Assembly (NCBI RefSeq): GCF_001942495.1
Contig: NZ_MKZS01000001.1
Span: 946,569-1,006,763 of the forward strand
Length of the DNA: 60,195 nt
Direction: 5' to 3'
Origin: Moorena bouillonii PNG
GTDB lineage: Bacteria > Cyanobacteriota > Cyanobacteriia > Cyanobacteriales > Coleofasciculaceae
Made by a program: the position numbers and the translations under genes. The notes beneath the pieces are model-generated. The model was not told where the DNA came from. It was given only the letters and a program-made list of their open reading frames with translations, and made no database searches. Shown piece by piece: positions 1 through 60,195 of the stretch (the stretch's first letter is position 1; each line of letters begins with the position of its first letter).

Positions 1-660
1 GCGAGGCATGAAATAATCCTTTACAAACATCTCTTTTTTTCCCTGGGACTACTTAACGATGCTCGCTGTTCAAGCTGATTTTTTAAAGCCTTGAGATCAC
101 AAGGCTAACTTTAATCAACATCAGGGCTTACTTTCTAAGAGGTTGTCTGAGAAGTATCATTTGCTACATCAAAGCCCCCTAAATCCCCCAAAATTGGGGG
201 ACTTTTAGAAGCAAATTGACTCTTGTTCCCCCCAAATTTGGGGGGCTAGGGGGGCAAAATTCAGTATCAAAAAACTTTTCAGATATCCTCTAAGTAAGCG
301 CTATAGTTAAGTCTTAAAGTTTAGCAACAATTTATCAATAGTTAATACTTAGTATAAGCAAAATTTATAACTCAATAAAATAAGGATTTTGTGAATCATA
401 CCGATTCCTAGTTTCCGAGAGAGAAAAATCTAGTTAAATTTAATGAATATAAACATAAGCAAAAGGTAAATAATTTTCTCTTTTGTAGGTTTCCCGATCT
501 TACTTGGGAGTATCTGACTGATCTCAAGTCCGGTAGCATCAGTATTGTCTAAAACAAGAGTAATCAAGGAAAAAGGGCAAAAAAAAGCCGACTATAAACC
601 AGGGAATCAAACGGACTTGATATCAAATTTCAGAGTAAGGTCACTGTCTACATCTAAGAG
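1..660. other. Intergenic leader with a palindromic repeat
   Basis: No convincing gene is seen in this stretch. It holds a C-rich/G-rich palindromic repeat (listed separately at 171-256) and AT-rich sequence that presumably carries the promoter of the PEP-CTERM protein gene starting at 679. No tRNA or structured RNA was recognised. Confidence 0.6.
171..256. repeat. C-rich/G-rich interspersed palindrome
   Basis: A left half built of GCCCCCTAAATCCCCC faces a right half ending in GGGGGGCTAGGGGGGC, and each half has its own internal C5/G5 pairing around AAATT. The whole stretch can fold as a long imperfect hairpin. This type of CCCCCTAAATCCCCC palindrome is a common interspersed repeat in filamentous cyanobacteria. 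No coding sequence overlaps it. Confidence 0.7.
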
Positions 661-678
661 TTGCAGCATAAAACTATC

Positions 679-1503
679 ATGAAAAAATTACCAATAGCTA
701 TAGCTGGGGCAGTGGTTTTTAGCCTAGGAACAATCGGAACAGCCCAGGCGGCATCATTCCTCTCTACTGCCAATGGAGAAGTTGGAAAAATCGATACCTC
801 AACTGGAAAATTCACACCATTAAACAGCAACGATATCCCCTTTTTTGATATAGCTTTATCCAATAGTGGTGAGCTATTTGGTGTCACTCCCAGCGCTTTG
901 TATAGTATTGATAAAAGCACAGGCTTATCCTCCCTAATTGGCTACCTTTTTGCGTTTATAAATGCTTTAGGGTTTTCTGATGATGATGATAAAGTCCTTT
1001 ACGGCGCTGGAGATGATAGTTTTTATACTATTGATACCTCTAGTGGGGCTGCATCATTAGTGGCCAAAATTCCTAACTTCAACAGCAGTGGCGACATAGC
1101 ATTCGATTCTGTAAATAATCAATTTTTTGCCACATCACTCTCTGTTGATGGCAGCTCTGACATTTTGTTCTCTATCGCTAATGACGGTACAGCTAGTGAA
1201 ATTGGTAGTATCGGCTTTAGCGATATATTTGGCTTATTCTTTGAAAATGGAACGTTGTTCGGTTACACAGCTGATGGACAACAGATCACCATCGATCCAA
1301 CCACAGGAGCAGGTACTTTTAGTCAAAATGTCGCCTTCGCGGGTATTAATAGGATCTATGGAGCAGCAGGTTTTTCTAGCATTAATGTTTTTGAACCGAT
1401 GTCGTTTGTTCTTAGCACTACTGTTCCTGAACCGATGTCGGTGCTAAGTCTGCTAGCAGTAGGAGCCTTTGGTGCGGGTGTGCTCTCTAAGCACAAACCG
1501 TAA
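679..1503 (+). CDS. PEP-CTERM sorting domain-containing secreted protein
   Basis: A 274-residue secreted protein. It opens with a signal peptide (two lysines, a hydrophobic stretch, then A-Q-A before the likely cleavage near residue 25). It ends with a PEP-CTERM signal: VPEP, a short hydrophobic helix, then basic residues (SKHKP). Such proteins are sorted by an exosortase to the cell surface; none is encoded in this window. The body has repeated short units of the form 'D-T-S-T-G' and 'L-Y-S-I-D', suggesting a beta-propeller-like fold. An in-frame TTG at 661 would add six residues, but the ATG at 679 gives a better signal peptide. Just before the C-terminal signal a 13-bp stretch (TGAACCGATGTCG) is repeated 42 bp apart, so the sequence F-E-P-M-S precedes P-E-P-M-S. 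Substrate or role is unknown. Confidence 0.8.
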   Translation: MKKLPIAIAGAVVFSLGTIGTAQAASFLSTANGEVGKIDTSTGKFTPLNSNDIPFFDIALSNSGELFGVTPSALYSIDKSTGLSSLIGYLFAFINALGFSDDDDKVLYGAGDDSFYTIDTSSGAASLVAKIPNFNSSGDIAFDSVNNQFFATSLSVDGSSDILFSIANDGTASEIGSIGFSDIFGLFFENGTLFGYTADGQQITIDPTTGAGTFSQNVAFAGINRIYGAAGFSSINVFEPMSFVLSTTVPEPMSVLSLLAVGAFGAGVLSKHKP

Positions 1504-1569
1504 TAGCAACGGTATAGTTAACCGCTATAGTTAACTGTTGAGGATTCACGGTAACCAACCTATACTCTC

Positions 1570-4299
1570 CTATCCTGGTGAGGGTAGCTTGGTGATCCAA
1601 GCACTGAGATCCACTGCTAAGGTTTGACCCAAATTGAGTAGGGGGCTTGGGGAAACTGAAGTACTAAAAGAAGTGCTACAGGTACACATTTTACATAGCC
1701 AAGGATAGCTGCCATTGCTATCACTATCTTTACTATCTTTCTTTAAATCTTGGCTTTGGATCAGCTGAGGCAAAAATTGGTTATGGAAGTACTCCAAGTA
1801 AAGTTCTTGGCAACGATCTAAGGATAAGCTGAGATTGAGCTGATTGCCTAGATCAATCATTTTCTCTAGCCGTTGAATATCAACTTCCATGTCCTCTGGG
1901 TTACTATCGTAAAGAATTTGCCAGAGCGTACGCAAAATTAACTTTTCTAAGGTTTGCTTGACTTCTATGCTATTCAACTGACAGTGGAGATGATTTGCTG
2001 CTGTTGCGATCGCTTCTAACTCTGCCAACCTACTCCATACCACCTGCTGATCACTGCTATCACTATCTAATGCCCTAATCACAGTAATACACTGATTGGA
2101 TATAGCAATTTCTGCTGCTACTTGCAACTCCTTGGGAACAGATAACCCACCCTGATGGAAAGCGATCAAGGCTCTATAATTATCCCGATAAACCTCGGTA
2201 TAGAGCTGATCCAAACGGGTCAAGGTTTCCTGGCTCAACAGCTGCATAATCCGGTGTCGTTCTTCAGCAAACAGATGCTGCCAATTAAAATGTTGCTGCC
2301 CAAACAGCTGATTCATTACCAAAATTGTGTGGGCTGCACTGCCTTGGTCTAGGGCATTAAATAATGTGTCCAACCGCTGGCGGTAGCCTCGACATTCAGC
2401 AAGGGGTTGAATACAGCAGTGGAAGTCCCAACCACCTAGGTATAGCAAGGCAAACACAAAATCACCACTTGCCCTAGTGATCTCAGAAGCCAATTGTAAC
2501 TGTCCCACAGCTAGGGTTAATGCCCCGATTCGTTTTAGCTGGTAATATTGCTGATGGGCATAGTAACAGTAGATTTTGTCTTTTTGGGAATACTTCTTAA
2601 ATAGGGAACTAATGGCGTAGTCTGCTACTACTTGCTTCCAGCTAACCTGGGCTGACACCACTAGTTGCTGATAAATCTGGTCACCAGTTTTAAAGCATCC
2701 CACATTACTGGGTGCTAGAGCAAGGCGTTGGATAAATTCTTCTTCCAGTTGAACTTTAGCAACATCACCAGCTAACTCCATAGCACGGGCAGCATAGCGC
2801 AGAATCTGAACCCCTTCTGGACGGGAGATTTCCTCAAAAAACCAACCACAACTGGTATACATCAGCAGAGCATGACGCTGCATTTCCAGCAGTCGTAAGG
2901 CATCTACTTGTTCGGCGGTCGTCAGTAGGTGAGTACTATGACGCTCCAGAAAACTGTCCACATTAGCTGGGGAACGGTTCTGAATCACTTGGATATACTC
3001 ATCCCGCGCTAGCCAAGGGTCATGGAAGAATTGGCTACCAGTCTCTTGATAAACCTGAATCAATTCATCCCGTAACCAATCCAGAGCATTCCGCAGGGGA
3101 CGACGCCACCTTTGGTGCCACTTCCCATCACCACCACAGCCACAATCATCTTGCCAACGGTCAACCCCATGGGAGCAACTCCAAGCTGTTACTGGCTTCA
3201 GTACCACCTCCCAGGTGGGCGGATTAAAGCTAAGGTAGTGGGCAAAGTTGGTTACTGTCCAGTTACGCTCGGGAAACTCATGGGTAAAAGCGTAGGCAAT
3301 ACACTTCTCAGTGCCTGTTTTGTGATGGCCAAAGGTTTCTCCATCCGTTGCCACAGCAATCAACTGGGCACTGCGATGATTCCCACGTACTGCTTGACCC
3401 AAACGCTTGGCAAAGTGTTCAGTGCTGCTGAGTAAATCATTGAAGCCCATATCTCTGGAGATTGGGCCATCATAGAAAAAGATATCAATAAATTTGCCAT
3501 TTTTGAGGAAGCAACGGTAAGGGCGAGTAGGGTCAATCTGAGCACCTCCCACTTCCTGCCATGGAGAATTACTATTGTGTTCACTGGTGTGTTCACTGGT
3601 GTGTTCACTGGGAATTGGGCGGCAACGTTGAGCTTGGGAAGGGGCTAGGATAATAAACCGAATATCTTCTGCTACCAGTGCTTCCAAGGTGGGATAGTCT
3701 ACTGCCGTTTCCGCCAGCCACATCCCTTCGGGTTCACGACCAAAGCGGGAACGGAAGTCCGCTTTTCCCCAACGGATTTGGGTGTATTTGTCCCGTTCAT
3801 TGGCTAAGGGAAGGATGATGTGGTTGTAAACTTGAGCGATCGCATTCCCATGACCATTTAAGCGTACGCAACTCTTCTTGTCCGCTTCCAGAATCCGCTG
3901 ATACACTTCGAGATCGTAATCTTCCAGCCATGACATTAAGGTTGGACCAATATTGAAGCTCAAATAGTCATAGTTGTTGACAATATCTATCACTTCCCCT
4001 TGGTCATTTAATACCCTGGCAAAGGCATTGGGGCGGTAGCACTCATAGTAAATCCGTTCGTTCCAGTCATGAAACGGAGCAGCAGTAGGCTGACGCTCAA
4101 TGGTATCTAGATCAGGGTTTTCCCGAGGCGGTTGGTAGAAATGACCATGGATAGTAATATAGACACCGGTGGCCGTATCTAGGGAGTCATTGTTGAGCGT
4201 CGAGTAGTGTTTTATCTTGGCAGTGGACTTAGCAGTGGACTTTATTTCCTCAGCTTGTAAAACTAGCAGTTCAGCTACTGAAGTCATGGGAATATGCAT
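1570..4299 (-). CDS. GH57-family glycoside hydrolase with DUF3536 domain
   Basis: A 909-residue predicted alpha-amylase/alpha-mannosidase-like enzyme of glycoside hydrolase family 57, followed by a DUF3536-type C-terminal region. The N-terminal half shows family signatures: HGHFYQPPRENP near residue 52, WLAETAVD near residue 193 (the nucleophile region) and ATDGETFGHH (the acid/base Asp region). Members of this group are thought to act on alpha-glucans in the cytoplasm, but the substrate of the DUF3536 subgroup is not established. A small run of three near-identical SEHT-type units lies near residue 230, caused by a short tandem DNA repeat (3578-3610). A second methionine five codons in is an equally good start. 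The gene stands alone, convergent with the PEP-CTERM gene. Confidence 0.88.
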   Translation of the reverse strand: MHIPMTSVAELLVLQAEEIKSTAKSTAKIKHYSTLNNDSLDTATGVYITIHGHFYQPPRENPDLDTIERQPTAAPFHDWNERIYYECYRPNAFARVLNDQGEVIDIVNNYDYLSFNIGPTLMSWLEDYDLEVYQRILEADKKSCVRLNGHGNAIAQVYNHIILPLANERDKYTQIRWGKADFRSRFGREPEGMWLAETAVDYPTLEALVAEDIRFIILAPSQAQRCRPIPSEHTSEHTSEHNSNSPWQEVGGAQIDPTRPYRCFLKNGKFIDIFFYDGPISRDMGFNDLLSSTEHFAKRLGQAVRGNHRSAQLIAVATDGETFGHHKTGTEKCIAYAFTHEFPERNWTVTNFAHYLSFNPPTWEVVLKPVTAWSCSHGVDRWQDDCGCGGDGKWHQRWRRPLRNALDWLRDELIQVYQETGSQFFHDPWLARDEYIQVIQNRSPANVDSFLERHSTHLLTTAEQVDALRLLEMQRHALLMYTSCGWFFEEISRPEGVQILRYAARAMELAGDVAKVQLEEEFIQRLALAPSNVGCFKTGDQIYQQLVVSAQVSWKQVVADYAISSLFKKYSQKDKIYCYYAHQQYYQLKRIGALTLAVGQLQLASEITRASGDFVFALLYLGGWDFHCCIQPLAECRGYRQRLDTLFNALDQGSAAHTILVMNQLFGQQHFNWQHLFAEERHRIMQLLSQETLTRLDQLYTEVYRDNYRALIAFHQGGLSVPKELQVAAEIAISNQCITVIRALDSDSSDQQVVWSRLAELEAIATAANHLHCQLNSIEVKQTLEKLILRTLWQILYDSNPEDMEVDIQRLEKMIDLGNQLNLSLSLDRCQELYLEYFHNQFLPQLIQSQDLKKDSKDSDSNGSYPWLCKMCTCSTSFSTSVSPSPLLNLGQTLAVDLSAWITKLPSPG

Positions 4300-4931
4300 T
4301 CAAAAAAACAGCAAGACAGCTAACCCAACCCCAGAACGTAATGTTTGGGGCCCGGCAGCGAATACCCTTGAGCAAACTTATACTGGTTTGGCAGTAACGA
4401 ACAAAAGTAGCGGATAGTTAGGACAAACGTTAAATGCTTAACACAATTATTAATGCAACTGCAAGGTTTAATTCAAGTAATTCTAATCAGTTTATGGAAA
4501 TTGCGGTAATCTTATCAATCTTAACCAGATCATAGCAAATTTCTATGGTTAAAAAATATACCCTAGGACTGATGCGCTTGAGAAATCGTTGAGTATCGAA
4601 AAGCTTTATTGAGCACACCAGCTACAGCGTAAGCTACTTGACTATCTAATTTATCTCTCTAAGTTGATCAGCTAACACGCATCCAAATTTAATCTTTTCA
4701 TGTTATGAAAGAAACCGTCAAACCATCCGCCCATCTCCCTATCTCCCCATCTCCCCATCTCCTCATCTCCCCATCAGTCTCAACCCAAAAATTAAGTGCG
4801 TGACAGCTTAGGGGCGTGACAGCTTAGGGAGACGGGGGGATGGCAAGAGGGATTGACCAAGCCCGTTTCGATACTGCCCTAGTCCCCCAAACTAAATAGA
4901 ATAGTAAATCTCTTGAGGTAAAGAAACCTAG
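4300..4931. other. Intergenic region with short tandem repeats
   Basis: No convincing gene. It contains a run of CTCCCCAT-type octamers at about 4729-4770 (roughly five copies) and a doubled GCGTGACAGCTTAGGG at about 4799-4831. The end carries the ribosome-binding site of the following gene (TTGAGGTAAAG just upstream of 4932). Confidence 0.6.
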
Positions 4932-6050
4932 ATGCTCACCAAAAACCAAATTTTGTCAATTTTCCTACTGTTTATTCCCATTTCAGTAGCCGCTGAATTT
5001 CTAGAGTGGAACTCGGCGGTTATTTTCATTACCTCTTGCTTAGCAATTATTCCTTTAGCAGCATGGATGGGAACAGCCACAGAAGAAATCGCTGTGGTGC
5101 TCGGTCCAAACCTAGGAGGGTTATTAAATGCCACCTTTGGGAACGCTACAGAATTAATCATTGCCCTAATTGCCCTGAATGCTGGGTTAGTAGAAGTGGT
5201 TAAAGCCACCATCACTGGCTCCATCATCGGTAACCTACTCCTAGTGATGGGATTTGCGATGCTGCTGGGTGGATTGCGTTACAAAGAACAGGAGTTTCAG
5301 CCCATTGTGGCGCGGGTGAATGCCTCTTCAATGAACCTAGCAGTGATTGCCATGTTGCTACCAACAGCAATGGATACCACATCCATTGGTATTCCTCAAT
5401 CTACATTACAACAGCTTTCAGTAGCAGTTGCCCTAGTTTTAATTCTGGTTTATGGGCTAACTTTATTATTTTCCATGAAAACCCACACCTATCTATTTGA
5501 TGTGGGAATCGCGGAAATGGAGTTAGAAGAAACAGAGGAGGGTGAAATTGCCAGTTCCGAATCTAAACATCTGCCTAATATCTGGTTGTGGGTGGGAGTC
5601 TTGGTAGTGGTTACCCTGCTAGTGGCTCTAGAGTCAGAACTTGTGGTGGATAGCTTGGAATCTGCCACATCACAGTTAGGACTAACAGCGCTGTTTACCG
5701 GAGTAATTTTACTGCCCGTAATTGGTAATGCAGCAGAACACGCCACTGCGGTAACTGTCGCGATGAAGAATAAGATGGATCTCTCAGTTTCCGTAGCCGT
5801 GGGGTCTAGTCTGCAAATTGCCCTATTTGTTGCCCCAGTGTTAGTGCTAGCTGGGTGGTTTATGGGTCAGCCCATGGATTTGGATTTTAATCCCTTTGAA
5901 TTGGTAGCAGTAGCCGTAGCTGTGTTGATTACTAATTCGATTAGTTCTGATGGTAAGTCAAATTGGCTCGAAGGAGTGTTGCTATTAGCAGCTTATGTGG
6001 TATTAGGACTAGCGTTTTACTTCCATCCAGTGGTTGAAGGATTGGGATGA
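4932..6050 (+). CDS. cax: Calcium/proton exchanger
   Basis: A 372-residue inner-membrane Ca2+/H+ antiporter of the CAX branch of the CaCA superfamily, exporting cytosolic Ca2+ in exchange for protons. The two alpha-repeat signatures are clear: GNATEL at residues 70-75 and GNAAEH at 265-270, each inside a hydrophobic segment. About eleven transmembrane helices can be drawn, split by an acidic loop (residues about 197-209, rich in Glu) that is typical of the family. Length is normal for bacterial Cax. An SD-like GAGGT precedes the ATG. The gene appears to be transcribed alone. Confidence 0.95.
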   Translation: MLTKNQILSIFLLFIPISVAAEFLEWNSAVIFITSCLAIIPLAAWMGTATEEIAVVLGPNLGGLLNATFGNATELIIALIALNAGLVEVVKATITGSIIGNLLLVMGFAMLLGGLRYKEQEFQPIVARVNASSMNLAVIAMLLPTAMDTTSIGIPQSTLQQLSVAVALVLILVYGLTLLFSMKTHTYLFDVGIAEMELEETEEGEIASSESKHLPNIWLWVGVLVVVTLLVALESELVVDSLESATSQLGLTALFTGVILLPVIGNAAEHATAVTVAMKNKMDLSVSVAVGSSLQIALFVAPVLVLAGWFMGQPMDLDFNPFELVAVAVAVLITNSISSDGKSNWLEGVLLLAAYVVLGLAFYFHPVVEGLG

Positions 6051-6745
6051 GTTAACGCCTAGTGTGTAGAGTGTGATGGATGAAGGTGATGATAAACAAA
6101 GCAATGCTCGCCCGGTCGTGGCTACGGGAACGCAAAATTTAAGTGAATAAACTTGTCATCAAAAAAATGGGTCTGAAACCCCGTGCTTCTAGGACGGCTT
6201 TGTGTTATCTTCTTTGAAGACGCGATGACCTGAAAAGAAAAGGTGAAAATCCTAGCAGTGGGACGCTTTGGTTAAATGGTAGCTACCCGAAATGGATGCT
6301 CGGTCAAAGACTCCAATTCCAGCCCTCTGCAAGCACAAGTCTTTTTGGAGAGCGAATCACAATACTTAAAAAAAAGTAGACTCAATGACATTTTGTCGGA
6401 GAGAGTAGAGGCAATTGGCACCGCCAAGTGGGCTATCAACCCCATGTTGGTAGTTGTTACGAGCAATGCCCCAAAAGGGTACCTCCTCTAAAGAATCCTC
6501 GCGCCTTTAGGCCGGGGAGTGTCAACATCCCTGTCATCCCAAAAAAATCTGGCTATAGTAAAGCTAGAGGGGTCAATTGTCAATGATAAATCGGTTTGAT
6601 TCGTAAGACAAATTGATTGGTAAGAAAAATCATGATCTAATCCACCCCTTTAGCCTTTGCCCTTTGCCCTTCATCCACCCATCTAGCTTGAGATTAACCG
6701 AGCACGCTGATGGGATGGATGAGCCCCTGAGGACATTAAGCCGAG
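6051..6745. other. Intergenic region holding an IS-derived RNA-like element
   Basis: Between cax and the kinase gene there is no convincing protein gene. The middle (about 6170-6525) is a short element with IS200/IS605-like ends (listed separately). The stretch before it carries a degenerate copy of a CGGTCG...GCTACG repeat. The stretch after it carries the kinase promoter region. Confidence 0.55.
6170..6525 (+). ncRNA. Candidate stand-alone omega/HEARO-type RNA in a small IS200/IS605-like element
   Basis: About 355 bp without a credible ORF, bounded by an imperfect CCCCGTGCTT/AGGACGG hairpin on the left and by GCGCCTTTAGGCCGGGGAGT...TCAA on the right. The right end is nearly identical to that of the tnpB element ending at 30381. 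Between them lie several possible stems: CTTC/GAAG, ACCT/AGGT, GGTAGCTACC, CTCCAA/TTGGAG and GAGG/CCTC pairing near the 3' side. An ORF-less, densely structured segment between such ends fits a HEARO (IsrB/IscB-associated omega) RNA or a non-autonomous derivative. Assignment to that RNA family is from memory of its general features, not from an alignment. The alternative is a decayed tnpB remnant. Confidence 0.42.
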
Positions 6746-7939
6746 ATGCTGGAAGCCGAACAGATATTACATGAGCGCTATCAACTCAAGCAACAACTGG
6801 GACATAATGCTGGACGACAAACTTGGCTAGCTGAAGATATAGGAGTTTCACCTCCAGAATTGGTAGTTGTTAAACTGCTGGCATTTGGTGGTGACGTTAA
6901 TTGGGACGATTTAAAACTCTTTGAGCGAGAAGCACAGGTACTTAAACAGCTCAATCATCCCCGTATTCCCAAGTATCATGATTATTTTAACATTGATGAC
7001 CGAGTACTCTGGTTTGGCTTGGTACACAACTATATACCTGGCTCCTCCCTCAAGGAACAACTAAATCAAGGTAAACGATTTACAGAAGGGGAAGTGCGCC
7101 AAATCGCTGTGGATGTGCTGAAAATTCTTGAATTTCTCCATCAGCTCAATCCAGCCGTACTACACCGAGATATTAAGCCTAGCAATCTAATTTTAGGGGA
7201 TGATGGGCAGATTTATGTCATCGATTTCGGGTCAGTACAGGATCGGGCGTCCCAAGAGGGCGCGACATTTACGGTAGTGGGAACCTATGGTTACGCCCCC
7301 ATGGAACAGTTTGGTGGTAGGGCAGTACCAGCATCGGATTTGTATGGCTTAGGGGCGACGTTGATTCATTTGCTCACCGGGACTGCACCTGCTGACTTGC
7401 CCCAGCGGAATTTGCGCATTTGCTTTAAAGACCAAGTCAACCTCAGTGCTAACCTGATCAGCTGGATTCAGAAGCTGACAGAACCAGCTCCAGAGCAACG
7501 TTTCAAAAGTGCGTCTGAGGCAATTCTAGCCCTAGAGTTGGGCATGACACTTAATACTCCCAAAAGCAACAAACTGAGCAGACCCACCCCAGTCAAATTT
7601 GTGAATAATTCAGGTCAAGGGGGTGTATTGGATGATCGAGTACCGGTACCAGATGAAATCAAAGGCTGGAACTGGGGAGCTTTTTTGATACCTTGGTTTT
7701 GGCCTATGACAAATAATGTTTGGATTGGACTGATAGCATGGGTGCCTCAATTGGGTTGGTTAATGGCGATCGCGCTCGGTGCCAAGGGCAATGAATGGGC
7801 TTGGAAAAGTCGTCGCTGGCGGAGTATTGAACACTTCAAAGCTCACCAAAGAGGCTGGGCAATCGTGGGGATTCTCTTTGGCGCACCACTGAGCGTGATG
7901 TTGTGGATACTTGTCTTGGGCTTGATCTCAAGTTTTTAA
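6746..7939 (+). CDS. Membrane-anchored serine/threonine protein kinase
   Basis: A 397-residue Hanks-type kinase. Visible kinase elements are the ATP-lysine K43, the catalytic loop HRDIKPSN at 140-147 and DFG at 160-162, then the activation-segment GTYGYAPMEQF. The nucleotide loop (GHNAGRQTW near 19) lacks the usual third glycine pattern, as in many cyanobacterial PknB-like kinases. The kinase domain ends near residue 265. After a linker comes a C-terminal region (about 305-397) with two or three hydrophobic, Trp-rich segments that should place the protein in the membrane with the kinase in the cytoplasm. No sensor domain is recognised and the substrate is unknown. Confidence 0.9.
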   Translation: MLEAEQILHERYQLKQQLGHNAGRQTWLAEDIGVSPPELVVVKLLAFGGDVNWDDLKLFEREAQVLKQLNHPRIPKYHDYFNIDDRVLWFGLVHNYIPGSSLKEQLNQGKRFTEGEVRQIAVDVLKILEFLHQLNPAVLHRDIKPSNLILGDDGQIYVIDFGSVQDRASQEGATFTVVGTYGYAPMEQFGGRAVPASDLYGLGATLIHLLTGTAPADLPQRNLRICFKDQVNLSANLISWIQKLTEPAPEQRFKSASEAILALELGMTLNTPKSNKLSRPTPVKFVNNSGQGGVLDDRVPVPDEIKGWNWGAFLIPWFWPMTNNVWIGLIAWVPQLGWLMAIALGAKGNEWAWKSRRWRSIEHFKAHQRGWAIVGILFGAPLSVMLWILVLGLISSF

Positions 7940-8029
7940 TACGAAAAGGATCTAGCTTGCCCCTTCGCGCTGGGAAAAGTAGAACTCAAACATGACAATA
8001 CTTCTAGCAAAATTAGACCATTGGAATTG

Positions 8030-10282
8030 TCAAGAAACAGCAGTATTTATCGCAGTATGTATCAAAGATAATAACGGACCATTCTGCTCTGTGCCACTAA
8101 CCGCTAATTCGCTATGACACAAGTAAACCCGCTCTGTAACTCTACCGAATAAATCTCGCAAAATCCGCTCTAATCGCTGTTGATCAGCTTGGACTTTATC
8201 TTCCTCTGTCCAAGGACGTCCAGACCATTCCTTTAGAAATAGATGAGCTCCGAAAAGGGTAGCTGCACCACCACTGAGCCAGAGGGAAGAACCTGCATCT
8301 AACCAAAAGTGCCAACGGTGGCAGCGGCGAGCGGCACGGTATTGGAAAATAGTAGCAAGGGTGACGGCATTGGTAGCTGTGGGTAGGCGGCGGACGGGAT
8401 AGGGATTAGCAGTAACGGTGCCACGACGTAGCATCAGAATGAATTGGGCGATAGTTTGGGTGGAACGCTGACGGTTAGACGGTTGTTGGTTCGTTTGGCT
8501 CGAATCATTCACCTTCAACTCTTTCCCCAGGCGTCCATTCACTTCCCAGTAGTGTTGAGCGGTTTCCATCAGTTCCCGCAGTGCTGCTAGCTGGTCATAG
8601 GCAAGATTAGAGCCATGCCACAAAAATTTCTGAATAGCGCGGTCGAAAACTACCAGGCACGAAGGAATCAGACCCTGTTGTTGTTGCTCGCGCTGTAGTT
8701 CTAACCATTGGAAAATCTCTGAGTAGGCAGTGGTTGCCTGATGCCCTAACCTATCCCAGCGAGGAAACGACTCCACTGGTAACAGACGAGGTTGCTCAGG
8801 ATCAGGAGCATAGCAGTGATCCGCTAATAAACCAGCACGGACAGGGTCAATTAGGGTTGCCGGTTGCAGATTTGAACTCTCAACCTTCAACCTTTCAACC
8901 TTCAACCTTTCAACCTTCAACCTTTCAACCTTCAACCTTTCAACATTCAACCTTTCACCCTTCAACTCCTGCACTTGTGGTTGGCTACTGAGTACTACCA
9001 GCATTTGTGCGATCGCATCTCGATTCACTAACCGTCCCAAGCCAGGATACACTAGCGCTAGTAGGGTTAGTAATCCCTGAACCATCGGTGAGCTAATTAA
9101 TGGGCGCTGGTCATTGAGGGGTTCGACAGCAATACCTTGGTTAGTCAGGATTTCCGTTAAGGTGTAGCGTGCGATCGCATCTAGACCTGGAGCAATGATC
9201 GCTATTTCACCAGGCTGCACTTGCCCAGACTTGACAGCTTGACTAATCACCCCAGCCGTTTGCTGCAACAGTTGAGCACGGGAGGTGGTTTGAATCGATT
9301 GGATAGACTCAGGTAGACCCTCAATAAACATGGAATTAGTAATTAATTCCACTACTGTGTTTGCCAATTCAACGGGCATTGCATCAATAGATGAATCCGG
9401 TAAGATTTCCACCAAGCAACGGGATGCCAAATCTGCTAGATAATTCGGGTCAGCATTAAGTCCCAAGCGTACCTGTCCATTAGGATTAAAGCTAAAAGCT
9501 CCCACAGCCCCTTGATTGAGTAGAGTCTCAAATAAATCCCGAGCGATCGCAGGATAGTCATCCACATCATCCGCCAGCACTGCCTGATACCGCTGCTGTA
9601 AATACTGCTGATAAGTGGGGTCTGGCAACAAATACCGCCAATACAGTTCAGCAATAATCCCGTAGCTTAAGAATCCCCTCTCTAGACACCAGCTTCGCCA
9701 CTCTAGCAACAGCTTTCCCACCGTTGACCAAAGTTCCGGGTTTCCTTCCTCCTCTGGAATCCCGACCGTTAACATGTGGGGAATGTCTTCAACAGGTATC
9801 CCACTCACTGCTGCTAATTGTAACAAGTCCAGGAGCCGACGAACTCTAGTGTAATCATTCCCCCCTGGCAGTTGTAGTAGATCATTATCCAGGTCAGTAC
9901 GCCAGTGCTGGGTGGCTAAGTCCTGCTCAGTCTCAGGACGCAATCGCAACGGAAACTGTGCCTTGATATCCAATCGCCCAATTAACAAGGGCCAAAATAG
10001 CATTACCTCATCTTGGAAAAAACCTAAAGGTGTCTTGGAAAGTACTGGATACCGTCCCCGGATTACCTCTGTCAGCCGATCTGCAAACTGACGCCGATTA
10101 TCGTCATTAGCAGCAAACACTAAAATTCCTGGGGCTTTTGAGGGGGTTCGTTGATATCTTGAACTCGACTTTGGGTTTGACCAATCCAGTCCTCCTTCAA
10201 CCCATTGGTAAAACTGACTGACAAGGCGAGTTGTTTTGCCAGTGCGAGTTGAGCCAATGATCCACAGTGAATTTTGAGCCAC
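8030..10282 (-). CDS. Recombinase/helicase-like ATPase (SF1/AddB-like)
   Basis: A 750-residue protein with a Walker A loop at its very N-terminus (GSTRTGKTT, residues about 11-19) and a UvrD/AddB-like layout: an early ATP site, then regions resembling superfamily 1 helicase segments (for example 'GEIAIIAPGLDAIARYT' near 358). Cyanobacterial relatives are usually annotated as recombinase-family or helicase-like proteins; the precise reaction is not known. The start is GTG at 10282. Residues about 440-468 are a perfect tandem array of the pentapeptide L-K-V-E-R, encoded by an 8875-8960 DNA repeat identical in style to intergenic repeats, so it is a recent in-frame insertion in a linker. It stands alone, divergent from pxcA. 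Confidence 0.7.
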   Translation of the reverse strand: MAQNSLWIIGSTRTGKTTRLVSQFYQWVEGGLDWSNPKSSSRYQRTPSKAPGILVFAANDDNRRQFADRLTEVIRGRYPVLSKTPLGFFQDEVMLFWPLLIGRLDIKAQFPLRLRPETEQDLATQHWRTDLDNDLLQLPGGNDYTRVRRLLDLLQLAAVSGIPVEDIPHMLTVGIPEEEGNPELWSTVGKLLLEWRSWCLERGFLSYGIIAELYWRYLLPDPTYQQYLQQRYQAVLADDVDDYPAIARDLFETLLNQGAVGAFSFNPNGQVRLGLNADPNYLADLASRCLVEILPDSSIDAMPVELANTVVELITNSMFIEGLPESIQSIQTTSRAQLLQQTAGVISQAVKSGQVQPGEIAIIAPGLDAIARYTLTEILTNQGIAVEPLNDQRPLISSPMVQGLLTLLALVYPGLGRLVNRDAIAQMLVVLSSQPQVQELKGERLNVERLKVERLKVERLKVERLKVESSNLQPATLIDPVRAGLLADHCYAPDPEQPRLLPVESFPRWDRLGHQATTAYSEIFQWLELQREQQQQGLIPSCLVVFDRAIQKFLWHGSNLAYDQLAALRELMETAQHYWEVNGRLGKELKVNDSSQTNQQPSNRQRSTQTIAQFILMLRRGTVTANPYPVRRLPTATNAVTLATIFQYRAARRCHRWHFWLDAGSSLWLSGGAATLFGAHLFLKEWSGRPWTEEDKVQADQQRLERILRDLFGRVTERVYLCHSELAVSGTEQNGPLLSLIHTAINTAVS
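8875..8962. repeat. In-frame tandem repeat inside the recombinase gene
   Basis: Five to six copies of a 15-bp unit (TTTCAACCTTCAACC on the plus strand). Read on the minus strand it encodes LKVER repeats. The 15-bp unit keeps the frame. Similar TTCAACC/TTTCAAC arrays lie between genes at 15170-15226. Confidence 0.85.
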
Positions 10283-10399
10283 AAAATTTTTCTTTAGGTA
10301 ATTTGCTATTATAGCACAACTAGGATGTAAGAGTTCTAGGAATAATTAGGTGTAAGAATGCACCCCTTAGATGTTGAGAGTATGATCCTAGAGAATTGA

Positions 10400-11791
10400 A
10401 TGAATCTTCAAACTATCTTACGCACAGCTAGACAATGGTTCTTCAATACACCAGAGAGAGCCTTGGATCAGGCATACAAAGCGGCACTAAAAATTAAAGC
10501 GATTGAAGATGAATATTTTGGAGGTAAAAAAATCTCCGCCGATACCAGTCAATATAGTAACAGCGTTATTGCCTATTTTGAGGCAGAAATTAATAAATAT
10601 ATCAAGACTATCAACGTTAGACTAGCAGAATTTAAAACCAGTCGTTCTGTTATAATAAATTCTGAATTAACTGGATCTAATCCTCTCGAAACTAGTCAAC
10701 AACAAGCTAGAGAAAATTCTCGGTTATCTGAGTCAATCGACCTCAGCGATCAGCAGTCAATACTTATTGAAAAATTAAATTTTATTGATGAAATTATCAA
10801 CAAGTATGCGGCCCCAAAACCGGAAAAATCCACCGCAGCATTGATTCCCATAAACCAAAAGCCAGATAATCAGATTACTAACGCCAGTCCAAGACAGGTT
10901 ATCAAGCAAAATTCCAATCTTAGAGAAGCTGCTTATTTGGAATCAGACAACAATTCATCTCGAAATAATCAAGGAGCTAACTCCAAGAAAATCACCGATA
11001 AAACCGGTGTATTACCTAGGTCAATCGTAGGAACAGTCAAAAGAATTCAGCAGGAACTCGATCCACGAGCTGAAGATAAAGTTGTCAAAACCTTTCGTCG
11101 GTCTCAACGTAAAACCGTAATCTCTATTAAATTTATCCTCATTTTAACTATTGTTCCTATTTTAACTCAGCAAATTTCTAAAACGTTTTTAGTTAGTCCC
11201 ATAGTTGATCACTTTAGAAGTAGCCAGGAATCAGCTATTTTTTTAAATTATGAAATGGAAGAAGAAGCTCTGGTAGAGTTAAAAAAATTTGAAGAAGAAC
11301 TCCACTTTAGAAGCTTACTGGGGTTTACTCCTAAACTATCTGAGGAGGAGATGGAAGAAGAAATTAAGCATAAAGCTAACGAACTGGCAGAAGACTATCA
11401 TAATCAAGGATCCAATGCCATTAAAAATATTTTTGCTGACATTATAGCTCTAGTTAGTTTTGCCTTAGTTATCATGAACAGCAAACGAGATGTAATTATT
11501 TTAAAATCGTTTATGGATGATATTATCTATGGGCTTAGTGATAGTGCCAAAGCGTTTATAATTATTTTGTTTACCGATATATTTGTAGGATTCCACTCTC
11601 CTCACGGTTGGGAAATAATCCTAGAAGCCCTATCCCGACATTTAGGAATACCAGAAAGTCGAGAGTTTATATTTTTGTTTATTGCCACATTTCCAGTTAT
11701 CTTGGATTCAGTGATAAAATATTGGATTTTCCGCTATCTGAATCGGATATCTCCTTCAGCAGTAGCTACCTATCGCACCATGAATGAATAA
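10400..11791 (+). CDS. pxcA: Proton extrusion protein PxcA (CemA family)
   Basis: A 463-residue membrane protein of the PxcA/CotA/CemA family, required in cyanobacteria for light-induced proton extrusion and pH homeostasis. The first 230 residues are soluble and low in conservation. The C-terminal part has the CemA domain with four hydrophobic segments (about 237-257, 345-365, 385-403 and 425-446), the HSPHGWE motif near 403 and the PVILDSVIKYWIF ending typical of the family. Length matches cyanobacterial PxcA (around 420-470). It is divergent from the recombinase gene with a 117-bp spacer. Confidence 0.94.
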   Translation: MNLQTILRTARQWFFNTPERALDQAYKAALKIKAIEDEYFGGKKISADTSQYSNSVIAYFEAEINKYIKTINVRLAEFKTSRSVIINSELTGSNPLETSQQQARENSRLSESIDLSDQQSILIEKLNFIDEIINKYAAPKPEKSTAALIPINQKPDNQITNASPRQVIKQNSNLREAAYLESDNNSSRNNQGANSKKITDKTGVLPRSIVGTVKRIQQELDPRAEDKVVKTFRRSQRKTVISIKFILILTIVPILTQQISKTFLVSPIVDHFRSSQESAIFLNYEMEEEALVELKKFEEELHFRSLLGFTPKLSEEEMEEEIKHKANELAEDYHNQGSNAIKNIFADIIALVSFALVIMNSKRDVIILKSFMDDIIYGLSDSAKAFIIILFTDIFVGFHSPHGWEIILEALSRHLGIPESREFIFLFIATFPVILDSVIKYWIFRYLNRISPSAVATYRTMNE

Positions 11792-11851
11792 TAATGGCTT
11801 TACCGTACTTTTTAGGCTAAATAAACAGTCTGTAAGAGGGAACGGGGAACA

Positions 11852-11990
11852 GCGATGCAGCGCGGTCTTGGGGAGGCAGCGCGGTCTTGGGGAGGCAGTG
11901 CGGTCTTGGGGGTTTCCCCCATGAGCAACTGCCGTGGTTCCCCCCATGAGCGACTGCCGTGGTTTCCCCCATGAGCGACTACATCAAGAC
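11852..11990. repeat. Modular GATGCAG...CTTGGGG palindromic repeat, expanded copy
   Basis: Starts GCGATGCAGCGCGGTCTTGG and ends CGACTACATCAAGAC. Inside, the block 'GCGGTCTTGGGGAGGCA' occurs two to three times and the block 'CCCCCATGAGCGACTGCCGT' two to three times. Shorter copies in reverse orientation are at 51402-51497 and 60141-60193. The core 53-bp form pairs GATGCAG with CTGCATC and GGGGG with CCCCC. Confidence 0.8.
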
Positions 11991-12151
11991 GGGAACAGGG
12001 AATAGTGGTAAGAGGCGGTATTCTAAAAATTTTGTTACTTGAAGAGCATAATTTTTCTGTCTTGATACAGTCACTCATGGGGGTTTAGCTAAAGACCGCT
12101 ATTGAATAAGCATAATAATATAGCCGTAAAAATAAAGCTTAAGACATGTTT

Positions 12152-12223
12152 ATTTTCCCTATTCCCTATTCCCTATTCCCTACTCCCTACTCCCTACTCC
12201 CTACTCCCTACTCCCTACTCCCT
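12152..12223. repeat. Heptameric short tandem repeat array (CCCTATT/CCCTACT)
   Basis: About ten 7-bp units, first CCCTATT then CCCTACT. This is the STRR class of cyanobacterial repeat. It lies downstream of the YdcF-family gene on the opposite strand. Confidence 0.85.
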
Positions 12224-12256
12224 CACCCAATTTAAATATAGCCATTTTGGCAATAT

Positions 12257-12904
12257 TCAAACTTTAAAACTTACAACTTGAGCATAGAGATAAGCGATTG
12301 TTTCAGACATGATTGACCGCACTCCTTGACTAGAAACCCACCACTGTTTTGGTTCATAGTCAAGGGAATTAGCAGCTATTGCTCCAACTTTAATCTCAGG
12401 ACCAAGAACTTGCTTAAATAGCATCCAACTTCTGCGAGTATGAACATCAAACGAATAAAGATTAATCGATTTTATTGATTCATCAGACGTTAATAGCCAC
12501 TCCCGTAACGCCTGAACCGATGCTAAGGTACGATTGACAGTAACATCTGGTGCTGGAACAGCAACTAATTTATCTGGCTCAAAACCCAGTGCGATAAACG
12601 TTGCCGCAGTCAATTCAGCATAGCTTTTATACTCTGACAGATAATATCCTTTACGCAGAGGAAGGCCAGTGGTGATTATTTTTTGATAATTACCCCGATC
12701 AAATTCTTCCATGGCACCTTTTAAGGCATAGTCCGGTAGCCATCCTTCTACTACTAAAGCATCAGCGTTAATGGGAGAATTAATCGATAAAAATGGGTGG
12801 ATATGAGTTAACATAAAGAGACTAAACGTAATAATCAAAAAAATATTCACAAACCATCCTTTAACCGTTAAACCCCACTGTTTTCGCCTACATACTAAAC
12901 GCAT
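12257..12904 (-). CDS. YdcF/SanA/ElyC family protein (DUF218)
   Basis: A 215-residue protein with one N-terminal transmembrane segment (about residues 16-37) followed by a DUF218-type domain. The domain begins with 'ADALVVEGWLPDYAL' near 48 and includes ITTGLPL, the conserved acidic/asparagine stretch PDVTVNRTLAS and a later H-T-R-R-S-W. Family members (YdcF, SanA, ElyC) are linked to envelope maintenance; the enzymatic activity is not established. The domain is predicted to face the periplasm. The gene is isolated between repeat-rich spacers. Confidence 0.8.
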   Translation of the reverse strand: MRLVCRRKQWGLTVKGWFVNIFLIITFSLFMLTHIHPFLSINSPINADALVVEGWLPDYALKGAMEEFDRGNYQKIITTGLPLRKGYYLSEYKSYAELTAATFIALGFEPDKLVAVPAPDVTVNRTLASVQALREWLLTSDESIKSINLYSFDVHTRRSWMLFKQVLGPEIKVGAIAANSLDYEPKQWWVSSQGVRSIMSETIAYLYAQVVSFKV

Positions 12905-13228
12905 GATTGGGACTTTTTATGAAAAATTATCTCGTCAATAGTCACTAGTCATTAGTAACCACAAATAAATGATATTGTGGTCACTAATGTATGGTATAGC
13001 CTACGGTAGAGAAAACCGTGGTCACCTAATCACTGATGACTAAGAATTACTGATGACTAGTAACGTCTAGAGCATCTTACTTTTCTAGTACTTACCAATC
13101 AAAGTCCCATCTGTCCGGATTATTTTAAAAAGGATTCTATTCAGTCCGCTTGCTTCCTTCGTTTATAGTCTTATTTTTTGATAATTGACTAATGACTAGC
13201 AGCTTATTAATTCTCTACAGGTTTGTAA

Positions 13229-13272
13229 GCATTCAGCCGTCAGCTGTCAGCCGTCAGCTGTCAGCCGTCAGG
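13229..13272. repeat. Tandem repeat CAGCCGTCAGCTGT
   Basis: About three copies of the alternating 7-mers CAGCCGT and CAGCTGT, an STRR-type array with no coding overlap. Confidence 0.8.
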
Positions 13273-13370
13273 TTAAAATAAACCTCCTTCGCGTAGCGTG
13301 TGCCTATGCCCAATGCGCAATGGGCAAACAGGAGAATTTAATAGTTCGAGATTAATGAAAATTGGAGTAA

Positions 13371-13442
13371 GCATTCAGCAGTCAGCGGTCAGTGCTCAGT
13401 GCTCAGTGCTCAGCGTTCAGCGTTCAGCGGTCAGCGGTCAGC
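13371..13442. repeat. Tandem heptamer array (CAGTGCT/CAGCGTT/CAGCGGT)
   Basis: About ten 7-bp units in homogeneous blocks: CAGTGCT x3, CAGCGTT x2 and CAGCGGT x2, with diverged edges. The block structure shows local unit-by-unit expansion. Confidence 0.85.
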
Positions 13443-13521
13443 TTATTTTACTCAAAAGCTGTTCGGTGTAGCTTGGCCTACGGCCAATGGCACCTCAAGT
13501 AGCACCATCTGTAGCGCTAAT

Positions 13522-13587
13522 CGCTGACCGCTGATAGCTGATAACTGATAGCTGATAGCTGATAGCTGATAACTGATAGCTAATAGC
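13522..13587. repeat. Tandem heptamer array (GATAGCT/GATAACT)
   Basis: About nine copies of CTGATAGCT/CTGATAACT-like heptamers. The array runs right up to the TAA stop codon of the minus-strand DUF2301 gene. Confidence 0.85.
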
Positions 13588-14241
13588 TTACACAGGCTTC
13601 TTTTTGAGATACTCAAAAACCGACTTATCACCAATATCAGGTGGAATCGGTTGCAATACTTTACGCAGGGCAAACACCATAAACAAAACCGCCCAGAGTC
13701 CTAACAGAATCATCTCCCAATCTGTAGACCAAAATCCAACGATATGTCCTAGTAGCAGCATAGGGACTAGGGGAGTTAGGAATTTAGTTTCCAAGCGATT
13801 AAAGCAAAATGCTTCCTTGAAATAAATTCCGGTTAACGCTGCAAAGGTAAAACCAATTCCGAATAGAGAAATAGGATGGTTATAAATGTATAGAGCAAGG
13901 GGCTCATTGCTGGAAAAGGCCAGTACAATGGAGGAAATGCAACCGATGCCCCAAAAGATTTGTAGTAGGCGGTGCAGGGGAGCTAGATAAATATGAATGG
14001 TGACTAAGCTAACCCCTAGGGCAAGGCAGAATAAGCCATAAAGAGGAGTCAGCACATTTAAAATACTTGGGCTAGCTCCCCGCAATAGAATTAAATTACT
14101 CGCGATCGCAAAGCTCAAGGCTGCTACCACTAAGCCAGCGCGGTAGATAACTACGCCAATGCGATCGCTTTCGGTAATGGTAAATTCTCCAAACTGACCT
14201 TGGTAAACTACCGGTTCAGATGGTTGTAGTGATGTGGTCAT
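13588..14241 (-). CDS. DUF2301 domain-containing integral membrane protein
   Basis: A 217-residue polytopic membrane protein of the cyanobacterial DUF2301 family. About seven hydrophobic segments follow a soluble N-terminus that contains 'YQGQFGEFTITESDRIG'. The C-terminus is short and charged (EYLKKKPV). Function is unknown. It lies 36 bp downstream of the SAM hydrolase gene on the same strand, so the two may be co-transcribed. Two HIP1-like GCGATCGC sites fall inside the gene. Confidence 0.82.
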   Translation of the reverse strand: MTTSLQPSEPVVYQGQFGEFTITESDRIGVVIYRAGLVVAALSFAIASNLILLRGASPSILNVLTPLYGLFCLALGVSLVTIHIYLAPLHRLLQIFWGIGCISSIVLAFSSNEPLALYIYNHPISLFGIGFTFAALTGIYFKEAFCFNRLETKFLTPLVPMLLLGHIVGFWSTDWEMILLGLWAVLFMVFALRKVLQPIPPDIGDKSVFEYLKKKPV

Positions 14242-14277
14242 AATATCCTGGAAAGGAACTCTGTACTAATGAACATT

Positions 14278-15069
14278 CTAATTTTTAATGCTTAATTCAA
14301 CTGTATCTCCCCAATCCAGCTGTAATTGAGACTTAGCACTCCCACCGTTAACAGCGATTTCTACCCAACCATGGCTACCAATTAGGGCAACGATCTCTCC
14401 AAGTGGGCAATTGCTGTAGGTTTGACTATGGGGGATAATGCGATCGCTTATCTTAACCGACCAAGTTTTGCCATCAACCTCACCCCCTGGGATATTGGTG
14501 ATTAAATTGCCAAAATGGTCAACATATTGGATAGAACCAATAATCCCATCATCGGTTAGTGTTTTTGTTGGTATATCTAGCGTTACCAAAGTGTTTGGGT
14601 CAATTACCTCTCCCAAGCTTTCGATTGCTAAGCCACTAGCCAAGTGAGCTGCAACACTAGCAAAGATATCTCGACCATGAAACGTAGTGCTAGGATTTCT
14701 AGTGCGCCAGTAGGCTGAGTTGCTTAGCTCAACTGCTGCCATGACTGGGTATTGCTCCAAAACTCCACTGAATAGCCCATTATCTGGACCAACCAAGAAA
14801 CCCTGTGAAAGTTGGATAGCGATCGCTCTTCGGTGACTGCCGACTCCTGGATCAACCACCGCCACATGAACTGTCCCAGCTGGAAAGCAGGGATAGGCAT
14901 TGATCAAATTAAACCGAGCAGCGGCTAGGTTTTGAGGGGGGATTTGGTGAGTCAGGTCTACTATATTCAAAGTTGGGTTCACTTGGGCAATGACACCCTT
15001 CATCACACCCACATAAACATCTTGTAAGCCAAAATCACTCAGGAGAGTAATAATCCGATTGTCAGGCAT
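14278..15069 (-). CDS. SAM hydrolase / hydroxide adenosyltransferase (DUF62, chlorinase-fluorinase family)
   Basis: A 263-residue member of the SAM-dependent chlorinase/fluorinase superfamily. The non-halogenating DUF62 branch hydrolyses S-adenosylmethionine to adenosine and methionine. Landmarks are SDFG at 11-14, VDPGVG at 72-77, GPDNGLFS at 94-101 and FHGRDIF at 130-136. The predicted hydrolase triad D73, R80/R81 and H131 is present. A halogenase would have a different set at these places, so halogenation is unlikely. It is upstream of the DUF2301 gene, same strand, 36 bp apart. Confidence 0.9.
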   Translation of the reverse strand: MPDNRIITLLSDFGLQDVYVGVMKGVIAQVNPTLNIVDLTHQIPPQNLAAARFNLINAYPCFPAGTVHVAVVDPGVGSHRRAIAIQLSQGFLVGPDNGLFSGVLEQYPVMAAVELSNSAYWRTRNPSTTFHGRDIFASVAAHLASGLAIESLGEVIDPNTLVTLDIPTKTLTDDGIIGSIQYVDHFGNLITNIPGGEVDGKTWSVKISDRIIPHSQTYSNCPLGEIVALIGSHGWVEIAVNGGSAKSQLQLDWGDTVELSIKN

Positions 15070-15377
15070 GGTTATCTCAAATCCAGTTGACTGATGATCA
15101 TATCCCTTCTCGGGTAATCGGTAATGGGTAATGAGCCAGAATTGCTATGAGCGTCAAGGGCTTCCAACTTTAAACCTTAAACTTCAAACATTAAACTTTC
15201 AACTTTCAACCGTCAACCGTCAACCGCTTCTTAAGGCTGAAGTATGAAGATATGAAAGCTAAAGCTGAAAGCTATCTCAAGCTGAAAGGTCAAGACTGAA
15301 CGGATGAGTTAGGATAAGGATTAAATTCAATACCACTTAACAAGGCTAATCTACCCTAGAGCAAAGGTTCACTAATC
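15070..15377. other. Intergenic region with TTTCAACC-type repeats
   Basis: No gene seen. A loose array of CTTTCAAC/CCGTCAAC units (about 15168-15226) is followed by a diverged AAGCTGAAAG-type array (about 15235-15295). Divergent promoters for the SAM hydrolase and DUF1361 genes should lie here. Confidence 0.6.
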
Positions 15378-16022
15378 ATGTCTATGGACACATTACTGAC
15401 AGAGGTATGGAAAGCTTGGCATAGCCACAATGGCTGGATGGCTTGGAATTTGTTTCTAGCATCAATACCATTAGCTCTAAGTTTTTGGCTATTCCGGAGT
15501 AAATCTGGCTTACACTCCGGATTATGGTGGATAGGTTTAGCAGTTTTTATCCTATTTTTGCCCAATGCGCCCTATCTGCTCACCGATGTAATTCATCTAA
15601 TTCAAGCCATTCGCCGCAATTACTCAGTATGGACAATTACTCTAGTTGTTATTCCCCAACATCTGCTAGTTATCCTAACCGGTTTTGAAGCTTACGTTCT
15701 ATCTGTGATTAACCTAGGTGAGTATTTGCAGCGGCGAAGGTTAGGAAAGTTGATCGTCTCAGCTGAGTTAATTACTCATGGTCTGTGCGCCTTTGGTATT
15801 TATCTAGGACGATTTCAACGCTTCAACAGCTGGGACTTGGTTGCTCAACCCAATAGCTTAGTCAAGGGCATGATTGATGATTTAACCTCTAAAGGTCCAC
15901 TACTAGTAATGGCCGTAACATTCGTGGTGCTGACTGTATTTTACTGGATGATGAAGCAAATAACCTTAGGAATTATGATCAGAATGCGCCACCAACGTTC
16001 TGGCAGGGCAGCTTCTGGATAA
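15378..16022 (+). CDS. DUF1361 domain-containing membrane protein
   Basis: A 214-residue integral membrane protein with about six hydrophobic segments and the DUF1361 hallmark 'LFLPNAPYLLTDVIHL' near residue 55. Function is unknown. The last codon and the TAA stop are the first part of a 15-bp tandem repeat that continues past the gene (16015-16074). A second methionine at codon 3 is also possible as start. Confidence 0.85.
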   Translation: MSMDTLLTEVWKAWHSHNGWMAWNLFLASIPLALSFWLFRSKSGLHSGLWWIGLAVFILFLPNAPYLLTDVIHLIQAIRRNYSVWTITLVVIPQHLLVILTGFEAYVLSVINLGEYLQRRRLGKLIVSAELITHGLCAFGIYLGRFQRFNSWDLVAQPNSLVKGMIDDLTSKGPLLVMAVTFVVLTVFYWMMKQITLGIMIRMRHQRSGRAASG

Positions 16023-16074
16023 CAGATTCCTGGATAACAGATTCCTGGATAACAGATTCTTGGATAACAGATTC
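16015..16074. repeat. 15-bp tandem repeat x4 spanning a stop codon
   Basis: Four exact or near-exact copies of CTGGATAACAGATTC. The first copy contains the TAA stop codon of the DUF1361 gene and the fourth has one change at its first base. Confidence 0.9.
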
Positions 16075-16089
16075 ACAACTTCCAAAGTT

Positions 16090-18291
16090 TTATGGCTGAT
16101 TACATTCAGCCTTTTCTGGACTGAAATCTGGCGTAGTATAGTTTTCCCTGTTGCGGTAGATATAGCCGTCAGGTTCGTTTTTGAAGATTACACCATTGGT
16201 AACTAACCCCAGAACATTTTGACCTGAGCTGTTGAGAATTTCCATAGCCGCATTAGCACTGGCAGAATCGATTTTTTCAGGTCGGGCTACCAGTAAAATG
16301 CCATCAGCCATTTTGCCCAAAATTGGCGCATCAGCCATACCAGCTAATGCTGGAGTATCTAAGATAACACAGTCATACTCTCGTGAGAACTTCTGCATCA
16401 GTAAAGCCATCTTCTGAGAGTCTAGAAGAGCCACAGGATTTGGAGGAATTACCCCAGCCATCAGAACATCAAGACCAGTCATTACTTCCCGTTTAGCCTG
16501 ATGAAATTGAGCATCACCCACGAGAATATTACTTAAACCTAAGGAGTTAGTTAGTTCCCACAGATGATGTTGAGATGGATAACGCAGATCAGCATCGATT
16601 AGTAACACCCGGCGTCCTACTTGAGCCATAGCTGCAGCTAAATTAGCACAGACATGGGACTTGCCTTCCTTAGGAACAGAACTGGTTACTACAATCGATT
16701 GCAGTGGTCGATCAGAACTGATAAACTTCAGATTGGCTTGCAGAATTTGATAGGCTTCACCGACGACAGAGCGGGGCAAATCTCTTGGAAAAATAGGAAA
16801 AACATTCTGTTGAGACGATCCAGCAAAGTAGCTCGTACTGACCAGCTTGCCGTAATCTGGAATAACCCCTAACAAGGTATATCTGAACAAATCTTTTAAT
16901 TCTTTGAGAGTATGAACCGATCTGTCTAAGAGGTCGATCAAGAAAGCCGTAGCGATCGCAACTAAGATACCAGCAAAAGCTCCTCCTGCCAGGATCAGGT
17001 TGATGGGGATCGGAATCGGCTGTTCAGGAACGATCGCCTCTGAAATAACACGGGCATTACCGACATTTTGATTTTCCGCAACTCTGGTTTCTTGTAGTTT
17101 GCTTAACAAAATTTGGTAAGTTGCTTGTGCAGCAGCTACCCGTCGCTCCAGTTCCCGCTGATTCTGCTCTAGTTTCGGTAGGACTCTAGAGCGCTCTTTG
17201 TAAGATGACTGAGTATTCCTCAGAACACCTAGTTGGCTAGTCAGTCCTAAACGCTGTACCTCGGACTGAACCAATTCTGCAGTCAGTTGTTGCTGGATTG
17301 GTCCAAACTCTAACAAACTCTTAACCGGTGGCGCTGGTTGTTGGCTACCAATAACCTGGGCTATTCGCTCTTGTAGTAATTTTAATAGTGCGGCTTCCTG
17401 AAGAGCCAACTGAGCGACTGTCGGGTATTCATCGTTGAAGCGGGTGCGCTCCAGTGCTAACTGAGCTTGTACCCCTTGGAGTTGTGTCAGTGCCTCCTGG
17501 ACCCCAGTAGACTGCCTTAAAGACGTAGCTGCCACAGCTTGCTGTGTATCCAGACCAATCTTATTGCGCAAGCCCTCAGACTCAGCATTTATCTGTGCTA
17601 ACTGAGCCTGAAGTTGAGAAATTTCGTCGTCTAATTTGGCAATCGACCCGACTGCAATGCTAGCTTCTTGTTGCAGGTCTAATATTTTATTAGCTTCTTT
17701 GAATCTACGCAAATCCGCTTCTGCTTGGCTGACAGTAGCTTCAACTTTTGGAAGTTGTTTCTCAATAAAGTCACGAGCGGCGACAGCTTCCGCTCGGTTA
17801 GTTTGGATATCATTCTCTATGTAAACCTTAATCAGTGTGTTAACGATCCTTTCTGCCCAAGTAGGATCATAGGATTCATAGGAAATGGTGAGGATATCTG
17901 TCCCCGGAATTGGTTTGACACTCAGTTCTTTTAAAATGAACTCAGGAGATATAAATTCACCGTTTTTATCCCTGAGGTTAAGAGCTTGGATTGTTTTTTC
18001 TATAATTGGTCTGGAAAGAATAATTTCTACTTCCGTAGATAAGGGGTCGCTCTGGCGAGCAACATTATCAATCGTGCCAGTTGGATTATCAACCCCGGTC
18101 AGAGAAGAAGAATTATCGGTCTTTAACAACAATTGAGCTGCTGCTAAATAAACAGTTTTTTGAGAGAAAACATACCATGCGGCCAGACCGAAAACACCAC
18201 CAAATGCTAGGCTTGCTGGCAAAAAACGCCGTTTGAAAACTAGCCAGTATTTATGAAAATCTATTTCTTCTGAATAATCTATAGCTTCCAT
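16090..18291 (-). CDS. Polysaccharide co-polymerase / BY-type tyrosine kinase (Wzc-like)
   Basis: A 733-residue fusion of a chain-length determinant domain (Wzz/GumC) and a CpsD-type bacterial tyrosine kinase. It controls exopolysaccharide polymerisation and export at the inner membrane. Order: first transmembrane helix about 24-43; periplasmic part with long coiled coils about 170-400; second helix about 432-452; kinase about 505-733. The kinase has Walker A SVPKEGKSH (538-546), Walker A' VLLIDADLR (562-570) and Walker B CVILDTP (641-647). The tail has only three tyrosines in the last 25 residues, fewer than the Tyr cluster of enterobacterial Wzc. Upstream on the same strand are fcl and gmd. 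Confidence 0.9.
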   Translation of the reverse strand: MEAIDYSEEIDFHKYWLVFKRRFLPASLAFGGVFGLAAWYVFSQKTVYLAAAQLLLKTDNSSSLTGVDNPTGTIDNVARQSDPLSTEVEIILSRPIIEKTIQALNLRDKNGEFISPEFILKELSVKPIPGTDILTISYESYDPTWAERIVNTLIKVYIENDIQTNRAEAVAARDFIEKQLPKVEATVSQAEADLRRFKEANKILDLQQEASIAVGSIAKLDDEISQLQAQLAQINAESEGLRNKIGLDTQQAVAATSLRQSTGVQEALTQLQGVQAQLALERTRFNDEYPTVAQLALQEAALLKLLQERIAQVIGSQQPAPPVKSLLEFGPIQQQLTAELVQSEVQRLGLTSQLGVLRNTQSSYKERSRVLPKLEQNQRELERRVAAAQATYQILLSKLQETRVAENQNVGNARVISEAIVPEQPIPIPINLILAGGAFAGILVAIATAFLIDLLDRSVHTLKELKDLFRYTLLGVIPDYGKLVSTSYFAGSSQQNVFPIFPRDLPRSVVGEAYQILQANLKFISSDRPLQSIVVTSSVPKEGKSHVCANLAAAMAQVGRRVLLIDADLRYPSQHHLWELTNSLGLSNILVGDAQFHQAKREVMTGLDVLMAGVIPPNPVALLDSQKMALLMQKFSREYDCVILDTPALAGMADAPILGKMADGILLVARPEKIDSASANAAMEILNSSGQNVLGLVTNGVIFKNEPDGYIYRNRENYTTPDFSPEKAECNQP

Positions 18292-18795
18292 AATTTTTCA
18301 TTAAAAAAGTTGAATACTCACTGACAAAAATTTAGTAGATTGCTCACCCTTTTTTCACCGTCAGAAGCTAGGTATTGATTTTCTCAATATATCTAGAGAT
18401 AGATGCTATATTAATTAGAATAAATTATGATGCTATTGGTTACTTAAATTTGATTAAATTAGAAAAAAAACAAAACACAAAAAAAACCTATGGTGTCTAG
18501 CTTTTTTTTAGTGTTAATTTTCCATTGTTTTCGGTAATGGGTAATGGTTTGGGAGTAATCACAAGTCTCCGTTGCCCATTACTAATTACCAAACCTTACA
18601 CACCAAACCTTACACTGTTAATGCTTCCAGACATGATATAAATCGTCTTTTGATTACTCTTCTAGTCAAGTCTGTCTGGCTTTTCCCTTAGAGGGCGAAG
18701 CATTTGTATACAAACTGGCATGGTTAGAGCTACTGTTTAAGCTACATATCCAGGTACAAATACTTCGCCCCTACCGACAATGAGTTTGGGTAGAT
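18292..18795. other. Intergenic region, nothing recognised
   Basis: AT-rich spacer between fcl and the wzc-like gene with no ORF of note. Pieces of short repeats (GGTAATGGGTAATGG and CACCAAACCTTACA) are present. A promoter for the wzc-like gene is likely but not identified. Confidence 0.5.
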
Positions 18796-19740
18796 TTAGC
18801 TAGCGTGTTGTCGATACCAGTCGATAGTATTCTTCAACCCCTGCTTAAACTCCATCTGAGCAGTGAAGTTAAACTCCTCCTTGGCTCGTTCAATATCCAG
18901 ACAACGGCGAGGCTGACCATTGGGTTTATCAGTTTCCCAGACAATTTCTCCCTTAAATTCCATCAATTCGCAAATCAACTCAACTAAATCGCGAATTGAG
19001 ATTTCATAGCCTGTACCCAAATTAACTGGCTCTGGTTGATTGTAATCCGTGGTAGCCATCACAATACCCCGTGCTGCATCGGTTGAGTAGAGAAACTCAC
19101 GGGTAGGACTGCCATCACCCCACGCAGGCAATTTCATTTCTCCCTTTTGTTGGGCTTCATAGACTTTACGAATTAGGGCAGGGATTACGTGGGAACTGCT
19201 GGGGTCGAAATTATCTTCCGGACCATACAAGTTCACCGGTAACAGGTAGATGCCATTGAATCCGTACTGTTGCCGATAGGCTTGTAGCTGGACTAAAAGA
19301 GCTTTCTTAGCAACCCCATAAGGGGCATTGGTTTCTTCCGGATAACCATCCCAGAGGTTATCCTCTTTAAAGGGTACTGGTGTGAATTTGGGATAGGCAC
19401 AGATGGTACCAACACAGACAAATTTTTCCACACCGGCTTCATAGGCGGCATGAATTAGCTGAGTACCCATCATTAAATTGTCATAGAATAGCTCAGCTGG
19501 CTTTTCTCGATTAAGACCAATGCCACCAACATGAGCAGCAAGATGAATGATGATATCCTGCTGATCCACAGCTCTTTGACAGTTCTCTAAAGAACGCAGG
19601 TCATAATCAAGCGATCGCGGAATAGTAATCTTCTGTGCATCCGCTCCAGCTTTACACAACTGATCCACTACCTGACGTCCTAGAAATCCAGCTCCACCAG
19701 TAACTAGAATCCTCTTATTACTAAGATCTAAACTTTCCAT
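18796..19740 (-). CDS. fcl: GDP-L-fucose synthase
   Basis: A 314-residue short-chain dehydrogenase/reductase-type epimerase-reductase. It converts GDP-4-keto-6-deoxy-mannose, the product of the neighbouring Gmd, to GDP-L-fucose with NADPH. The NADP-binding [10 protein letters not shown] is at residues 16-25 and the catalytic Tyr-Lys pair is in YGVAKK near 140. The [14 protein letters not shown] and [10 protein letters not shown] motifs typical of Fcl follow. Length is standard. It lies 177 bp downstream of gmd on the same strand. Confidence 0.95.
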
Positions 19741-19917
19741 TTATTTGTCATCCTTGCCTAGCTTTTGGAGAACTATCACCGTCTGGTGCATCGCAATGCA
19801 AGCAGGAATATACTGAGTCATTATTCAACACAAATCCTATTAATCCGGATTTGTGGTTGCTGATGTATTGGCTTGCACTAGCGATGCTACCTTCACAGTC
19901 AGTCATAGACTAACGGA

Positions 19918-20997
19918 TTAGTCAACCATCGTAGCTACACCTTGACGGATATAGGCTTGATCATTCAACGGTTGAGTACTTTTGCCATTAGGGAGCGACA
20001 GACCCAAGGCTTGTAAATCCGCTTCTACCATTAAACCTACCAACTGCTCAAAGGTTACAGATGGCTCCCAACCTAGTGTCTTCTTTGCCTTGGTGGGGTC
20101 ACCAATTAGTATATCTACTTCGGCAGGACGCAAATAACGCTCGTCAAACTCGACATAATTATTCCAATCGAGATTGACATATTTGAAGGCAATCTCTAAA
20201 AATTCCTTAACTGAGTGGGTTTCACCAGTCGCTACCACATAGTCATCTGGTTTGTCTTGCTGGAGCATCAGCCACATGGCCTTGACATAGTCCTTCGCGT
20301 AACCCCAGTCTCGCTTAGAATCAAGATTACCCAGGTAGAGTTTTTTCTGCTGACCTCCGACAATTCGGGCAATTGCTCGGGTAATCTTGCGGGTTACAAA
20401 GGTTTCCCCTCGACGGGGTGACTCGTGGTTAAACAGTATACCATTGCAGGCAAACATGCCGTAGGATTCACGATAGTTTATAGTTTGCCAGTGAGCATAC
20501 ACCTTAGCACAGGCATAGGGAGAGCGGGGATAAAATGGAGTAGTTTCCTTTTGGGGTATATCCTGTACCTTCCCAAACATCTCAGAAGAACCAGCTTGAT
20601 AGAAACGCACGTCGATACCGGTGCGCTGACGATAGTCCCGAATCGCCTCCAAGAGTCGGAGAGTACCCATGCCCACCGAGTCAACGGTATATTCTGGGGA
20701 GTCAAAACTGACCCGAACATGGGATTGAGCCCCTAAGTTATAAATTTCCGATGGCTTAACCGCCTCTAAGATCCGGCGTAGGGTCACACCATCAGTCAAG
20801 TCACCGTAGTGTAAGAAGAACCGTGCGTTTTCATTGTGGGGGTCTACATAGATGTGGTCAATGCGATCTGTGTTGAAGGTGGAGGTCCTTCGGATAATAC
20901 CATGAACCTCATAGCCCTTTTCTAGCAACAACTCACTCAAGTAGGAACCGTCTTGACCTGTAATTCCAGTGATTAGCGCTCTTTTTGGTTCCGTCAT
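19918..20997 (-). CDS. gmd: GDP-mannose 4,6-dehydratase
   Basis: A 359-residue enzyme that dehydrates GDP-D-mannose to GDP-4-keto-6-deoxy-D-mannose, the first step to GDP-fucose. The NADP loop [10 protein letters not shown] starts at residue 10, then [18 protein letters not shown], the catalytic YACAK, and [17 protein letters not shown]. All are diagnostic for Gmd. It heads the gmd-fcl-wzc-like row on the minus strand, supplying activated sugar for the exopolysaccharide made by neighbouring genes. Confidence 0.97.
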
Positions 20998-21937
20998 TCT
21001 TTACTTTTCCTGTAACGTAATGTGGGCAATTTTGGTAGATATTGCTTCCCGAGAAAATCTCCCATGCAAACTTCCCAGTTTGCCTGGGAGTTAATCATCA
21101 CCAGGTTAACTCAAAAATTTATTTGTGGCTGTAGTGAATTTACCGTAAATAAACTCTCAGTAAAAATTTCACATATTCTCCACAGAAAGTTTAAAATTAT
21201 AGATTAATATAATTATTGAAAGACTCAAATAGTGTTGACGTAAATTATTTTTTGGGGTAAAAAGTTGCTATTCTTTTTTTTATTTTAAACGATCAGGATA
21301 TTTTTTTTTATTTTTTAAAGAGTTTTTTTATGCAAATCTATTTCCATAATATGGAGCATACTAGTTTAATAAATGCGTCGCCACTAAGGCAGTATTATTG
21401 CCTAGCTATCAGTAATAAGCATACCACATCAGAGGGTGTATTGAAGGTTAAAAACTTTACAAAATTATCATAATTTCGCAGGGGATAAGTTCTCAAATTT
21501 TATGAGTATGGGCAGGTTAATTAGGTTGTTTAGCCCCATGCTTTAGGATGAGGGCGACTTTGGAAACACTGGTTTAGTCAAGCATCAAACAAAATTAAGT
21601 GTACGGCTATATATTTATATAGGAAGTATACCAGTTTTTCAAAATCATCCTGTTATGGCATAATTTTTATGTATAAATAAGCTGATGGCCGTTGATTTTT
21701 TTTGATCGCTTTATAGTAAATAGTTTGATAGCCAAAATCCTCTGAATACAATTAAAACAATTGCATCTTCAATTATTAAATAAATTTATAATTTATACAA
21801 TTAAAAATATTAGCTTTTTAGTTTTTATTTAAAATTTAAATAATTGCATTATTTGATAAGTATCCTATCCAAATTTTTAGCCTGAAATACCCTTGATTAT
21901 TAGGTCTAATAATTGGGTTTTAATCGGATATTAATCA
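20998..21937. other. Long AT-rich intergenic region between divergent EPS genes
   Basis: About 940 bp with no convincing gene and no tandem repeats. It is strongly AT-rich (poly-T and poly-A runs near 21240-21330 and 21770-21850). It separates gmd (minus) from the sugar transferase gene (plus), so it should contain both promoters and perhaps long untranslated leaders. No specific regulatory site could be fixed by eye. Confidence 0.6.
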
Positions 21938-23371
21938 ATGGAGTTGTCTAGGATGGGACTGCCCTTAACTGAAACCTATAGATTTGATATACGTGATCCT
22001 ATTTTTGCAAAACTTCGTCGCAATACCTATGCTGTATGGCTTCGCATCGTTACATTAGTGTTCACTGATCTATTCATGCTATTGATGGCATGGTTTTTTA
22101 GTAAGTATATAAATAATGATTGGGGAATAGTCAATCAAGCAATACTAGTTTATATAGTCATACCCTGGGAAATTTTATTGATTGCTTTACAAGACCTTTA
22201 TAATTCTGGTAACAAACGCCGTGACTACTTAGCTCTAGCCCAGACAATCACTGTTGCCCAGATTAGTCTACTCGTTATTGCTTGCCTGTATCAACCCGAT
22301 CAATTTGTGATTCAACTAATTGATAGTTTGTTATGGCTATTAAGCCTCGCTCTTGTCTGCATCGGACGCTTAGGAATAGATTTTCTTCTGAGACGGCTTC
22401 GTAAAAAAGGCTTACTTCGCTATCCAACCCTGATCATAGGTTCACCATATCAACAACAAAAAGCAATTCAAATACTGGAAAACGAAGATTGTTATGGCGT
22501 TATTAAATTCTTCGATATTAATTTATTAGATCAATCGAACCTATCCGATTTTATTAAAGAAATTCGTGCTCTAGACGTAGCCGAAGTATTTGTTTGCTCT
22601 TGGAACAAGGTAGAAGATTATATGTTCTTTTACTGGAGTCTCAGAAACGCAGGTATCACCTTGCGAATTTTGTGTACAGACTTAGGACCTATTTACCAAA
22701 ATGTGGAGATGTCTAGTATAGGTGGTGTGCCTACCATAGGGTTTTCTCCCCCTCTAATTACTGGTATTGACTTTTTGGCAAAAAGATGTTTGGATTTTGT
22801 GCTTTCTGTCTTAGGAATAATTGTGCTTTTGCCACTGTTTATCAGTATTTCCGTTTTAATCAAGCTTGATTCCCCAGGACCGATATTTTACAAACAGGAA
22901 AGAGTTGGCTTACATAATAAACGATTTAAGACTTGGAAATTTCGCAGTATGTTTGTGGATGCTGACCAACGTCTCAAAGAGCTAGAAGCTCGTAATGAAA
23001 TGAAAGATGGTGTTCTCTTTAAGATAAAGGATGATCCACGGATTACCAAAGTAGGAAAAATTATCCGCCGCTATAGCTTAGATGAACTTCCCCAATTACT
23101 TAACGTTCTCTGTGGAGAAATGAGTTTAGTTGGTCCTAGGCCATTGCCAATCAGAGATGTCAATAAATTCTCTGAACACCACTTTATACGTCATGCAGTT
23201 TTACCGGGAATAACCGGACTTTGGCAAGTGTCCGGTCGTTCGGATATTACGTCTTTTGAAGAAGTGGTACGTCTAGATACTTTGTACATGGAAAATTGGT
23301 CACTGTGGCTAGATTTGAAGATTTTATTAAAAACTGCCATAGTGCTTTTTCAAAAAAAAGGCGCTTACTAG
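21938..23371 (+). CDS. Polyprenyl-phosphate sugar-1-phosphate transferase (exopolysaccharide initiation)
   Basis: A 477-residue WbaP/WcaJ-type enzyme that loads the first sugar-phosphate onto undecaprenyl phosphate at the inner membrane. The N-terminal half has about four transmembrane segments and a degenerate nucleotide-binding-like region. The C-terminal catalytic domain begins at 'FLAKRCLDFVLSVLG' (about 283) with one more hydrophobic segment. It then has SPGPIFYKQERVG, KFRSM, RRYSLDELPQLLNVL and VGPRP, all family signatures. The ATG at 21953 (codon 6) is preceded by GGAG at a good distance and may be the real start. Confidence 0.92.
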   Translation: MELSRMGLPLTETYRFDIRDPIFAKLRRNTYAVWLRIVTLVFTDLFMLLMAWFFSKYINNDWGIVNQAILVYIVIPWEILLIALQDLYNSGNKRRDYLALAQTITVAQISLLVIACLYQPDQFVIQLIDSLLWLLSLALVCIGRLGIDFLLRRLRKKGLLRYPTLIIGSPYQQQKAIQILENEDCYGVIKFFDINLLDQSNLSDFIKEIRALDVAEVFVCSWNKVEDYMFFYWSLRNAGITLRILCTDLGPIYQNVEMSSIGGVPTIGFSPPLITGIDFLAKRCLDFVLSVLGIIVLLPLFISISVLIKLDSPGPIFYKQERVGLHNKRFKTWKFRSMFVDADQRLKELEARNEMKDGVLFKIKDDPRITKVGKIIRRYSLDELPQLLNVLCGEMSLVGPRPLPIRDVNKFSEHHFIRHAVLPGITGLWQVSGRSDITSFEEVVRLDTLYMENWSLWLDLKILLKTAIVLFQKKGAY

Positions 23372-23643
23372 TAACCTGAGTTGGATATAACCAACTTTGT
23401 CCAGGAGTCAGGAGTGGGGAAAGGGTAGCATGGGCTCGCCTAGTGCGTAAGCTTACCGCTTGAGGTGCGCTTTCCGGATTAAGAATTAAATTCGCCACGG
23501 GTCGCACCTAAAGTACTAAAGTATCGGTTAAATTTCCTAAACCAATAACAATTTATGTCCTGAGAGAGAGATAATGTTCCTCAACACTTGGGAATATTCT
23601 CAATAATTAGTTAGGGTTATTTTTCTACAGTGGAAAAAAAAAT

Positions 23644-24606
23644 ATGGTTATTGAGTTAACTGTTGCCATCCCAACATACAACGGTCAGAAGCGTCTACCA
23701 GAAGTCTTAGACCGACTGCGAGACTGTTGCCAGCAAGACCAACTCAGCTGGGAAGTTATTGTTATTGACAACAACAGCACTGACGGCACTGCTAAGCTTG
23801 TTCAGGCTTATCAAGCCAATTGGCCACAGCAATATCCCTTGAGGTATTGTTTTGAACCGAAACAAGGGGCAGCTTATGCCAGATGCCGTGCCATTCAGGA
23901 AGCCAGAGGTGAACTAGTGGGTTTCCTAGACGATGACACGATTCCATCAATGTCTTGGATAGCTTCTGCTTACGCCTTTGGCAAATCTAACCCTACTTGT
24001 GGTGCTTATGGTAGTCAAATTCATGGTGTTTTTGAAGTCACTCCTCCACCAAATTTTGATAAACTTGCGCCATTTTTAGCAATCACTGAACGTGGCTGTG
24101 AGCCATTACTTTATGAACCTCACAAAAAATTACTACCGCCTTCAGCTGGGTTGGTTGTGCGAAAACAAGCTTGGTTAGAGAGTATGCCCTCTCGGCCTAT
24201 TTTGACTGGGCGTACTAAGAGCAGTATGTTAACTGGGGAAGATTTAGAGATGTTGTCTCGTATCCAAGCTAAGGGCTGGGAAATCTGGTACAATCCTGCT
24301 ATGGAAATTGAGCACAAAATCCCTAGCTGGCGTCTGAGACGTGAGTATTTAATTCCATTTTTCCGTGGGATTGGTTTAAGTCGTCATGTCACCCGGATGT
24401 TGAGTGTAAAACCTTGGCTAAGACCGTTGGCAACTCTGGCTTACATGACCAACGATTTGCGCAAAATTACCTTTCACTGGCTCAAACATGGTGGTGCTAT
24501 CCAGTCTGATTTAATTGCAGCTTGCCAAATGGAGTTGTTTCTTAGTAGTCTATGGAGTCCTTTTTACCTCCTTAAACATGGGTATTTTGCTGACTATGAT
24601 AACTAG
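23644..24606 (+). CDS. hpsE: Family 2 glycosyltransferase, HpsE-like
   Basis: A 320-residue GT-A fold glycosyltransferase. The N-terminus has the nucleotide-sugar site (AIPTYNG at 8-14, IDNNSTDGT at 41-49), the acidic metal motif LDDD at 95-98, and GEDLEM further on as the acceptor/base region. Sequence style matches the hormogonium polysaccharide enzyme HpsE of filamentous cyanobacteria, which acts in gliding-associated polysaccharide synthesis. It follows the sugar transferase gene by 272 bp on the same strand. The C-terminal part has a hydrophobic stretch but no clear transmembrane helix. Confidence 0.82.
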   Translation: MVIELTVAIPTYNGQKRLPEVLDRLRDCCQQDQLSWEVIVIDNNSTDGTAKLVQAYQANWPQQYPLRYCFEPKQGAAYARCRAIQEARGELVGFLDDDTIPSMSWIASAYAFGKSNPTCGAYGSQIHGVFEVTPPPNFDKLAPFLAITERGCEPLLYEPHKKLLPPSAGLVVRKQAWLESMPSRPILTGRTKSSMLTGEDLEMLSRIQAKGWEIWYNPAMEIEHKIPSWRLRREYLIPFFRGIGLSRHVTRMLSVKPWLRPLATLAYMTNDLRKITFHWLKHGGAIQSDLIAACQMELFLSSLWSPFYLLKHGYFADYDN

Positions 24607-24750
24607 TTATTTTAACTAGTTATTTGAACTAGTTGAAAAGGTTTAACAGGGGGAAGGAACTGGAAGAGGGAATTCATAAATTGCTCATAAATTGCTCATA
24701 AATTGTGATATCATACCGCAAATAGGCAATACCTAAAAATGCGATTATGG

Positions 24751-24812
24751 CCCGGTCGCTGCTACGCGATTGGCCGTAGGCCACGCTACGCGAACGCGAA
24801 CGGAACATCGCG
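24751..24812. repeat. GGCCGTAGGCCACGCTACGCG palindromic repeat
   Basis: An imperfect palindrome with GCTACGCGATTGGCC facing GGCCACGCTACGCG. Degenerate relatives appear near 6100-6135, 13283, 13470, 23425-23480 and 38250-38300. This is a known style of interspersed palindrome in filamentous cyanobacteria. Confidence 0.65.
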
Positions 24813-24853
24813 TTTTGCTGCTGACGTGGGATTTTCTTGAAATACTCACTGGT

Positions 24854-25231
24854 TTAAGCCGATTGTCTACTTATGACTAGCTCTGATAACTGATTTGAGT
24901 AGCGAGGGTGGAGCAACCCGAGTACCTCCTGTTTTTTGTAAGTGAGAGTCAAAGCATCCATAATCCCTTCCAGCCATCCTTCCCGATTTCTAAACAGCCA
25001 ACGCTGTAGTTCTTTTAGGGGCATTCCAGCAACCGCCTCAGTGGGCAAAGCAGTTAGAATTTCCAGAGGGACAATAAAACCAAGAGACACTTCCCCATAG
25101 GTAACCATAGCTAATTCAGTTCCTGACTGCCAGCGTGTGCGATCAGAACGTGCCTTGGTAGAAAGTTGGGCAAGGGAAACTTGATGGTAAAGAAAAGTCA
25201 TAGTTATAGATTCAATGTTTTCCCATGCCAT
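24854..25231 (-). CDS. Conserved-looking hypothetical protein
   Basis: A 125-residue protein that I do not recognise. It is soluble, with no signal peptide or membrane segment. A second in-frame ATG at 25201 gives a 115-residue version beginning MTFLYHQVSL and may be the true start. The C-terminal half has regular amphipathic helices (for example 'LKELQRWLFRNREGWLEGIM'). It is the only substantial ORF on either strand here and its composition resembles its neighbours, so it is probably real. It is divergent from the DUF3370 gene. Confidence 0.5.
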   Translation of the reverse strand: MAWENIESITMTFLYHQVSLAQLSTKARSDRTRWQSGTELAMVTYGEVSLGFIVPLEILTALPTEAVAGMPLKELQRWLFRNREGWLEGIMDALTLTYKKQEVLGLLHPRYSNQLSELVISRQSA

Positions 25232-25412
25232 ACTGGAAAATCCCAGCTGGCATCACTAAAACTCAGAATTCCCAGCTAGCCAACACCTGTAACTAAACAC
25301 CTGTAACTAACAGAGTTTCTGAACGAACGCAGATGGCACCTTTATCAAAATCTTGGCCTGTTCACGTCTTTGTGGTTTAACCAATTTTGGTTTAACTAAA
25401 ACCCCATTATCC

Positions 25413-26771
25413 ATGCTGCCATTTTTACTAAATTTCACCCTGGCTCAAGCCACCCCAGCACCAACACCTCAAGTAGAAATCGTGCAACTCCAAGAAATAC
25501 GCCCTCTACCAGGACAATTAGATAATGTACCGGTATTCAACAGCAACAGTCCCGAACTAGTACAGACTGAAGGAATTTTACTGTCCACATTTCCCCCTTT
25601 TGACAAAGCCAACCCAGGGGCTCACTTAAACTTTCCATTTCAGGGGCGCTTTGATATCTTTGCCCACCATGTTGCCAAAGCAGCCACCCTAGATGATTTG
25701 CGCACCCTCTATCTAGGGATTATCCTCCACAATCCGGGCAAAGAACCAGTAACAGTAGATATTATTGAGGCAGCTAGTTACCTGAGTCAGCCTGATGCAC
25801 CATTTATCGAATTACCCTCCCAAGTAGATAATTCTTCCGGTAGAGTTTATGCTGGGCCTGGTAGCCGAGTGATGAGTGATATTCTCCGTGGAGGTAGGCA
25901 AGAGGGATTTCCTGCCCAATTGGTGATTCAGGCTCAGCAAAGCCGCATGTTGCTGAATCTGCCAATTCCAGTGCGAACCTTGACACCACCGATTAATGGT
26001 CGCTCAACGTTGATGCGGTTATACAGTGATGGAAAAGTATACGCCGCTAGTCTTGCTCAGTATGCACCTTTAGATAGTAATGGCAATGAACGCTCTCCTA
26101 CTATAGCTCAATGGCAGGATTTATTAGAGCAAGGGGAGTTAGCTGGACCACGCGATCGCGCCCCGACTGATCCGATTGCTACTACTGGTTCAATTATCTA
26201 CGGTCGAGTGGCAGGAGTAGCCCGAGGCTCTAGATGGCAAGCTCAGTTGGTGGATAATCCTACTGCTCAATCTCTAACTATTCCGCAACCGGGAAAAGCC
26301 TTTTCCTACGGACTGAGTACCCTCCATCACGGCAGGTTAGGTACTGGTCAAATTCAGAGTGCGCCGATGTTAGTCCGTTATCCAGATACCGCCTATTTTG
26401 CCCATGGTAACTATGGGGTGCAATACAGCCTGACCTTGCCACTGATTAATCCCACCCGGGATACTCAAACGGTCACCCTGGCTATTGAGACACCAATTAA
26501 ACAAGATCAAATCCAGGGAGGATTAAGGTTTTTAAAGGCACCAGCTAAGCAAATATTTTTCCGAGGGACAGTGCAATTGAGCTATAAGGATGATCAAGGT
26601 TTACCTCGGACGCGCTATGTGCATTTGGTACAACGGCGTGGTGAGCAGGGGGTAGCCCAAGTTAGGTTGCAGATGCCACCCCTTGAGCAACGGCTGGTGC
26701 AAGTCGATTTTCTCTATCCACCAGACTCGACACCCCCCCAAGTTTTAACTGTTCGGACACACCATCAATAG
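25413..26771 (+). CDS. DUF3370 domain-containing protein
   Basis: About 452 residues, probably exported. The likely start at 25413 (ATG) gives a short hydrophobic leader ending A-Q-A; the frame remains open upstream to a TTG at 25353, which would add 20 residues with basic character. The rest matches the cyanobacterial DUF3370 family: PLPGQLDNVPVFNSN near 50, ILLSTFPP, 'HLNFPFQGRFDIFAHH', then a beta-rich body. Function is unknown; an extracellular or periplasmic role is inferred from the leader. It appears monocistronic. Confidence 0.82.
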   Translation: MLPFLLNFTLAQATPAPTPQVEIVQLQEIRPLPGQLDNVPVFNSNSPELVQTEGILLSTFPPFDKANPGAHLNFPFQGRFDIFAHHVAKAATLDDLRTLYLGIILHNPGKEPVTVDIIEAASYLSQPDAPFIELPSQVDNSSGRVYAGPGSRVMSDILRGGRQEGFPAQLVIQAQQSRMLLNLPIPVRTLTPPINGRSTLMRLYSDGKVYAASLAQYAPLDSNGNERSPTIAQWQDLLEQGELAGPRDRAPTDPIATTGSIIYGRVAGVARGSRWQAQLVDNPTAQSLTIPQPGKAFSYGLSTLHHGRLGTGQIQSAPMLVRYPDTAYFAHGNYGVQYSLTLPLINPTRDTQTVTLAIETPIKQDQIQGGLRFLKAPAKQIFFRGTVQLSYKDDQGLPRTRYVHLVQRRGEQGVAQVRLQMPPLEQRLVQVDFLYPPDSTPPQVLTVRTHHQ

Positions 26772-27136
26772 ACCTCTTGCATAAGTCTCATAAACCGTGG
26801 GTGTTGACCAGGCAAAAGGCAAAAGCGATAGATTTTGATTTCATATTTATTTTTGCGCATAGATCCAATAAAAATCTCCCCATCTGCCCATTTCCCGCTT
26901 CTGACGACTCCCGACTCCCGACTCCCGACTCCCAACCCAAATGTAAAAAACCTAGCCCTGTGAGGATGGCAAGGTGGGGAGTATGTCACATCAGGTTATA
27001 TGTATCAATGTAAATTGATATTGTAGTCAATGTAATAAATTCATGAAATGATCAGTTGATTATTTCGATAGGTAGATAAAATGTTATACTCTAACTTACT
27101 AGACTGAAAAAGTCAAACAATGATCAGTGTCTTCCT
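26772..27136. other. Intergenic region with a short tandem repeat
   Basis: No gene is supported. It contains four copies of CGACTCC at about 26903-26931. The last 80 bp are AT-rich and likely include the promoter of the response regulator gene. Confidence 0.6.
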
Positions 27137-27559
27137 ATGTTTTCCTGTGAGCATCCTGCCTTGCGAGTTCTTGTAGTTGACGACCATGAATTAACTCGAT
27201 ATAGCCTTCAGTTAGCATTTTCTGCTCAGGAGAATATTGAGATAGTTGCTCTTGCTAGTAACGGGAAAGAAGCCATTGATATGGTAGAGTGCCATCGCCC
27301 GGATGTTATAGTACTTGATCTACAAATGCCTATGATGGATGGTCTCAGTGCAGCCACCCGGATCAAAAGTCTAGAGCCAGACACTAAAATTATTGCCTAC
27401 TCTTCAGTAGAAGACCCCCAAATTGAGGTGATGAGCCAAACTGCTCCCGTTGACATCTTCTGTAGGAAAGATGTTGCCACCTCAGATCTAATTAATTTAG
27501 TTAGGAAAATGGGGAGTGATAAAGTTAACTGTCTAGAACCACTAGCTAAAATCAGCTGA
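27137..27559 (+). CDS. Stand-alone response regulator (receiver domain only)
   Basis: A 140-residue CheY-like protein. The acidic pair is D15-D16, the phospho-acceptor is D61 in VLDLQMP, followed by the switch serine in AYSS (about 92) and the conserved lysine in FCRKD (about 115). The sequence is of the NarL/FixJ receiver type, but there is no DNA-binding output domain; the chain ends about 15 residues after the receiver. It should therefore signal by protein contact. No histidine kinase is adjacent, so its partner is elsewhere. Confidence 0.9.
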   Translation: MFSCEHPALRVLVVDDHELTRYSLQLAFSAQENIEIVALASNGKEAIDMVECHRPDVIVLDLQMPMMDGLSAATRIKSLEPDTKIIAYSSVEDPQIEVMSQTAPVDIFCRKDVATSDLINLVRKMGSDKVNCLEPLAKIS

Positions 27560-27686
27560 GAAAGGAAAACTATAATAAGGCGCTGCTAAACTAAGGAATT
27601 ATGCAATTATAGTCAGCTGATTTCCTAATTATCTATTACCTTCAGTTATTCCATTAATCAGCAACGCCAATTTTTTTAGGCATCAG

Positions 27687-27866
27687 TTAGCCTTTATATT
27701 CGGGGAAAGTACGCTTAAATTCATCGATTAAGTCATCGAGCTCTTCCAGAGCCTGATTAACGTCAATTCTGAGGGTTCCCAAATCGGGTTGCTCCAGAAG
27801 CCGTAACAAGGATTCCCGTTTACTCGTGATTAAGGTAATTCGCTCCTTAATTTTTTCCAACTCCAT
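27687..27866 (-). CDS. Small conserved-type coiled-coil protein
   Basis: A 59-residue helical protein beginning MELEKIKERITLITSKRE and ending R-T-F-P-E-Y-K-G. It is rich in Leu, Glu and Lys in heptad-like spacing, so a short coiled coil or helical hairpin is likely. The frame stays open upstream to a methionine at 27962 (91 residues), but that extension is hydrophobic then basic and looks non-coding. I do not recognise a family. It is convergent with the response regulator gene. Confidence 0.5.
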   Translation of the reverse strand: MELEKIKERITLITSKRESLLRLLEQPDLGTLRIDVNQALEELDDLIDEFKRTFPEYKG

Positions 27867-28180
27867 TTTTGGCTGTCTCTTATCTACAATAATTTTATGA
27901 TAACGATCAGATTTTATCATAAAAAGGGGGAATAAGGTATTTAAGAGAAAGACTTGGTGCATTGATTACTTCATTACTTACTTAGCTAGACTCAGAAATA
28001 TCGGTCAAGCCAGTAATCAGAGTATTGGGTTCATGTAATGATGGGGAGATGGGGGATAGGGCAGATAGGAGTGGATAAAATTAAGCTAAAACCATATATT
28101 GGTAATTTTGTCAACTTTTATGACTTGACCACCACTCTAGGATAATAAAACTGGAGTTATTTCTGTTACATAGCTAAATA

Positions 28181-28744
28181 ATGTTACCCCGAACTTCCCT
28201 AGGAACTGTAGGTCTAGTCATTGGTGGATTACTGACCGTAATCGGCTTTGTTGCCTACGCTACCGATAATGCCACCCTGAATCTAGTGGGATTCTTTTAT
28301 GGAATTCCGATTCTACTAGGAGGTCTTGCCCTCAAAGCTGCCGAGTTAAAGCCTGTGGAATTAAGCCAACCAACAATTCCTGAAGTCCTGACGCTGCGAG
28401 AGCAAAGCGCCACCCCAATCCAAAACCAGATTCGCAAAGACGTAATGCGATATCGCTATGGTCAAGAAGCCCATCTAGATAGTTCCTTGGAAAGCCTTGG
28501 TTTATCTCCTACTGATGAAGAAAGACCTGTGTTGATGGGGTTACGAGAAACTTCGGTGGATGGTGCTTATGCCTTAATTCTCGAATTTGACTCCCCACTA
28601 ATTCCTTTTGAGACTTGGCTCAAAAAGCAGGAAAAACTGGAAAACTTCTTTGGACCTGGTATTAGAGTAGATTTAACCGAACTTGAAGAAGACCAGGTGG
28701 ATGTAGCACTAGTGGCAATACCGGAAGAAACCACCAGCGTCTAA
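28181..28744 (+). CDS. DUF2854 domain-containing membrane protein
   Basis: A 187-residue protein of the DUF2854 family, found in cyanobacteria and plant plastids. Two hydrophobic helices at the N-terminus (about 9-27 and 33-50, with GGLLTVIGFVAYA and FYGIPILLGGLALKAAELKP) are followed by a soluble domain with 'RYRYGQEAHLD' and 'GPGIRVDL'. Function is unknown. It stands alone, with a nested palindrome 66 bp downstream that may act in termination. Confidence 0.82.
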   Translation: MLPRTSLGTVGLVIGGLLTVIGFVAYATDNATLNLVGFFYGIPILLGGLALKAAELKPVELSQPTIPEVLTLREQSATPIQNQIRKDVMRYRYGQEAHLDSSLESLGLSPTDEERPVLMGLRETSVDGAYALILEFDSPLIPFETWLKKQEKLENFFGPGIRVDLTELEEDQVDVALVAIPEETTSV

Positions 28745-28809
28745 AGACCTTACCTTTAAAGCTCCCCACTGTTACCTAGACGGGGATTCTCACTTTAAAC
28801 AGTCTGTCA

Positions 28810-28887
28810 TATACCGCCCCGTGACGCTGAGCGCCGAGTTGTTGCCTAGACATCGGCGCTCAGCGTTGCTGTTCTGTTGCCGGTATA
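28810..28887. terminator. Nested palindrome downstream of the DUF2854 gene
   Basis: An inner perfect 14-bp stem pairs ACGCTGAGCGCCGA (28824-28837) with its complement (28853-28866). An outer 7-bp stem pairs TATACCG with CGGTATA at the edges. TTTTTA follows at about 28889. It could be a transcription terminator or a MITE-like palindrome; the position supports the first use. Confidence 0.4.
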
Positions 28888-29047
28888 GTTTTTACTAGAA
28901 AACCAAACACTTTCAGCCCCGCGTCTTTAGACGCGGGGCTGAAAGTGACTAGCGACTTTAGTCGCCGTGAAAAAGTTTGAAATCTAACCTTGACAGTTTT
29001 CGCTGGACGTGTTAGCGTAATGTTCTAATAGAAGAGGTCGAGTTCTG

Positions 29048-30366
29048 ATGATCATAGTAGAGCTTAAAGCATACGGTAAGCCCCATAAATATCAAGCAAT
29101 AGACGAAGCAATTCGGACGGTTAAATTTATCCGTAATAGCTGCATTCGTTTATGGATGGATAACAAAGGGACAGGGAAATACGACCTTAGCAAGTACTGC
29201 AAGATACTAGCTAAAGAATTCCCTTTTGCCAATGAGTTAAATTCTACTGCTCGACAAGCTGCGGCTGAAAGAGCATGGTTAGAAGTTACCGTAAGAATAG
29301 TGGAGCCTTATTTCATGAGTTTTAACCCTTTTCTGCATAGCCTATCGCCTATAAAGGCTCCACTATTCTAAGGTTTCATCTCCGGTCATCAATTTCTCGC
29401 TTCTTTGAAAACTGCAAGAAAAAAGTACCTGGGAAGAAAGGCTATCCCCGTTTTCAGAAACACTGTAGGTCGGTTGAGTATAAGCAATCAGGATGGAAAC
29501 TTTCTTCTGACACAAAGTCAATCACTTTCAGTGACAAGAAAGGAATCGGAAAGCTTAAACTTAAAGGTACCTGGGATTTGTGGCGTTTCGACAAAAAGCA
29601 AATCAAACGGGTTCGCATTGTAAAAAGGGCGGATGGCTACTATGTTCAGTTTTGCATCTCTGTCGATGTAAAAGAACAACTAGATCCAGTTGATGCCACT
29701 GTAGGGTTAGATGTAGGGCTGAAAGAATTCTATACCGACTCTAAAGGCAACACCGAACCTAATCCACGTTTTTATAGAACAGGAGAAAAGCGTCTAAAGT
29801 TTTATCAACGCCGAGTATCTCGCAAAAAGAAAGGCTCATCTAACCGCAAGAAAGCCGTTAATAAATTAGGCAGACAGCATCTTAAAATAAGTAGGCAGCG
29901 TGAAGAACATGCTAAGAGACTAGCACGTTGCGTAATCCGGTCTAACGACTTGGTCGCCTATGAAGATTTAAGAGTCAAAAATTTGGTTAAAAACCATTGT
30001 TTAGCTAAATCTATTAACGATGCAGGTTGGTATCAATTTAGAAAATGGTTAGAGCATTTTGGTCAGAAGTTTGGTAGAGTCACCGTTGCGGTAAACCCTG
30101 CCTATACAAGCCAAAATTGTTCAGAATGCGGCGAGGTAGTAAAGAAGTCACTGTCAACCAGAACTCACGTCTGCGAATGTGGCTGTGAACTAGACCGAGA
30201 TCACAACGCCGCAATCAATATCTTAAAAAGAGCCTTGGGTACGGTGGGGCACACCGGAACCTGGATCATAGATCCGAACTCTTCGGGAGATCTGGCCTCT
30301 ACTGTTCTTGGTTCCGGCCAGGTTCAGCAAGTCGGGTCGTTGAGCGAAGAATCCCCGCGCCTTTAG
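29048..30366 (+). pseudogene. tnpB: tnpB (RNA-guided endonuclease TnpB), interrupted
   Basis: The 5' part (29048 to about 29290) encodes a normal TnpB N-terminus (ARQAAAERAW). From about 29395 to 30366 a different frame encodes the rest: SRFFENCKKKVPGKKGYP, the RuvC Asp in VGLDVGLKEF, the Glu in AYEDLRVKNL, a CSEC...CECGC zinc finger and the last Asp in LDRDHNAA. About 100 bp between them is foreign and contains a perfect 16-bp inverted repeat (29294-29309 and 29354-29369), a frame change and a stop codon. Apart from this insertion no other lesion is seen, so the break may be recent. A 262-residue fragment starting at 29578 is the longest intact piece and keeps all three catalytic acids. Confidence 0.85.
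29294..29369. repeat. Inverted-repeat insertion inside tnpB
   Basis: Perfect 16-bp arms AGAATAGTGGAGCCTT and the complement, separated by 44 bp, inside the extra DNA that splits tnpB. It is possibly a very small MITE. No second copy was noticed in the window. Confidence 0.7.
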
Positions 30367-30377
30367 GCCGGGGAGTG

Positions 30378-30629
30378 TCAAAGGCGCACTACATACCACT
30401 GCAAATACTCTCCAGGTCCTACATCTAATTCACAGCTGGTCTCCATCAAATACTGTCCTTGCTCCTCTAAAGAGGTCAAATGCTGCAAATCCCTTGGCAA
30501 ATCATCCTGACGATTTGCCAAGATTGCCATTAACTTTGACTTTAACTCCATTGCAGTCAGAATCACCTCTGGCTGATTAGTTTCGAGAACTACATACCCA
30601 TCTTCCTGGAACATTATAGAATTAGGCAT
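30378..30629 (-). CDS. CRR7-like (DUF3571-type) small protein, C-terminus at IS end
   Basis: An 83-residue soluble protein with 'MFQEDGYVVLETNQPE' near its start and 'SCELDVGPGEYLQWYVVRL' at its end. This resembles the small CRR7-type family shared by cyanobacteria and chloroplasts, where plant CRR7 is linked to NDH complex assembly. The recognition is from memory and moderate. Its TGA stop codon (30378-30380) is made of the terminal TCAA of the adjoining IS element, and the last Leu codon also spans the junction. Related proteins may therefore carry a few extra C-terminal residues. It is divergent from the selO gene. Confidence 0.6.
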   Translation of the reverse strand: MPNSIMFQEDGYVVLETNQPEVILTAMELKSKLMAILANRQDDLPRDLQHLTSLEEQGQYLMETSCELDVGPGEYLQWYVVRL

Positions 30630-30720
30630 ATCTTAGATCAAATCTGCTTTCTTCCTTCGTTTATAATCTTAGGATGTTTGTGATTTTTTGGGTCTTTGTG
30701 GTAACTAAAAAACTATTCCT

Positions 30721-32193
30721 TTGCAAACCTATTCCCGTGCCAGCTACAAAACCCTGATCGATATGTTTCTTTCTCTCAACTACGAGCCAGCCTTAGAATC
30801 CCTGGGATATGACTATTTTGACGAAGTAGCAGCAGCAGAATTTCCTAGGCATATCCTGCGATTTCGTAACGACCAATTGCTACCCCGTATTGGGTTAAAT
30901 CCCCAAGACACTAATGACCAAGACTTTATCCAAGCTTTCGGTAAATTTCAGGGAGTTCGACCTTTTTTAGCCCTGCGCTACCACGGCTATCAATTTGGTG
31001 AATATAACCCTAGACTAGGGGATGGAAGAGGTTTTCTCTATGGTCAAGTAAGAGGAATCGATGGGGAACTTTACGACTTCGGTACGAAAGGCTCTGGCAC
31101 CACACCCTACTCCCGAACTGCTGATGGTAGACTGACCCTCAAAGGAGGGGTGCGGGAAGTACTTGCAGCTGAAGCGTTGCACCATCTTGGAGTTTTAACC
31201 TCCCGCTGTCTGAGCCTGATTGAAACTGGTGAGCAACTATGGCGAGGTGATGAACCTTCTCCAACTCGCTCATCAGTGATAGTACGTTTTAGCCGTTCCC
31301 ATATCCGGTTTGGTACCTTTGAGCGACTGCATTACTTTAAGCGTCCGGATTTAATCAAAAAGCTATTAGACCATGTAATTGAGCAGTACTACCCAAGCAT
31401 AATCCCCCTAAAGGAGGATAACAAACATGAGCAGTATGCTCAGTTTTACGCTGAGTTGGTGGAACGAGTGGCTCGATTAGCAGCCCAGTGGATGGCAGCG
31501 GGTTTTTGTCACGCTGTCTTAAATACCGACAATATGTCGATTACTGGAGAAAGTTTTGATTATGGACCATTCGCCTTTATCCCCACCTATGACCCTAAGT
31601 TTACCGCTGCTTACTTTGACTATTACAGGCGCTATAGTTACGGCAATCAACCTGGAATTTGTCAGTTAAATTTAGAAATGCTTCAGCAACCGTTAGGGAT
31701 GGTAATCCCAACATCGGAGATGGAAGCAGGTTTAGCCGAGTTTGGGAAACATTATTACCGCAATTATCGGCACTTGATGCTGAATAAACTGGGATTTGAA
31801 CAGTTGCCAGAGTCGGAAGAGTCAGAGTTATTGAGGTTAACGATTCAGTTCCTGCAAGATACTCAGGTTGGTTATCACGCTTTCTTTGCTGAATTAGCCC
31901 AACAGTTTGATAAGAGTTGGCGAGATGATGTTACTCAGATAATGAGCCGAGAATCTTTTTGGGAGTCAGAGGCTCAGTATTCATCCCTAGCAGATTGGCG
32001 CAATTTATACTACCACCTTTTACAAAATTTATCAGTTGATCAGCTCAAGGATATGTCAGCACTTCTGCGAGATAAGAATCCGCAAACTGCTTTACTCAGA
32101 CCTGTCATTGAAGCAGTTTGGGAGCCAATTACTCAGGAAGATAATTGGGAGCCATTTTATGAGTTGATCACGAAACTACAAGGTAAACAATGA
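30721..32193 (+). CDS. selO: SelO/YdiU family protein adenylyltransferase
   Basis: A 490-residue SelO-type pseudokinase. Family members transfer AMP from ATP to Ser/Thr/Tyr of target proteins. Visible signatures are '[15 protein letters not shown]' near 95, [16 protein letters not shown] near 121, [18 protein letters not shown] and the later [17 protein letters not shown] with the metal-binding Asp and Asn. Bacterial SelO often ends in a selenocysteine or Cys near the C-terminus; here the chain ends KLQGKQ without it. The start is TTG at 30721. An ATG at codon 15 is possible but would remove conserved-looking sequence. Confidence 0.9.
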
Positions 32194-32289
32194 AAAAGCT
32201 AAACACTGAAATAGTGATTAGTTCCAAGCTGAGGCAAGAACCCTTTATCCCAATTTACTTATCCCAATTTACATTTATCCCAATTTAAT

Positions 32290-32841
32290 TTAATTCAAAT
32301 TAGGATTATTGACATTTCCCTTAAATTCTGGTAATACAGACGGTCTAGGAGATGACACTGGAGCTAATGGTATCTCAAGCAGCGGTCGATTCAGAGCAAT
32401 CCTGAGGGGTTCTGCTTTCGGGGATGGAGTTACGTTATTCGCTATCTGTGGCACTGGTGAGGGGCCATTAGGCACAATCATCGAAACTGCACCGACAAAC
32501 ATGGCAGCAAGGGCAGCACCACCCCAAACAAATTTTCGGCGATTCCGGCGGCGGTCAATTTTTGAGAAAACTTGCTGTGCCAGTTCTTGAGCTGGTTGCT
32601 CTGTTTGTGGGACGGGCATGGTTCGGAATGCCTGACGTAGCATCAGCAGTCGATTGTATAATCGTTTGGCATCTGGGTCAGTTGCCAATAGCTGCTGCAC
32701 ATCAGAGCGCTCTGCTGATGTTACTTCCCCATCAACGTAGGCACTGATTAATTGAAAGCGATCGCGTTTGAGGGAATCCATATCTTTGGCAGATTCCTGC
32801 CCATAAGTGTTATCAGGGTTAGGGTTAAATTTAGAGGTCAT
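32290..32841 (-). CDS. Anti-sigma factor (partner of SigG-type ECF sigma factor)
   Basis: A 183-residue single-pass membrane protein. The cytoplasmic part (about 20-100) has the anti-sigma start 'FQLISAYVDGEVTSAE', a helix and a basic stretch RRRNRRK just before a transmembrane segment at 105-123. About 60 residues of Pro-rich periplasmic tail follow. The usual zinc motif HxxxCxxC of ZAS anti-sigma factors is absent, since there are no cysteines in the domain. It follows the sigma factor gene by about 205 bp on the same strand, as expected for a cognate pair. Confidence 0.8.
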   Translation of the reverse strand: MTSKFNPNPDNTYGQESAKDMDSLKRDRFQLISAYVDGEVTSAERSDVQQLLATDPDAKRLYNRLLMLRQAFRTMPVPQTEQPAQELAQQVFSKIDRRRNRRKFVWGGAALAAMFVGAVSMIVPNGPSPVPQIANNVTPSPKAEPLRIALNRPLLEIPLAPVSSPRPSVLPEFKGNVNNPNLN

Positions 32842-33046
32842 TTTCTCATCACCAACGAGTCATCGTAAACTCCCCACACTAGATCTCCCATATTTTTTAT
32901 TTTAAGGGAATAACCAATACAGGAAATCCTGCTAATAGATAAAGATCTGATCAAGCAAGTCTGGTTAAATCAGGGGCTTTAGATAAAGATATGATTAAGC
33001 AAGCCTTGTAAAAATTTGAGATATTATTAAGTAACTATACTGATGT

Positions 33047-33700
33047 TTAGGAATCTAGATAAGCTTGCAGGTGAGATTGCAATCTCGCTCTTGCTCTAGC
33101 AATTCTCGACTTAACGGTTCCGAGAGAAGCGCCAGTAATTTCGGCAATTTCTTCATAAGCCATACCTTCGATTTCCCTAAGGATGATGGTAGTACGAAAC
33201 ACTTCTGGCAACTCTGATATTGCCTTGTGCAGTTGCTCATAAAACTCTCTGGTCGTCATATCTTCTTCTGGACCAGGCTCTGCTGAAGCAATTTCCCAAT
33301 CCATATCGCCATCATCCATATGACGTGGTGCATCCAGAGACAGGGGGTGGGCTACCCGCTTGCGTTTGCGGAGCTCATCATAGAAAAGATTGGTGGCAAT
33401 ACGGCTTAACCAACCTTTGAACTTGACTGGTTCATTAAGTCGTTTAATATTACGGTAAACCCTAATCCAGACCTCTTGGGCTAAATCGGAGCGATCTTGC
33501 CAGTCTGGTGCTAAGTGATACAAAATCTTATCCACGTGGGACTGATACCGACGTAGTAGCTCAGCAAAGGCTGTGCGGTCAGGATTCATACCTTCCTGAC
33601 AGCGTAAAACCAAATCATAGTTAGAGAGTTTCTCAGGTTGCACCGGCACTTGAGGAAGTGTTACCTCTGTTGACCAGGATAGAGAAATTGGTTGACTCAT
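33047..33700 (-). CDS. sigG: ECF sigma factor, SigG-like
   Basis: About 217 residues when started at MSQPISLSWS (33700); the frame stays open to a methionine at 33769 (240 residues). Region 2 is visible as 'DRSDLAQEVWIRVYRNI' and 'FKGWLSRIATNLFYDELR'. Region 4 is the helix-turn-helix YEEIAEITGASLGTVKSRI near the end. The sequence is close to the cyanobacterial group 3 sigma factor SigG, associated with envelope stress. It is controlled, by inference, by the membrane anti-sigma factor encoded just downstream. Confidence 0.9.
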   Translation of the reverse strand: MSQPISLSWSTEVTLPQVPVQPEKLSNYDLVLRCQEGMNPDRTAFAELLRRYQSHVDKILYHLAPDWQDRSDLAQEVWIRVYRNIKRLNEPVKFKGWLSRIATNLFYDELRKRKRVAHPLSLDAPRHMDDGDMDWEIASAEPGPEEDMTTREFYEQLHKAISELPEVFRTTIILREIEGMAYEEIAEITGASLGTVKSRIARARARLQSHLQAYLDS

Positions 33701-33885
33701 GATTGGAATAGCTTCTAAAACTTTCTTCCTCTCATTGACTCCCAACTTCTGCGATTGGTTCCCGCTCATCGAGCACTAGTCTATGTTACATTTTCACGCT
33801 TGTAGTGGACTGAGCCAGCAAACAGCCAATTAACTATTAAATTAACTAGTCATTCCCAATTAATTAACTATTAAATAAATTAATT

Positions 33886-34611
33886 ATGGCCATAAGCAAC
33901 TCAATTAACACCAGCTTAATGATATTTTGCTTTGGGTCAGCAGGATTGTTAATCTCAGCTAAACTACCACAGCTTAACCTGAAGCAACTTACACCTGAGA
34001 TTAGCCAGGTCTTGCCAGCAACCTCTCGGTTGACCATAGCACGACTCGATACAGATAAGACGCTGACAAAAACCTCTTCAGTATACCCAGAACTGGAACC
34101 GTTGTCATCCGAAAAAACAGCCTCAGATCTGATAAAACCTCAGGTAACGCTAAAGAGACTGAAATCAAAAATTCCCAAGGTTTTACCAGCCACTTCTTAT
34201 TTTACTGACGCAATTGCTGCTATTACTTACCAGGTAGTTGTGGATTTGAGTGATACTACGGTCTATTTGTACTGGGGAGAACAATTGCTCCAGAGCCACC
34301 CAATTGCTATTGGTAAACCCGGTTGGGATACACCCACTGGCAGTTTCAAAATTATTCGCAAACAACCCAACCCTATTTGGAAAGAACCGATTACTGGTGA
34401 ACTCATACCTCCTGGACCTGATAATCCTTTAGGAGAAAGGTGGATTGGTTTTTGGTCTGACGGACACCATCAAATCGGGCTTCATGGCACTGATGAAGAA
34501 GAGCTAATCGGCAAAGCGGTTTCCCACGGCTGCTTACGGATGCTCAACCAGGATATTAAACAGTTGTATGAGCAGGTCAGTCTAGGAACACCAGTAATTG
34601 TGAGAAATTAA
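33886..34611 (+). CDS. L,D-transpeptidase (YkuD family)
   Basis: A 241-residue exported enzyme that forms 3-3 peptidoglycan cross-links or attaches proteins to the wall. It has an N-terminal hydrophobic leader (about 10-26) and a YkuD domain from about 112. The catalytic signature is H200-G...S213-H214-G215-C216-L-R, with C216 the nucleophile. Between leader and enzyme is an internal repeat: 'LNLKQLTPEISQVLPATS' (30-47) resembles 'TLKRLKSKIPKVLPATS' (88-104). It is divergent from sigG with 185 bp between the likely starts, so it may share envelope-stress control (inference). Confidence 0.9.
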   Translation: MAISNSINTSLMIFCFGSAGLLISAKLPQLNLKQLTPEISQVLPATSRLTIARLDTDKTLTKTSSVYPELEPLSSEKTASDLIKPQVTLKRLKSKIPKVLPATSYFTDAIAAITYQVVVDLSDTTVYLYWGEQLLQSHPIAIGKPGWDTPTGSFKIIRKQPNPIWKEPITGELIPPGPDNPLGERWIGFWSDGHHQIGLHGTDEEELIGKAVSHGCLRMLNQDIKQLYEQVSLGTPVIVRN

Positions 34612-34675
34612 ACATCTCAACTCCAAAAATTGTACTTTAAAATTTTTTTTTTAACCATAACCTGTTAACACTGAC

Positions 34676-35245
34676 TCAACGTAATCCATGTAATCCATTT
34701 GAGCGCTGAGGCTTGGGCTCAAAGCCTGGTGCACAGCCCTCTAACATACTACTAATCTGTCCCATCAGATCTTTGCTGGTTTTTTTGCGGATTGCTTGGC
34801 GATCAGCGCCAAAATCAGGTCGCTCTAGGTATTTGGCTATGGCATCCTTGACTTGATGGTTAATTAAATCCATTAGGTCTTGCTTTGCTCTTTTACGCTG
34901 GTATTGAGCACCTTTTTCGGTAGTGGCATAGAGAGGGGGCAGTCTATTGAGGGCATAGGCAGCAATATCTCCTACCTCCAGAAAGCGATCGCTCTTGTCT
35001 TCTATCTTGGTAACTTGATCAATTGCTTCGCTTAATACCAACTCTTCCATGACATTGATAAACTGCTTGCGAGCAACTGTAACCACCTCACCAGATAGCA
35101 GCGCCCCCATCAGCTTGTCTAATGCCATATATTCTTCAATGGAGAGTTCCGAAGCTGTGTCACAAAGGCGACCGACCTCACTCTCCATCAGGGGAGTTAA
35201 GTAGCCATCTTTCAACGCTTTTTCTACAATTTGCTCAATTCTCAT
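34676..35245 (-). CDS. ComFB-domain protein (likely cyclic dinucleotide receptor)
   Basis: A 189-residue soluble protein. The central part (about 60-135) matches the late-competence ComFB domain: 'FINVMEELVLSEAIDQV' followed by VGDIAAYALNRLPPLYATT and KGAQYQRKRAK. ComFB proteins in cyanobacteria have been described as cyclic di-nucleotide binders affecting motility, competence or cell size; for this copy that is inference. An N-terminal helical extension (1-55) precedes the domain. It is convergent with the L,D-transpeptidase gene, 64 bp apart. Confidence 0.88.
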   Translation of the reverse strand: MRIEQIVEKALKDGYLTPLMESEVGRLCDTASELSIEEYMALDKLMGALLSGEVVTVARKQFINVMEELVLSEAIDQVTKIEDKSDRFLEVGDIAAYALNRLPPLYATTEKGAQYQRKRAKQDLMDLINHQVKDAIAKYLERPDFGADRQAIRKKTSKDLMGQISSMLEGCAPGFEPKPQRSNGLHGLR

Positions 35246-35969
35246 GAGTAGATTTAATAGCTATTGATTTAATGGTCAAAATAATTAATAGTATAATCTA
35301 GGAATTTAGCTTCGTCTTGATCTGATTAAGCTGATACCGATGGGTGAATCTGGGGGATTTCGTGAAGCGGAGTCAGTGGTTAGTGGGATTTTCTAGTAAA
35401 ATCAAAAAAAGTAAGTTAGCCATAGGGCGTTATACCATGACTAACTATAAACACGAGGAATTTATGGAGTAGTGGTCAATAACCACTAATTCCTAAAGCC
35501 AGGACAAGTTAACAGCTAACCCATAGGGAACCGGCAAGAGGAAAGAAAATTTTTCCCTCTTGCCGGTTCCCTTTAACCTTTAAGCTTTACCGATACTTTT
35601 TAGCTACCAAAGTCTACCAATATCAACTTCAGACCACCAATGCCAGCTGATTACTCAGCCAGGGGGTATCTCCGCGCTTCACAGTGAGGCGAGGGATTGC
35701 TCGCTTCACTGTGCGCCATTAAGGTTCTAGAACCAGATCCAATGTCACTACAAAACCCTTGGTTTTCGGGAAATTTATTTAATTGACACAAGGTCGTGGC
35801 ACTAATTCGATAGTTAAAGTATAGCAAATTACTTGAGTCAATGGCCAAGCTTTGTGAGACTTTTGCCTACTGTCCACTAACCCTTGATGTTTAGATTTAT
35901 CTATGATTGAAAATGTGCTGGCTTAGTTATTGTATAGGTGATCCACTTAAGTGATGGGCTGGGGTCAGG
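35246..35969. other. Intergenic region with several strong hairpins
   Basis: No convincing gene; a 65-codon minus-strand frame (35651-35848) has no recognisable content. The region has an imperfect hairpin around 35415-35450 (GTTAGCCAT...ATGACTAAC), the 17-bp stem at 35525-35572 and a third imperfect palindrome at about 35670-35717 (CGCTTCACAGTGA/TCACTGTGCG). Confidence 0.6.
35525..35572. repeat. 17-bp perfect stem hairpin
   Basis: AGGGAACCGGCAAGAGG (35525-35541) pairs with its exact complement at 35556-35572 around an A/T-rich loop. It lies in the spacer far from any stop codon, so it looks more like an interspersed palindrome or small RNA element than a terminator. Confidence 0.75.
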
Positions 35970-36926
35970 TCAATTCACACCTTGCCATCTCCAGGGTACC
36001 GGGTCAACTGACTGACCGTGAACATAGAGACCCCAATGTAGATGAGGACCAGTGGAAGCACCTGTAGAACCAATGGTACCAATGACCTGGCCAGCTTGAA
36101 CAAAATCCCCCTCTTTAACTTTAATTTGGCTCAAGTGCAGCATGATACTGAGTACCCCTTGACCATGGTTAATCCCTATGGTGTTACCATGAACCCGGAA
36201 ACCTTGAGACTCTCGTCCCACTAGTGCTATCCGTCCTGCTGCTGGTGCTACTACTGGTGAACCGAAGCCACCGGCATAGTCAACACCACGATGGTAGTAG
36301 TTTTTAGCAAAGACACCGTTGTAGTAGCGACGAATACCGAAAACGCTGGAGACACGAGCATTGTTGGGTCTATAGAACTTACCATTCCAGAATTTTTCTG
36401 GGGTCAATAATTTTTTAAACTGGGCAACCCGATTTAATTCAAGCTGGGTTGCTGGAGCAGAGGCTTTGCCAGAGAGCCGGATGCGTTGGACAGGGAAAGA
36501 CCGATTTTGAAGTGGTACAGCTATGTTGTTGACTTTACCATCACCAGCCACCCGCAAAACCAATTTTCCTGGTTTATCTAATGGTGTAGTAGGTACTAAA
36601 GCTCGATAACGATTTGTCCCTGCTGCAAAGGTAGGATAGGTCTTTTGACCCATAGAAACGGTCGGTGGTGAACCGACTGTTTCGGTTTGAATTACCACTG
36701 ACAAAGTATCGCCTAACTGGGGATTGTCTGGTTGAACTTGTACCTGTAAAGCTTGCACTGGTTGGCACAGGGCTACAAAACCCGATGCCAGGGCTATTGC
36801 TGTAGTTGTAATCAGGCGTTTGGCAAGGTGCTTTGCACTCAGAAGTGGGGTGGGACTAGAAGGAGAATAGTGCTCTAGCCCTGATAGTGAGCCATGAGAG
36901 GATAGTAATTTCACTGACTTATACAA
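35970..36926 (-). CDS. M23-family metallopeptidase (LytM-type)
   Basis: A 318-residue exported peptidoglycan endopeptidase-like protein. A signal or anchor segment (about 38-58, ending V-Q-A) is followed by an Ig-like beta domain (about 60-150) and the LytM domain (about 190-315). Zinc ligands are H212 and D216 in HRGVD and H297 in HLHW; H264 and H295 complete the site, so it should be active. The start is TTG at 36926, as no ATG lies near the N-terminus. The protein probably acts in cell wall remodelling in the periplasm. Confidence 0.88.
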   Translation of the reverse strand: MYKSVKLLSSHGSLSGLEHYSPSSPTPLLSAKHLAKRLITTTAIALASGFVALCQPVQALQVQVQPDNPQLGDTLSVVIQTETVGSPPTVSMGQKTYPTFAAGTNRYRALVPTTPLDKPGKLVLRVAGDGKVNNIAVPLQNRSFPVQRIRLSGKASAPATQLELNRVAQFKKLLTPEKFWNGKFYRPNNARVSSVFGIRRYYNGVFAKNYYHRGVDYAGGFGSPVVAPAAGRIALVGRESQGFRVHGNTIGINHGQGVLSIMLHLSQIKVKEGDFVQAGQVIGTIGSTGASTGPHLHWGLYVHGQSVDPVPWRWQGVN

Positions 36927-37203
36927 AGCGCGACTATAGATTTTTATTCTTTAGCTACTGGGGCATAGACTATCATTTAGCCCAGTGTGTTTCCAATTCC
37001 ATTTAGTTTGCAGATGAACCTGGCCAAAGAAGATTGAGTCAGGTGCCATCATAAAAGGACATCTAAGTAAGGTCGATAGTCTATCACACTAACGGTTAGG
37101 CTAATTCGGTCGATGGATGCTCTATATCAATCAATACCAAACTATGAAATAGTTTTTTTTAAGGGTAACTCACGATTGCCAAACTAAGTCGAGGTTTAAA
37201 TTA

Positions 37204-38187
37204 ATGGACAGTTGGATCATCAAGCTCCATGACTTCATTGGTGAAATCCCCTTCCTGGTGATTTCTTTAATTACAGCCGTAACATTTTGCTTTTGGTTAA
37301 TTCCCTACACCACTGATTTGATGGTGAGCTGTGCAGCGGGTCTTGCTGGTGAGTATTTAGGGCGCGAGCAACGCACCTTGGTGATTAACTCAAGTACCAA
37401 CAATCCTGAGTTACTTTTAATGCTTGTCTCACTGGGATTAGGTAGGCTAGGAGGGATAGCTACCCCACTAGGCTCAAATTTTGCAAACATTTATCTTATG
37501 TTTTTTGTTGCTCCATTATTTGTTTTAGTTAAGTGGTTTTTGAAGAGGGATTTTAATAAGATATTAAATCTCCTGACTCTAATCAATCGTGAAAAAAAGT
37601 TGGTAATTTGGCATTCAATTATGTCCTTAAGTATGTTTGGATTTGCCAGTATAGCCTATTGGTGCCTAACCGGAGGCTTTCAGTTTAATTATTTATCAGA
37701 AGACATCCCATTAAGAACATGGCACTGGTTATTAATCGGAGTGTTGATCTGTATAATTGGGATTGGGATATTTGTGTATTTTGAAAATAACTTGAAAAAG
37801 AAGCGCCCAGGATTATTTGAAGATATCACTGAGGAAGATTTTGAGTCAAACTGGTGGAAGTTTTTTTTAGGGACTATATCCCTGACGGTATTATGTTATG
37901 TTTTAAATGCCTTATTCTTGGCCTATACTGAACTATATAGTTCAGTATTAAGTCAGTGGTTGGGCTCAGCAGTGTTTGTAGGTTTACATTATTTTATTGG
38001 TAGTCTGATCTCTTCTTTACCAGAAGCGAATGTGGCAATAAAAAACTATGAACGTCTAACTTCACCGGATCTCAATACAGCCCTAGCATCAGCAAGTCAA
38101 TCGAATATGACTAATCTTGCCCTGGGATGCTTCGGCTGTATTATCGCAACTATATTGTTACTGACTGGACTAAGCTATAAGTTGTAA
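37204..38187 (+). CDS. Divergent CaCA-superfamily (sodium/calcium exchanger-like) membrane protein
   Basis: A 327-residue polytopic protein with about nine hydrophobic segments. Two stretches resemble the alpha repeats of the cation/Ca2+ exchanger superfamily: 'INSSTNNPELLLMLVSLGLG' near residue 61 followed by PLGSNFANI, and 'IGSLISSLPEANVAIKNY' near 265 followed by SASQSNMTNLALG. The acidic residue after Pro is kept in both (P-E-L, P-E-A), but the surrounding sequence is far from ordinary exchangers. The ion it moves is not predictable. It is encoded alone. Confidence 0.6.
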   Translation: MDSWIIKLHDFIGEIPFLVISLITAVTFCFWLIPYTTDLMVSCAAGLAGEYLGREQRTLVINSSTNNPELLLMLVSLGLGRLGGIATPLGSNFANIYLMFFVAPLFVLVKWFLKRDFNKILNLLTLINREKKLVIWHSIMSLSMFGFASIAYWCLTGGFQFNYLSEDIPLRTWHWLLIGVLICIIGIGIFVYFENNLKKKRPGLFEDITEEDFESNWWKFFLGTISLTVLCYVLNALFLAYTELYSSVLSQWLGSAVFVGLHYFIGSLISSLPEANVAIKNYERLTSPDLNTALASASQSNMTNLALGCFGCIIATILLLTGLSYKL

Positions 38188-38208
38188 ATCAAACTTCAGC
38201 CTTTAGCC

Positions 38209-38256
38209 TTTAACCTTTAGCAATCAGCTATCAGCTATCAGCTATCAGCTAAAGGC
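38209..38256. repeat. Tandem repeat TCAGCTA / CTTTAGC
   Basis: Three to four copies of a CAGCTAT heptamer preceded by AGCCTTTAGCCTTTAACC. It belongs to the STRR style seen elsewhere in the window and lies between the exchanger-like gene and hfq. Confidence 0.75.
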
Positions 38257-38393
38257 CACGCTACTGTTCTCGCAGCACCTCAAGTAGCGCAATCGGTGCT
38301 TTTAGGTGCGACAATCACGCGAATTTAATTCTTAATGGTAAGAGCGTACCTTTGAATAAAATAAACTGACCACTGACGGCTGAATGGTTACCT

Positions 38394-38615
38394 TTAGGCT
38401 TTAGGTGCCTGTGGCTTTAGATAAGCGATCGCATGATAAGGGATCATGATGGTCTGCTGATCTTGAGTGATCAGACACAGGCAGTTTTGATCTTGCCAGC
38501 ACAATTGCCCGCTAAAGGAATCTCCAGTGAGAAGTTTTAGCTCTAGGAGTTGTTGGTCTTTGATATAGCCTTGAATTTGACTAATACTGGGCAAGCCGGT
38601 ATCGAATTGGGCCAT
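38394..38615 (-). CDS. hfq: Cyanobacterial-type Hfq
   Basis: A 73-residue Sm-like protein starting MAQFDTGLPSISQIQ (38615); the frame remains open upstream to 38654, which adds 13 unlikely residues. The Sm fold is visible as 'LLELKLLTGDSFSGQLCWQD' (Sm1) and then IPYHAIAYLKP (Sm2). Cyanobacterial Hfq lacks the classical KH-containing Sm2 of enterobacteria and, in Synechocystis, works with type IV pili in motility rather than as a general sRNA chaperone. It is commonly near dapF in cyanobacteria; here a tnpB element separates the two. Confidence 0.85.
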   Translation of the reverse strand: MAQFDTGLPSISQIQGYIKDQQLLELKLLTGDSFSGQLCWQDQNCLCLITQDQQTIMIPYHAIAYLKPQAPKA

Positions 38616-38721
38616 AATCACAAAAAATCGTGGGATGTGTGGGAACCCTAACAATCATAACCAATCATACTTGGCCAGGAGGGTTTTTGGCGTTTTGGGC
38701 AGCATGATCAGAAACAGTATT

Positions 38722-40030
38722 GTGACTTCTCCCGACGCCGAATCAGAGATTACGGCGCGGGCTTCTCAACCTCACGACTGAGACTTTCTGCGTAGCACTT
38801 ACCTGTGAGTTACACTCACCCGGCAGTACGCTATCAGCAGACAGTTTCCTTTCCCCGTCGCCCACGGGTACTTTTTCCAATCCTCGCAATCTAATCACCT
38901 GAGCCGCTGCATGATCTCTATGAGTTCGATAGCCACATTCAGGGCAGATATGTTCTCGTTGACTGAGCAGTTTCTGTGCAGTTGCCCCACACTCTGGACA
39001 GGTTTGACTGGTTCCACTAGGATCTACTCTTTCAAAGTAGCCACCTCGTTTCCAACAAACCCATTTGAGTAAGTCGAGGAACTGTCCAAAAGAAGCATCA
39101 ATACACTCTTTTCGTAGCATTCCTCTATTGAGTCCAACTGTGTTGAGATCTTCGGCAAAGATAGTCTCTGCGTGGTCACACAAAAGATGTGCGGTTTTCA
39201 GGTGAAAATCCTTGCGAGTATTGGCAATTTTATGATGTAATCTTGCCACCAGTACTTGTGCTTTTGAGTAGTTCTTAGAACGTTTCTGTTTTCTAGCTGC
39301 TCTACGTTGCAGTAATTTCAACTCGCCTTGTAGGTGCTTTAAAAACTTGGGACGTTCTACTGTGAAACCATCAGAGGTTGTCAAGAACTTTTCGAGTCCC
39401 AGATCAATCCCAATTGCGCGACCGCCAGGTGGATTATCTGGGATTTCTACGTCTAAAGCAATTGTGACAACAACGTACCATTGAGTATGTCTGGCTTTCG
39501 ACAAAACCCTAACTTGCTTGACTTGGAATCCATCTGGAATCGGTCTATGCAGGTTGATTGTGACTTTCCCAATCTTGGGGAGATCTATCACGCCATTCTG
39601 TATCGGGTTCTTTTTGAACTGTGGATACAGAAATGACTTGAATTGACCAGATTTTTTGAATCGAGGAAACCCAAAACCACGAGCACGAAAATCATCCCAG
39701 GTATCATGCAGCCTACGAATTGTTGTCTGCAATACCTGAGAATGGACTTTCTTGAGCTTTGGATTAACCTTTTTAGCTATCGGGAGGTTGTTTTGCTGAA
39801 GATGATAACTCGGAAATGGAGTATTGGCTGGGATGATATATTCTTTCGACAACGAACATCTGTCTGATTCACATTTTCGACTCGCCAACCAGTCTTTCAA
39901 CTCTCTCAAAGCATAGTTGTAAACCCCCCGACAAGTCTCTAACCATTCAAGCATTTGAGCTTGTTGGTCAATACTTGGATAGATACGGTAGGAGTAATTC
40001 ATCATCAGCATAGAGAAACTCTACCATAAA
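38722..40030 (-). mobile_element. IS200/IS605-group element with intact tnpB
   Basis: The right end, read on the minus strand, is a CCCGCGCC.../GGCGTCGGG hairpin (38731-38761) followed by AGAAGTCAC ending at about 38722, a right-end type often seen in cyanobacterial tnpB elements. The left end is not fixed; a small TAGAG/CTCTA hairpin lies at about 40014-40026. No tnpA is present. The region between the gene and the right end should specify the TnpB guide RNA, with the guide read from sequence below 38722. Confidence 0.7.
38743..40011 (-). CDS. tnpB: RNA-guided endonuclease TnpB
   Basis: A 422-residue full-length TnpB. The N-terminal helix-turn-helix is followed by the 'GFGFPRFKKSGQFKSFLYP' region. 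The RuvC residues are the Asp in IGIDLGLEKF (about 203), the Glu in FAEDLN (about 292) and the Asp in THRDHAA (about 373). The zinc finger CPEC...CPEC lies between the last two. All catalytic acids are kept, so it may be an active guide-RNA-dependent nickase/nuclease. The frame begins M-L-M-M-N, and the start at MNYSYRIYP is more like relatives. Confidence 0.9.
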   Translation of the reverse strand: MLMMNYSYRIYPSIDQQAQMLEWLETCRGVYNYALRELKDWLASRKCESDRCSLSKEYIIPANTPFPSYHLQQNNLPIAKKVNPKLKKVHSQVLQTTIRRLHDTWDDFRARGFGFPRFKKSGQFKSFLYPQFKKNPIQNGVIDLPKIGKVTINLHRPIPDGFQVKQVRVLSKARHTQWYVVVTIALDVEIPDNPPGGRAIGIDLGLEKFLTTSDGFTVERPKFLKHLQGELKLLQRRAARKQKRSKNYSKAQVLVARLHHKIANTRKDFHLKTAHLLCDHAETIFAEDLNTVGLNRGMLRKECIDASFGQFLDLLKWVCWKRGGYFERVDPSGTSQTCPECGATAQKLLSQREHICPECGYRTHRDHAAAQVIRLRGLEKVPVGDGERKLSADSVLPGECNSQVSATQKVSVVRLRSPRRNL

Positions 40031-40049
40031 CACACAAATCAGTCAATGT

Positions 40050-40080
40050 ATTTTTCATCCCCTTGATGGGGATGAAAAAT
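40050..40080. repeat. 13-bp perfect stem hairpin
   Basis: ATTTTTCATCCCC (40050-40062) pairs with GGGGATGAAAAAT (40068-40080) around a five-base loop. It lies just outside the tnpB element and could be part of its left end. Confidence 0.8.
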
Positions 40081-40083
40081 ACT

Positions 40084-40124
40084 GGGGGAGTCCATGTATG
40101 CCGTCGGCATACATGGACTCCCCC
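40084..40124. repeat. 20-bp perfect stem hairpin upstream of dapF
   Basis: GGGGGAGTCCATGTATGCCG pairs exactly with its complement around a single T. It is 77 bp from the dapF start and three bases after the previous hairpin. Confidence 0.85.
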
Positions 40125-40200
40125 AAACCCCCTCGCCAGTTAAACAAAAGGCTACAAAAGAATTACCATAGCACCAGAGCCGATTAATAGGGAGTTTACT

Positions 40201-41046
40201 ATGGAGTTTACAAAGTACCATGGACTGGGGAATGACTTTATTCTGATTGATAATCGGGATGACCCGGAACCCAGAATAACCTCAGATCAAGCGCTGCAGC
40301 TATGCGATCGCAATTTTGGAATCGGTGCAGATGGTGTGATTTTTGCCCTGCCAGGACAAGAGGGTACTGACTATACGATGCGGATTTTCAACTCTGATGG
40401 TTCTGAACCAGAGATGTGTGGTAATGGGATTCGCTGTTTAGGAAAGTTTCTGGCTGATTTAGAGGGGGATAATCACAAAACTCATTATCGGATCCATACC
40501 CTGGCTGGGGTGATCATTCCTGAACTCAAGGGCGATGGTAAAGTCAGGGTGGATATGGGGATGCCCCAGCTTAGTGCAGCTCAAATTCCCACTGTTTTGG
40601 CAGAGGCTGACCAAAAGGTGATCAATACCCCGATCGAAATAGCCGACAAATTATGGGAGGTTACCTGTGTCAGTATGGGGAATCCTCACTGTATAACGTT
40701 TGTGGACGATGCCGATGCCATACCTCTGGAAACTATTGGTCCACTGTTTGAGCATCACTCAGTTTTCCCCCAACGAACCAATACAGAATTTATCCAAGTG
40801 GTGCGTCCCGATTATATCAAGATGCGGGTTTGGGAGCGGGGTGCTGGGGCAACTCTCGCCTGTGGCACGGGGGCTTGTGCTTCTGTGGTGGCTGGTGTGT
40901 TAACTAACAAAAGCGATCGCATTTGTACCGTGGAGCTTCCTGGTGGTTGTCTTGACATTGAATGGTCCGAAACCGACCAGCGAGTTTACATGACTGGGCC
41001 AGCTGAGCAAGTTTTCACCGGTAAACTATCGCAAATCTCGGGATAA
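40201..41046 (+). CDS. dapF: Diaminopimelate epimerase
   Basis: A 281-residue enzyme interconverting LL- and meso-diaminopimelate for peptidoglycan and lysine synthesis. The two catalytic cysteines are C73 in EMCGNGIRC and C221 in [10 protein letters not shown]. The N-terminus [13 protein letters not shown] is diagnostic and the length is normal. It is convergent with murF, whose product uses the same peptide pathway, with only 22 bp between the stop codons. Confidence 0.97.
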
Positions 41047-41068
41047 GTCCAGATTTGTTGGCTATGTA

Positions 41069-42442
41069 TCAATCTTGCTGGGGAAATCCTGCTTTAAACT
41101 GCTTGACTACCTGATCGAGACCAACGGAATGGGATGCTTTAAACAATAGACGATCCCCAGGTTGGACAAACCCCAGTAGATGTTCCACTAGAGGATTAGA
41201 GTCACAGAAACACTCAACTGGCACCGAAGTAACACCGGTTGCGATCGCTTCTGCTTCTGGCTCACTTTCATCCACCAAAATCCGCAAGCCATCTAGATTG
41301 AGTTGCTCAACCTTTTGACCCACTTGCTGATGAAGTTCACCGGATTTGGTTCCCAATTCCTTCATCGCCCCAAGTACTGCTATATGGCGTTTGCCAGGAG
41401 TCTGAGCCAGCATTTCTAGGGCAGCTACCATAGATTCAACTCCAGCATTGTAGGTTTCATCGAGAATCACTACATCGTTAGGTAACTCATAACGCTGGGC
41501 TCGACCTGCCGGTAGATCAACCTCTAAACCATTCCTGAGGGTTTCCCAATCCACCCCCAATAATTTCCCAATGGCTAGGGCCCCTACATAGTTCAGGGCA
41601 TTGTGGCGACCTGGGAGGGGGATAGGAAACTCCATGCCCTCTACTTTCAGGATTTCCGGTGCAATCAACTCTCCTTGGACATCACCACCCTCTAAACCAT
41701 AGGTTATGGTTTGCCCTTGCCAAACCTCAGCTGCGGTATCAATTAGGCGTTGATTGTCGTGATTGAGAACCGCTACACCCTTGTTGGACATATGTGCTAA
41801 TAACTCACACTTGGCTTTTGCGATCGCTTCCGTAGAACCCAACAGACCAATATGAGCTGTACCCACATTAGTAATCACGCCCACCGTAGGGTTGGCGATC
41901 TCGGTCAATTCAGCAATCTGTCCTGAACCACGCATTGCCATCTCGATTACAGCATAGTCATGGTCTGGTGACAACTCAAGCAAGGTTTTGGGTACACCAA
42001 TTTCATTGTTGTAATTGGCCTGGGTTTTGAGTACAGTTCCTTTAGTAGACAAAACTGCTGCGATTAGCTCCTTAGTGGTAGTTTTGCCTACAGAACCAGT
42101 GACAGCAATCACCGGAATCTCAAACTGGTCACGCCACCACCGAGCAATTTGCTGGTAGGCTTTGAGAGTATTTTCTACCTGAATCAGCGGCAAACCTTCG
42201 AGTTGGGTAACTTTAGTCGCCTCAGCAATGACCGTTAATGCCCCCTTCTCTACAGCCAGAGCTGCATAATCATGACCATCAAACTTTTCACCCCGCAGCG
42301 CTAAAAATAGTTGACCCGGCTCAAGGTGACGGGTATCAGTGGTAATGCCAGTGAATGACTTTTCCAGGATTTTTTCTGGAATGTCTACGGTCTTGGCGGC
42401 GAGAATGTCAACTAATTTTCCTACAAGAAGCCGACACACCAT
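41069..42442 (-). CDS. murF: UDP-N-acetylmuramoyl-tripeptide--D-alanyl-D-alanine ligase
   Basis: A 457-residue Mur ligase that adds D-Ala-D-Ala to the UDP-MurNAc tripeptide in the cytoplasm with ATP. The P-loop GSVGKTTTK is at 116-124. Other markers are FLALRGEKFDGHDY near 46, 'NEIGVPKTLLEL' near 146 (ligase signature), and DETYNAGVESM near 333, a MurF-type motif (usually DxYNANP). The asparagine-proline of that motif is replaced here by Gly-Val, a small departure. Length is standard. Confidence 0.95.
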   Translation of the reverse strand: MVCRLLVGKLVDILAAKTVDIPEKILEKSFTGITTDTRHLEPGQLFLALRGEKFDGHDYAALAVEKGALTVIAEATKVTQLEGLPLIQVENTLKAYQQIARWWRDQFEIPVIAVTGSVGKTTTKELIAAVLSTKGTVLKTQANYNNEIGVPKTLLELSPDHDYAVIEMAMRGSGQIAELTEIANPTVGVITNVGTAHIGLLGSTEAIAKAKCELLAHMSNKGVAVLNHDNQRLIDTAAEVWQGQTITYGLEGGDVQGELIAPEILKVEGMEFPIPLPGRHNALNYVGALAIGKLLGVDWETLRNGLEVDLPAGRAQRYELPNDVVILDETYNAGVESMVAALEMLAQTPGKRHIAVLGAMKELGTKSGELHQQVGQKVEQLNLDGLRILVDESEPEAEAIATGVTSVPVECFCDSNPLVEHLLGFVQPGDRLLFKASHSVGLDQVVKQFKAGFPQQD

Positions 42443-42774
42443 AAATTTCTTGTTCCCCCAGTGTCCTAATTGTGCTGTTTTCTCTAAACGCTCTATTTTC
42501 CTGGTCAGCCAATAACTTTCACATGGTTTTTACTTAATTTTCACAATTTCCACTCATTGGCACAATTAGGTAAAGAGTAGATGAAGATATACTAATAATA
42601 TAATAGCTCACCTCAAGTTTAGGTGATCATTAGAATATATCTACCACCGTAGATATATTGTGATACACCGAACTCTCTTTGTGTTAGCTAAGCCACTCAA
42701 AGTTGAATTTTCATCTTCTCAAGCCAACCACCATTGATGAGCCCTAGCTTTAGCACCTAGGAGAGCTACCTAAA
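42443..42774. other. Intergenic region, divergent promoters
   Basis: About 330 bp, AT-rich, between murF (minus) and the unknown 428-residue protein (plus). There are small inverted repeats near 42610-42660 (ATATATCTACCACCGTAGATATAT, hairpin arms ATATATCTAC/GTAGATATAT). No gene was seen. Confidence 0.5.
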
Positions 42775-44061
42775 GTGACCACCTGGAGAGACTCTAAAGA
42801 ATCGGAAATTCGACATATTAGCTTGCCAGAGCAGCAAGTCTACAATCACTTACTCCAGTGGGTAAGGGTAGAATCACCAAAGCAATCAATTGAACGCTTC
42901 CAAAGGCTCTTCCTGGATGGAGTGGGATACGAAGATTTTGAAATCTGGTTGGCCTTGGAAAAGATAGTAATCGATAAGCGGGCTCCGACAGAGTTCCGAT
43001 TTGTGGTCAATCGCTGCTGCCATATTCTGATCAATCACTGGCATCTGAAACCAAACACCAGAAGAGCAGTCCAAGAATTGGTAGCTCTGTTTGATCATGT
43101 GCCGCCTTCTTTGAGGGTTCACTCTCGGGCTCCTAGACGCCTGCGGGAACTAATGCAGCTGTTCAAAAGAACAGAGCAATATCTAACTCTGCAACGTCTG
43201 TCTAGAGTAATGAGTGATACACCTCAATACTCTAATGGTTCTAAACCAGTGGCAAATTTGATTCAGCGGTATCCCTACTTATATGAACATTGCTTACTCA
43301 GTGAAGACAGCTCTCAGGAATATCAGCAAACTGTACGGCAAGTTCAAGCTAGGGTTCAACGGCGCTTTGACTGTGATTTATCTAAGTACGTAACCTATCA
43401 GGTGCGATGCGCCCATGTCATGCGAAATCGGGCTATCACGACTCCAAAACGGATAATTCAACCAGTGTCAAATCCCACATTGCTGACCGAACGAGAGTTG
43501 GCAAGTGCTCTCAAGCAGTTTTTTGGAAAAGTGCAAGGGTCTTACAGCTACCGAGATTTTGCTCGTAGTTTCCATACCCACAGTCGGCACACAGCCTTTT
43601 TTAAAGACTTCAAGGACGATTTATATGAATATTTGATTGCCTCGATTGACCCAGCCTATGGGAAGCAACAGTTTAACCAGCGATTGTATACTCATTTGCA
43701 AAGCACCTTGCCTGAATGGGATTACCAAACGCCCAATGAATTTATGGTGGTGCGCACCTGTACTCAATTGTTAAATTTTTTGGTAGTGGAAAGCCCTAAG
43801 CGCCCCCATCACTATACATTTGTTGATTTGATTGGCAATATAGGAACCACCATTACCACTGGACTATTGCTCAAGATTGTATTGGTCTGCGCTAAAGTCA
43901 AGCCCTATTTAGAAAAGCGATTTTCGATTCTGTTTAACCACTACGAGTCCCAAACCAGAAACAGCGTACCTTGGTTAGTCCCGTCTCTGGAAAACTTGAA
44001 TATTGCCTTCAGTGTCCACTTTGGATCAGCTGATATCTCCTGCCTTAATCAGATTTTATGA
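42775..44061 (+). CDS. Unknown 428-residue protein
   Basis: A 428-residue soluble, Arg- and His-rich protein that I do not recognise. The start is GTG at 42775. Predicted helices dominate and there is no signal peptide or clear membrane segment, although 'NIGTTITTGLLLKIVLV' near 363 is hydrophobic. Features include 'SYRDFARSFHTHSRHTAFFKDF' split around residue 265 and a Trp-rich N-terminus. Composition matches its neighbours, with no sign of recent transfer. A palindrome (44094-44115) follows the gene. Its position next to cell-wall genes is not enough to assign a role. Confidence 0.7.
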   Translation: MTTWRDSKESEIRHISLPEQQVYNHLLQWVRVESPKQSIERFQRLFLDGVGYEDFEIWLALEKIVIDKRAPTEFRFVVNRCCHILINHWHLKPNTRRAVQELVALFDHVPPSLRVHSRAPRRLRELMQLFKRTEQYLTLQRLSRVMSDTPQYSNGSKPVANLIQRYPYLYEHCLLSEDSSQEYQQTVRQVQARVQRRFDCDLSKYVTYQVRCAHVMRNRAITTPKRIIQPVSNPTLLTERELASALKQFFGKVQGSYSYRDFARSFHTHSRHTAFFKDFKDDLYEYLIASIDPAYGKQQFNQRLYTHLQSTLPEWDYQTPNEFMVVRTCTQLLNFLVVESPKRPHHYTFVDLIGNIGTTITTGLLLKIVLVCAKVKPYLEKRFSILFNHYESQTRNSVPWLVPSLENLNIAFSVHFGSADISCLNQIL

Positions 44062-44093
44062 TTCGGATTCTGTGAATTTTAACCTAGCGCTAT

Positions 44094-44115
44094 AACTATA
44101 GCGCTATAACTGTGG
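44094..44115 (+). terminator. Palindrome after the 428-residue protein gene
   Basis: TAGCGCTATA and TATAGCGCTA form a 10-bp stem around AC, 32 bp after the stop codon. No T-run follows, so termination is only suggested by the position. Confidence 0.35.
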
Positions 44116-44153
44116 AGTTGATAATACCGATCACGTACACAGGATTTGTTCCC

Positions 44154-44290
44154 ACTTCCGACTTCCGAATTCCTTACTGCCTACTCCCTACTCCCTACTC
44201 CCTACTTCCTACTCCCTAGTTCCTACTCCCTACTCCCTACTTCCTACTTCCTACTCCCTACTTCCTACTCCCTACTCCCTGTTCCCTTTG
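44154..44290. repeat. Heptameric short tandem repeats (CCCTACT/CCTACTT)
   Basis: About 17 units of CCCTACT, with CCTACTT variants and diverged CTTCCGA units at the left. The array overlaps the last codons and stop of the minus-strand pth gene. Confidence 0.9.
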
Positions 44291-44909
44291 CTATAGTTGC
44301 CAAATTCCGATTATTGTAGAGACTCATGGCCTTTTCTACACCTTGCTTAAGAGAAAGTTCAACTGCCTCAACGGCTAGTTGGACTACTTCCGACATTAAC
44401 TTGGTTTCCTGAGGTGAAAATTTTCCTAGGACGTGGGAGATCGTGTCTGGCTTCTGACTGGATTTGCCAATACCAATGCGCAGGCGAGGGAAGTTTTGCG
44501 TACCCAGATGGGCAATTGCGGATTTCATGCCATTGTGTCCTCCCGCTGAACCGGAAAGGCGCAGACGCAAACGCCCTACTGGTAAGTCCATATCATCATA
44601 AATGATCAAGACCGACTCAGGTGTGAGCTTGTACCAATCAGTCACCGCCCGAATTGCTTGTCCAGAGCGATTCATGTATGTAAGGGGCTTGAGCAAGCTT
44701 AGCTTATTTCCTTTTAGTCCAATTCCTTGACCAAACCATCCCTGAAAGCGGCGATTTTCGCTCCCTGAAATCTGTAATCGACGTGCGATCGCATCGACCA
44801 CTTCAAAACCGATATTGTGCCGCGTTTTATCGTACTTGGGTTCCGGATTACCTAAACCCACAATCAGTTGAGGAATTATAATTTGTCCGGTTGTTTCGAT
44901 AGTGCTCAT
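44265..44909 (-). CDS. pth: Peptidyl-tRNA hydrolase
   Basis: About 214 residues. It frees tRNA from peptidyl-tRNA that dropped off the ribosome. The family's catalytic His is in [11 protein letters not shown], the substrate Asn in [11 protein letters not shown], and YDDMDLPVG(R) and [11 protein letters not shown] follow. The start is ATG at 44909; a TTG two codons earlier is less likely. The last six residues (GTGSRE) and the TAG stop are read out of the CCCTACT heptamer array, so the natural C-terminus has been replaced. The catalytic part is complete. Confidence 0.94.
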
Positions 44910-45117
44910 GGTCAAAAATCGTTTGGGTCAAGGGTAGGTAATGGGTTACCCATTACCTACCCTTTATGATCTAGATGTTTCCGGACATCATAACAAGGGA
45001 GTGGGGAGTAGGGCGAAGCCGTGCAGGCATGGGTGCGGAACTTGACACGTCATACTTTACATGTTATATTTCACACGTTATATTTCAAACGTTATACCTT
45101 TCCCCATCCCGGATTAA

Positions 45118-45342
45118 CTACGCAGGATATTGAAAGAGGGATTCCAGATAGACACGAGCACAAGCGCGATAACTCTGGGACGTTTCTGGAGTCTTACCAA
45201 TACCATTTTGGAGCAAAAACAGGGAAAGTGCTGCTGCGAAGACCCGGTCTTGGTCCCAGCTAGGATGGGTTTCTAGGTAGCGCTTGAGAGACTCGTGCAG
45301 GTCTTCGGGGATTTCTGCCAGGATACTTACGGTTGCGTTCAT
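45118..45342 (-). CDS. DUF2811 domain-containing small protein
   Basis: A 74-residue protein of the cyanobacterial DUF2811 family. It begins MNATVSILAEIPEDLHESL and includes DQDRVFAAALSLFLLQNG and ARVYLESLF near its end. The start at 45342 is favoured by a good GAGGTG ribosome site 5 bp upstream; the frame continues to 45450 but that part does not look coding. It may be a helical DNA- or protein-binding unit; the function is unknown. Confidence 0.82.
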   Translation of the reverse strand: MNATVSILAEIPEDLHESLKRYLETHPSWDQDRVFAAALSLFLLQNGIGKTPETSQSYRACARVYLESLFQYPA

Positions 45343-46070
45343 AGTCACCTCTTCATATAAAGGTATTTTTGGAAAAAGCCACCTGATTTCAAGCACTTCA
45401 GATAACTGCCTTGGCCAAAAGAAAGCCAAGACAAGCCAGCACCGAAGCACTGAATTTTGATGTCACCCTTGCTTTAGTTCAGAACTATCCCCAAATCAGG
45501 TAGGGTAGTCCGTGCTAACCCCTGCTAGTCGGCGTAGGTTAGCTGAGAGCAAATTTTTTTATAGGTTGGTCGCACCATTTTCATCTGAAATGGGGTGGGT
45601 TTGTCAATGCTGCGAAATATTACAACTCTTGTTGACATTCCGAAATGTATACGAAATAATCAGGGTTTGAGGCGCTTTTTTGTTACATAACTTTACATAA
45701 ACTGTGGTCTTAACTACTGCGGAATACTAAGTCGGGAAAATCCCCAGTAAAACTGGAATACCTAATGCCACCGTTGAGGCTTGTGGAAAACTATGGGAAA
45801 ACTGTGGAAAAGCTTGAAGCTCTGTGTGGAAACAGTGGGGAATCTGTGGGGGAAATTTGGGAGAAACGATAAGAATTCTTACAGTTTCGTTGGCGGTGGA
45901 AAACTGGTGACCACAGATGGGGTCATTGTAGATTGTGAATCCTGATGTATTAGTATACTAGTGTGATTGAACTAGTATTAGCAAACTCTTGACTTGACTC
46001 CTTAAGGAAAAAACAAGGAAAAAAAATCTAACCACTGACTAATTGCTTCTAACCTAATTATGTGGTATTG
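45343..46070. other. Intergenic region with DnaA-box-like cluster
   Basis: No gene is supported. It contains a GCTAACC...GGTTAGC hairpin (about 45514-45543) followed by a T-run, and a purine-rich stretch (about 45781-45870) with repeated TGTGGAAAA, described in the next entry. Confidence 0.6.
45782..45833. promoter_or_regulatory. Cluster of DnaA-box-like 9-mers
   Basis: TGTGGAAAA (the complement of TTTTCCACA, the cyanobacterial DnaA-box consensus) occurs exactly at 45782-45790 and 45803-45811, and with one change at 45825-45833. Near copies (GGTGGAAAA, TATGGGAAAA) are close by. All point the same way. Whether DnaA binds here is unknown; no dnaA or dnaN gene is near. Confidence 0.35.
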
Positions 46071-47582
46071 TCAGGTAGATTGTCTCTTACGCCACCTAAA
46101 AGCTTCTTCATGAATTTGTTGTATGTCTTGATCAGAGATTTTGTCGATGTGAGACAAGACTAAACTCATGCGGCCTTGAGCCTTGAGTTGGTCACGGTGG
46201 CGGCAAAGAAAATCCCAGTATAAGAAATTAAAGGGACAGGCTCCCTGGCCAGTGCGCTTCCGAGGATTGTAACCACAACTGCTGCAGTAGTCGCTCATTT
46301 TATTGATGTAATTAGCTGATGCAGCGTAAGGTTTGGATGCTAGGATGCCGCCATCGGCAAACTGACCCATGCCAATCACATTGGTTTGCATCACCCAATC
46401 ATGGGCATCGATAAAGGCTCCATGAAACCATTCTTCTATAGATTGAGGCGAAACTCCAACAATTAGAGCAAAATTGCTCAAAACCATCAGTCGCTGAATG
46501 TGATGGGCGTAACTCGTGCGTTCAACCTGACTCAAAATTTGGCGTAAACAGTTCATGTCTGTTTTCTGGGCATGCCAGTAAAAGTCAGGTAGGGGCTGGG
46601 TGTGGTTGAACCAATTGCTTTGGGAGTAGTCAGGGTTCATATAGATATAAATACCGTGCATATATTCCCGCCAACCCAGGACTTGACGAATAAATCCTTC
46701 TGTGCTGCTTAAGTCGAGTTGGTTTTGGTGATAAGCATTCTCGACTGCTTTAATTACTTCCTCAGGTTGGAGTAAGCCGATATTGAGGTAAGGGGAAATT
46801 AGGGAGTGCCACATGGTATCTTCGTTGGTGACCATGGCATCTTGATAGGGACCAAAATTGGGTAGGCGATGGTGAATGAAAAAGTCTAATACTTGAAGAG
46901 CTTGATGGCGATTGACCGCCCAACGGAATGGTTCTGTTTTTCCGTAGCTGGGAAAGTTTTGAGCATTAACGGAGTTGATCACCTCTTGGGTGATTGGGTC
47001 GGGTTCAAACCAAAGGGCGTCTGGTGGATTTAGATTACGTTTTGGGGGTTTACGATTTTGTTTATCGAAATTCCATTTCCCACCAATTGGCTTATTTCCT
47101 GCCATCAAACTATTAAATCGCTTGCGCCCCACCCGATAGAAGTTTTCCATTATTAGACGTTTTTGAGATTTCGCCCAGGTTTTAAAATCAGACTCGCTCC
47201 ACAGAAAATGATTGTTGGGAATAAAGGTAATTTGGCAATTTAGTTTTAGGTTGCCAATTATTTCTGCAAAGGGTCGGTCATTGGGGGTCATTACCCGTAG
47301 TTCGGTAATCGTATTTTTTGTGACCCAGGCTTGGAGAGGCGTTTCAAAGTCGTCCGCTGTTTCATAGCTGACTGGCCAACCTTGCTGGCGTAATTCCTCA
47401 GCAAAGTGGCGCATGGCTGACCAAATGAATACCAGTTTTTGGCGGTGGTAACGTTTTTGTTGGACGTAGCTTAGGGATTCAATCAGAATTACTGGTGTAT
47501 TTTGATAGTTTTGTTGACAACTGTGTAGCGCTGATTGTTCATTCCAAAGTTGATCCCCTAGTACCCAAATCCCGATAGTCAT
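46071..47582 (-). CDS. Fe-S photolyase / cryptochrome-related protein (FeS-BCP type)
   Basis: A 503-residue flavoprotein of the deoxyribodipyrimidine-photolyase-related (prokaryotic 6-4 photolyase, FeS-BCP/CryPro) group. It has an N-terminal Rossmann-like domain (1-130) and a helical FAD domain. The four cysteines that bind the 4Fe-4S cluster can be seen at C345, C433, C436 and C449 (CSSCGYNP...GACP). MNVIG-like and 'DAHDWVMQTNVIGMGQF' motifs for the FAD pocket are present. The protein repairs UV damage in light or acts as a photoreceptor; repair is the better guess. No operon partner. Confidence 0.92.
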   Translation of the reverse strand: MTIGIWVLGDQLWNEQSALHSCQQNYQNTPVILIESLSYVQQKRYHRQKLVFIWSAMRHFAEELRQQGWPVSYETADDFETPLQAWVTKNTITELRVMTPNDRPFAEIIGNLKLNCQITFIPNNHFLWSESDFKTWAKSQKRLIMENFYRVGRKRFNSLMAGNKPIGGKWNFDKQNRKPPKRNLNPPDALWFEPDPITQEVINSVNAQNFPSYGKTEPFRWAVNRHQALQVLDFFIHHRLPNFGPYQDAMVTNEDTMWHSLISPYLNIGLLQPEEVIKAVENAYHQNQLDLSSTEGFIRQVLGWREYMHGIYIYMNPDYSQSNWFNHTQPLPDFYWHAQKTDMNCLRQILSQVERTSYAHHIQRLMVLSNFALIVGVSPQSIEEWFHGAFIDAHDWVMQTNVIGMGQFADGGILASKPYAASANYINKMSDYCSSCGYNPRKRTGQGACPFNFLYWDFLCRHRDQLKAQGRMSLVLSHIDKISDQDIQQIHEEAFRWRKRQST

Positions 47583-47649
47583 TCTGGCTAATGCTTTTTA
47601 CTGTATTGATATCATACAATAACTTCAGGGATTTTTGTGTTGAGTTTTA

Positions 47650-47735
47650 GGAAGTAGGGAGTAGGGAATCGGGAGTAGGGAGTAGGGAGTAGGGAGTAGG
47701 GAGTAGGGAATAGGGAATAGGGAACAGGGAATAGT
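47650..47735. repeat. Heptameric tandem repeats (GGGAGTA/GGGAATA)
   Basis: About 11 units of TAGGGAG with TAGGGAA and CAGGGAA variants at the right. It is the reverse complement of the array at 47950-48000. Confidence 0.9.
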
Positions 47736-47949
47736 GGAAAATAATGAATTGACCAAAAAATTATCAAAAAACTACTTTTTATAGATGACTGATGACGTTT
47801 TTACTATGACAAATGTTTGTTACTTAAATTATCATTTTTGCACAAAAAATTACTTAATATAGCATTTGTATTTGAGTTATGAATCCTACTCCCTAAAACC
47901 CAATATAGCAGTATAGCTCATAAATCAATTGTGATAATTTTTGATGCCA

Positions 47950-48000
47950 TATTCCCTACTCCCTACTCCCTACTCCCTACTCCCTATTCCCTGTTCCCTT
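47950..48000. repeat. Heptameric tandem repeats (CCCTACT)
   Basis: About seven CCCTACT units ending in CCCTATT and CCCTGTT, eight bases before the end of the PlsY-like fusion gene. Confidence 0.9.
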
Positions 48001-48007
48001 TACTATA

Positions 48008-50935
48008 CTAGTCCAATACCTCAACTGTCCCCAACTGACCATCAATCCTGACCCGCTGACCATCTCGTAATATATCAGTGGCATGATTAATATCCATTAC
48101 GGCTGGGATACCATACTCTCGGGCTACAATGGCACCGTGGGACAGACGTCCCCCTACTTCAGAAATTAAGCCACCAGCACGAGCGAGTAATGGTGCCCAA
48201 CCGGAATCGGTGTAGGGTACAACCACAATGGTTTCCTGGTCAATAGTGATATCACTTTGCAAGGTTTTCACTACTTTTACCAAACCCTCTACAAGTCCCG
48301 AACTGGCACCAATGCCTTGTAGCAGTCGTTGCTCAGACCCAGCTAAAGATTTGGGGTCAGCGGGTAAGGGAGGATTATTGCCATAAACCAGGAAAGGTAC
48401 GCTAGTCAGCTGAGCATCCTGTGCCAATTTAGTCCGCCGTTGTTGCACAATTTCTGGAAGCTGTTGTCTGAGTTCCTGGTTATCACTACCTACTAGAGAG
48501 CGAATTTCGGCTAACTCCAAGAAAAAAATGTCCCCTGGTTCAACTAGTAAACCTGACAGCAGCCAGCGTGCCTCTAGAGCCAAGAAGCTCCAGCGTAGGT
48601 GAGCCATCAGCTTAGAGTAGACTTGGGTCACCCGACCTTTGAGATCCAGCCGTGCTTGTACCACTTCAGCTTTCCAGCGTTGCCCTCTAGATTTTGGAGA
48701 TTGGGGGAGTGGATAAGCTAGAAACTGAGCGAACAACTTTCTGACAGCTCGGGGGTCTTCTTGCCAGCGGGGAATTGCTACATCGGTTGCCACTTCGCTC
48801 AGGTAACCATAGCGCTCAAGAAAGTGGTCAAACTGCTCTAAAATGCTGGAACCATCTGGGATTTCTGCTAGGGTGGCAAACAGAGAGGCTCCACTTTCAT
48901 AGATAACCTGTTCGTGGCTTAATAAATGGCGAGCATCTGCTGCTATCCTAGCCAAGGCTCGCATACTATCGACCTCTGGAGTTTTGCTGTTATCTAGTTC
49001 TTTGTCATCAATCTTGAGTACTGCCTGCCGCAAGGACATACTAAGGGGAGCAAGAATACTATAGTAGGTGGCTCGTTTCAACACCGCTAGAATGCTGTCG
49101 ATGCGTTCTAGGAGTTGTACTGGAGATAATTCCGACTGGGCTCTTGCTGAAAGCTGATTCAATAGGGGCAGAAAGTGGGTTTGGTAATCCGCTTCAAAGT
49201 CTTTATCTAAACGCCATTCCCGACCGAGCAATCGTAGTAAACCAGGTACGTTTTTTATAGTGGTATTTATCGGTGGTTTGGAAAACTTAGCTCCCCTAGT
49301 CAGAAATTCCAGACTTTCTGGGGGTAGACCCATACGCCGAAAAATTTCCCCCAACAGCGTAACATTGAAGTAAGCATGGGAATAGTGCAGGGTGGCAGTT
49401 TCGGTGAAATCCATTCCTTTAGCTCGTCTGCCTAGCACTATGGTAAAAATCTCTCCCCAAACACCGCAGGTTAGGGGACGATTAATCGACCAAGTTAGGG
49501 GTCGGATTACTCCTGGAATTACTTCCGCAGCAATTTTACGAGTCCAGGTTGGTTGTAGAGTAGTGATCGGTCGTGCTTGCAGTAACCAAAGTTTTTGACC
49601 GTCATAACTCCACTCAATATCTTGGGGAAGACCTTGGTAATAGTCTTCTAACCGACGTGCCAAGAGCGCCACTTGTTTGATTAAGGCTGGGGGAACATCA
49701 CCACTACCTTCAATGCGTGAGGAGGCCAAACCTTCTGCTGAATCCTCTTGCTGCCCTGACTTCTGGAAATAAACTTGGTACTGCTCTGGTGTTACTTTAC
49801 CCGATACAACTTGTGTAGCATATCCAGGTAAGGCTTCGACCACGACAGCTTCTCCCTGTTGGGAAATAGGGTCACGACTGAAAGCAACCCCAGAAAAAAC
49901 CCCCTTGACTTGTTTTTGAATGAGCACAGCCATCGCTGTATCTGGCAGTTGCTGATCCCGACGGTATTGTGCAGCTACTGGATTACGATAAGACTCTAAG
50001 ACTCGATTAATGGCATCCAGTAGTGCGGCTGAGCTGGTCACCTGCAAGATGCTTTGATACTGCCCTGCGGCTGAAGCCTGGGCTGAATCTTCTCCTATGG
50101 CGGAAGAACGTACTACCAAGGGTTCAGATTCAGAAACGGGTAGGTATTTGATCAAAGGTTCTGGATCATCCCCTGGAGGGAGTACCCAGCCCACAGGTAC
50201 TGAGTAACCAGAACGCTTCAGCTGGGATAGGGTGGCAGCTTTTTCCCCAACTTTTTTACGGTCTAGTTTGGTGTCCAGAGAAATTACGGCACTATCGCCT
50301 TGGAAAAAATGAAACACTTTCTTAGATTCTGCTTGAGCTTCCCCACTCGGAAGGTCTAAGTCATCGGGAATTTTTTGATAAATCCAAGCTAATAATAGAC
50401 TCAAGCTGGTGGCAATTACAATTCTGGAGAAATCCTGGGGATGTAATAAAGCCAGAATCACCGGGAACAAGACTAAAATCACCCGTTTGCCATGTTTGGG
50501 ATTGCGGAAAATGGTAAAGCTAATCCCTCCAATCAAAAATACCAGCAATGCCAAAATGGGGTCATGGCATAATACTCCCCAAGTGACATTGGTCGTCCCT
50601 GCACCTTTGCCTATCCAGTAACGACCTAACACCAACATGATTAGAGCGATCAATTCCCAAGCTGATTCACTGGGAAAAAAGTGGCGAGCTAGTAAGACTG
50701 CGGCAATTCCTTTTCCTGCCTCTGAGAGCACTGCCAAGACACCAACCAGATTTCCTCCGTGGTAAAAGGCGGCTGAAACTGATATATTACCAGTACCGAC
50801 CTGGGCTAGGTTATGCCTTGTCAGTACACGGGTAATCCAGGCAATCAGAGGTAGTCCGCCTAAGATAGGACAGACGGTAACAATGAGCAAGAACCCTAAA
50901 ACCTGGTTTAGTGTCATGGGACTAATGGAAATCAC
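48008..50935 (-). CDS. PlsY-like membrane domain fused to PEP-synthase-like domains
   Basis: A 975-residue fusion. Residues about 8-190 are a five- to six-helix membrane domain resembling PlsY glycerol-3-phosphate acyltransferase (GTGN at 47-50, HGGNLVGV, SEAGKG at 71-76). Residues about 215-465 resemble the ATP-grasp, nucleotide-binding domain of PEP synthase/pyruvate phosphate dikinase (KVGEKAATLSQL, VRSSAIGEDSA, WSYDGQKLWLLQARP). The C-terminal part ends in the phosphohistidine 'swivelling' domain (GRLSHGAIVAREYGIPAV, with H933). The start is GTG at 50935; an ATG at 50917 is an alternative. Similar fusions are known in cyanobacteria; the reaction is unclear and may be phosphate transfer tied to a lipid. 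Confidence 0.85.
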   Translation of the reverse strand: MISISPMTLNQVLGFLLIVTVCPILGGLPLIAWITRVLTRHNLAQVGTGNISVSAAFYHGGNLVGVLAVLSEAGKGIAAVLLARHFFPSESAWELIALIMLVLGRYWIGKGAGTTNVTWGVLCHDPILALLVFLIGGISFTIFRNPKHGKRVILVLFPVILALLHPQDFSRIVIATSLSLLLAWIYQKIPDDLDLPSGEAQAESKKVFHFFQGDSAVISLDTKLDRKKVGEKAATLSQLKRSGYSVPVGWVLPPGDDPEPLIKYLPVSESEPLVVRSSAIGEDSAQASAAGQYQSILQVTSSAALLDAINRVLESYRNPVAAQYRRDQQLPDTAMAVLIQKQVKGVFSGVAFSRDPISQQGEAVVVEALPGYATQVVSGKVTPEQYQVYFQKSGQQEDSAEGLASSRIEGSGDVPPALIKQVALLARRLEDYYQGLPQDIEWSYDGQKLWLLQARPITTLQPTWTRKIAAEVIPGVIRPLTWSINRPLTCGVWGEIFTIVLGRRAKGMDFTETATLHYSHAYFNVTLLGEIFRRMGLPPESLEFLTRGAKFSKPPINTTIKNVPGLLRLLGREWRLDKDFEADYQTHFLPLLNQLSARAQSELSPVQLLERIDSILAVLKRATYYSILAPLSMSLRQAVLKIDDKELDNSKTPEVDSMRALARIAADARHLLSHEQVIYESGASLFATLAEIPDGSSILEQFDHFLERYGYLSEVATDVAIPRWQEDPRAVRKLFAQFLAYPLPQSPKSRGQRWKAEVVQARLDLKGRVTQVYSKLMAHLRWSFLALEARWLLSGLLVEPGDIFFLELAEIRSLVGSDNQELRQQLPEIVQQRRTKLAQDAQLTSVPFLVYGNNPPLPADPKSLAGSEQRLLQGIGASSGLVEGLVKVVKTLQSDITIDQETIVVVPYTDSGWAPLLARAGGLISEVGGRLSHGAIVAREYGIPAVMDINHATDILRDGQRVRIDGQLGTVEVLD

Positions 50936-51401
50936 TTAGTGAGATAGAGAGGGCTTGATAATAAGTACTTTATTAATAAGTATATAAGAAGTAGATAAGA
51001 ACTATTTGAACTTAATGGCATCAAAATATGTCTAGTAATCGCAACTAGCAATCATAAGTTTAGTTTGTAAAATTATCTAACCCAAAAACAAGCCAAATTG
51101 TCTAAAAAAATTGCTGGCTTAGTTTAACTAAAATACGAGTAAAGTATTTATATCATCTGGTAGATTATTGCCTGTTATAACAATAATAGTTTTGGTTTCA
51201 TGTCTTAACCTGATTTAGTCCCTCACTTGTTTTGATGGCTACAGCTTTTGCACAGGGGTTCTCAAGTGCGTTTTCCATAGTGAATTGGATTCCTATGCCA
51301 GTAGCACGTCAAACCCCATCTTGCCCCTGATAGTCACACTTTTGAATTAGTTTACGATGTTTGGTAAGGTTAAAGTCTTTTCTTTTTTTTTATTTAAGCA
51401 T

Positions 51402-51497
51402 GTCTTGATGCAGTCGCTCATGGGGGAAACCACGCCAGTTGCTCATGGGGGGAACCCCCAAGACCGCACTGGCTCCCCAAGACCGCGCTGCATCGCT
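51402..51497. repeat. Modular palindromic repeat (second copy, reverse)
   Basis: Reads GTCTTGATGCAGTCGCTCAT on the left and ends CCCCAAGACCGCGCTGCATCGC-like on the right, in the orientation opposite to the copy at 11852-11990. It has one extra 'GCTCATGGGG' and one extra 'AAGACCGC' block relative to the 53-bp core at 60141. Confidence 0.8.
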
Positions 51498-51506
51498 TGA
51501 TCATGT

Positions 51507-51583
51507 ATAGCAGAAGTCAGAAGTAAGAAGTAAGAAGTCAGAAGTCAGAAGTCAGAAGTCAGAAGTCAGAAGTCAAAAGTAAG
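51507..51583. repeat. Heptameric tandem repeats (GAAGTCA)
   Basis: About nine copies of the 7-mer GAAGTCA with GAAGTAA variants. The same unit recurs at 57509-57550, 58302-58336, 59272-59304 and, inverted, at 59669-59757. Confidence 0.9.
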
Positions 51584-51684
51584 CTATGGCTAAGTTTCGG
51601 AGTTTAGGAATGTCAAACACCTGAATGGGTAGTGCTATATTATAGTATTTTGACCAATCTTTACACAGATAGGTAGGTAATGGT

Positions 51685-52539
51685 GTGGCTAAGATTGTGG
51701 GTGTTCATGGGATTAATCAAGAATTTAGAGGTAGTAATACAATTTATGATCAATGGCTACCAGCCCTCAAAGATGGTTTGGAGCGTGTTGGAGCTAGATT
51801 AGATTCTGATAATGAATTCCACTGTGCCTTTTATGGAGACCTGTTCAGAGGTCGCTCAAAATCAGCAATGGGGATACCTAACTATGACGCCAGTGATATT
51901 GACTCGGATTGGGAGAAGGAACTCCTCCTGGAATGGTGGGAAGAAGTAGCAAAAGTAGAAGACGATATTAAAGGCCCAGCGGATATATCCAGAGAAAAGG
52001 CAACACCGAGACTTGTTCAAAAGGCTTTAAATGCCTTAAGTGGTTCTAGGTTTTTTGGTGGTGTTGCTGAAAAGATCGTGATTTCTTTTCTGAAGCAAGT
52101 TGGGGGTTACTTACATAATCCAGAGTTAAGACAGCAAATTCGCGATCGCGTTGTGGAAGCCATAGATCAAGATACCCGTGTATTGGTTGGTCACTCTCTG
52201 GGGTCAGTTGTCTGTTACGAAGCCCTATGCCAACATCCAGAATGGTCAGTGGAGGTTTTTGTGACTCTAGGTTCCCCATTGGGGATAAGAGGGCTGATTT
52301 TTGATCGCCTGGAACCCTCACCTGTCTCTAATTTGGGGTCTTGGCCGGGAAGTGTCAAACAGTGGATCAACATTGCGGATGCGGGAGATATTGTTGCTTT
52401 AGAAAAAGAATTAAATCCTTTATTTGACGGGTTAGTGGAAGATAAGCTTGTTTATAATGGATCTGATGCTCACAATGCTAGTAACTATTTTACTGCATCT
52501 GAAACAGGAGAAGCTATTAAGTTGGGCTTGATTGATTAG
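51685..52539 (+). CDS. Alpha/beta hydrolase, first gene of the caspase/MoxR/vWA operon
   Basis: A 284-residue predicted serine hydrolase or lipase-like protein. The nucleophile elbow GHSLGS is at 169-174 with S171; an acidic residue in ADAGD (about 232-235) and H263 in DAHN complete a plausible triad. The N-terminus carries the oxyanion-type VHGINQE. No signal peptide is present, so it is cytoplasmic. The start is GTG at 51685, with an SD-like AGGTAGG before it. It ends 12 bp before the caspase-like gene and is on the same strand, so it is probably co-transcribed with the conflict module and may be an added effector. Its substrate is unknown. Confidence 0.82.
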   Translation: MAKIVGVHGINQEFRGSNTIYDQWLPALKDGLERVGARLDSDNEFHCAFYGDLFRGRSKSAMGIPNYDASDIDSDWEKELLLEWWEEVAKVEDDIKGPADISREKATPRLVQKALNALSGSRFFGGVAEKIVISFLKQVGGYLHNPELRQQIRDRVVEAIDQDTRVLVGHSLGSVVCYEALCQHPEWSVEVFVTLGSPLGIRGLIFDRLEPSPVSNLGSWPGSVKQWINIADAGDIVALEKELNPLFDGLVEDKLVYNGSDAHNASNYFTASETGEAIKLGLID

Positions 52540-52551
52540 TAGACGAGGTAT

Positions 52552-54483
52552 ATGGCGGGAAAACCCAGGTATTATTTAATCGCTTGTGGAACAAGCAACT
52601 ACAACGATCAGGATGTAGATAACTTAGATAGTGTTCCGACAGACTTACAGAGAGTTGTTGATTTATTTATTCATAAATTTGGATATGAAGAAGCCTTGAC
52701 GAATCTTCGTTTAAATCCGAATAAAAATGAGTTGATAAAACAATTTTCAGACTGGCTTCAGCATGAAGAACGATGTCAGAGCGATCGCGTTATCTTTTAC
52801 TATTCCGGTCATGGTGAAGATCTTAAAGGAGATAGACATTATCTTTTGATGGAAGAGACTGATTACAATCAACTTCCTCAGACATCCTTGCCAACAGAAG
52901 ATTTAGTTCGTCCTTTGAATAACGAAGGAGTTAAGATTGAACAAATCCTGTATATTATCGATAGTTGTTATTCTGGGGTCGGAATAAGTGATGTCTCGAA
53001 ATTTACTACACAAGTTGTTCAGAAATACCAATCAGTAGGAGGAGCAGGTATCGCAGTTCATGGGATTGCGGCTTGTCGTGCCAAAGATACAGCCAAAGAA
53101 GATGTATTTTCTAGGGGCTTGGAGCAAGTTCTTAACGATTTAAGTAAAAACTACGGTAATTTATACATTCCTCTAGATTATATAGTTGACCAAATTAATC
53201 AGATTATTTCCTCAGAGCAACGTGCTTCCTACTCAGCTTCTGGCTCTGAAAAATTTGCTAAATTCTTCCCCATTCTGCCTAAGACTATACAAACATGGGA
53301 AGAAAAGCAAGATGAACTCATTAGGGAACTTTTTGCTGGATTAAAGAAACACCCAGAAGATAGCTTACTTCAGGTAAACTCTTTTATTTTAAGTTATAAA
53401 ACTATTGAAAAGCTTGTCTTAGACGATGAATTTATTCTGGATTGTATAGAAATCGAAAAAAGACTGACTGAATTAGGAAAAAAACCAGTTTCAAGAGGAA
53501 TATGCCCTCTAGTGGCTTGTGCAGAATGGTGTCGGCGAAGATTTTCTAAACAGGATAACAAATTGAGGAGACTTGCTAAGACTATTAAAAATTGGCAACA
53601 GGAAGTTCTAAGATATCGAGAAGATGCAAACCTCTCTACAATCCAAGAATCTGTTAAAAAAGCTGATTTAAAATTTCAAGAACTGATTACGACAGAAAAT
53701 CTGCGACTTCAAGTTGAGATTGAACCAGAGGTTGATAATGATAATGGTACAGGACAAGCCTCTGGTGCCTTACTTTTGAGTATGAATCTTTGGCTTGAAA
53801 GTCAGGATTTACCACTTGGTCGGTTTGCAGAAAAGATACGGTTAGAACCTTGCGACAGTGGAAAAAGTGTCTCTGAGCAAGAGAGTGAGAGTTTATACAC
53901 TAATCTTGAAAAGATTTTGCCCAACTTAATTCGTAAGGCTCGTTATAGTTTACCGGAACGAGTTAATTTAACAATTGAGTATTTTCTTCCTTTCGACTAT
54001 TTCAAAACAAAATTGGAGAAGATTAGGTTTAAGCGAGGGAGAAACCTAACACCCCTCGGTGAAGAGTACCCAATTTTTATCAACTCCTATGAACGATATT
54101 TTGATCCAGATTTTCTTGAGATTCGTGATGAGATTGAAGTCAAGAAGCAAGGGTTATGGAATGATGTAAATAATTCTGTGACTGAACCGAGTGTCCCTGG
54201 GGAATTTGAAGGGGATGATATCTATTATATGGGTACAGACCCATCAGATTCCGATCTAGAAAGAATTGAGGAAGCTTTACCCATTGCGGTCTGGAGTCGG
54301 GACGTGAACCAACCTCTGATTGAAGGAGAGCATCTAAACCTCTCAGAATGGCAAGATTGGCCTAACAAAATACGTGATTTACGAAAAAAGAAAAAGGGTT
54401 TGGAGGTAACCCTTCTCTGGGATGATTTATATCCGAAGCCTTCCCAACGCTGTAGACCCTTGAATACCGACGTGGTGGACTAA
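52552..54483 (+). CDS. Caspase-like protease fused to a VMAP-C-like domain
   Basis: A 643-residue protein. Residues 1-245 are a caspase-fold peptidase (C14 clan): the catalytic His is H87 in YSGHGED and the catalytic Cys C139 in DSCYSG, both with the flanking hydrophobic strands. The middle (about 255-390) is helical, with 'ECIEIEKRLTELGKK'-like sequence. The C-terminal part (about 395-640) has features of VMAP-C, the vWA-MoxR-associated protein tail: 'LTIEYFLPFDYF', GEEYPIFINSYER, and WPNKIRDLRKKKK. In ternary conflict systems an effector is fused to the VMAP core like this. The stop codon is one base before the MoxR start. Targets of the protease are unknown. Confidence 0.87.
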   Translation: MAGKPRYYLIACGTSNYNDQDVDNLDSVPTDLQRVVDLFIHKFGYEEALTNLRLNPNKNELIKQFSDWLQHEERCQSDRVIFYYSGHGEDLKGDRHYLLMEETDYNQLPQTSLPTEDLVRPLNNEGVKIEQILYIIDSCYSGVGISDVSKFTTQVVQKYQSVGGAGIAVHGIAACRAKDTAKEDVFSRGLEQVLNDLSKNYGNLYIPLDYIVDQINQIISSEQRASYSASGSEKFAKFFPILPKTIQTWEEKQDELIRELFAGLKKHPEDSLLQVNSFILSYKTIEKLVLDDEFILDCIEIEKRLTELGKKPVSRGICPLVACAEWCRRRFSKQDNKLRRLAKTIKNWQQEVLRYREDANLSTIQESVKKADLKFQELITTENLRLQVEIEPEVDNDNGTGQASGALLLSMNLWLESQDLPLGRFAEKIRLEPCDSGKSVSEQESESLYTNLEKILPNLIRKARYSLPERVNLTIEYFLPFDYFKTKLEKIRFKRGRNLTPLGEEYPIFINSYERYFDPDFLEIRDEIEVKKQGLWNDVNNSVTEPSVPGEFEGDDIYYMGTDPSDSDLERIEEALPIAVWSRDVNQPLIEGEHLNLSEWQDWPNKIRDLRKKKKGLEVTLLWDDLYPKPSQRCRPLNTDVVD

Positions 54484-54484
54484 A

Positions 54485-55588
54485 ATGCCAAAGAACCCAA
54501 CATCTGACCAGCCGGATCGTCGCATCTACCGGGGCTTAACCCTCACTAGAGGAAGTTTACCAACCCCAGAAGACCAACAACAGCATCTGAGTCGTATGCC
54601 ACCGCCACCCCCTTGGCGCACCTTTGGTCTGTCAGTTGAGCAATGGCGTGAAAAAGCACAATCACAAAATACCCAAGACATCGTAAGAAAGATTAATCCA
54701 AAGGCATTGGGGTTTGTTCCGACCAAGCAAGCGGTAGAATTGGTCAATGCTGCATTGTGTTTACGTCGCCCTTTACTGATTGAAGGAAATCCCGGTAGCG
54801 GCAAAACATCCTTAGCCTATGCAGTAGCAGCTGAATTGGGATTACCGGGGCCTTACCGCTGGTCAATTGTTTCTCGCACTACTTTGAAAGATGGTCTGTA
54901 TGCTTACGATGCCATTGGGCGATTACAAGAAGTGTCTTTACTGAGGCAACAAGTTGGTAATACAGAGAGAATAAAAGAACCTGATATTGACATTGGTAAC
55001 TATTTAAGATTAAGACCAATGGGTATGGCATTTCATCAATCTCAACCCGGTAGACCGGCTGTGCTGTTAATTGACGAAATTGATAAGAGTGATATTGATA
55101 TGCCCAATGATCTCTTACATATATTTGAGGAAGGATTTTTTGAGATTCCAGAACTGAGTCGCTTAAACAACGACTCCCAAAAGGTACTTCCTTACCGCAG
55201 TCAAAGCCATGATAGTGATGAAAAAATTGAGGTTGAGAAAGGATTAATTCAATGTCAAGAGTTTCCCTTAGTCTTGATGACCAGTAATGAAGCACGGGAG
55301 TTTCCACCAGCCTTTCTACGCCGATGTCTACGGTTATCTCTCAAGCAACCTGAGACACCAGAGGGTTTCTATAAAATTTTAGAAAACCGCTTTGATGCCG
55401 CCCATTTAAAGCAACTGGATCAGCCAGCTCGGAAATTAATCAAGGAATTTTTGGGACGAATTAATGCAACAGACACAACGTTAGCAACGGATCAATTGTT
55501 GAATGCTATATATTTATTACTACAAGGAGATGACTTAACTGAAGAAACACGGAAAGATCTATTGAATACTATTTTCAAATCACTGTGA
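54485..55588 (+). CDS. MoxR-type AAA+ ATPase
   Basis: A 367-residue ATPase. Walker A is GNPGSGKT at 101-108, Walker B LLIDEID at 194-200, sensor 1 N268 in MTSNEAR and arginine finger candidates R279/R280 in FLRRC. A 95-residue N-terminal region with a Pro stretch precedes the ATPase. MoxR proteins usually work with a vWA protein as an ATP-dependent chaperone or switch. Here the start is one base after the caspase stop and the vWA gene follows by 12 bp, so the three should be made in fixed proportion. Confidence 0.93.
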   Translation: MPKNPTSDQPDRRIYRGLTLTRGSLPTPEDQQQHLSRMPPPPPWRTFGLSVEQWREKAQSQNTQDIVRKINPKALGFVPTKQAVELVNAALCLRRPLLIEGNPGSGKTSLAYAVAAELGLPGPYRWSIVSRTTLKDGLYAYDAIGRLQEVSLLRQQVGNTERIKEPDIDIGNYLRLRPMGMAFHQSQPGRPAVLLIDEIDKSDIDMPNDLLHIFEEGFFEIPELSRLNNDSQKVLPYRSQSHDSDEKIEVEKGLIQCQEFPLVLMTSNEAREFPPAFLRRCLRLSLKQPETPEGFYKILENRFDAAHLKQLDQPARKLIKEFLGRINATDTTLATDQLLNAIYLLLQGDDLTEETRKDLLNTIFKSL

Positions 55589-55600
55589 GGTCAGGGGGAA

Positions 55601-58303
55601 ATGGTGAGTCAAAAAAATCAATGGTGGCAAGATGATAGAGAGGTGGCAGAGCTGATCTGGTGCTTGGCTCATTTAGATCGTATTGTTGCTCCTCCATCCT
55701 CTCAAGACATCAAACCACCAGAGGATGTACACCATTCTGATCCAGAATCATCTACTGAAAATCTCTCAGACGATTATCCAAAGATTCCTCCTTCAGGAAG
55801 GGAAAAAGCAGAACAAAAGATACCCATTGCGGCTAATCTTAAACAGCCTGACCATGCCCCGACTTCCCCTCAAAAACCCGAATCATCCTCCAATAATTAC
55901 AGCTCTCCTATTCGTGTTCCTGACCCCTTTCCCTTACCCAAACCTAGGGAAATCAGTAAGGCACTGTTGCCCTTATCTAAGCGTGTTCCTGGACTGCTAG
56001 CCAATGAACTGGATATTGAGGCAACCGTTGAACAAACCGCCGAAGCTTATGGATTGCCAATGCTGGCATTTCGTTCTCCCCTAGAGCGATGGTTTGAAGT
56101 ACATTTATTGATTGATTGCTCCCCTTCCATGGCATTTTGGGGAGATTTAGCAGAAGGGGTGGCAACGCTTTTTCGCTGGCAAGGGTTTTTCCGGGATGTC
56201 CGGATTTGGCACTTCGATACAACAGAACCTACCCCCCAATTGTTTTCAGGTGTTGACCGGATTGAACGGAGTGTTCGTAGCTTGATCGCACCAGGAGGAC
56301 ATCGACTCTTTATTGCCTTAACGGATACTTTGGGAAAAGCTTGGTATTCCGGTCAAGCCTTTGAGGTTTTAGCACAATTAGGAGAACAGCATCCTGTTAG
56401 TATTGCCCATGTTTTTCCTCAAACCCTATGGCAGCGCACAGGTCTAGATCAGGCAATTCAACGACCATTGATTGCTCGTGAGCCAGAGTCTCCTAACTCC
56501 ATGTTACAAGTAGGAGCTAGGCTTCGTACAACGGCTAGGTTATATAAATTTCCAATTTTCAATTTATCTAGGAACCACTTTAGCACTTGGGCGAATTTTA
56601 CCACCGGGAGTGGCAGCAATTCTATTCAAGGGGTTTTAATTAGACAGGATAAGCCCGAAACAGCCACAACGAATCCTAAAAAGCAAAGGTCGGAACAACC
56701 TGAATCAGTGGCGGAAAATCCAGAACAGTTACTGAGAGGATTCTTGGCTAATGCTAGCCCCAAAGCCCGGGAACTTGCTGAAGTTCTGGCTGCTGTTCCC
56801 CTGATTCCTCCAGTCATGCGTTTGGCACAACAGTGGTTTTTACCCGATAGCGAACACTGGCATCTGGCAGAAGTTTTTTTTAGTGGTCTGATCCAAAAGT
56901 CTTCCTTGGGGCCAGAGCAGGTAACTGTTCCCGAAACTTGGTATGAATTCCGTCCGGGAATTCGGGAGTTACTGCTAGGAAATAGTCCAGTTCAACGCAC
57001 CACTGAGATTTGGCGGGAAATTGGAGATTTCATAGAGCGTCGTTATGGTAGTCTGCGGGATTTTCCAGCACTGATTCCCAACCCAGCCGGGTCTGTTCCA
57101 GGTGTTGCTGCAGATCGAGACCTCTATTTTGCTGAAGTCAAGGCTGCAGTTTTCACCACTTGGGGAGGAGAATACGCCAAGTTTGCAGAGGAAGTCAGTG
57201 AAAAAGTAGCAAAACGGAAACGGGAGAAAGAAGAGATTGGTAAGGGGACAGTTGAGCTCACTGACAACTTAGAACCTTTTGAATTTGAAGCGGAAGTCCC
57301 CACCATTGTTTTTGAAGAGGAGCCAGACCAGGATGAAGAGAAATTACAACAGTGGACATTTGAAACCCCGACTGTTAACCATCACGGGGAAATTACCGAA
57401 ACAACAACCTACACCGCCTCTTACTTCACCGAAACCCTAACCGATAATGTGGAACTGGAAATGGTGGCTATCCCTGGAGGAACGTTTACCATGGGTTCCC
57501 CTGAAAATGAAGTTAGAAGTCAGAAGTCAGAAGTCAGAAGTTTCAGAAGTAATGAAACACCTCAACATAATGTCACACTCCAACCCTTCTTTATGGGGAA
57601 ATACCCTGTCACCCAAGCCCAATGGAACGCGATCGCATTAATGACAGACTTGAAAGTCGAGAGAGACTTAGATCCAGATCCTTCAGATTTCAAGGGGGAT
57701 AACCGTCCCGTTGAAAACGTAAACTGGTATGATGCCGTCGAGTTCTGTGACCGGCTTTCTAAGTTAACAGGAAGGGAGTATAGACTGCCTTCCGAAGCCC
57801 AATGGGAATATGCTTGTCGAGGTGTCACAAAACCTCTCAACCTTGATAAAGGAGAATCCTACCCCCCATTCTACTTTGGAGAGACGATTACCGGAAAGTT
57901 AGCCAATTACGACGCCTCAAGACCTTATCGGGATGAACCACCAGGAGAACAAAGCCAGGGAACCACCCCTGTCGGTCAATTTCCTCCGAATCCCTTTGGG
58001 TTATATGATATGCACGGGAATGTTTGGGAATGGTGTTTAGATGATTGGCATGAGAACTACGAAGGTGCCCCCACAGATGGCAGTGCTTGGATTGAGGATA
58101 ATGAAGCAGAAAATGTCAATGGTGAAAATGAGTCAAATTCAGACAAAAATGACGAAAATCCGCCAATATCACCCCTGCGGGGCGGCTCCTGGATTTTCTA
58201 TCCTGATTTCTGCCGTTCTGCGATTGGCTACGACTTTAGGCGCGTGGTCCGCCTCTACGATGTTGGTTTTCGTCTAGTGTGCGTGTCCGGGAGAACTGGA
58301 TGA
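55601..58303 (+). CDS. vWA (SAV_2336-type) protein with C-terminal FGE/C-type-lectin-fold domain
   Basis: A 900-residue protein. Residues 1-35 form a Trp-rich helix (REVAELIWCLAHLDR) typical of the SAV_2336 family, then a Pro/Ser-rich linker to about 125. The vWA domain spans about 160-350 with a MIDAS D172-S174-S176 (DCSPS) and D242 (LTDTLG). A helical part reaches about 600, then a formylglycine-generating-enzyme/sulfatase-modifying-factor type domain, a C-type lectin fold, at about 616-897 (VAIPGGTFTMGSP, YRLPSEAQWEYACRG, GLYDMHGNVWEW, RGGSW...CRSA...GFRLV). Residues about 860-897 look like a DGR variable region. A GAAGTCA array is inserted in frame near residue 640 (R-S-Q-K-S-E-V-R-S). 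It presumably senses through the lectin domain and signals to MoxR and the caspase. Confidence 0.88.
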   Translation: MVSQKNQWWQDDREVAELIWCLAHLDRIVAPPSSQDIKPPEDVHHSDPESSTENLSDDYPKIPPSGREKAEQKIPIAANLKQPDHAPTSPQKPESSSNNYSSPIRVPDPFPLPKPREISKALLPLSKRVPGLLANELDIEATVEQTAEAYGLPMLAFRSPLERWFEVHLLIDCSPSMAFWGDLAEGVATLFRWQGFFRDVRIWHFDTTEPTPQLFSGVDRIERSVRSLIAPGGHRLFIALTDTLGKAWYSGQAFEVLAQLGEQHPVSIAHVFPQTLWQRTGLDQAIQRPLIAREPESPNSMLQVGARLRTTARLYKFPIFNLSRNHFSTWANFTTGSGSNSIQGVLIRQDKPETATTNPKKQRSEQPESVAENPEQLLRGFLANASPKARELAEVLAAVPLIPPVMRLAQQWFLPDSEHWHLAEVFFSGLIQKSSLGPEQVTVPETWYEFRPGIRELLLGNSPVQRTTEIWREIGDFIERRYGSLRDFPALIPNPAGSVPGVAADRDLYFAEVKAAVFTTWGGEYAKFAEEVSEKVAKRKREKEEIGKGTVELTDNLEPFEFEAEVPTIVFEEEPDQDEEKLQQWTFETPTVNHHGEITETTTYTASYFTETLTDNVELEMVAIPGGTFTMGSPENEVRSQKSEVRSFRSNETPQHNVTLQPFFMGKYPVTQAQWNAIALMTDLKVERDLDPDPSDFKGDNRPVENVNWYDAVEFCDRLSKLTGREYRLPSEAQWEYACRGVTKPLNLDKGESYPPFYFGETITGKLANYDASRPYRDEPPGEQSQGTTPVGQFPPNPFGLYDMHGNVWEWCLDDWHENYEGAPTDGSAWIEDNEAENVNGENESNSDKNDENPPISPLRGGSWIFYPDFCRSAIGYDFRRVVRLYDVGFRLVCVSGRTG
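57509..57550. repeat. GAAGTCA heptamers in frame inside the vWA-lectin gene
   Basis: About five units of AGAAGTC, encoding R-S-Q-K-S-E-V-R-S. The second copy of the domain (58338 gene) has no counterpart, so it is an insertion in a loop at the start of the lectin-fold domain. Confidence 0.85.
58176..58290 (+). other. Candidate DGR variable region 1
   Basis: The last 115 bp of the vWA-lectin gene's lectin domain. It starts TGCGGGGCGGCTCCTGG and ends GGTTTTCGT(C)TAGTGTGCGTG, both nearly identical to the region at 59152-59269. In between, codons such as ATT, TTC, TAT, GAT and TAC replace what would be AAC/AAT in a template, while CCT, TGC CGT TCT GCG and AGG CGC are constant. See the finding for the comparison. 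Confidence 0.7.
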
Positions 58304-58336
58304 AGTCAGAAGTTTGAAGTCAGAAGTTTGAAGAAT
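58302..58336. repeat. GAAGTCA/GAAGTTT repeats between the two lectin-domain genes
   Basis: Five units of GAAGTCA and GAAGTTT. The TGA stop codon of the vWA-lectin gene (58301-58303) overlaps the start of this array. Confidence 0.8.
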
Positions 58337-58337
58337 T

Positions 58338-59288
58338 ATGCCAAAACTGACCATAAAACGCCCAAAACAAACCTTTCAAGGCTACAGAGAATACATAGAC
58401 GGTATCCCTCTCGAAATGGTTTTAATCCCTGATGGAACCTTCACCATGGGCGCACCGGAGAGTGAAGAAGGGAGTAGTGACACTGAAAGACCCCAACATG
58501 ATGTAACTATTTCCTCGTTTTTAATGGGACGTTATCCCATTACTCAAGATCAATGGAAAGCGATCGCCTCTCGATCTGACCTTAAGGTCAATCAAGATTT
58601 GGATCCAGACCCCTCTTATTTTAAACAGCCCTATCAATGGATAGATAGATGGCGAAGACCTGTTGAAAACGTCAATTGGTATCAAGCAGTAGAGTTCTGT
58701 CACCGCCTTTCTAAGCTAACAGGAAAGGAATATAGACTACCTTCTGAAGCGCAATGGGAATATGCCTGTCGAGGGGTTACAAAACCCCTTAACCTCGAAA
58801 ACGGAGAATCCTATCCCCCATTCCACTTCGGAGAAACCATTACAACAGCTTTGGCTAATTATCGCGAGACGGATGATAAAGACTCTAGATCGTCAGGTGA
58901 TGGTAGAGGGCCAAAAGGAGAATACCGTAACGAAACAACACCAGTAGGCTATTTTAAAGTCGTCAATTCTTTTGGACTTAGTGATATGCACGGGAACGTT
59001 TGGGAATGGTGCGCTGATGATTGGCATTCTAATTACGAAGGTGCGCCCACAGATGGCAGTGCTTGGATTGATAATAATGAACTGGAAAATGTCAATACTG
59101 AAAATAAGTCATATTCAGCAAAAAATCATGATCAAAGTCCATCTTCAGTGATGCGGGGCGGCTCCTGGACTATCAATCCTAATTACTGCCGTTCTGCGCT
59201 TCGCGTCAACGACGATAGGCGCTATGACCGCAACAACGCTAATGGTTTTCGTATAGTGTGCGTGTCCGGAATGAAGTCAGAAGTTTGA
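58338..59288 (+). CDS. Stand-alone FGE/C-type-lectin-fold domain protein
   Basis: A 316-residue protein that is a tandem paralogue of the lectin-fold half of the preceding gene. It has the same blocks: VLIPDGTFTMGAPE, YRLPSEAQWEYACRG, GLSDMHGNVWEW and 'NYEGAPTDGSAWID'. It is soluble with no leader. True formylglycine-generating activity is doubtful: the position corresponding to the catalytic cysteines is taken by the variable region, and one Cys (YCRSA) is kept. Residues about 272-311 are a candidate DGR variable region. The C-terminus (MKSEV) and stop codon are encoded by the GAAGTTT repeat array. It lies 34 bp after the vWA gene. Confidence 0.88.
   Translation: MPKLTIKRPKQTFQGYREYIDGIPLEMVLIPDGTFTMGAPESEEGSSDTERPQHDVTISSFLMGRYPITQDQWKAIASRSDLKVNQDLDPDPSYFKQPYQWIDRWRRPVENVNWYQAVEFCHRLSKLTGKEYRLPSEAQWEYACRGVTKPLNLENGESYPPFHFGETITTALANYRETDDKDSRSSGDGRGPKGEYRNETTPVGYFKVVNSFGLSDMHGNVWEWCADDWHSNYEGAPTDGSAWIDNNELENVNTENKSYSAKNHDQSPSSVMRGGSWTINPNYCRSALRVNDDRRYDRNNANGFRIVCVSGMKSEV
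59152..59269 (+). other. Candidate DGR variable region 2
   Basis: 118 bp with the same flanks as region 1 and one extra codon (GAC). Runs of AAC and AAT codons (N-P-N, N-N-A-N) remain here, as expected where fewer adenines were changed. Flanking duplicated sequence differs from its paralogue mainly at third codon positions, unlike this region. Confidence 0.7.
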
Positions 59289-59304
59289 AGTTTGAAGTTT
59301 GAAG
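59272..59304. repeat. GAAGTCA/GAAGTTT repeats after the second lectin-domain gene
   Basis: Four units (one GAAGTCA, then GAAGTTT). The TGA stop of the second lectin-domain gene (59286-59288) lies inside it. Confidence 0.8.
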
Positions 59305-59311
59305 AAATAAT

Positions 59312-59668
59312 TTGAGTTATCAACAAGTTTCAATTCAGGACAGAACCAAAAAGTTTGCGGTTAGAATAGTCAAAGCTTGCATTTGGTTAGAAGAAGAATC
59401 TAAAGTTCCTAGAACCTTAGCGAATCAGTTATTAAGGTCAGGAACTTCTATCGGAGCTAATTGTAGTGAAGCTCAGTCAGCCCAATCCCGCAGAGACTTT
59501 ATCAGTAAATATGAAATTGCTCTGAAGGAAGCAAGAGAAACACAATACTGGCTAGATGTTTTAATAGAAGCCGAACTGGTATCATTAGAAAAGTTCAAAG
59601 GACTAATCCAAGAAACCGAGGAAATTATTAAAATCTTAGTCACTACCGTCAAAAAACTCAAAGAATAG
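59312..59668 (+). CDS. Four-helix-bundle protein (S23/Avd-like)
   Basis: A 118-residue all-helical protein of the four-helix-bundle family related to 23S rRNA intervening-sequence proteins (S23). Signature stretches are 'LANQLLRSGTSIGANCSEA' near 36 and SKYEIALKEARETQYWLDVL near 65. The DGR accessory protein Avd, which partners the reverse transcriptase, belongs to the same structural group. Being immediately after two candidate DGR targets makes an Avd-like role plausible but not shown. The start is TTG at 59312, 23 bp after the previous gene; no ATG is near. No reverse transcriptase is in the window. Confidence 0.78.
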   Translation: MSYQQVSIQDRTKKFAVRIVKACIWLEEESKVPRTLANQLLRSGTSIGANCSEAQSAQSRRDFISKYEIALKEARETQYWLDVLIEAELVSLEKFKGLIQETEEIIKILVTTVKKLKE

Positions 59669-59757
59669 ACTTCTGACTTCAAGCTTCTGACTTCAAACTT
59701 CTGACTTCTGACTTAATAAAAACTTCTGACTTCAAACTTCTGACTTCTGACTTCAAA
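59669..59757. repeat. Inverted GAAGTCA array (TGACTTC) after the four-helix gene
   Basis: About ten units of TTCTGAC/TTCAAAC, the reverse complement of the array at 59272-59304. The pair flanks the four-helix gene and can form a long stem. Confidence 0.85.
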
Positions 59758-59764
59758 TCCCGAT

Positions 59765-60022
59765 TTACTCCTGTTCATCATCATCCGGTAATTTTTCCAT
59801 CTCCTGGGCAATTAGCGTCTGAAATTCTTCTCCACAATGAACATTTAAATGAATTGCAGCAGCCAGCAATTCTGCCAAAATCTCCGCTTGTTGTCTAGCA
59901 CTGAGGTGAGGTGACTGAAGCTGATAGATTAATCCGGTAACGGTTTGGCATTCTGAGCCTAACTCTGTAATTAATGTTTTCAGAGTATTGCTAGTAATAG
60001 GAATGGAGCGATCGCGAAACAT
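59765..60022 (-). CDS. Small hypothetical protein
   Basis: An 85-residue soluble helical protein that I do not recognise. It starts MFRDRSIPITSNTLKTLI and has a helical, Gln/Leu-rich middle ('SARQQAEILAELLAAAIHL') with an acidic C-terminus (P-D-D-D-E-Q-E). A HIP1-like GCGATCGC sits at its start codon region. It is convergent with the four-helix-bundle gene. It is probably real because of its length and codon use, but no function can be given. Confidence 0.5.
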   Translation of the reverse strand: MFRDRSIPITSNTLKTLITELGSECQTVTGLIYQLQSPHLSARQQAEILAELLAAAIHLNVHCGEEFQTLIAQEMEKLPDDDEQE

Positions 60023-60061
60023 ATAACTTATATCATTTTCGGTTGAACAGTTATAAATATT

Positions 60062-60100
60062 AGGTAATAGGGAACAGGGAACAGGGAACAGGGAACAGGG
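60062..60100. repeat. Heptameric tandem repeats (GGGAACA)
   Basis: About five copies of CAGGGAA, again the STRR type, upstream of the small hypothetical gene. Confidence 0.85.
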
Positions 60101-60140
60101 GATGGAGATTACCTACTAGAAGAAAGCTATAGCAATTCTC

Positions 60141-60193
60141 TGTCTTGATGCAGTCGCTCATGGGGGAAACCCCCAAGACCGCGCTGCATCGCT
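60141..60193. repeat. Modular palindromic repeat, 53-bp core copy
   Basis: The shortest form of the family: GTCTTGATGCAGTCGCTCAT on one side and CCAAGACCGCGCTGCATCGC on the other with GGGGG/CCCCC between, pairing into a hairpin. It runs close to the end of the window. Expanded copies are at 11852-11990 and 51402-51497. Confidence 0.8.
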
Positions 60194-60195
60194 AT

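Follow-up and report, generated by a model that had tools for sequence, protein, structure and literature searches.

Two C-terminal variable regions (VRs) in neighbouring genes of Moorena bouillonii PNG carry the anatomy and codon-position statistics of targets of a diversity-generating retroelement (DGR), are homologous to template repeats (TRs) of genuine cyanobacterial DGRs, and belong to a set of Moorena VRs that diversified after the species separated and are not old relics. Since searches of four Moorena assemblies revealed no reverse transcriptase (RT), TR or Avd, we infer DGR writing from its product, and we put at roughly 80% the probability that a DGR wrote this post-speciation diversity and that its RT and TR have been lost or lie on an uncaptured element, e.g., a plasmid.

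Two variable regions in a putative conflict system

Within the window, i.e., the whole stretch of 60,195 nucleotides analysed, the genes of the system and the two VRs are arranged as follows.

51685..52539, + strand: small alpha/beta-hydrolase-like protein, the system's first gene (Pfam Abhydrolase_1, E 8e-4, 19.5 bits, under the 25-bit cut-off)
52552..54483, + strand: caspase - VMAP-M14 - VMAP-C protein (Pfam VMAP-M14 115 bits, VMAP-C 53.8, Peptidase_C14 40.7)
54485..55588, + strand: AAA ATPase, MoxR-like by context (Pfam AAA 34 bits, AAA_2, AAA_5)
55601..58303, + strand: CDS1, 900 aa, SAV_2336-type N-terminal region (NCBIfam SAV_2336_NTERM, 455 bits) and C-terminal FGE-sulfatase/CLec domain with VR1 (Pfam FGE-sulfatase, residues 620-893, 185.6 bits)
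58176..58290, + strand: VR1, 115 bp, at the 3' end of CDS1
58338..59288, + strand: CDS2, 316 aa, stand-alone FGE-sulfatase/CLec protein with VR2 (Pfam FGE-sulfatase, 171.6 bits)
59152..59269, + strand: VR2, 118 bp, at the 3' end of CDS2
59312..59668, + strand: four-helix-bundle gene (23S_rRNA_IVP / TIGR02436, 98.8 bits)

The positions that the earlier note had given for the two VRs proved correct: both are in frame and form the 3' ends of FGE-sulfatase (C-type-lectin-type) domains, and VR1 is one codon shorter than VR2, so that the claimed one-codon gap is indeed needed. With the best placement of that gap, the 37 aligned codons differ at 21 sites (11 at position 1, 9 at position 2 and 1 at position 3), 16 of which have an A in one partner; the 23 differences, 17 with A, counted previously are reproduced under another gap placement (13, 9 and 1 by codon position), and under either a single difference falls on a third position, as had been stated. 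The contrasting pattern described for the neighbouring duplicated sequence is borne out as well: the 228 aligned codons of the CDS1/CDS2 FGE flank hold 86 differences at positions 1 and 2 and 107 at position 3, versus 20 and 1 in the VRs (Fisher p=3.7e-6), and third positions of these within-genome paralogues differ at 47% in the flank versus 1/37 in the VR. Taken alone, the bias toward an A in one partner is weaker (16/21 in the VR versus 103/193 in the flank).

Both CDS1 and CDS2 match PF03781, and CDS2 has PDB matches to 5hha (PvdO, E 5e-31) and to 2y3c (E 5e-17), the Treponema denticola variable protein 1, TvpA, which is a DGR variable protein (PMC7159879); the best single stretch of the latter match covers residues 41-125, and the VR end aligns weakly. 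Among the upstream genes, the VMAP-M14, VMAP-C and Peptidase_C14 matches are all above cut-off, as are the three AAA matches, the MoxR label coming from context alone. No protein of the system gives a vWA Pfam match at E 0.001; in addition to its SAV_2336_NTERM match, the N-terminal region of CDS1 contains a DxSxS motif (IDCSPSM), which we take to be a vWA MIDAS-like motif. The arrangement resembles the MoxR/vWA/VMAP ternary conflict sensors, where a vWA-FGE target adjoins a MoxR AAA and a peptidase-VMAP gene (PMC10907252, PMC7159879), and a pairing of alpha/beta hydrolase and caspase is mentioned for VMAP systems (PMC7159879). The VR-bearing genes probably belong to a bacterial self-defence system of the caspase-VMAP / AAA ternary conflict type, in which the variable FGE/CLec domains would probably act as ligand-binding sensors.

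Template repeats and the search for a retroelement

The VRs are collinear with TRs that adjoin genuine cyanobacterial DGR RTs. The skeleton of the Moorena VRs is common to five TRs that adjoin RTs scoring 623-633.5 bits, two of these five closest TRs sit on named plasmids, and VR2 is collinear over 118 bp with the TR of a Microcystis FD4 plasmid (92/118 identical). No own TR having been found, the adenine test was run against the five heterologous TRs, from which the VRs differ at non-A sites as well. VR1 is changed at 21/28 to 25/33 template adenines versus 6/49 to 13/52 other sites (p 8e-6 to 6e-9), and adenine enrichment is likewise strong for both VRs of the Moorena congener G001 (p 7e-5 to 1e-8), moderate for the VR of the related genome G002 (p 0.009 to 1e-4) and not convincing for VR2 (10/28 to 13/33 adenines versus 8/52 to 15/55 others, p 0.02-0.3). 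A-containing variable columns among orthologues were compared with the flank in five group tests, two of them overlapping; one was significant (p=0.01) and the others gave 0.12-1, and we dropped this enrichment as too weak to serve as evidence. The skeleton codon missing from VR1 counts against a fresh template copy, which would not yield such a loss.

The same gene order recurs on plasmid pn2 of Nostoc sp. UHCC 0926 (NZ_CP117770), where an AAA gene (39.7% identity to its Moorena homologue across 209 aligned positions of the portion compared) is followed by a long and a short FGE gene, each with a VR; the FGE domains are 51-54% identical to those of Moorena, and the VR/TR skeleton is common to both. 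On pn2, however, Avd, RT and TR lie directly downstream, whereas Moorena has there a four-helix-bundle gene that is not an Avd, and no RT or TR was found. This gene, 59312..59668, occupies the syntenic place of Avd and is missing from the G001 locus; it was rejected as an Avd candidate, as it matches neither NF033474 (Avd) nor PF22296 (bAvd), both of which are matched by two true Avd proteins. Collinearity with the TRs and the Nostoc plasmid gene order with Avd, RT and TR together indicate that the Moorena VRs are targets of a known cyanobacterial DGR lineage.

A complete DGR cassette of RT, TR and Avd was not found in the Moorena assemblies. In the window, where the earlier note had seen neither RT nor template, a DGR-RT profile found nothing among open frames of at least 25 aa, and the only skeleton matches are VR1 and VR2 themselves. 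The note had gone on to propose a search of the full genome for a DGR RT and a matching template, counting the lack of both against its interpretation, and neither was found in the assembly: the loci covering all 42 RVT_1 matches lack the DGR motif, an RVT_1 fragment and a 1029-aa frame among them carry neither motif, and the one match of the DGR-RT profile (75.9 bits) falls in a locus with a group II intron motif. The best score in G002 is 78.5 bits, compared with about 550-658 for full-length DGR RTs, and 20 genomes of the family, several of them fragmented drafts, hold no RT match above 142.3 bits. Skeleton and exact-core searches for a TR were equally empty in the own assembly and in three congeners; the former yielded 26 sites in the four genomes (up to 3 mismatches), 26/26 in FGE open frames, and the latter 19 sites. 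Recognisable Avd is dispensable for some DGRs, and none over the cut-off of 80 was found in the four Moorena assemblies (NF033474 at best 33.4 bits, own genome 32.4), as compared with 127.7-141.4 in two genomes with DGRs. No Moorena record appeared among the 20 best plasmid records for the RT, drawn from at least 5000 matching records, a selection that possibly leaves out records near the own genome, and the VR skeleton was found in 0 viral contigs. The DGR interpretation therefore stands as far as the nature of the VRs is concerned, given the TR adenines of VR1 and its relatives, the plasmid synteny and the 2y3c match, and is not upheld for a DGR acting now.

Change between Moorena species and competing explanations

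Change over time was followed in four disjoint VR pairs at syntenic loci, with one genome per Moorena species compared. Because the VRs had been found by the string TGC CGT TCT, its constancy was dropped as an argument and the tests were redone with the five finding codons left out. The syntenic VR pairs then differ at 69/162 position-1/2 sites (43%) and 3/81 third positions (4%), and their flanks at 129/1728 (7.5%) and 112/864 (13%), respectively (ratio p=8.8e-13; third positions by themselves p=0.012); with the finding codons kept, the VR counts are 69/200 and 3/100. The differences scattered over all bases and codon positions that the earlier note had named as adverse are thus not observed, the changes between species falling mostly at positions 1 and 2. 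A point against the DGR reading is that third positions differ at 3-6 of 36-38 codons between the VRs of G001 and those of the other genomes. Two controls are nearly frozen: in a paralogue with the same skeleton from the same four Moorena genomes, six pairs show 1-4 position-1/2 differences per 33 codons, and in the VR of seven Microcystis-type genomes, six of which have no RT match at 1e-40, 21 pairs show 0-5 differences per 98 bases. As a clock, the FGE domain of CDS1 is not clean: either recombination or stronger divergence has left it less similar between the own genome and G002 than the genes upstream (89.6% versus 97.5% identity).

These data bear directly on the improbable scenario in which the VRs are ancient relics, fixed by the loss of a DGR that predates the diversification of the genus and evolving since as ordinary coding sequence. 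The negative searches for RT, TR and Avd in 4/4 Moorena assemblies and for an RT in the family genomes would fit such a history, as would the codon lost from VR1 and a precedent described in PMC7517822, a paralogue of PCC 7120 that retains 'remnant TR-VR homology' but has no RT in its vicinity; yet the excess of position-1/2 change over the flanks, with third positions below them, largely contradicts it, and the nearly frozen Microcystis-type VR serves as the picture of a relic. An alternative without any retroelement is an ordinary FGE sensor under diversifying selection at its binding loop, with the skeleton held by protein constraint. It would likewise fit the failure to find the machinery and the weak A-bias among orthologues; the binding face is presumably made up of the variable sites, where a fast-evolving sensor would vary too. 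Synonymous C/T changes at NNY third positions would then be expected at about the flank rate rather than at the 4% observed, however, and the paralogue third positions speak against it in the same way; moreover, GGT TTT CGT, which was not used for finding, is identical in 18/20 VRs of three families, and TRs from distant cyanobacteria share the skeleton, all of which makes selection alone very improbable.

Recombination does occur at the locus, as indicated by the divergence of the CDS1 FGE domain and by G002, which lacks CDS2 and has the junction in the FGE tail. Nevertheless, exchange of VRs among paralogues or strains in place of new mutation, through gene conversion or a shuffling of domains between FGE paralogues, is unlikely: it would carry the variable sites along with the skeleton, whereas by eye no two listed VRs of the same genome have an identical set of variable codons, although the two G001 VRs have several in common, and the other VR families of the M. 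bouillonii PNG genome differ in third positions. Equally doubtful to us as the relic scenario is an RT and TR present in the organism and hidden in assembly gaps. The own chromosome is scaffolded, and a 100-N gap starts one base after the window end, at a distance of 926 bp from VR2 and near the RT/TR place on pn2, but the syntenic stretches of G001 and G002 are ungapped and contain no RT, which led us to reject an RT hidden directly downstream of VR2, and genome-wide searches of the three further Moorena assemblies yielded no RT, TR or Avd. Least probable of all, with very little credence from us, is that the VRs are still rewritten without a recognisable DGR RT, TR or Avd, e.g., by another of the RTs behind the 42 RVT_1 matches, which would copy the VR's own transcript; if true, immune-type sensors would here be diversified in an adenine-directed yet template-less way, no separate template being needed.

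Orphan variable regions and putative sensor diversity in Moorena

In the favoured explanation, a DGR RT would have copied an AAC/AAT-rich template with random bases placed opposite adenines, and the cDNA would have replaced the VR between the borders CGGGGCGGCTCCTGG and GGTTTTCG..GTGTGCG, keeping the skeleton and nearly all third positions and randomising positions 1 and 2. Writing would have continued after the Moorena species split, and the machinery has most likely been lost recently in the sequenced lineages or sits on a plasmid-like element or in a cell subpopulation outside the assemblies. As RT, TR and Avd were not found in the available assemblies, the VRs are orphans. A weak point of the explanation is its parsimony: it calls for 3-4 separate recent losses, or for one element missed four times. 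DGRs 3 and 7 of PB-PSB1 are also diversified despite a broken assembled locus, which has been attributed to activity in the past or to cells that carry an intact copy (PMC10907252, PMC7159879); in such systems RT and TR exist at other genomic sites or in structural variants, whereas none were seen in the four Moorena assemblies.

Like Moorena, the CLec-target DGRs of cyanobacteria surveyed in PMC7517822 have a VR at the C-terminal end of a CLec/FGE module, together with dispersed paralogues and multidomain signalling proteins; in contrast to the present case, the survey took genomes with a complete cassette, and 'Moorea' is absent from its main text. Among 20 of 1,396 and 15 of 81 matching open-licence papers, none showed a DGR report for Moorea/Moorena; one of them, PMC3610870, brings up Moorea in connection with metabolites and with a photosystem hybrid protein, unrelated to its DGR passages. 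Our results place a group of hypervariable sensors of the DGR type, encoded by several genes (about seven in the M. bouillonii PNG genome), in a genus without a DGR report among those papers. RT-first screens, such as that of PMC7517822, would miss such genes: of 61 genomes outside Moorena that have a VR2-like match, at sites that are mostly candidate VRs, 35 have no DGR-RT match of at least 300 bits. Writing is here separated from the writer, the diversity being younger than the species split and the writer not found in four assemblies. If the writer is plasmid-borne, the diversity of the sensors would no longer be tied to the chromosome, and acquiring a plasmid could switch it on.

Variable ends of two FGE-sulfatase domains and their gene neighbourhood

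The two variable regions (VRs) form the ends of two FGE-sulfatase domains:
58176-58290, VR1, 3' end of CDS1 (55601-58303)
59152-59269, VR2, 3' end of CDS2 (58338-59288)

With the best gap placement, VR1 and VR2 differ at 21 bases, distributed 11/9/1 over codon positions 1, 2 and 3 and involving A in 16 cases; the 23 differences (17 with A) of the earlier note are obtained under another gap placement, and the conserved skeleton, that is, the constant codons common to VRs and template repeats (TRs), begins and ends at about the borders proposed there. Twenty of these differences fall at positions 1 or 2 and only 1 of 37 third positions differs, versus 86 position-1/2 differences and 107 of 228 third positions in the FGE flank of the two genes (p=3.7e-6). 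The FGE genes are preceded by genes for an alpha/beta hydrolase (a weak match), a caspase-VMAP protein and an AAA ATPase, and the first FGE protein carries a SAV_2336-type N-terminus. VMAP ternary systems have this gene layout; according to the available parts of two accounts (PMC7159879, PMC10907252), their FGE-type components are, in cyanobacteria, mostly linked to diversity-generating retroelements (DGRs).

Heptamer-like GAAGTCA/GAAGTTT tandem repeats occur at gene ends and within CDS1 (57509-57552, 58300-58337, 59271-59306 and 59668-59757); those within CDS1 supply residues missing from the orthologues of the congener assemblies G001 and G002, and the CDS2 stop codon falls inside such a repeat. 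G002 lacks CDS2 (L112 3881-5891), and its CDS1 FGE tail runs directly into sequence 3' of VR2, as if both FGE tails had recombined.

Complete DGRs in relatives

A search with the BPP-1 reverse transcriptase (RT) among 57 relatives led to nine loci (L060-L068), all in order-level relatives, whose RTs carry the DGR motif GLPIGNL(T/S)SQ. Self-comparison of 11 larger stretches around DGR-motif RTs, requiring 6 or more changed template adenines and no more than 3 other changes, recovered FGE-type TR/VR pairs in all 11; these pairs have changes at 9-21 adenines and at 0-2 other sites, and some unrelated repeats also passed the filter. Much of the Moorena VR skeleton is present in these TRs. VR2 matches at E 1e-7 were found in 64 of 388 order genomes, three of them Moorena, and 5 of the 27 loci read (L136-L162) hold TRs, A-rich and with short frames, next to an RT scoring 623-633.5 bits (L138, L140, L148, L153 and L155); L139, beside a 573-bit RT, was excluded from the adenine test because it gave no gap-free alignment. 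Against these five heterologous TRs, changes concentrate on template adenines in VR1 (p 8e-6 to 6e-9), the G001 VRs (p 7e-5 to 1e-8) and the G002 VR (p 0.009 to 1e-4), while VR2 alone is unconvincing (p 0.02-0.3).

PLSDB names the plasmids that carry two of the five loci: p1FD4 of Microcystis FD4 and pn2 of Nostoc UHCC 0926. The latter is ordered AAA, long FGE, short FGE, accessory protein (Avd), RT, TR, then ParA and ParB; the AAA and FGE proteins encoded there are homologues of those of the window, and each of its two VRs has changes at 13 of the 33 template adenines, with 0/85 and 1/85 changes at other sites. In the window, a four-helix-bundle (23S_rRNA_IVP) gene at 59312-59668 occupies the place of Avd in the pn2 DGR; it is present in G002 as well and absent from G001, and may have been acquired or lost separately from the DGR.

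Search for the retroelement in Moorena

The earlier note proposed looking genome-wide for a DGR RT and a matching template, and neither was found in the own assembly (8.32 Mb, 13 contigs) or its congeners. The own genome has 42 RVT_1 matches, and a motif scan of the loci that together contain them all revealed no DGR motif at the RT site. Most of these loci carry a QG...SP motif, neither motif being present in fragment L029 or in a 1029-aa FVDD frame (L030). The matches mostly show the group II intron motif or are fragments, the different-looking frames being that of 1029 aa and one of 474 aa with PQGSPASP. A ten-sequence DGR-RT profile peaked at 75.9 bits in the own genome, 78.5 in G002 and 142.3 across 20 family genomes, the four Moorena genomes included, versus about 550-658 for full-length DGR RTs, and at E 1e-40 it matched nothing in those four. 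In the Moorena genomes, all 26 skeleton sites lie in FGE open frames, no separate TR was found, and the best Avd match scores 33.4 bits, versus 127.7-141.4 in two DGR-bearing genomes. No TR was found either for five further VR-bearing FGE genes of the own genome, which belong to two other skeleton families:
G000:C1:308062, VR-bearing FGE gene
G000:C1:918054, VR-bearing FGE gene
G000:C1:1450851, VR-bearing FGE gene
G000:C1:4163335, VR-bearing FGE gene
G000:C3:979, VR-bearing FGE gene

A 100-N scaffold gap (C1:1006764-1006863) starts one base past the window end (60195), and further such gaps elsewhere make the 8.26-Mb contig look like a scaffold; the matching stretch is ungapped in G001 and G002, and no RT was seen there.

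Divergence of the variable regions and origin of the locus

We aligned 20 VRs of three families (A, B and C) and compared four disjoint syntenic pairs, namely VR1, family B and family C between the own genome and G002, and VR2 between the own genome and G001. Within the core VRs, 69 of 200 position-1/2 sites differ, as do 3 of 100 third positions. The string TGCCGTTCTG..CGC had served to find the VRs of families B and C, so we recounted without its five codons, yielding 69/162 and 3/81, versus 129/1728 and 112/864 in the flanks (position ratio p=8.8e-13; third positions alone p=0.012). A fifth pair (family B, own-G001), not added to these totals since one of its members already belongs to another pair, shows 22 position-1/2 and 1 third-position differences over 21 codons. 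A same-skeleton paralogue compared among the four Moorena genomes (six pairs, 33 codons) shows 1-4 and 1-6, respectively. Furthermore, VR1 and VR2 of G001 have common third-position states at two core codons, unlike the own genome and G002, as expected if every lineage had its own template.

The orthologous VR of seven Microcystis-type genomes, including that of p1FD4, differs at only 0-5 of 98 bp across 21 pairs, flank counts being usable for 7 of these because the remainder were out of register; a DGR-RT match at 1e-40 is absent from six of the seven. By this comparison, the VRs of Moorena behave like recently written sequence and that of the Microcystis type like frozen sequence. Outside Moorena, 61 genomes have a VR2-like match, 26 of them together with an RT match of at least 300 bits, and FGE genes with VR-like ends look common in RT-less genomes. 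In a Trichodesmium MAG, a VR with the family-A skeleton (L134 4398-4442) carries an in-frame TAG in its variable part that truncates the protein.

We read the locus as a DGR target array, written after speciation, whose writer is now missing from every assembly examined. Against this stand the weak adenine test of VR2, the weak enrichment for A across orthologues (one of five tests significant), the codon lost from VR1 and the need for the absence to recur in four assemblies. An economical cause of that absence, given that plasmids carry two of the closest TRs, is a plasmid or some other element that disappeared in culture or was left unbinned; the alternative is separate loss in each lineage. 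The nearest precedent is provided by DGR 3 and DGR 7 of Thiohalocapsa PB-PSB1, which the available text of PMC10907252 describes as diversified though broken in the assembly copy, with other cells carrying intact variants. DGR-diversified FGE sensors in VMAP systems, as well as trans or broken DGRs, are already known; what is new is the Moorena VR set, together with evidence for post-speciation writing without a visible writer.
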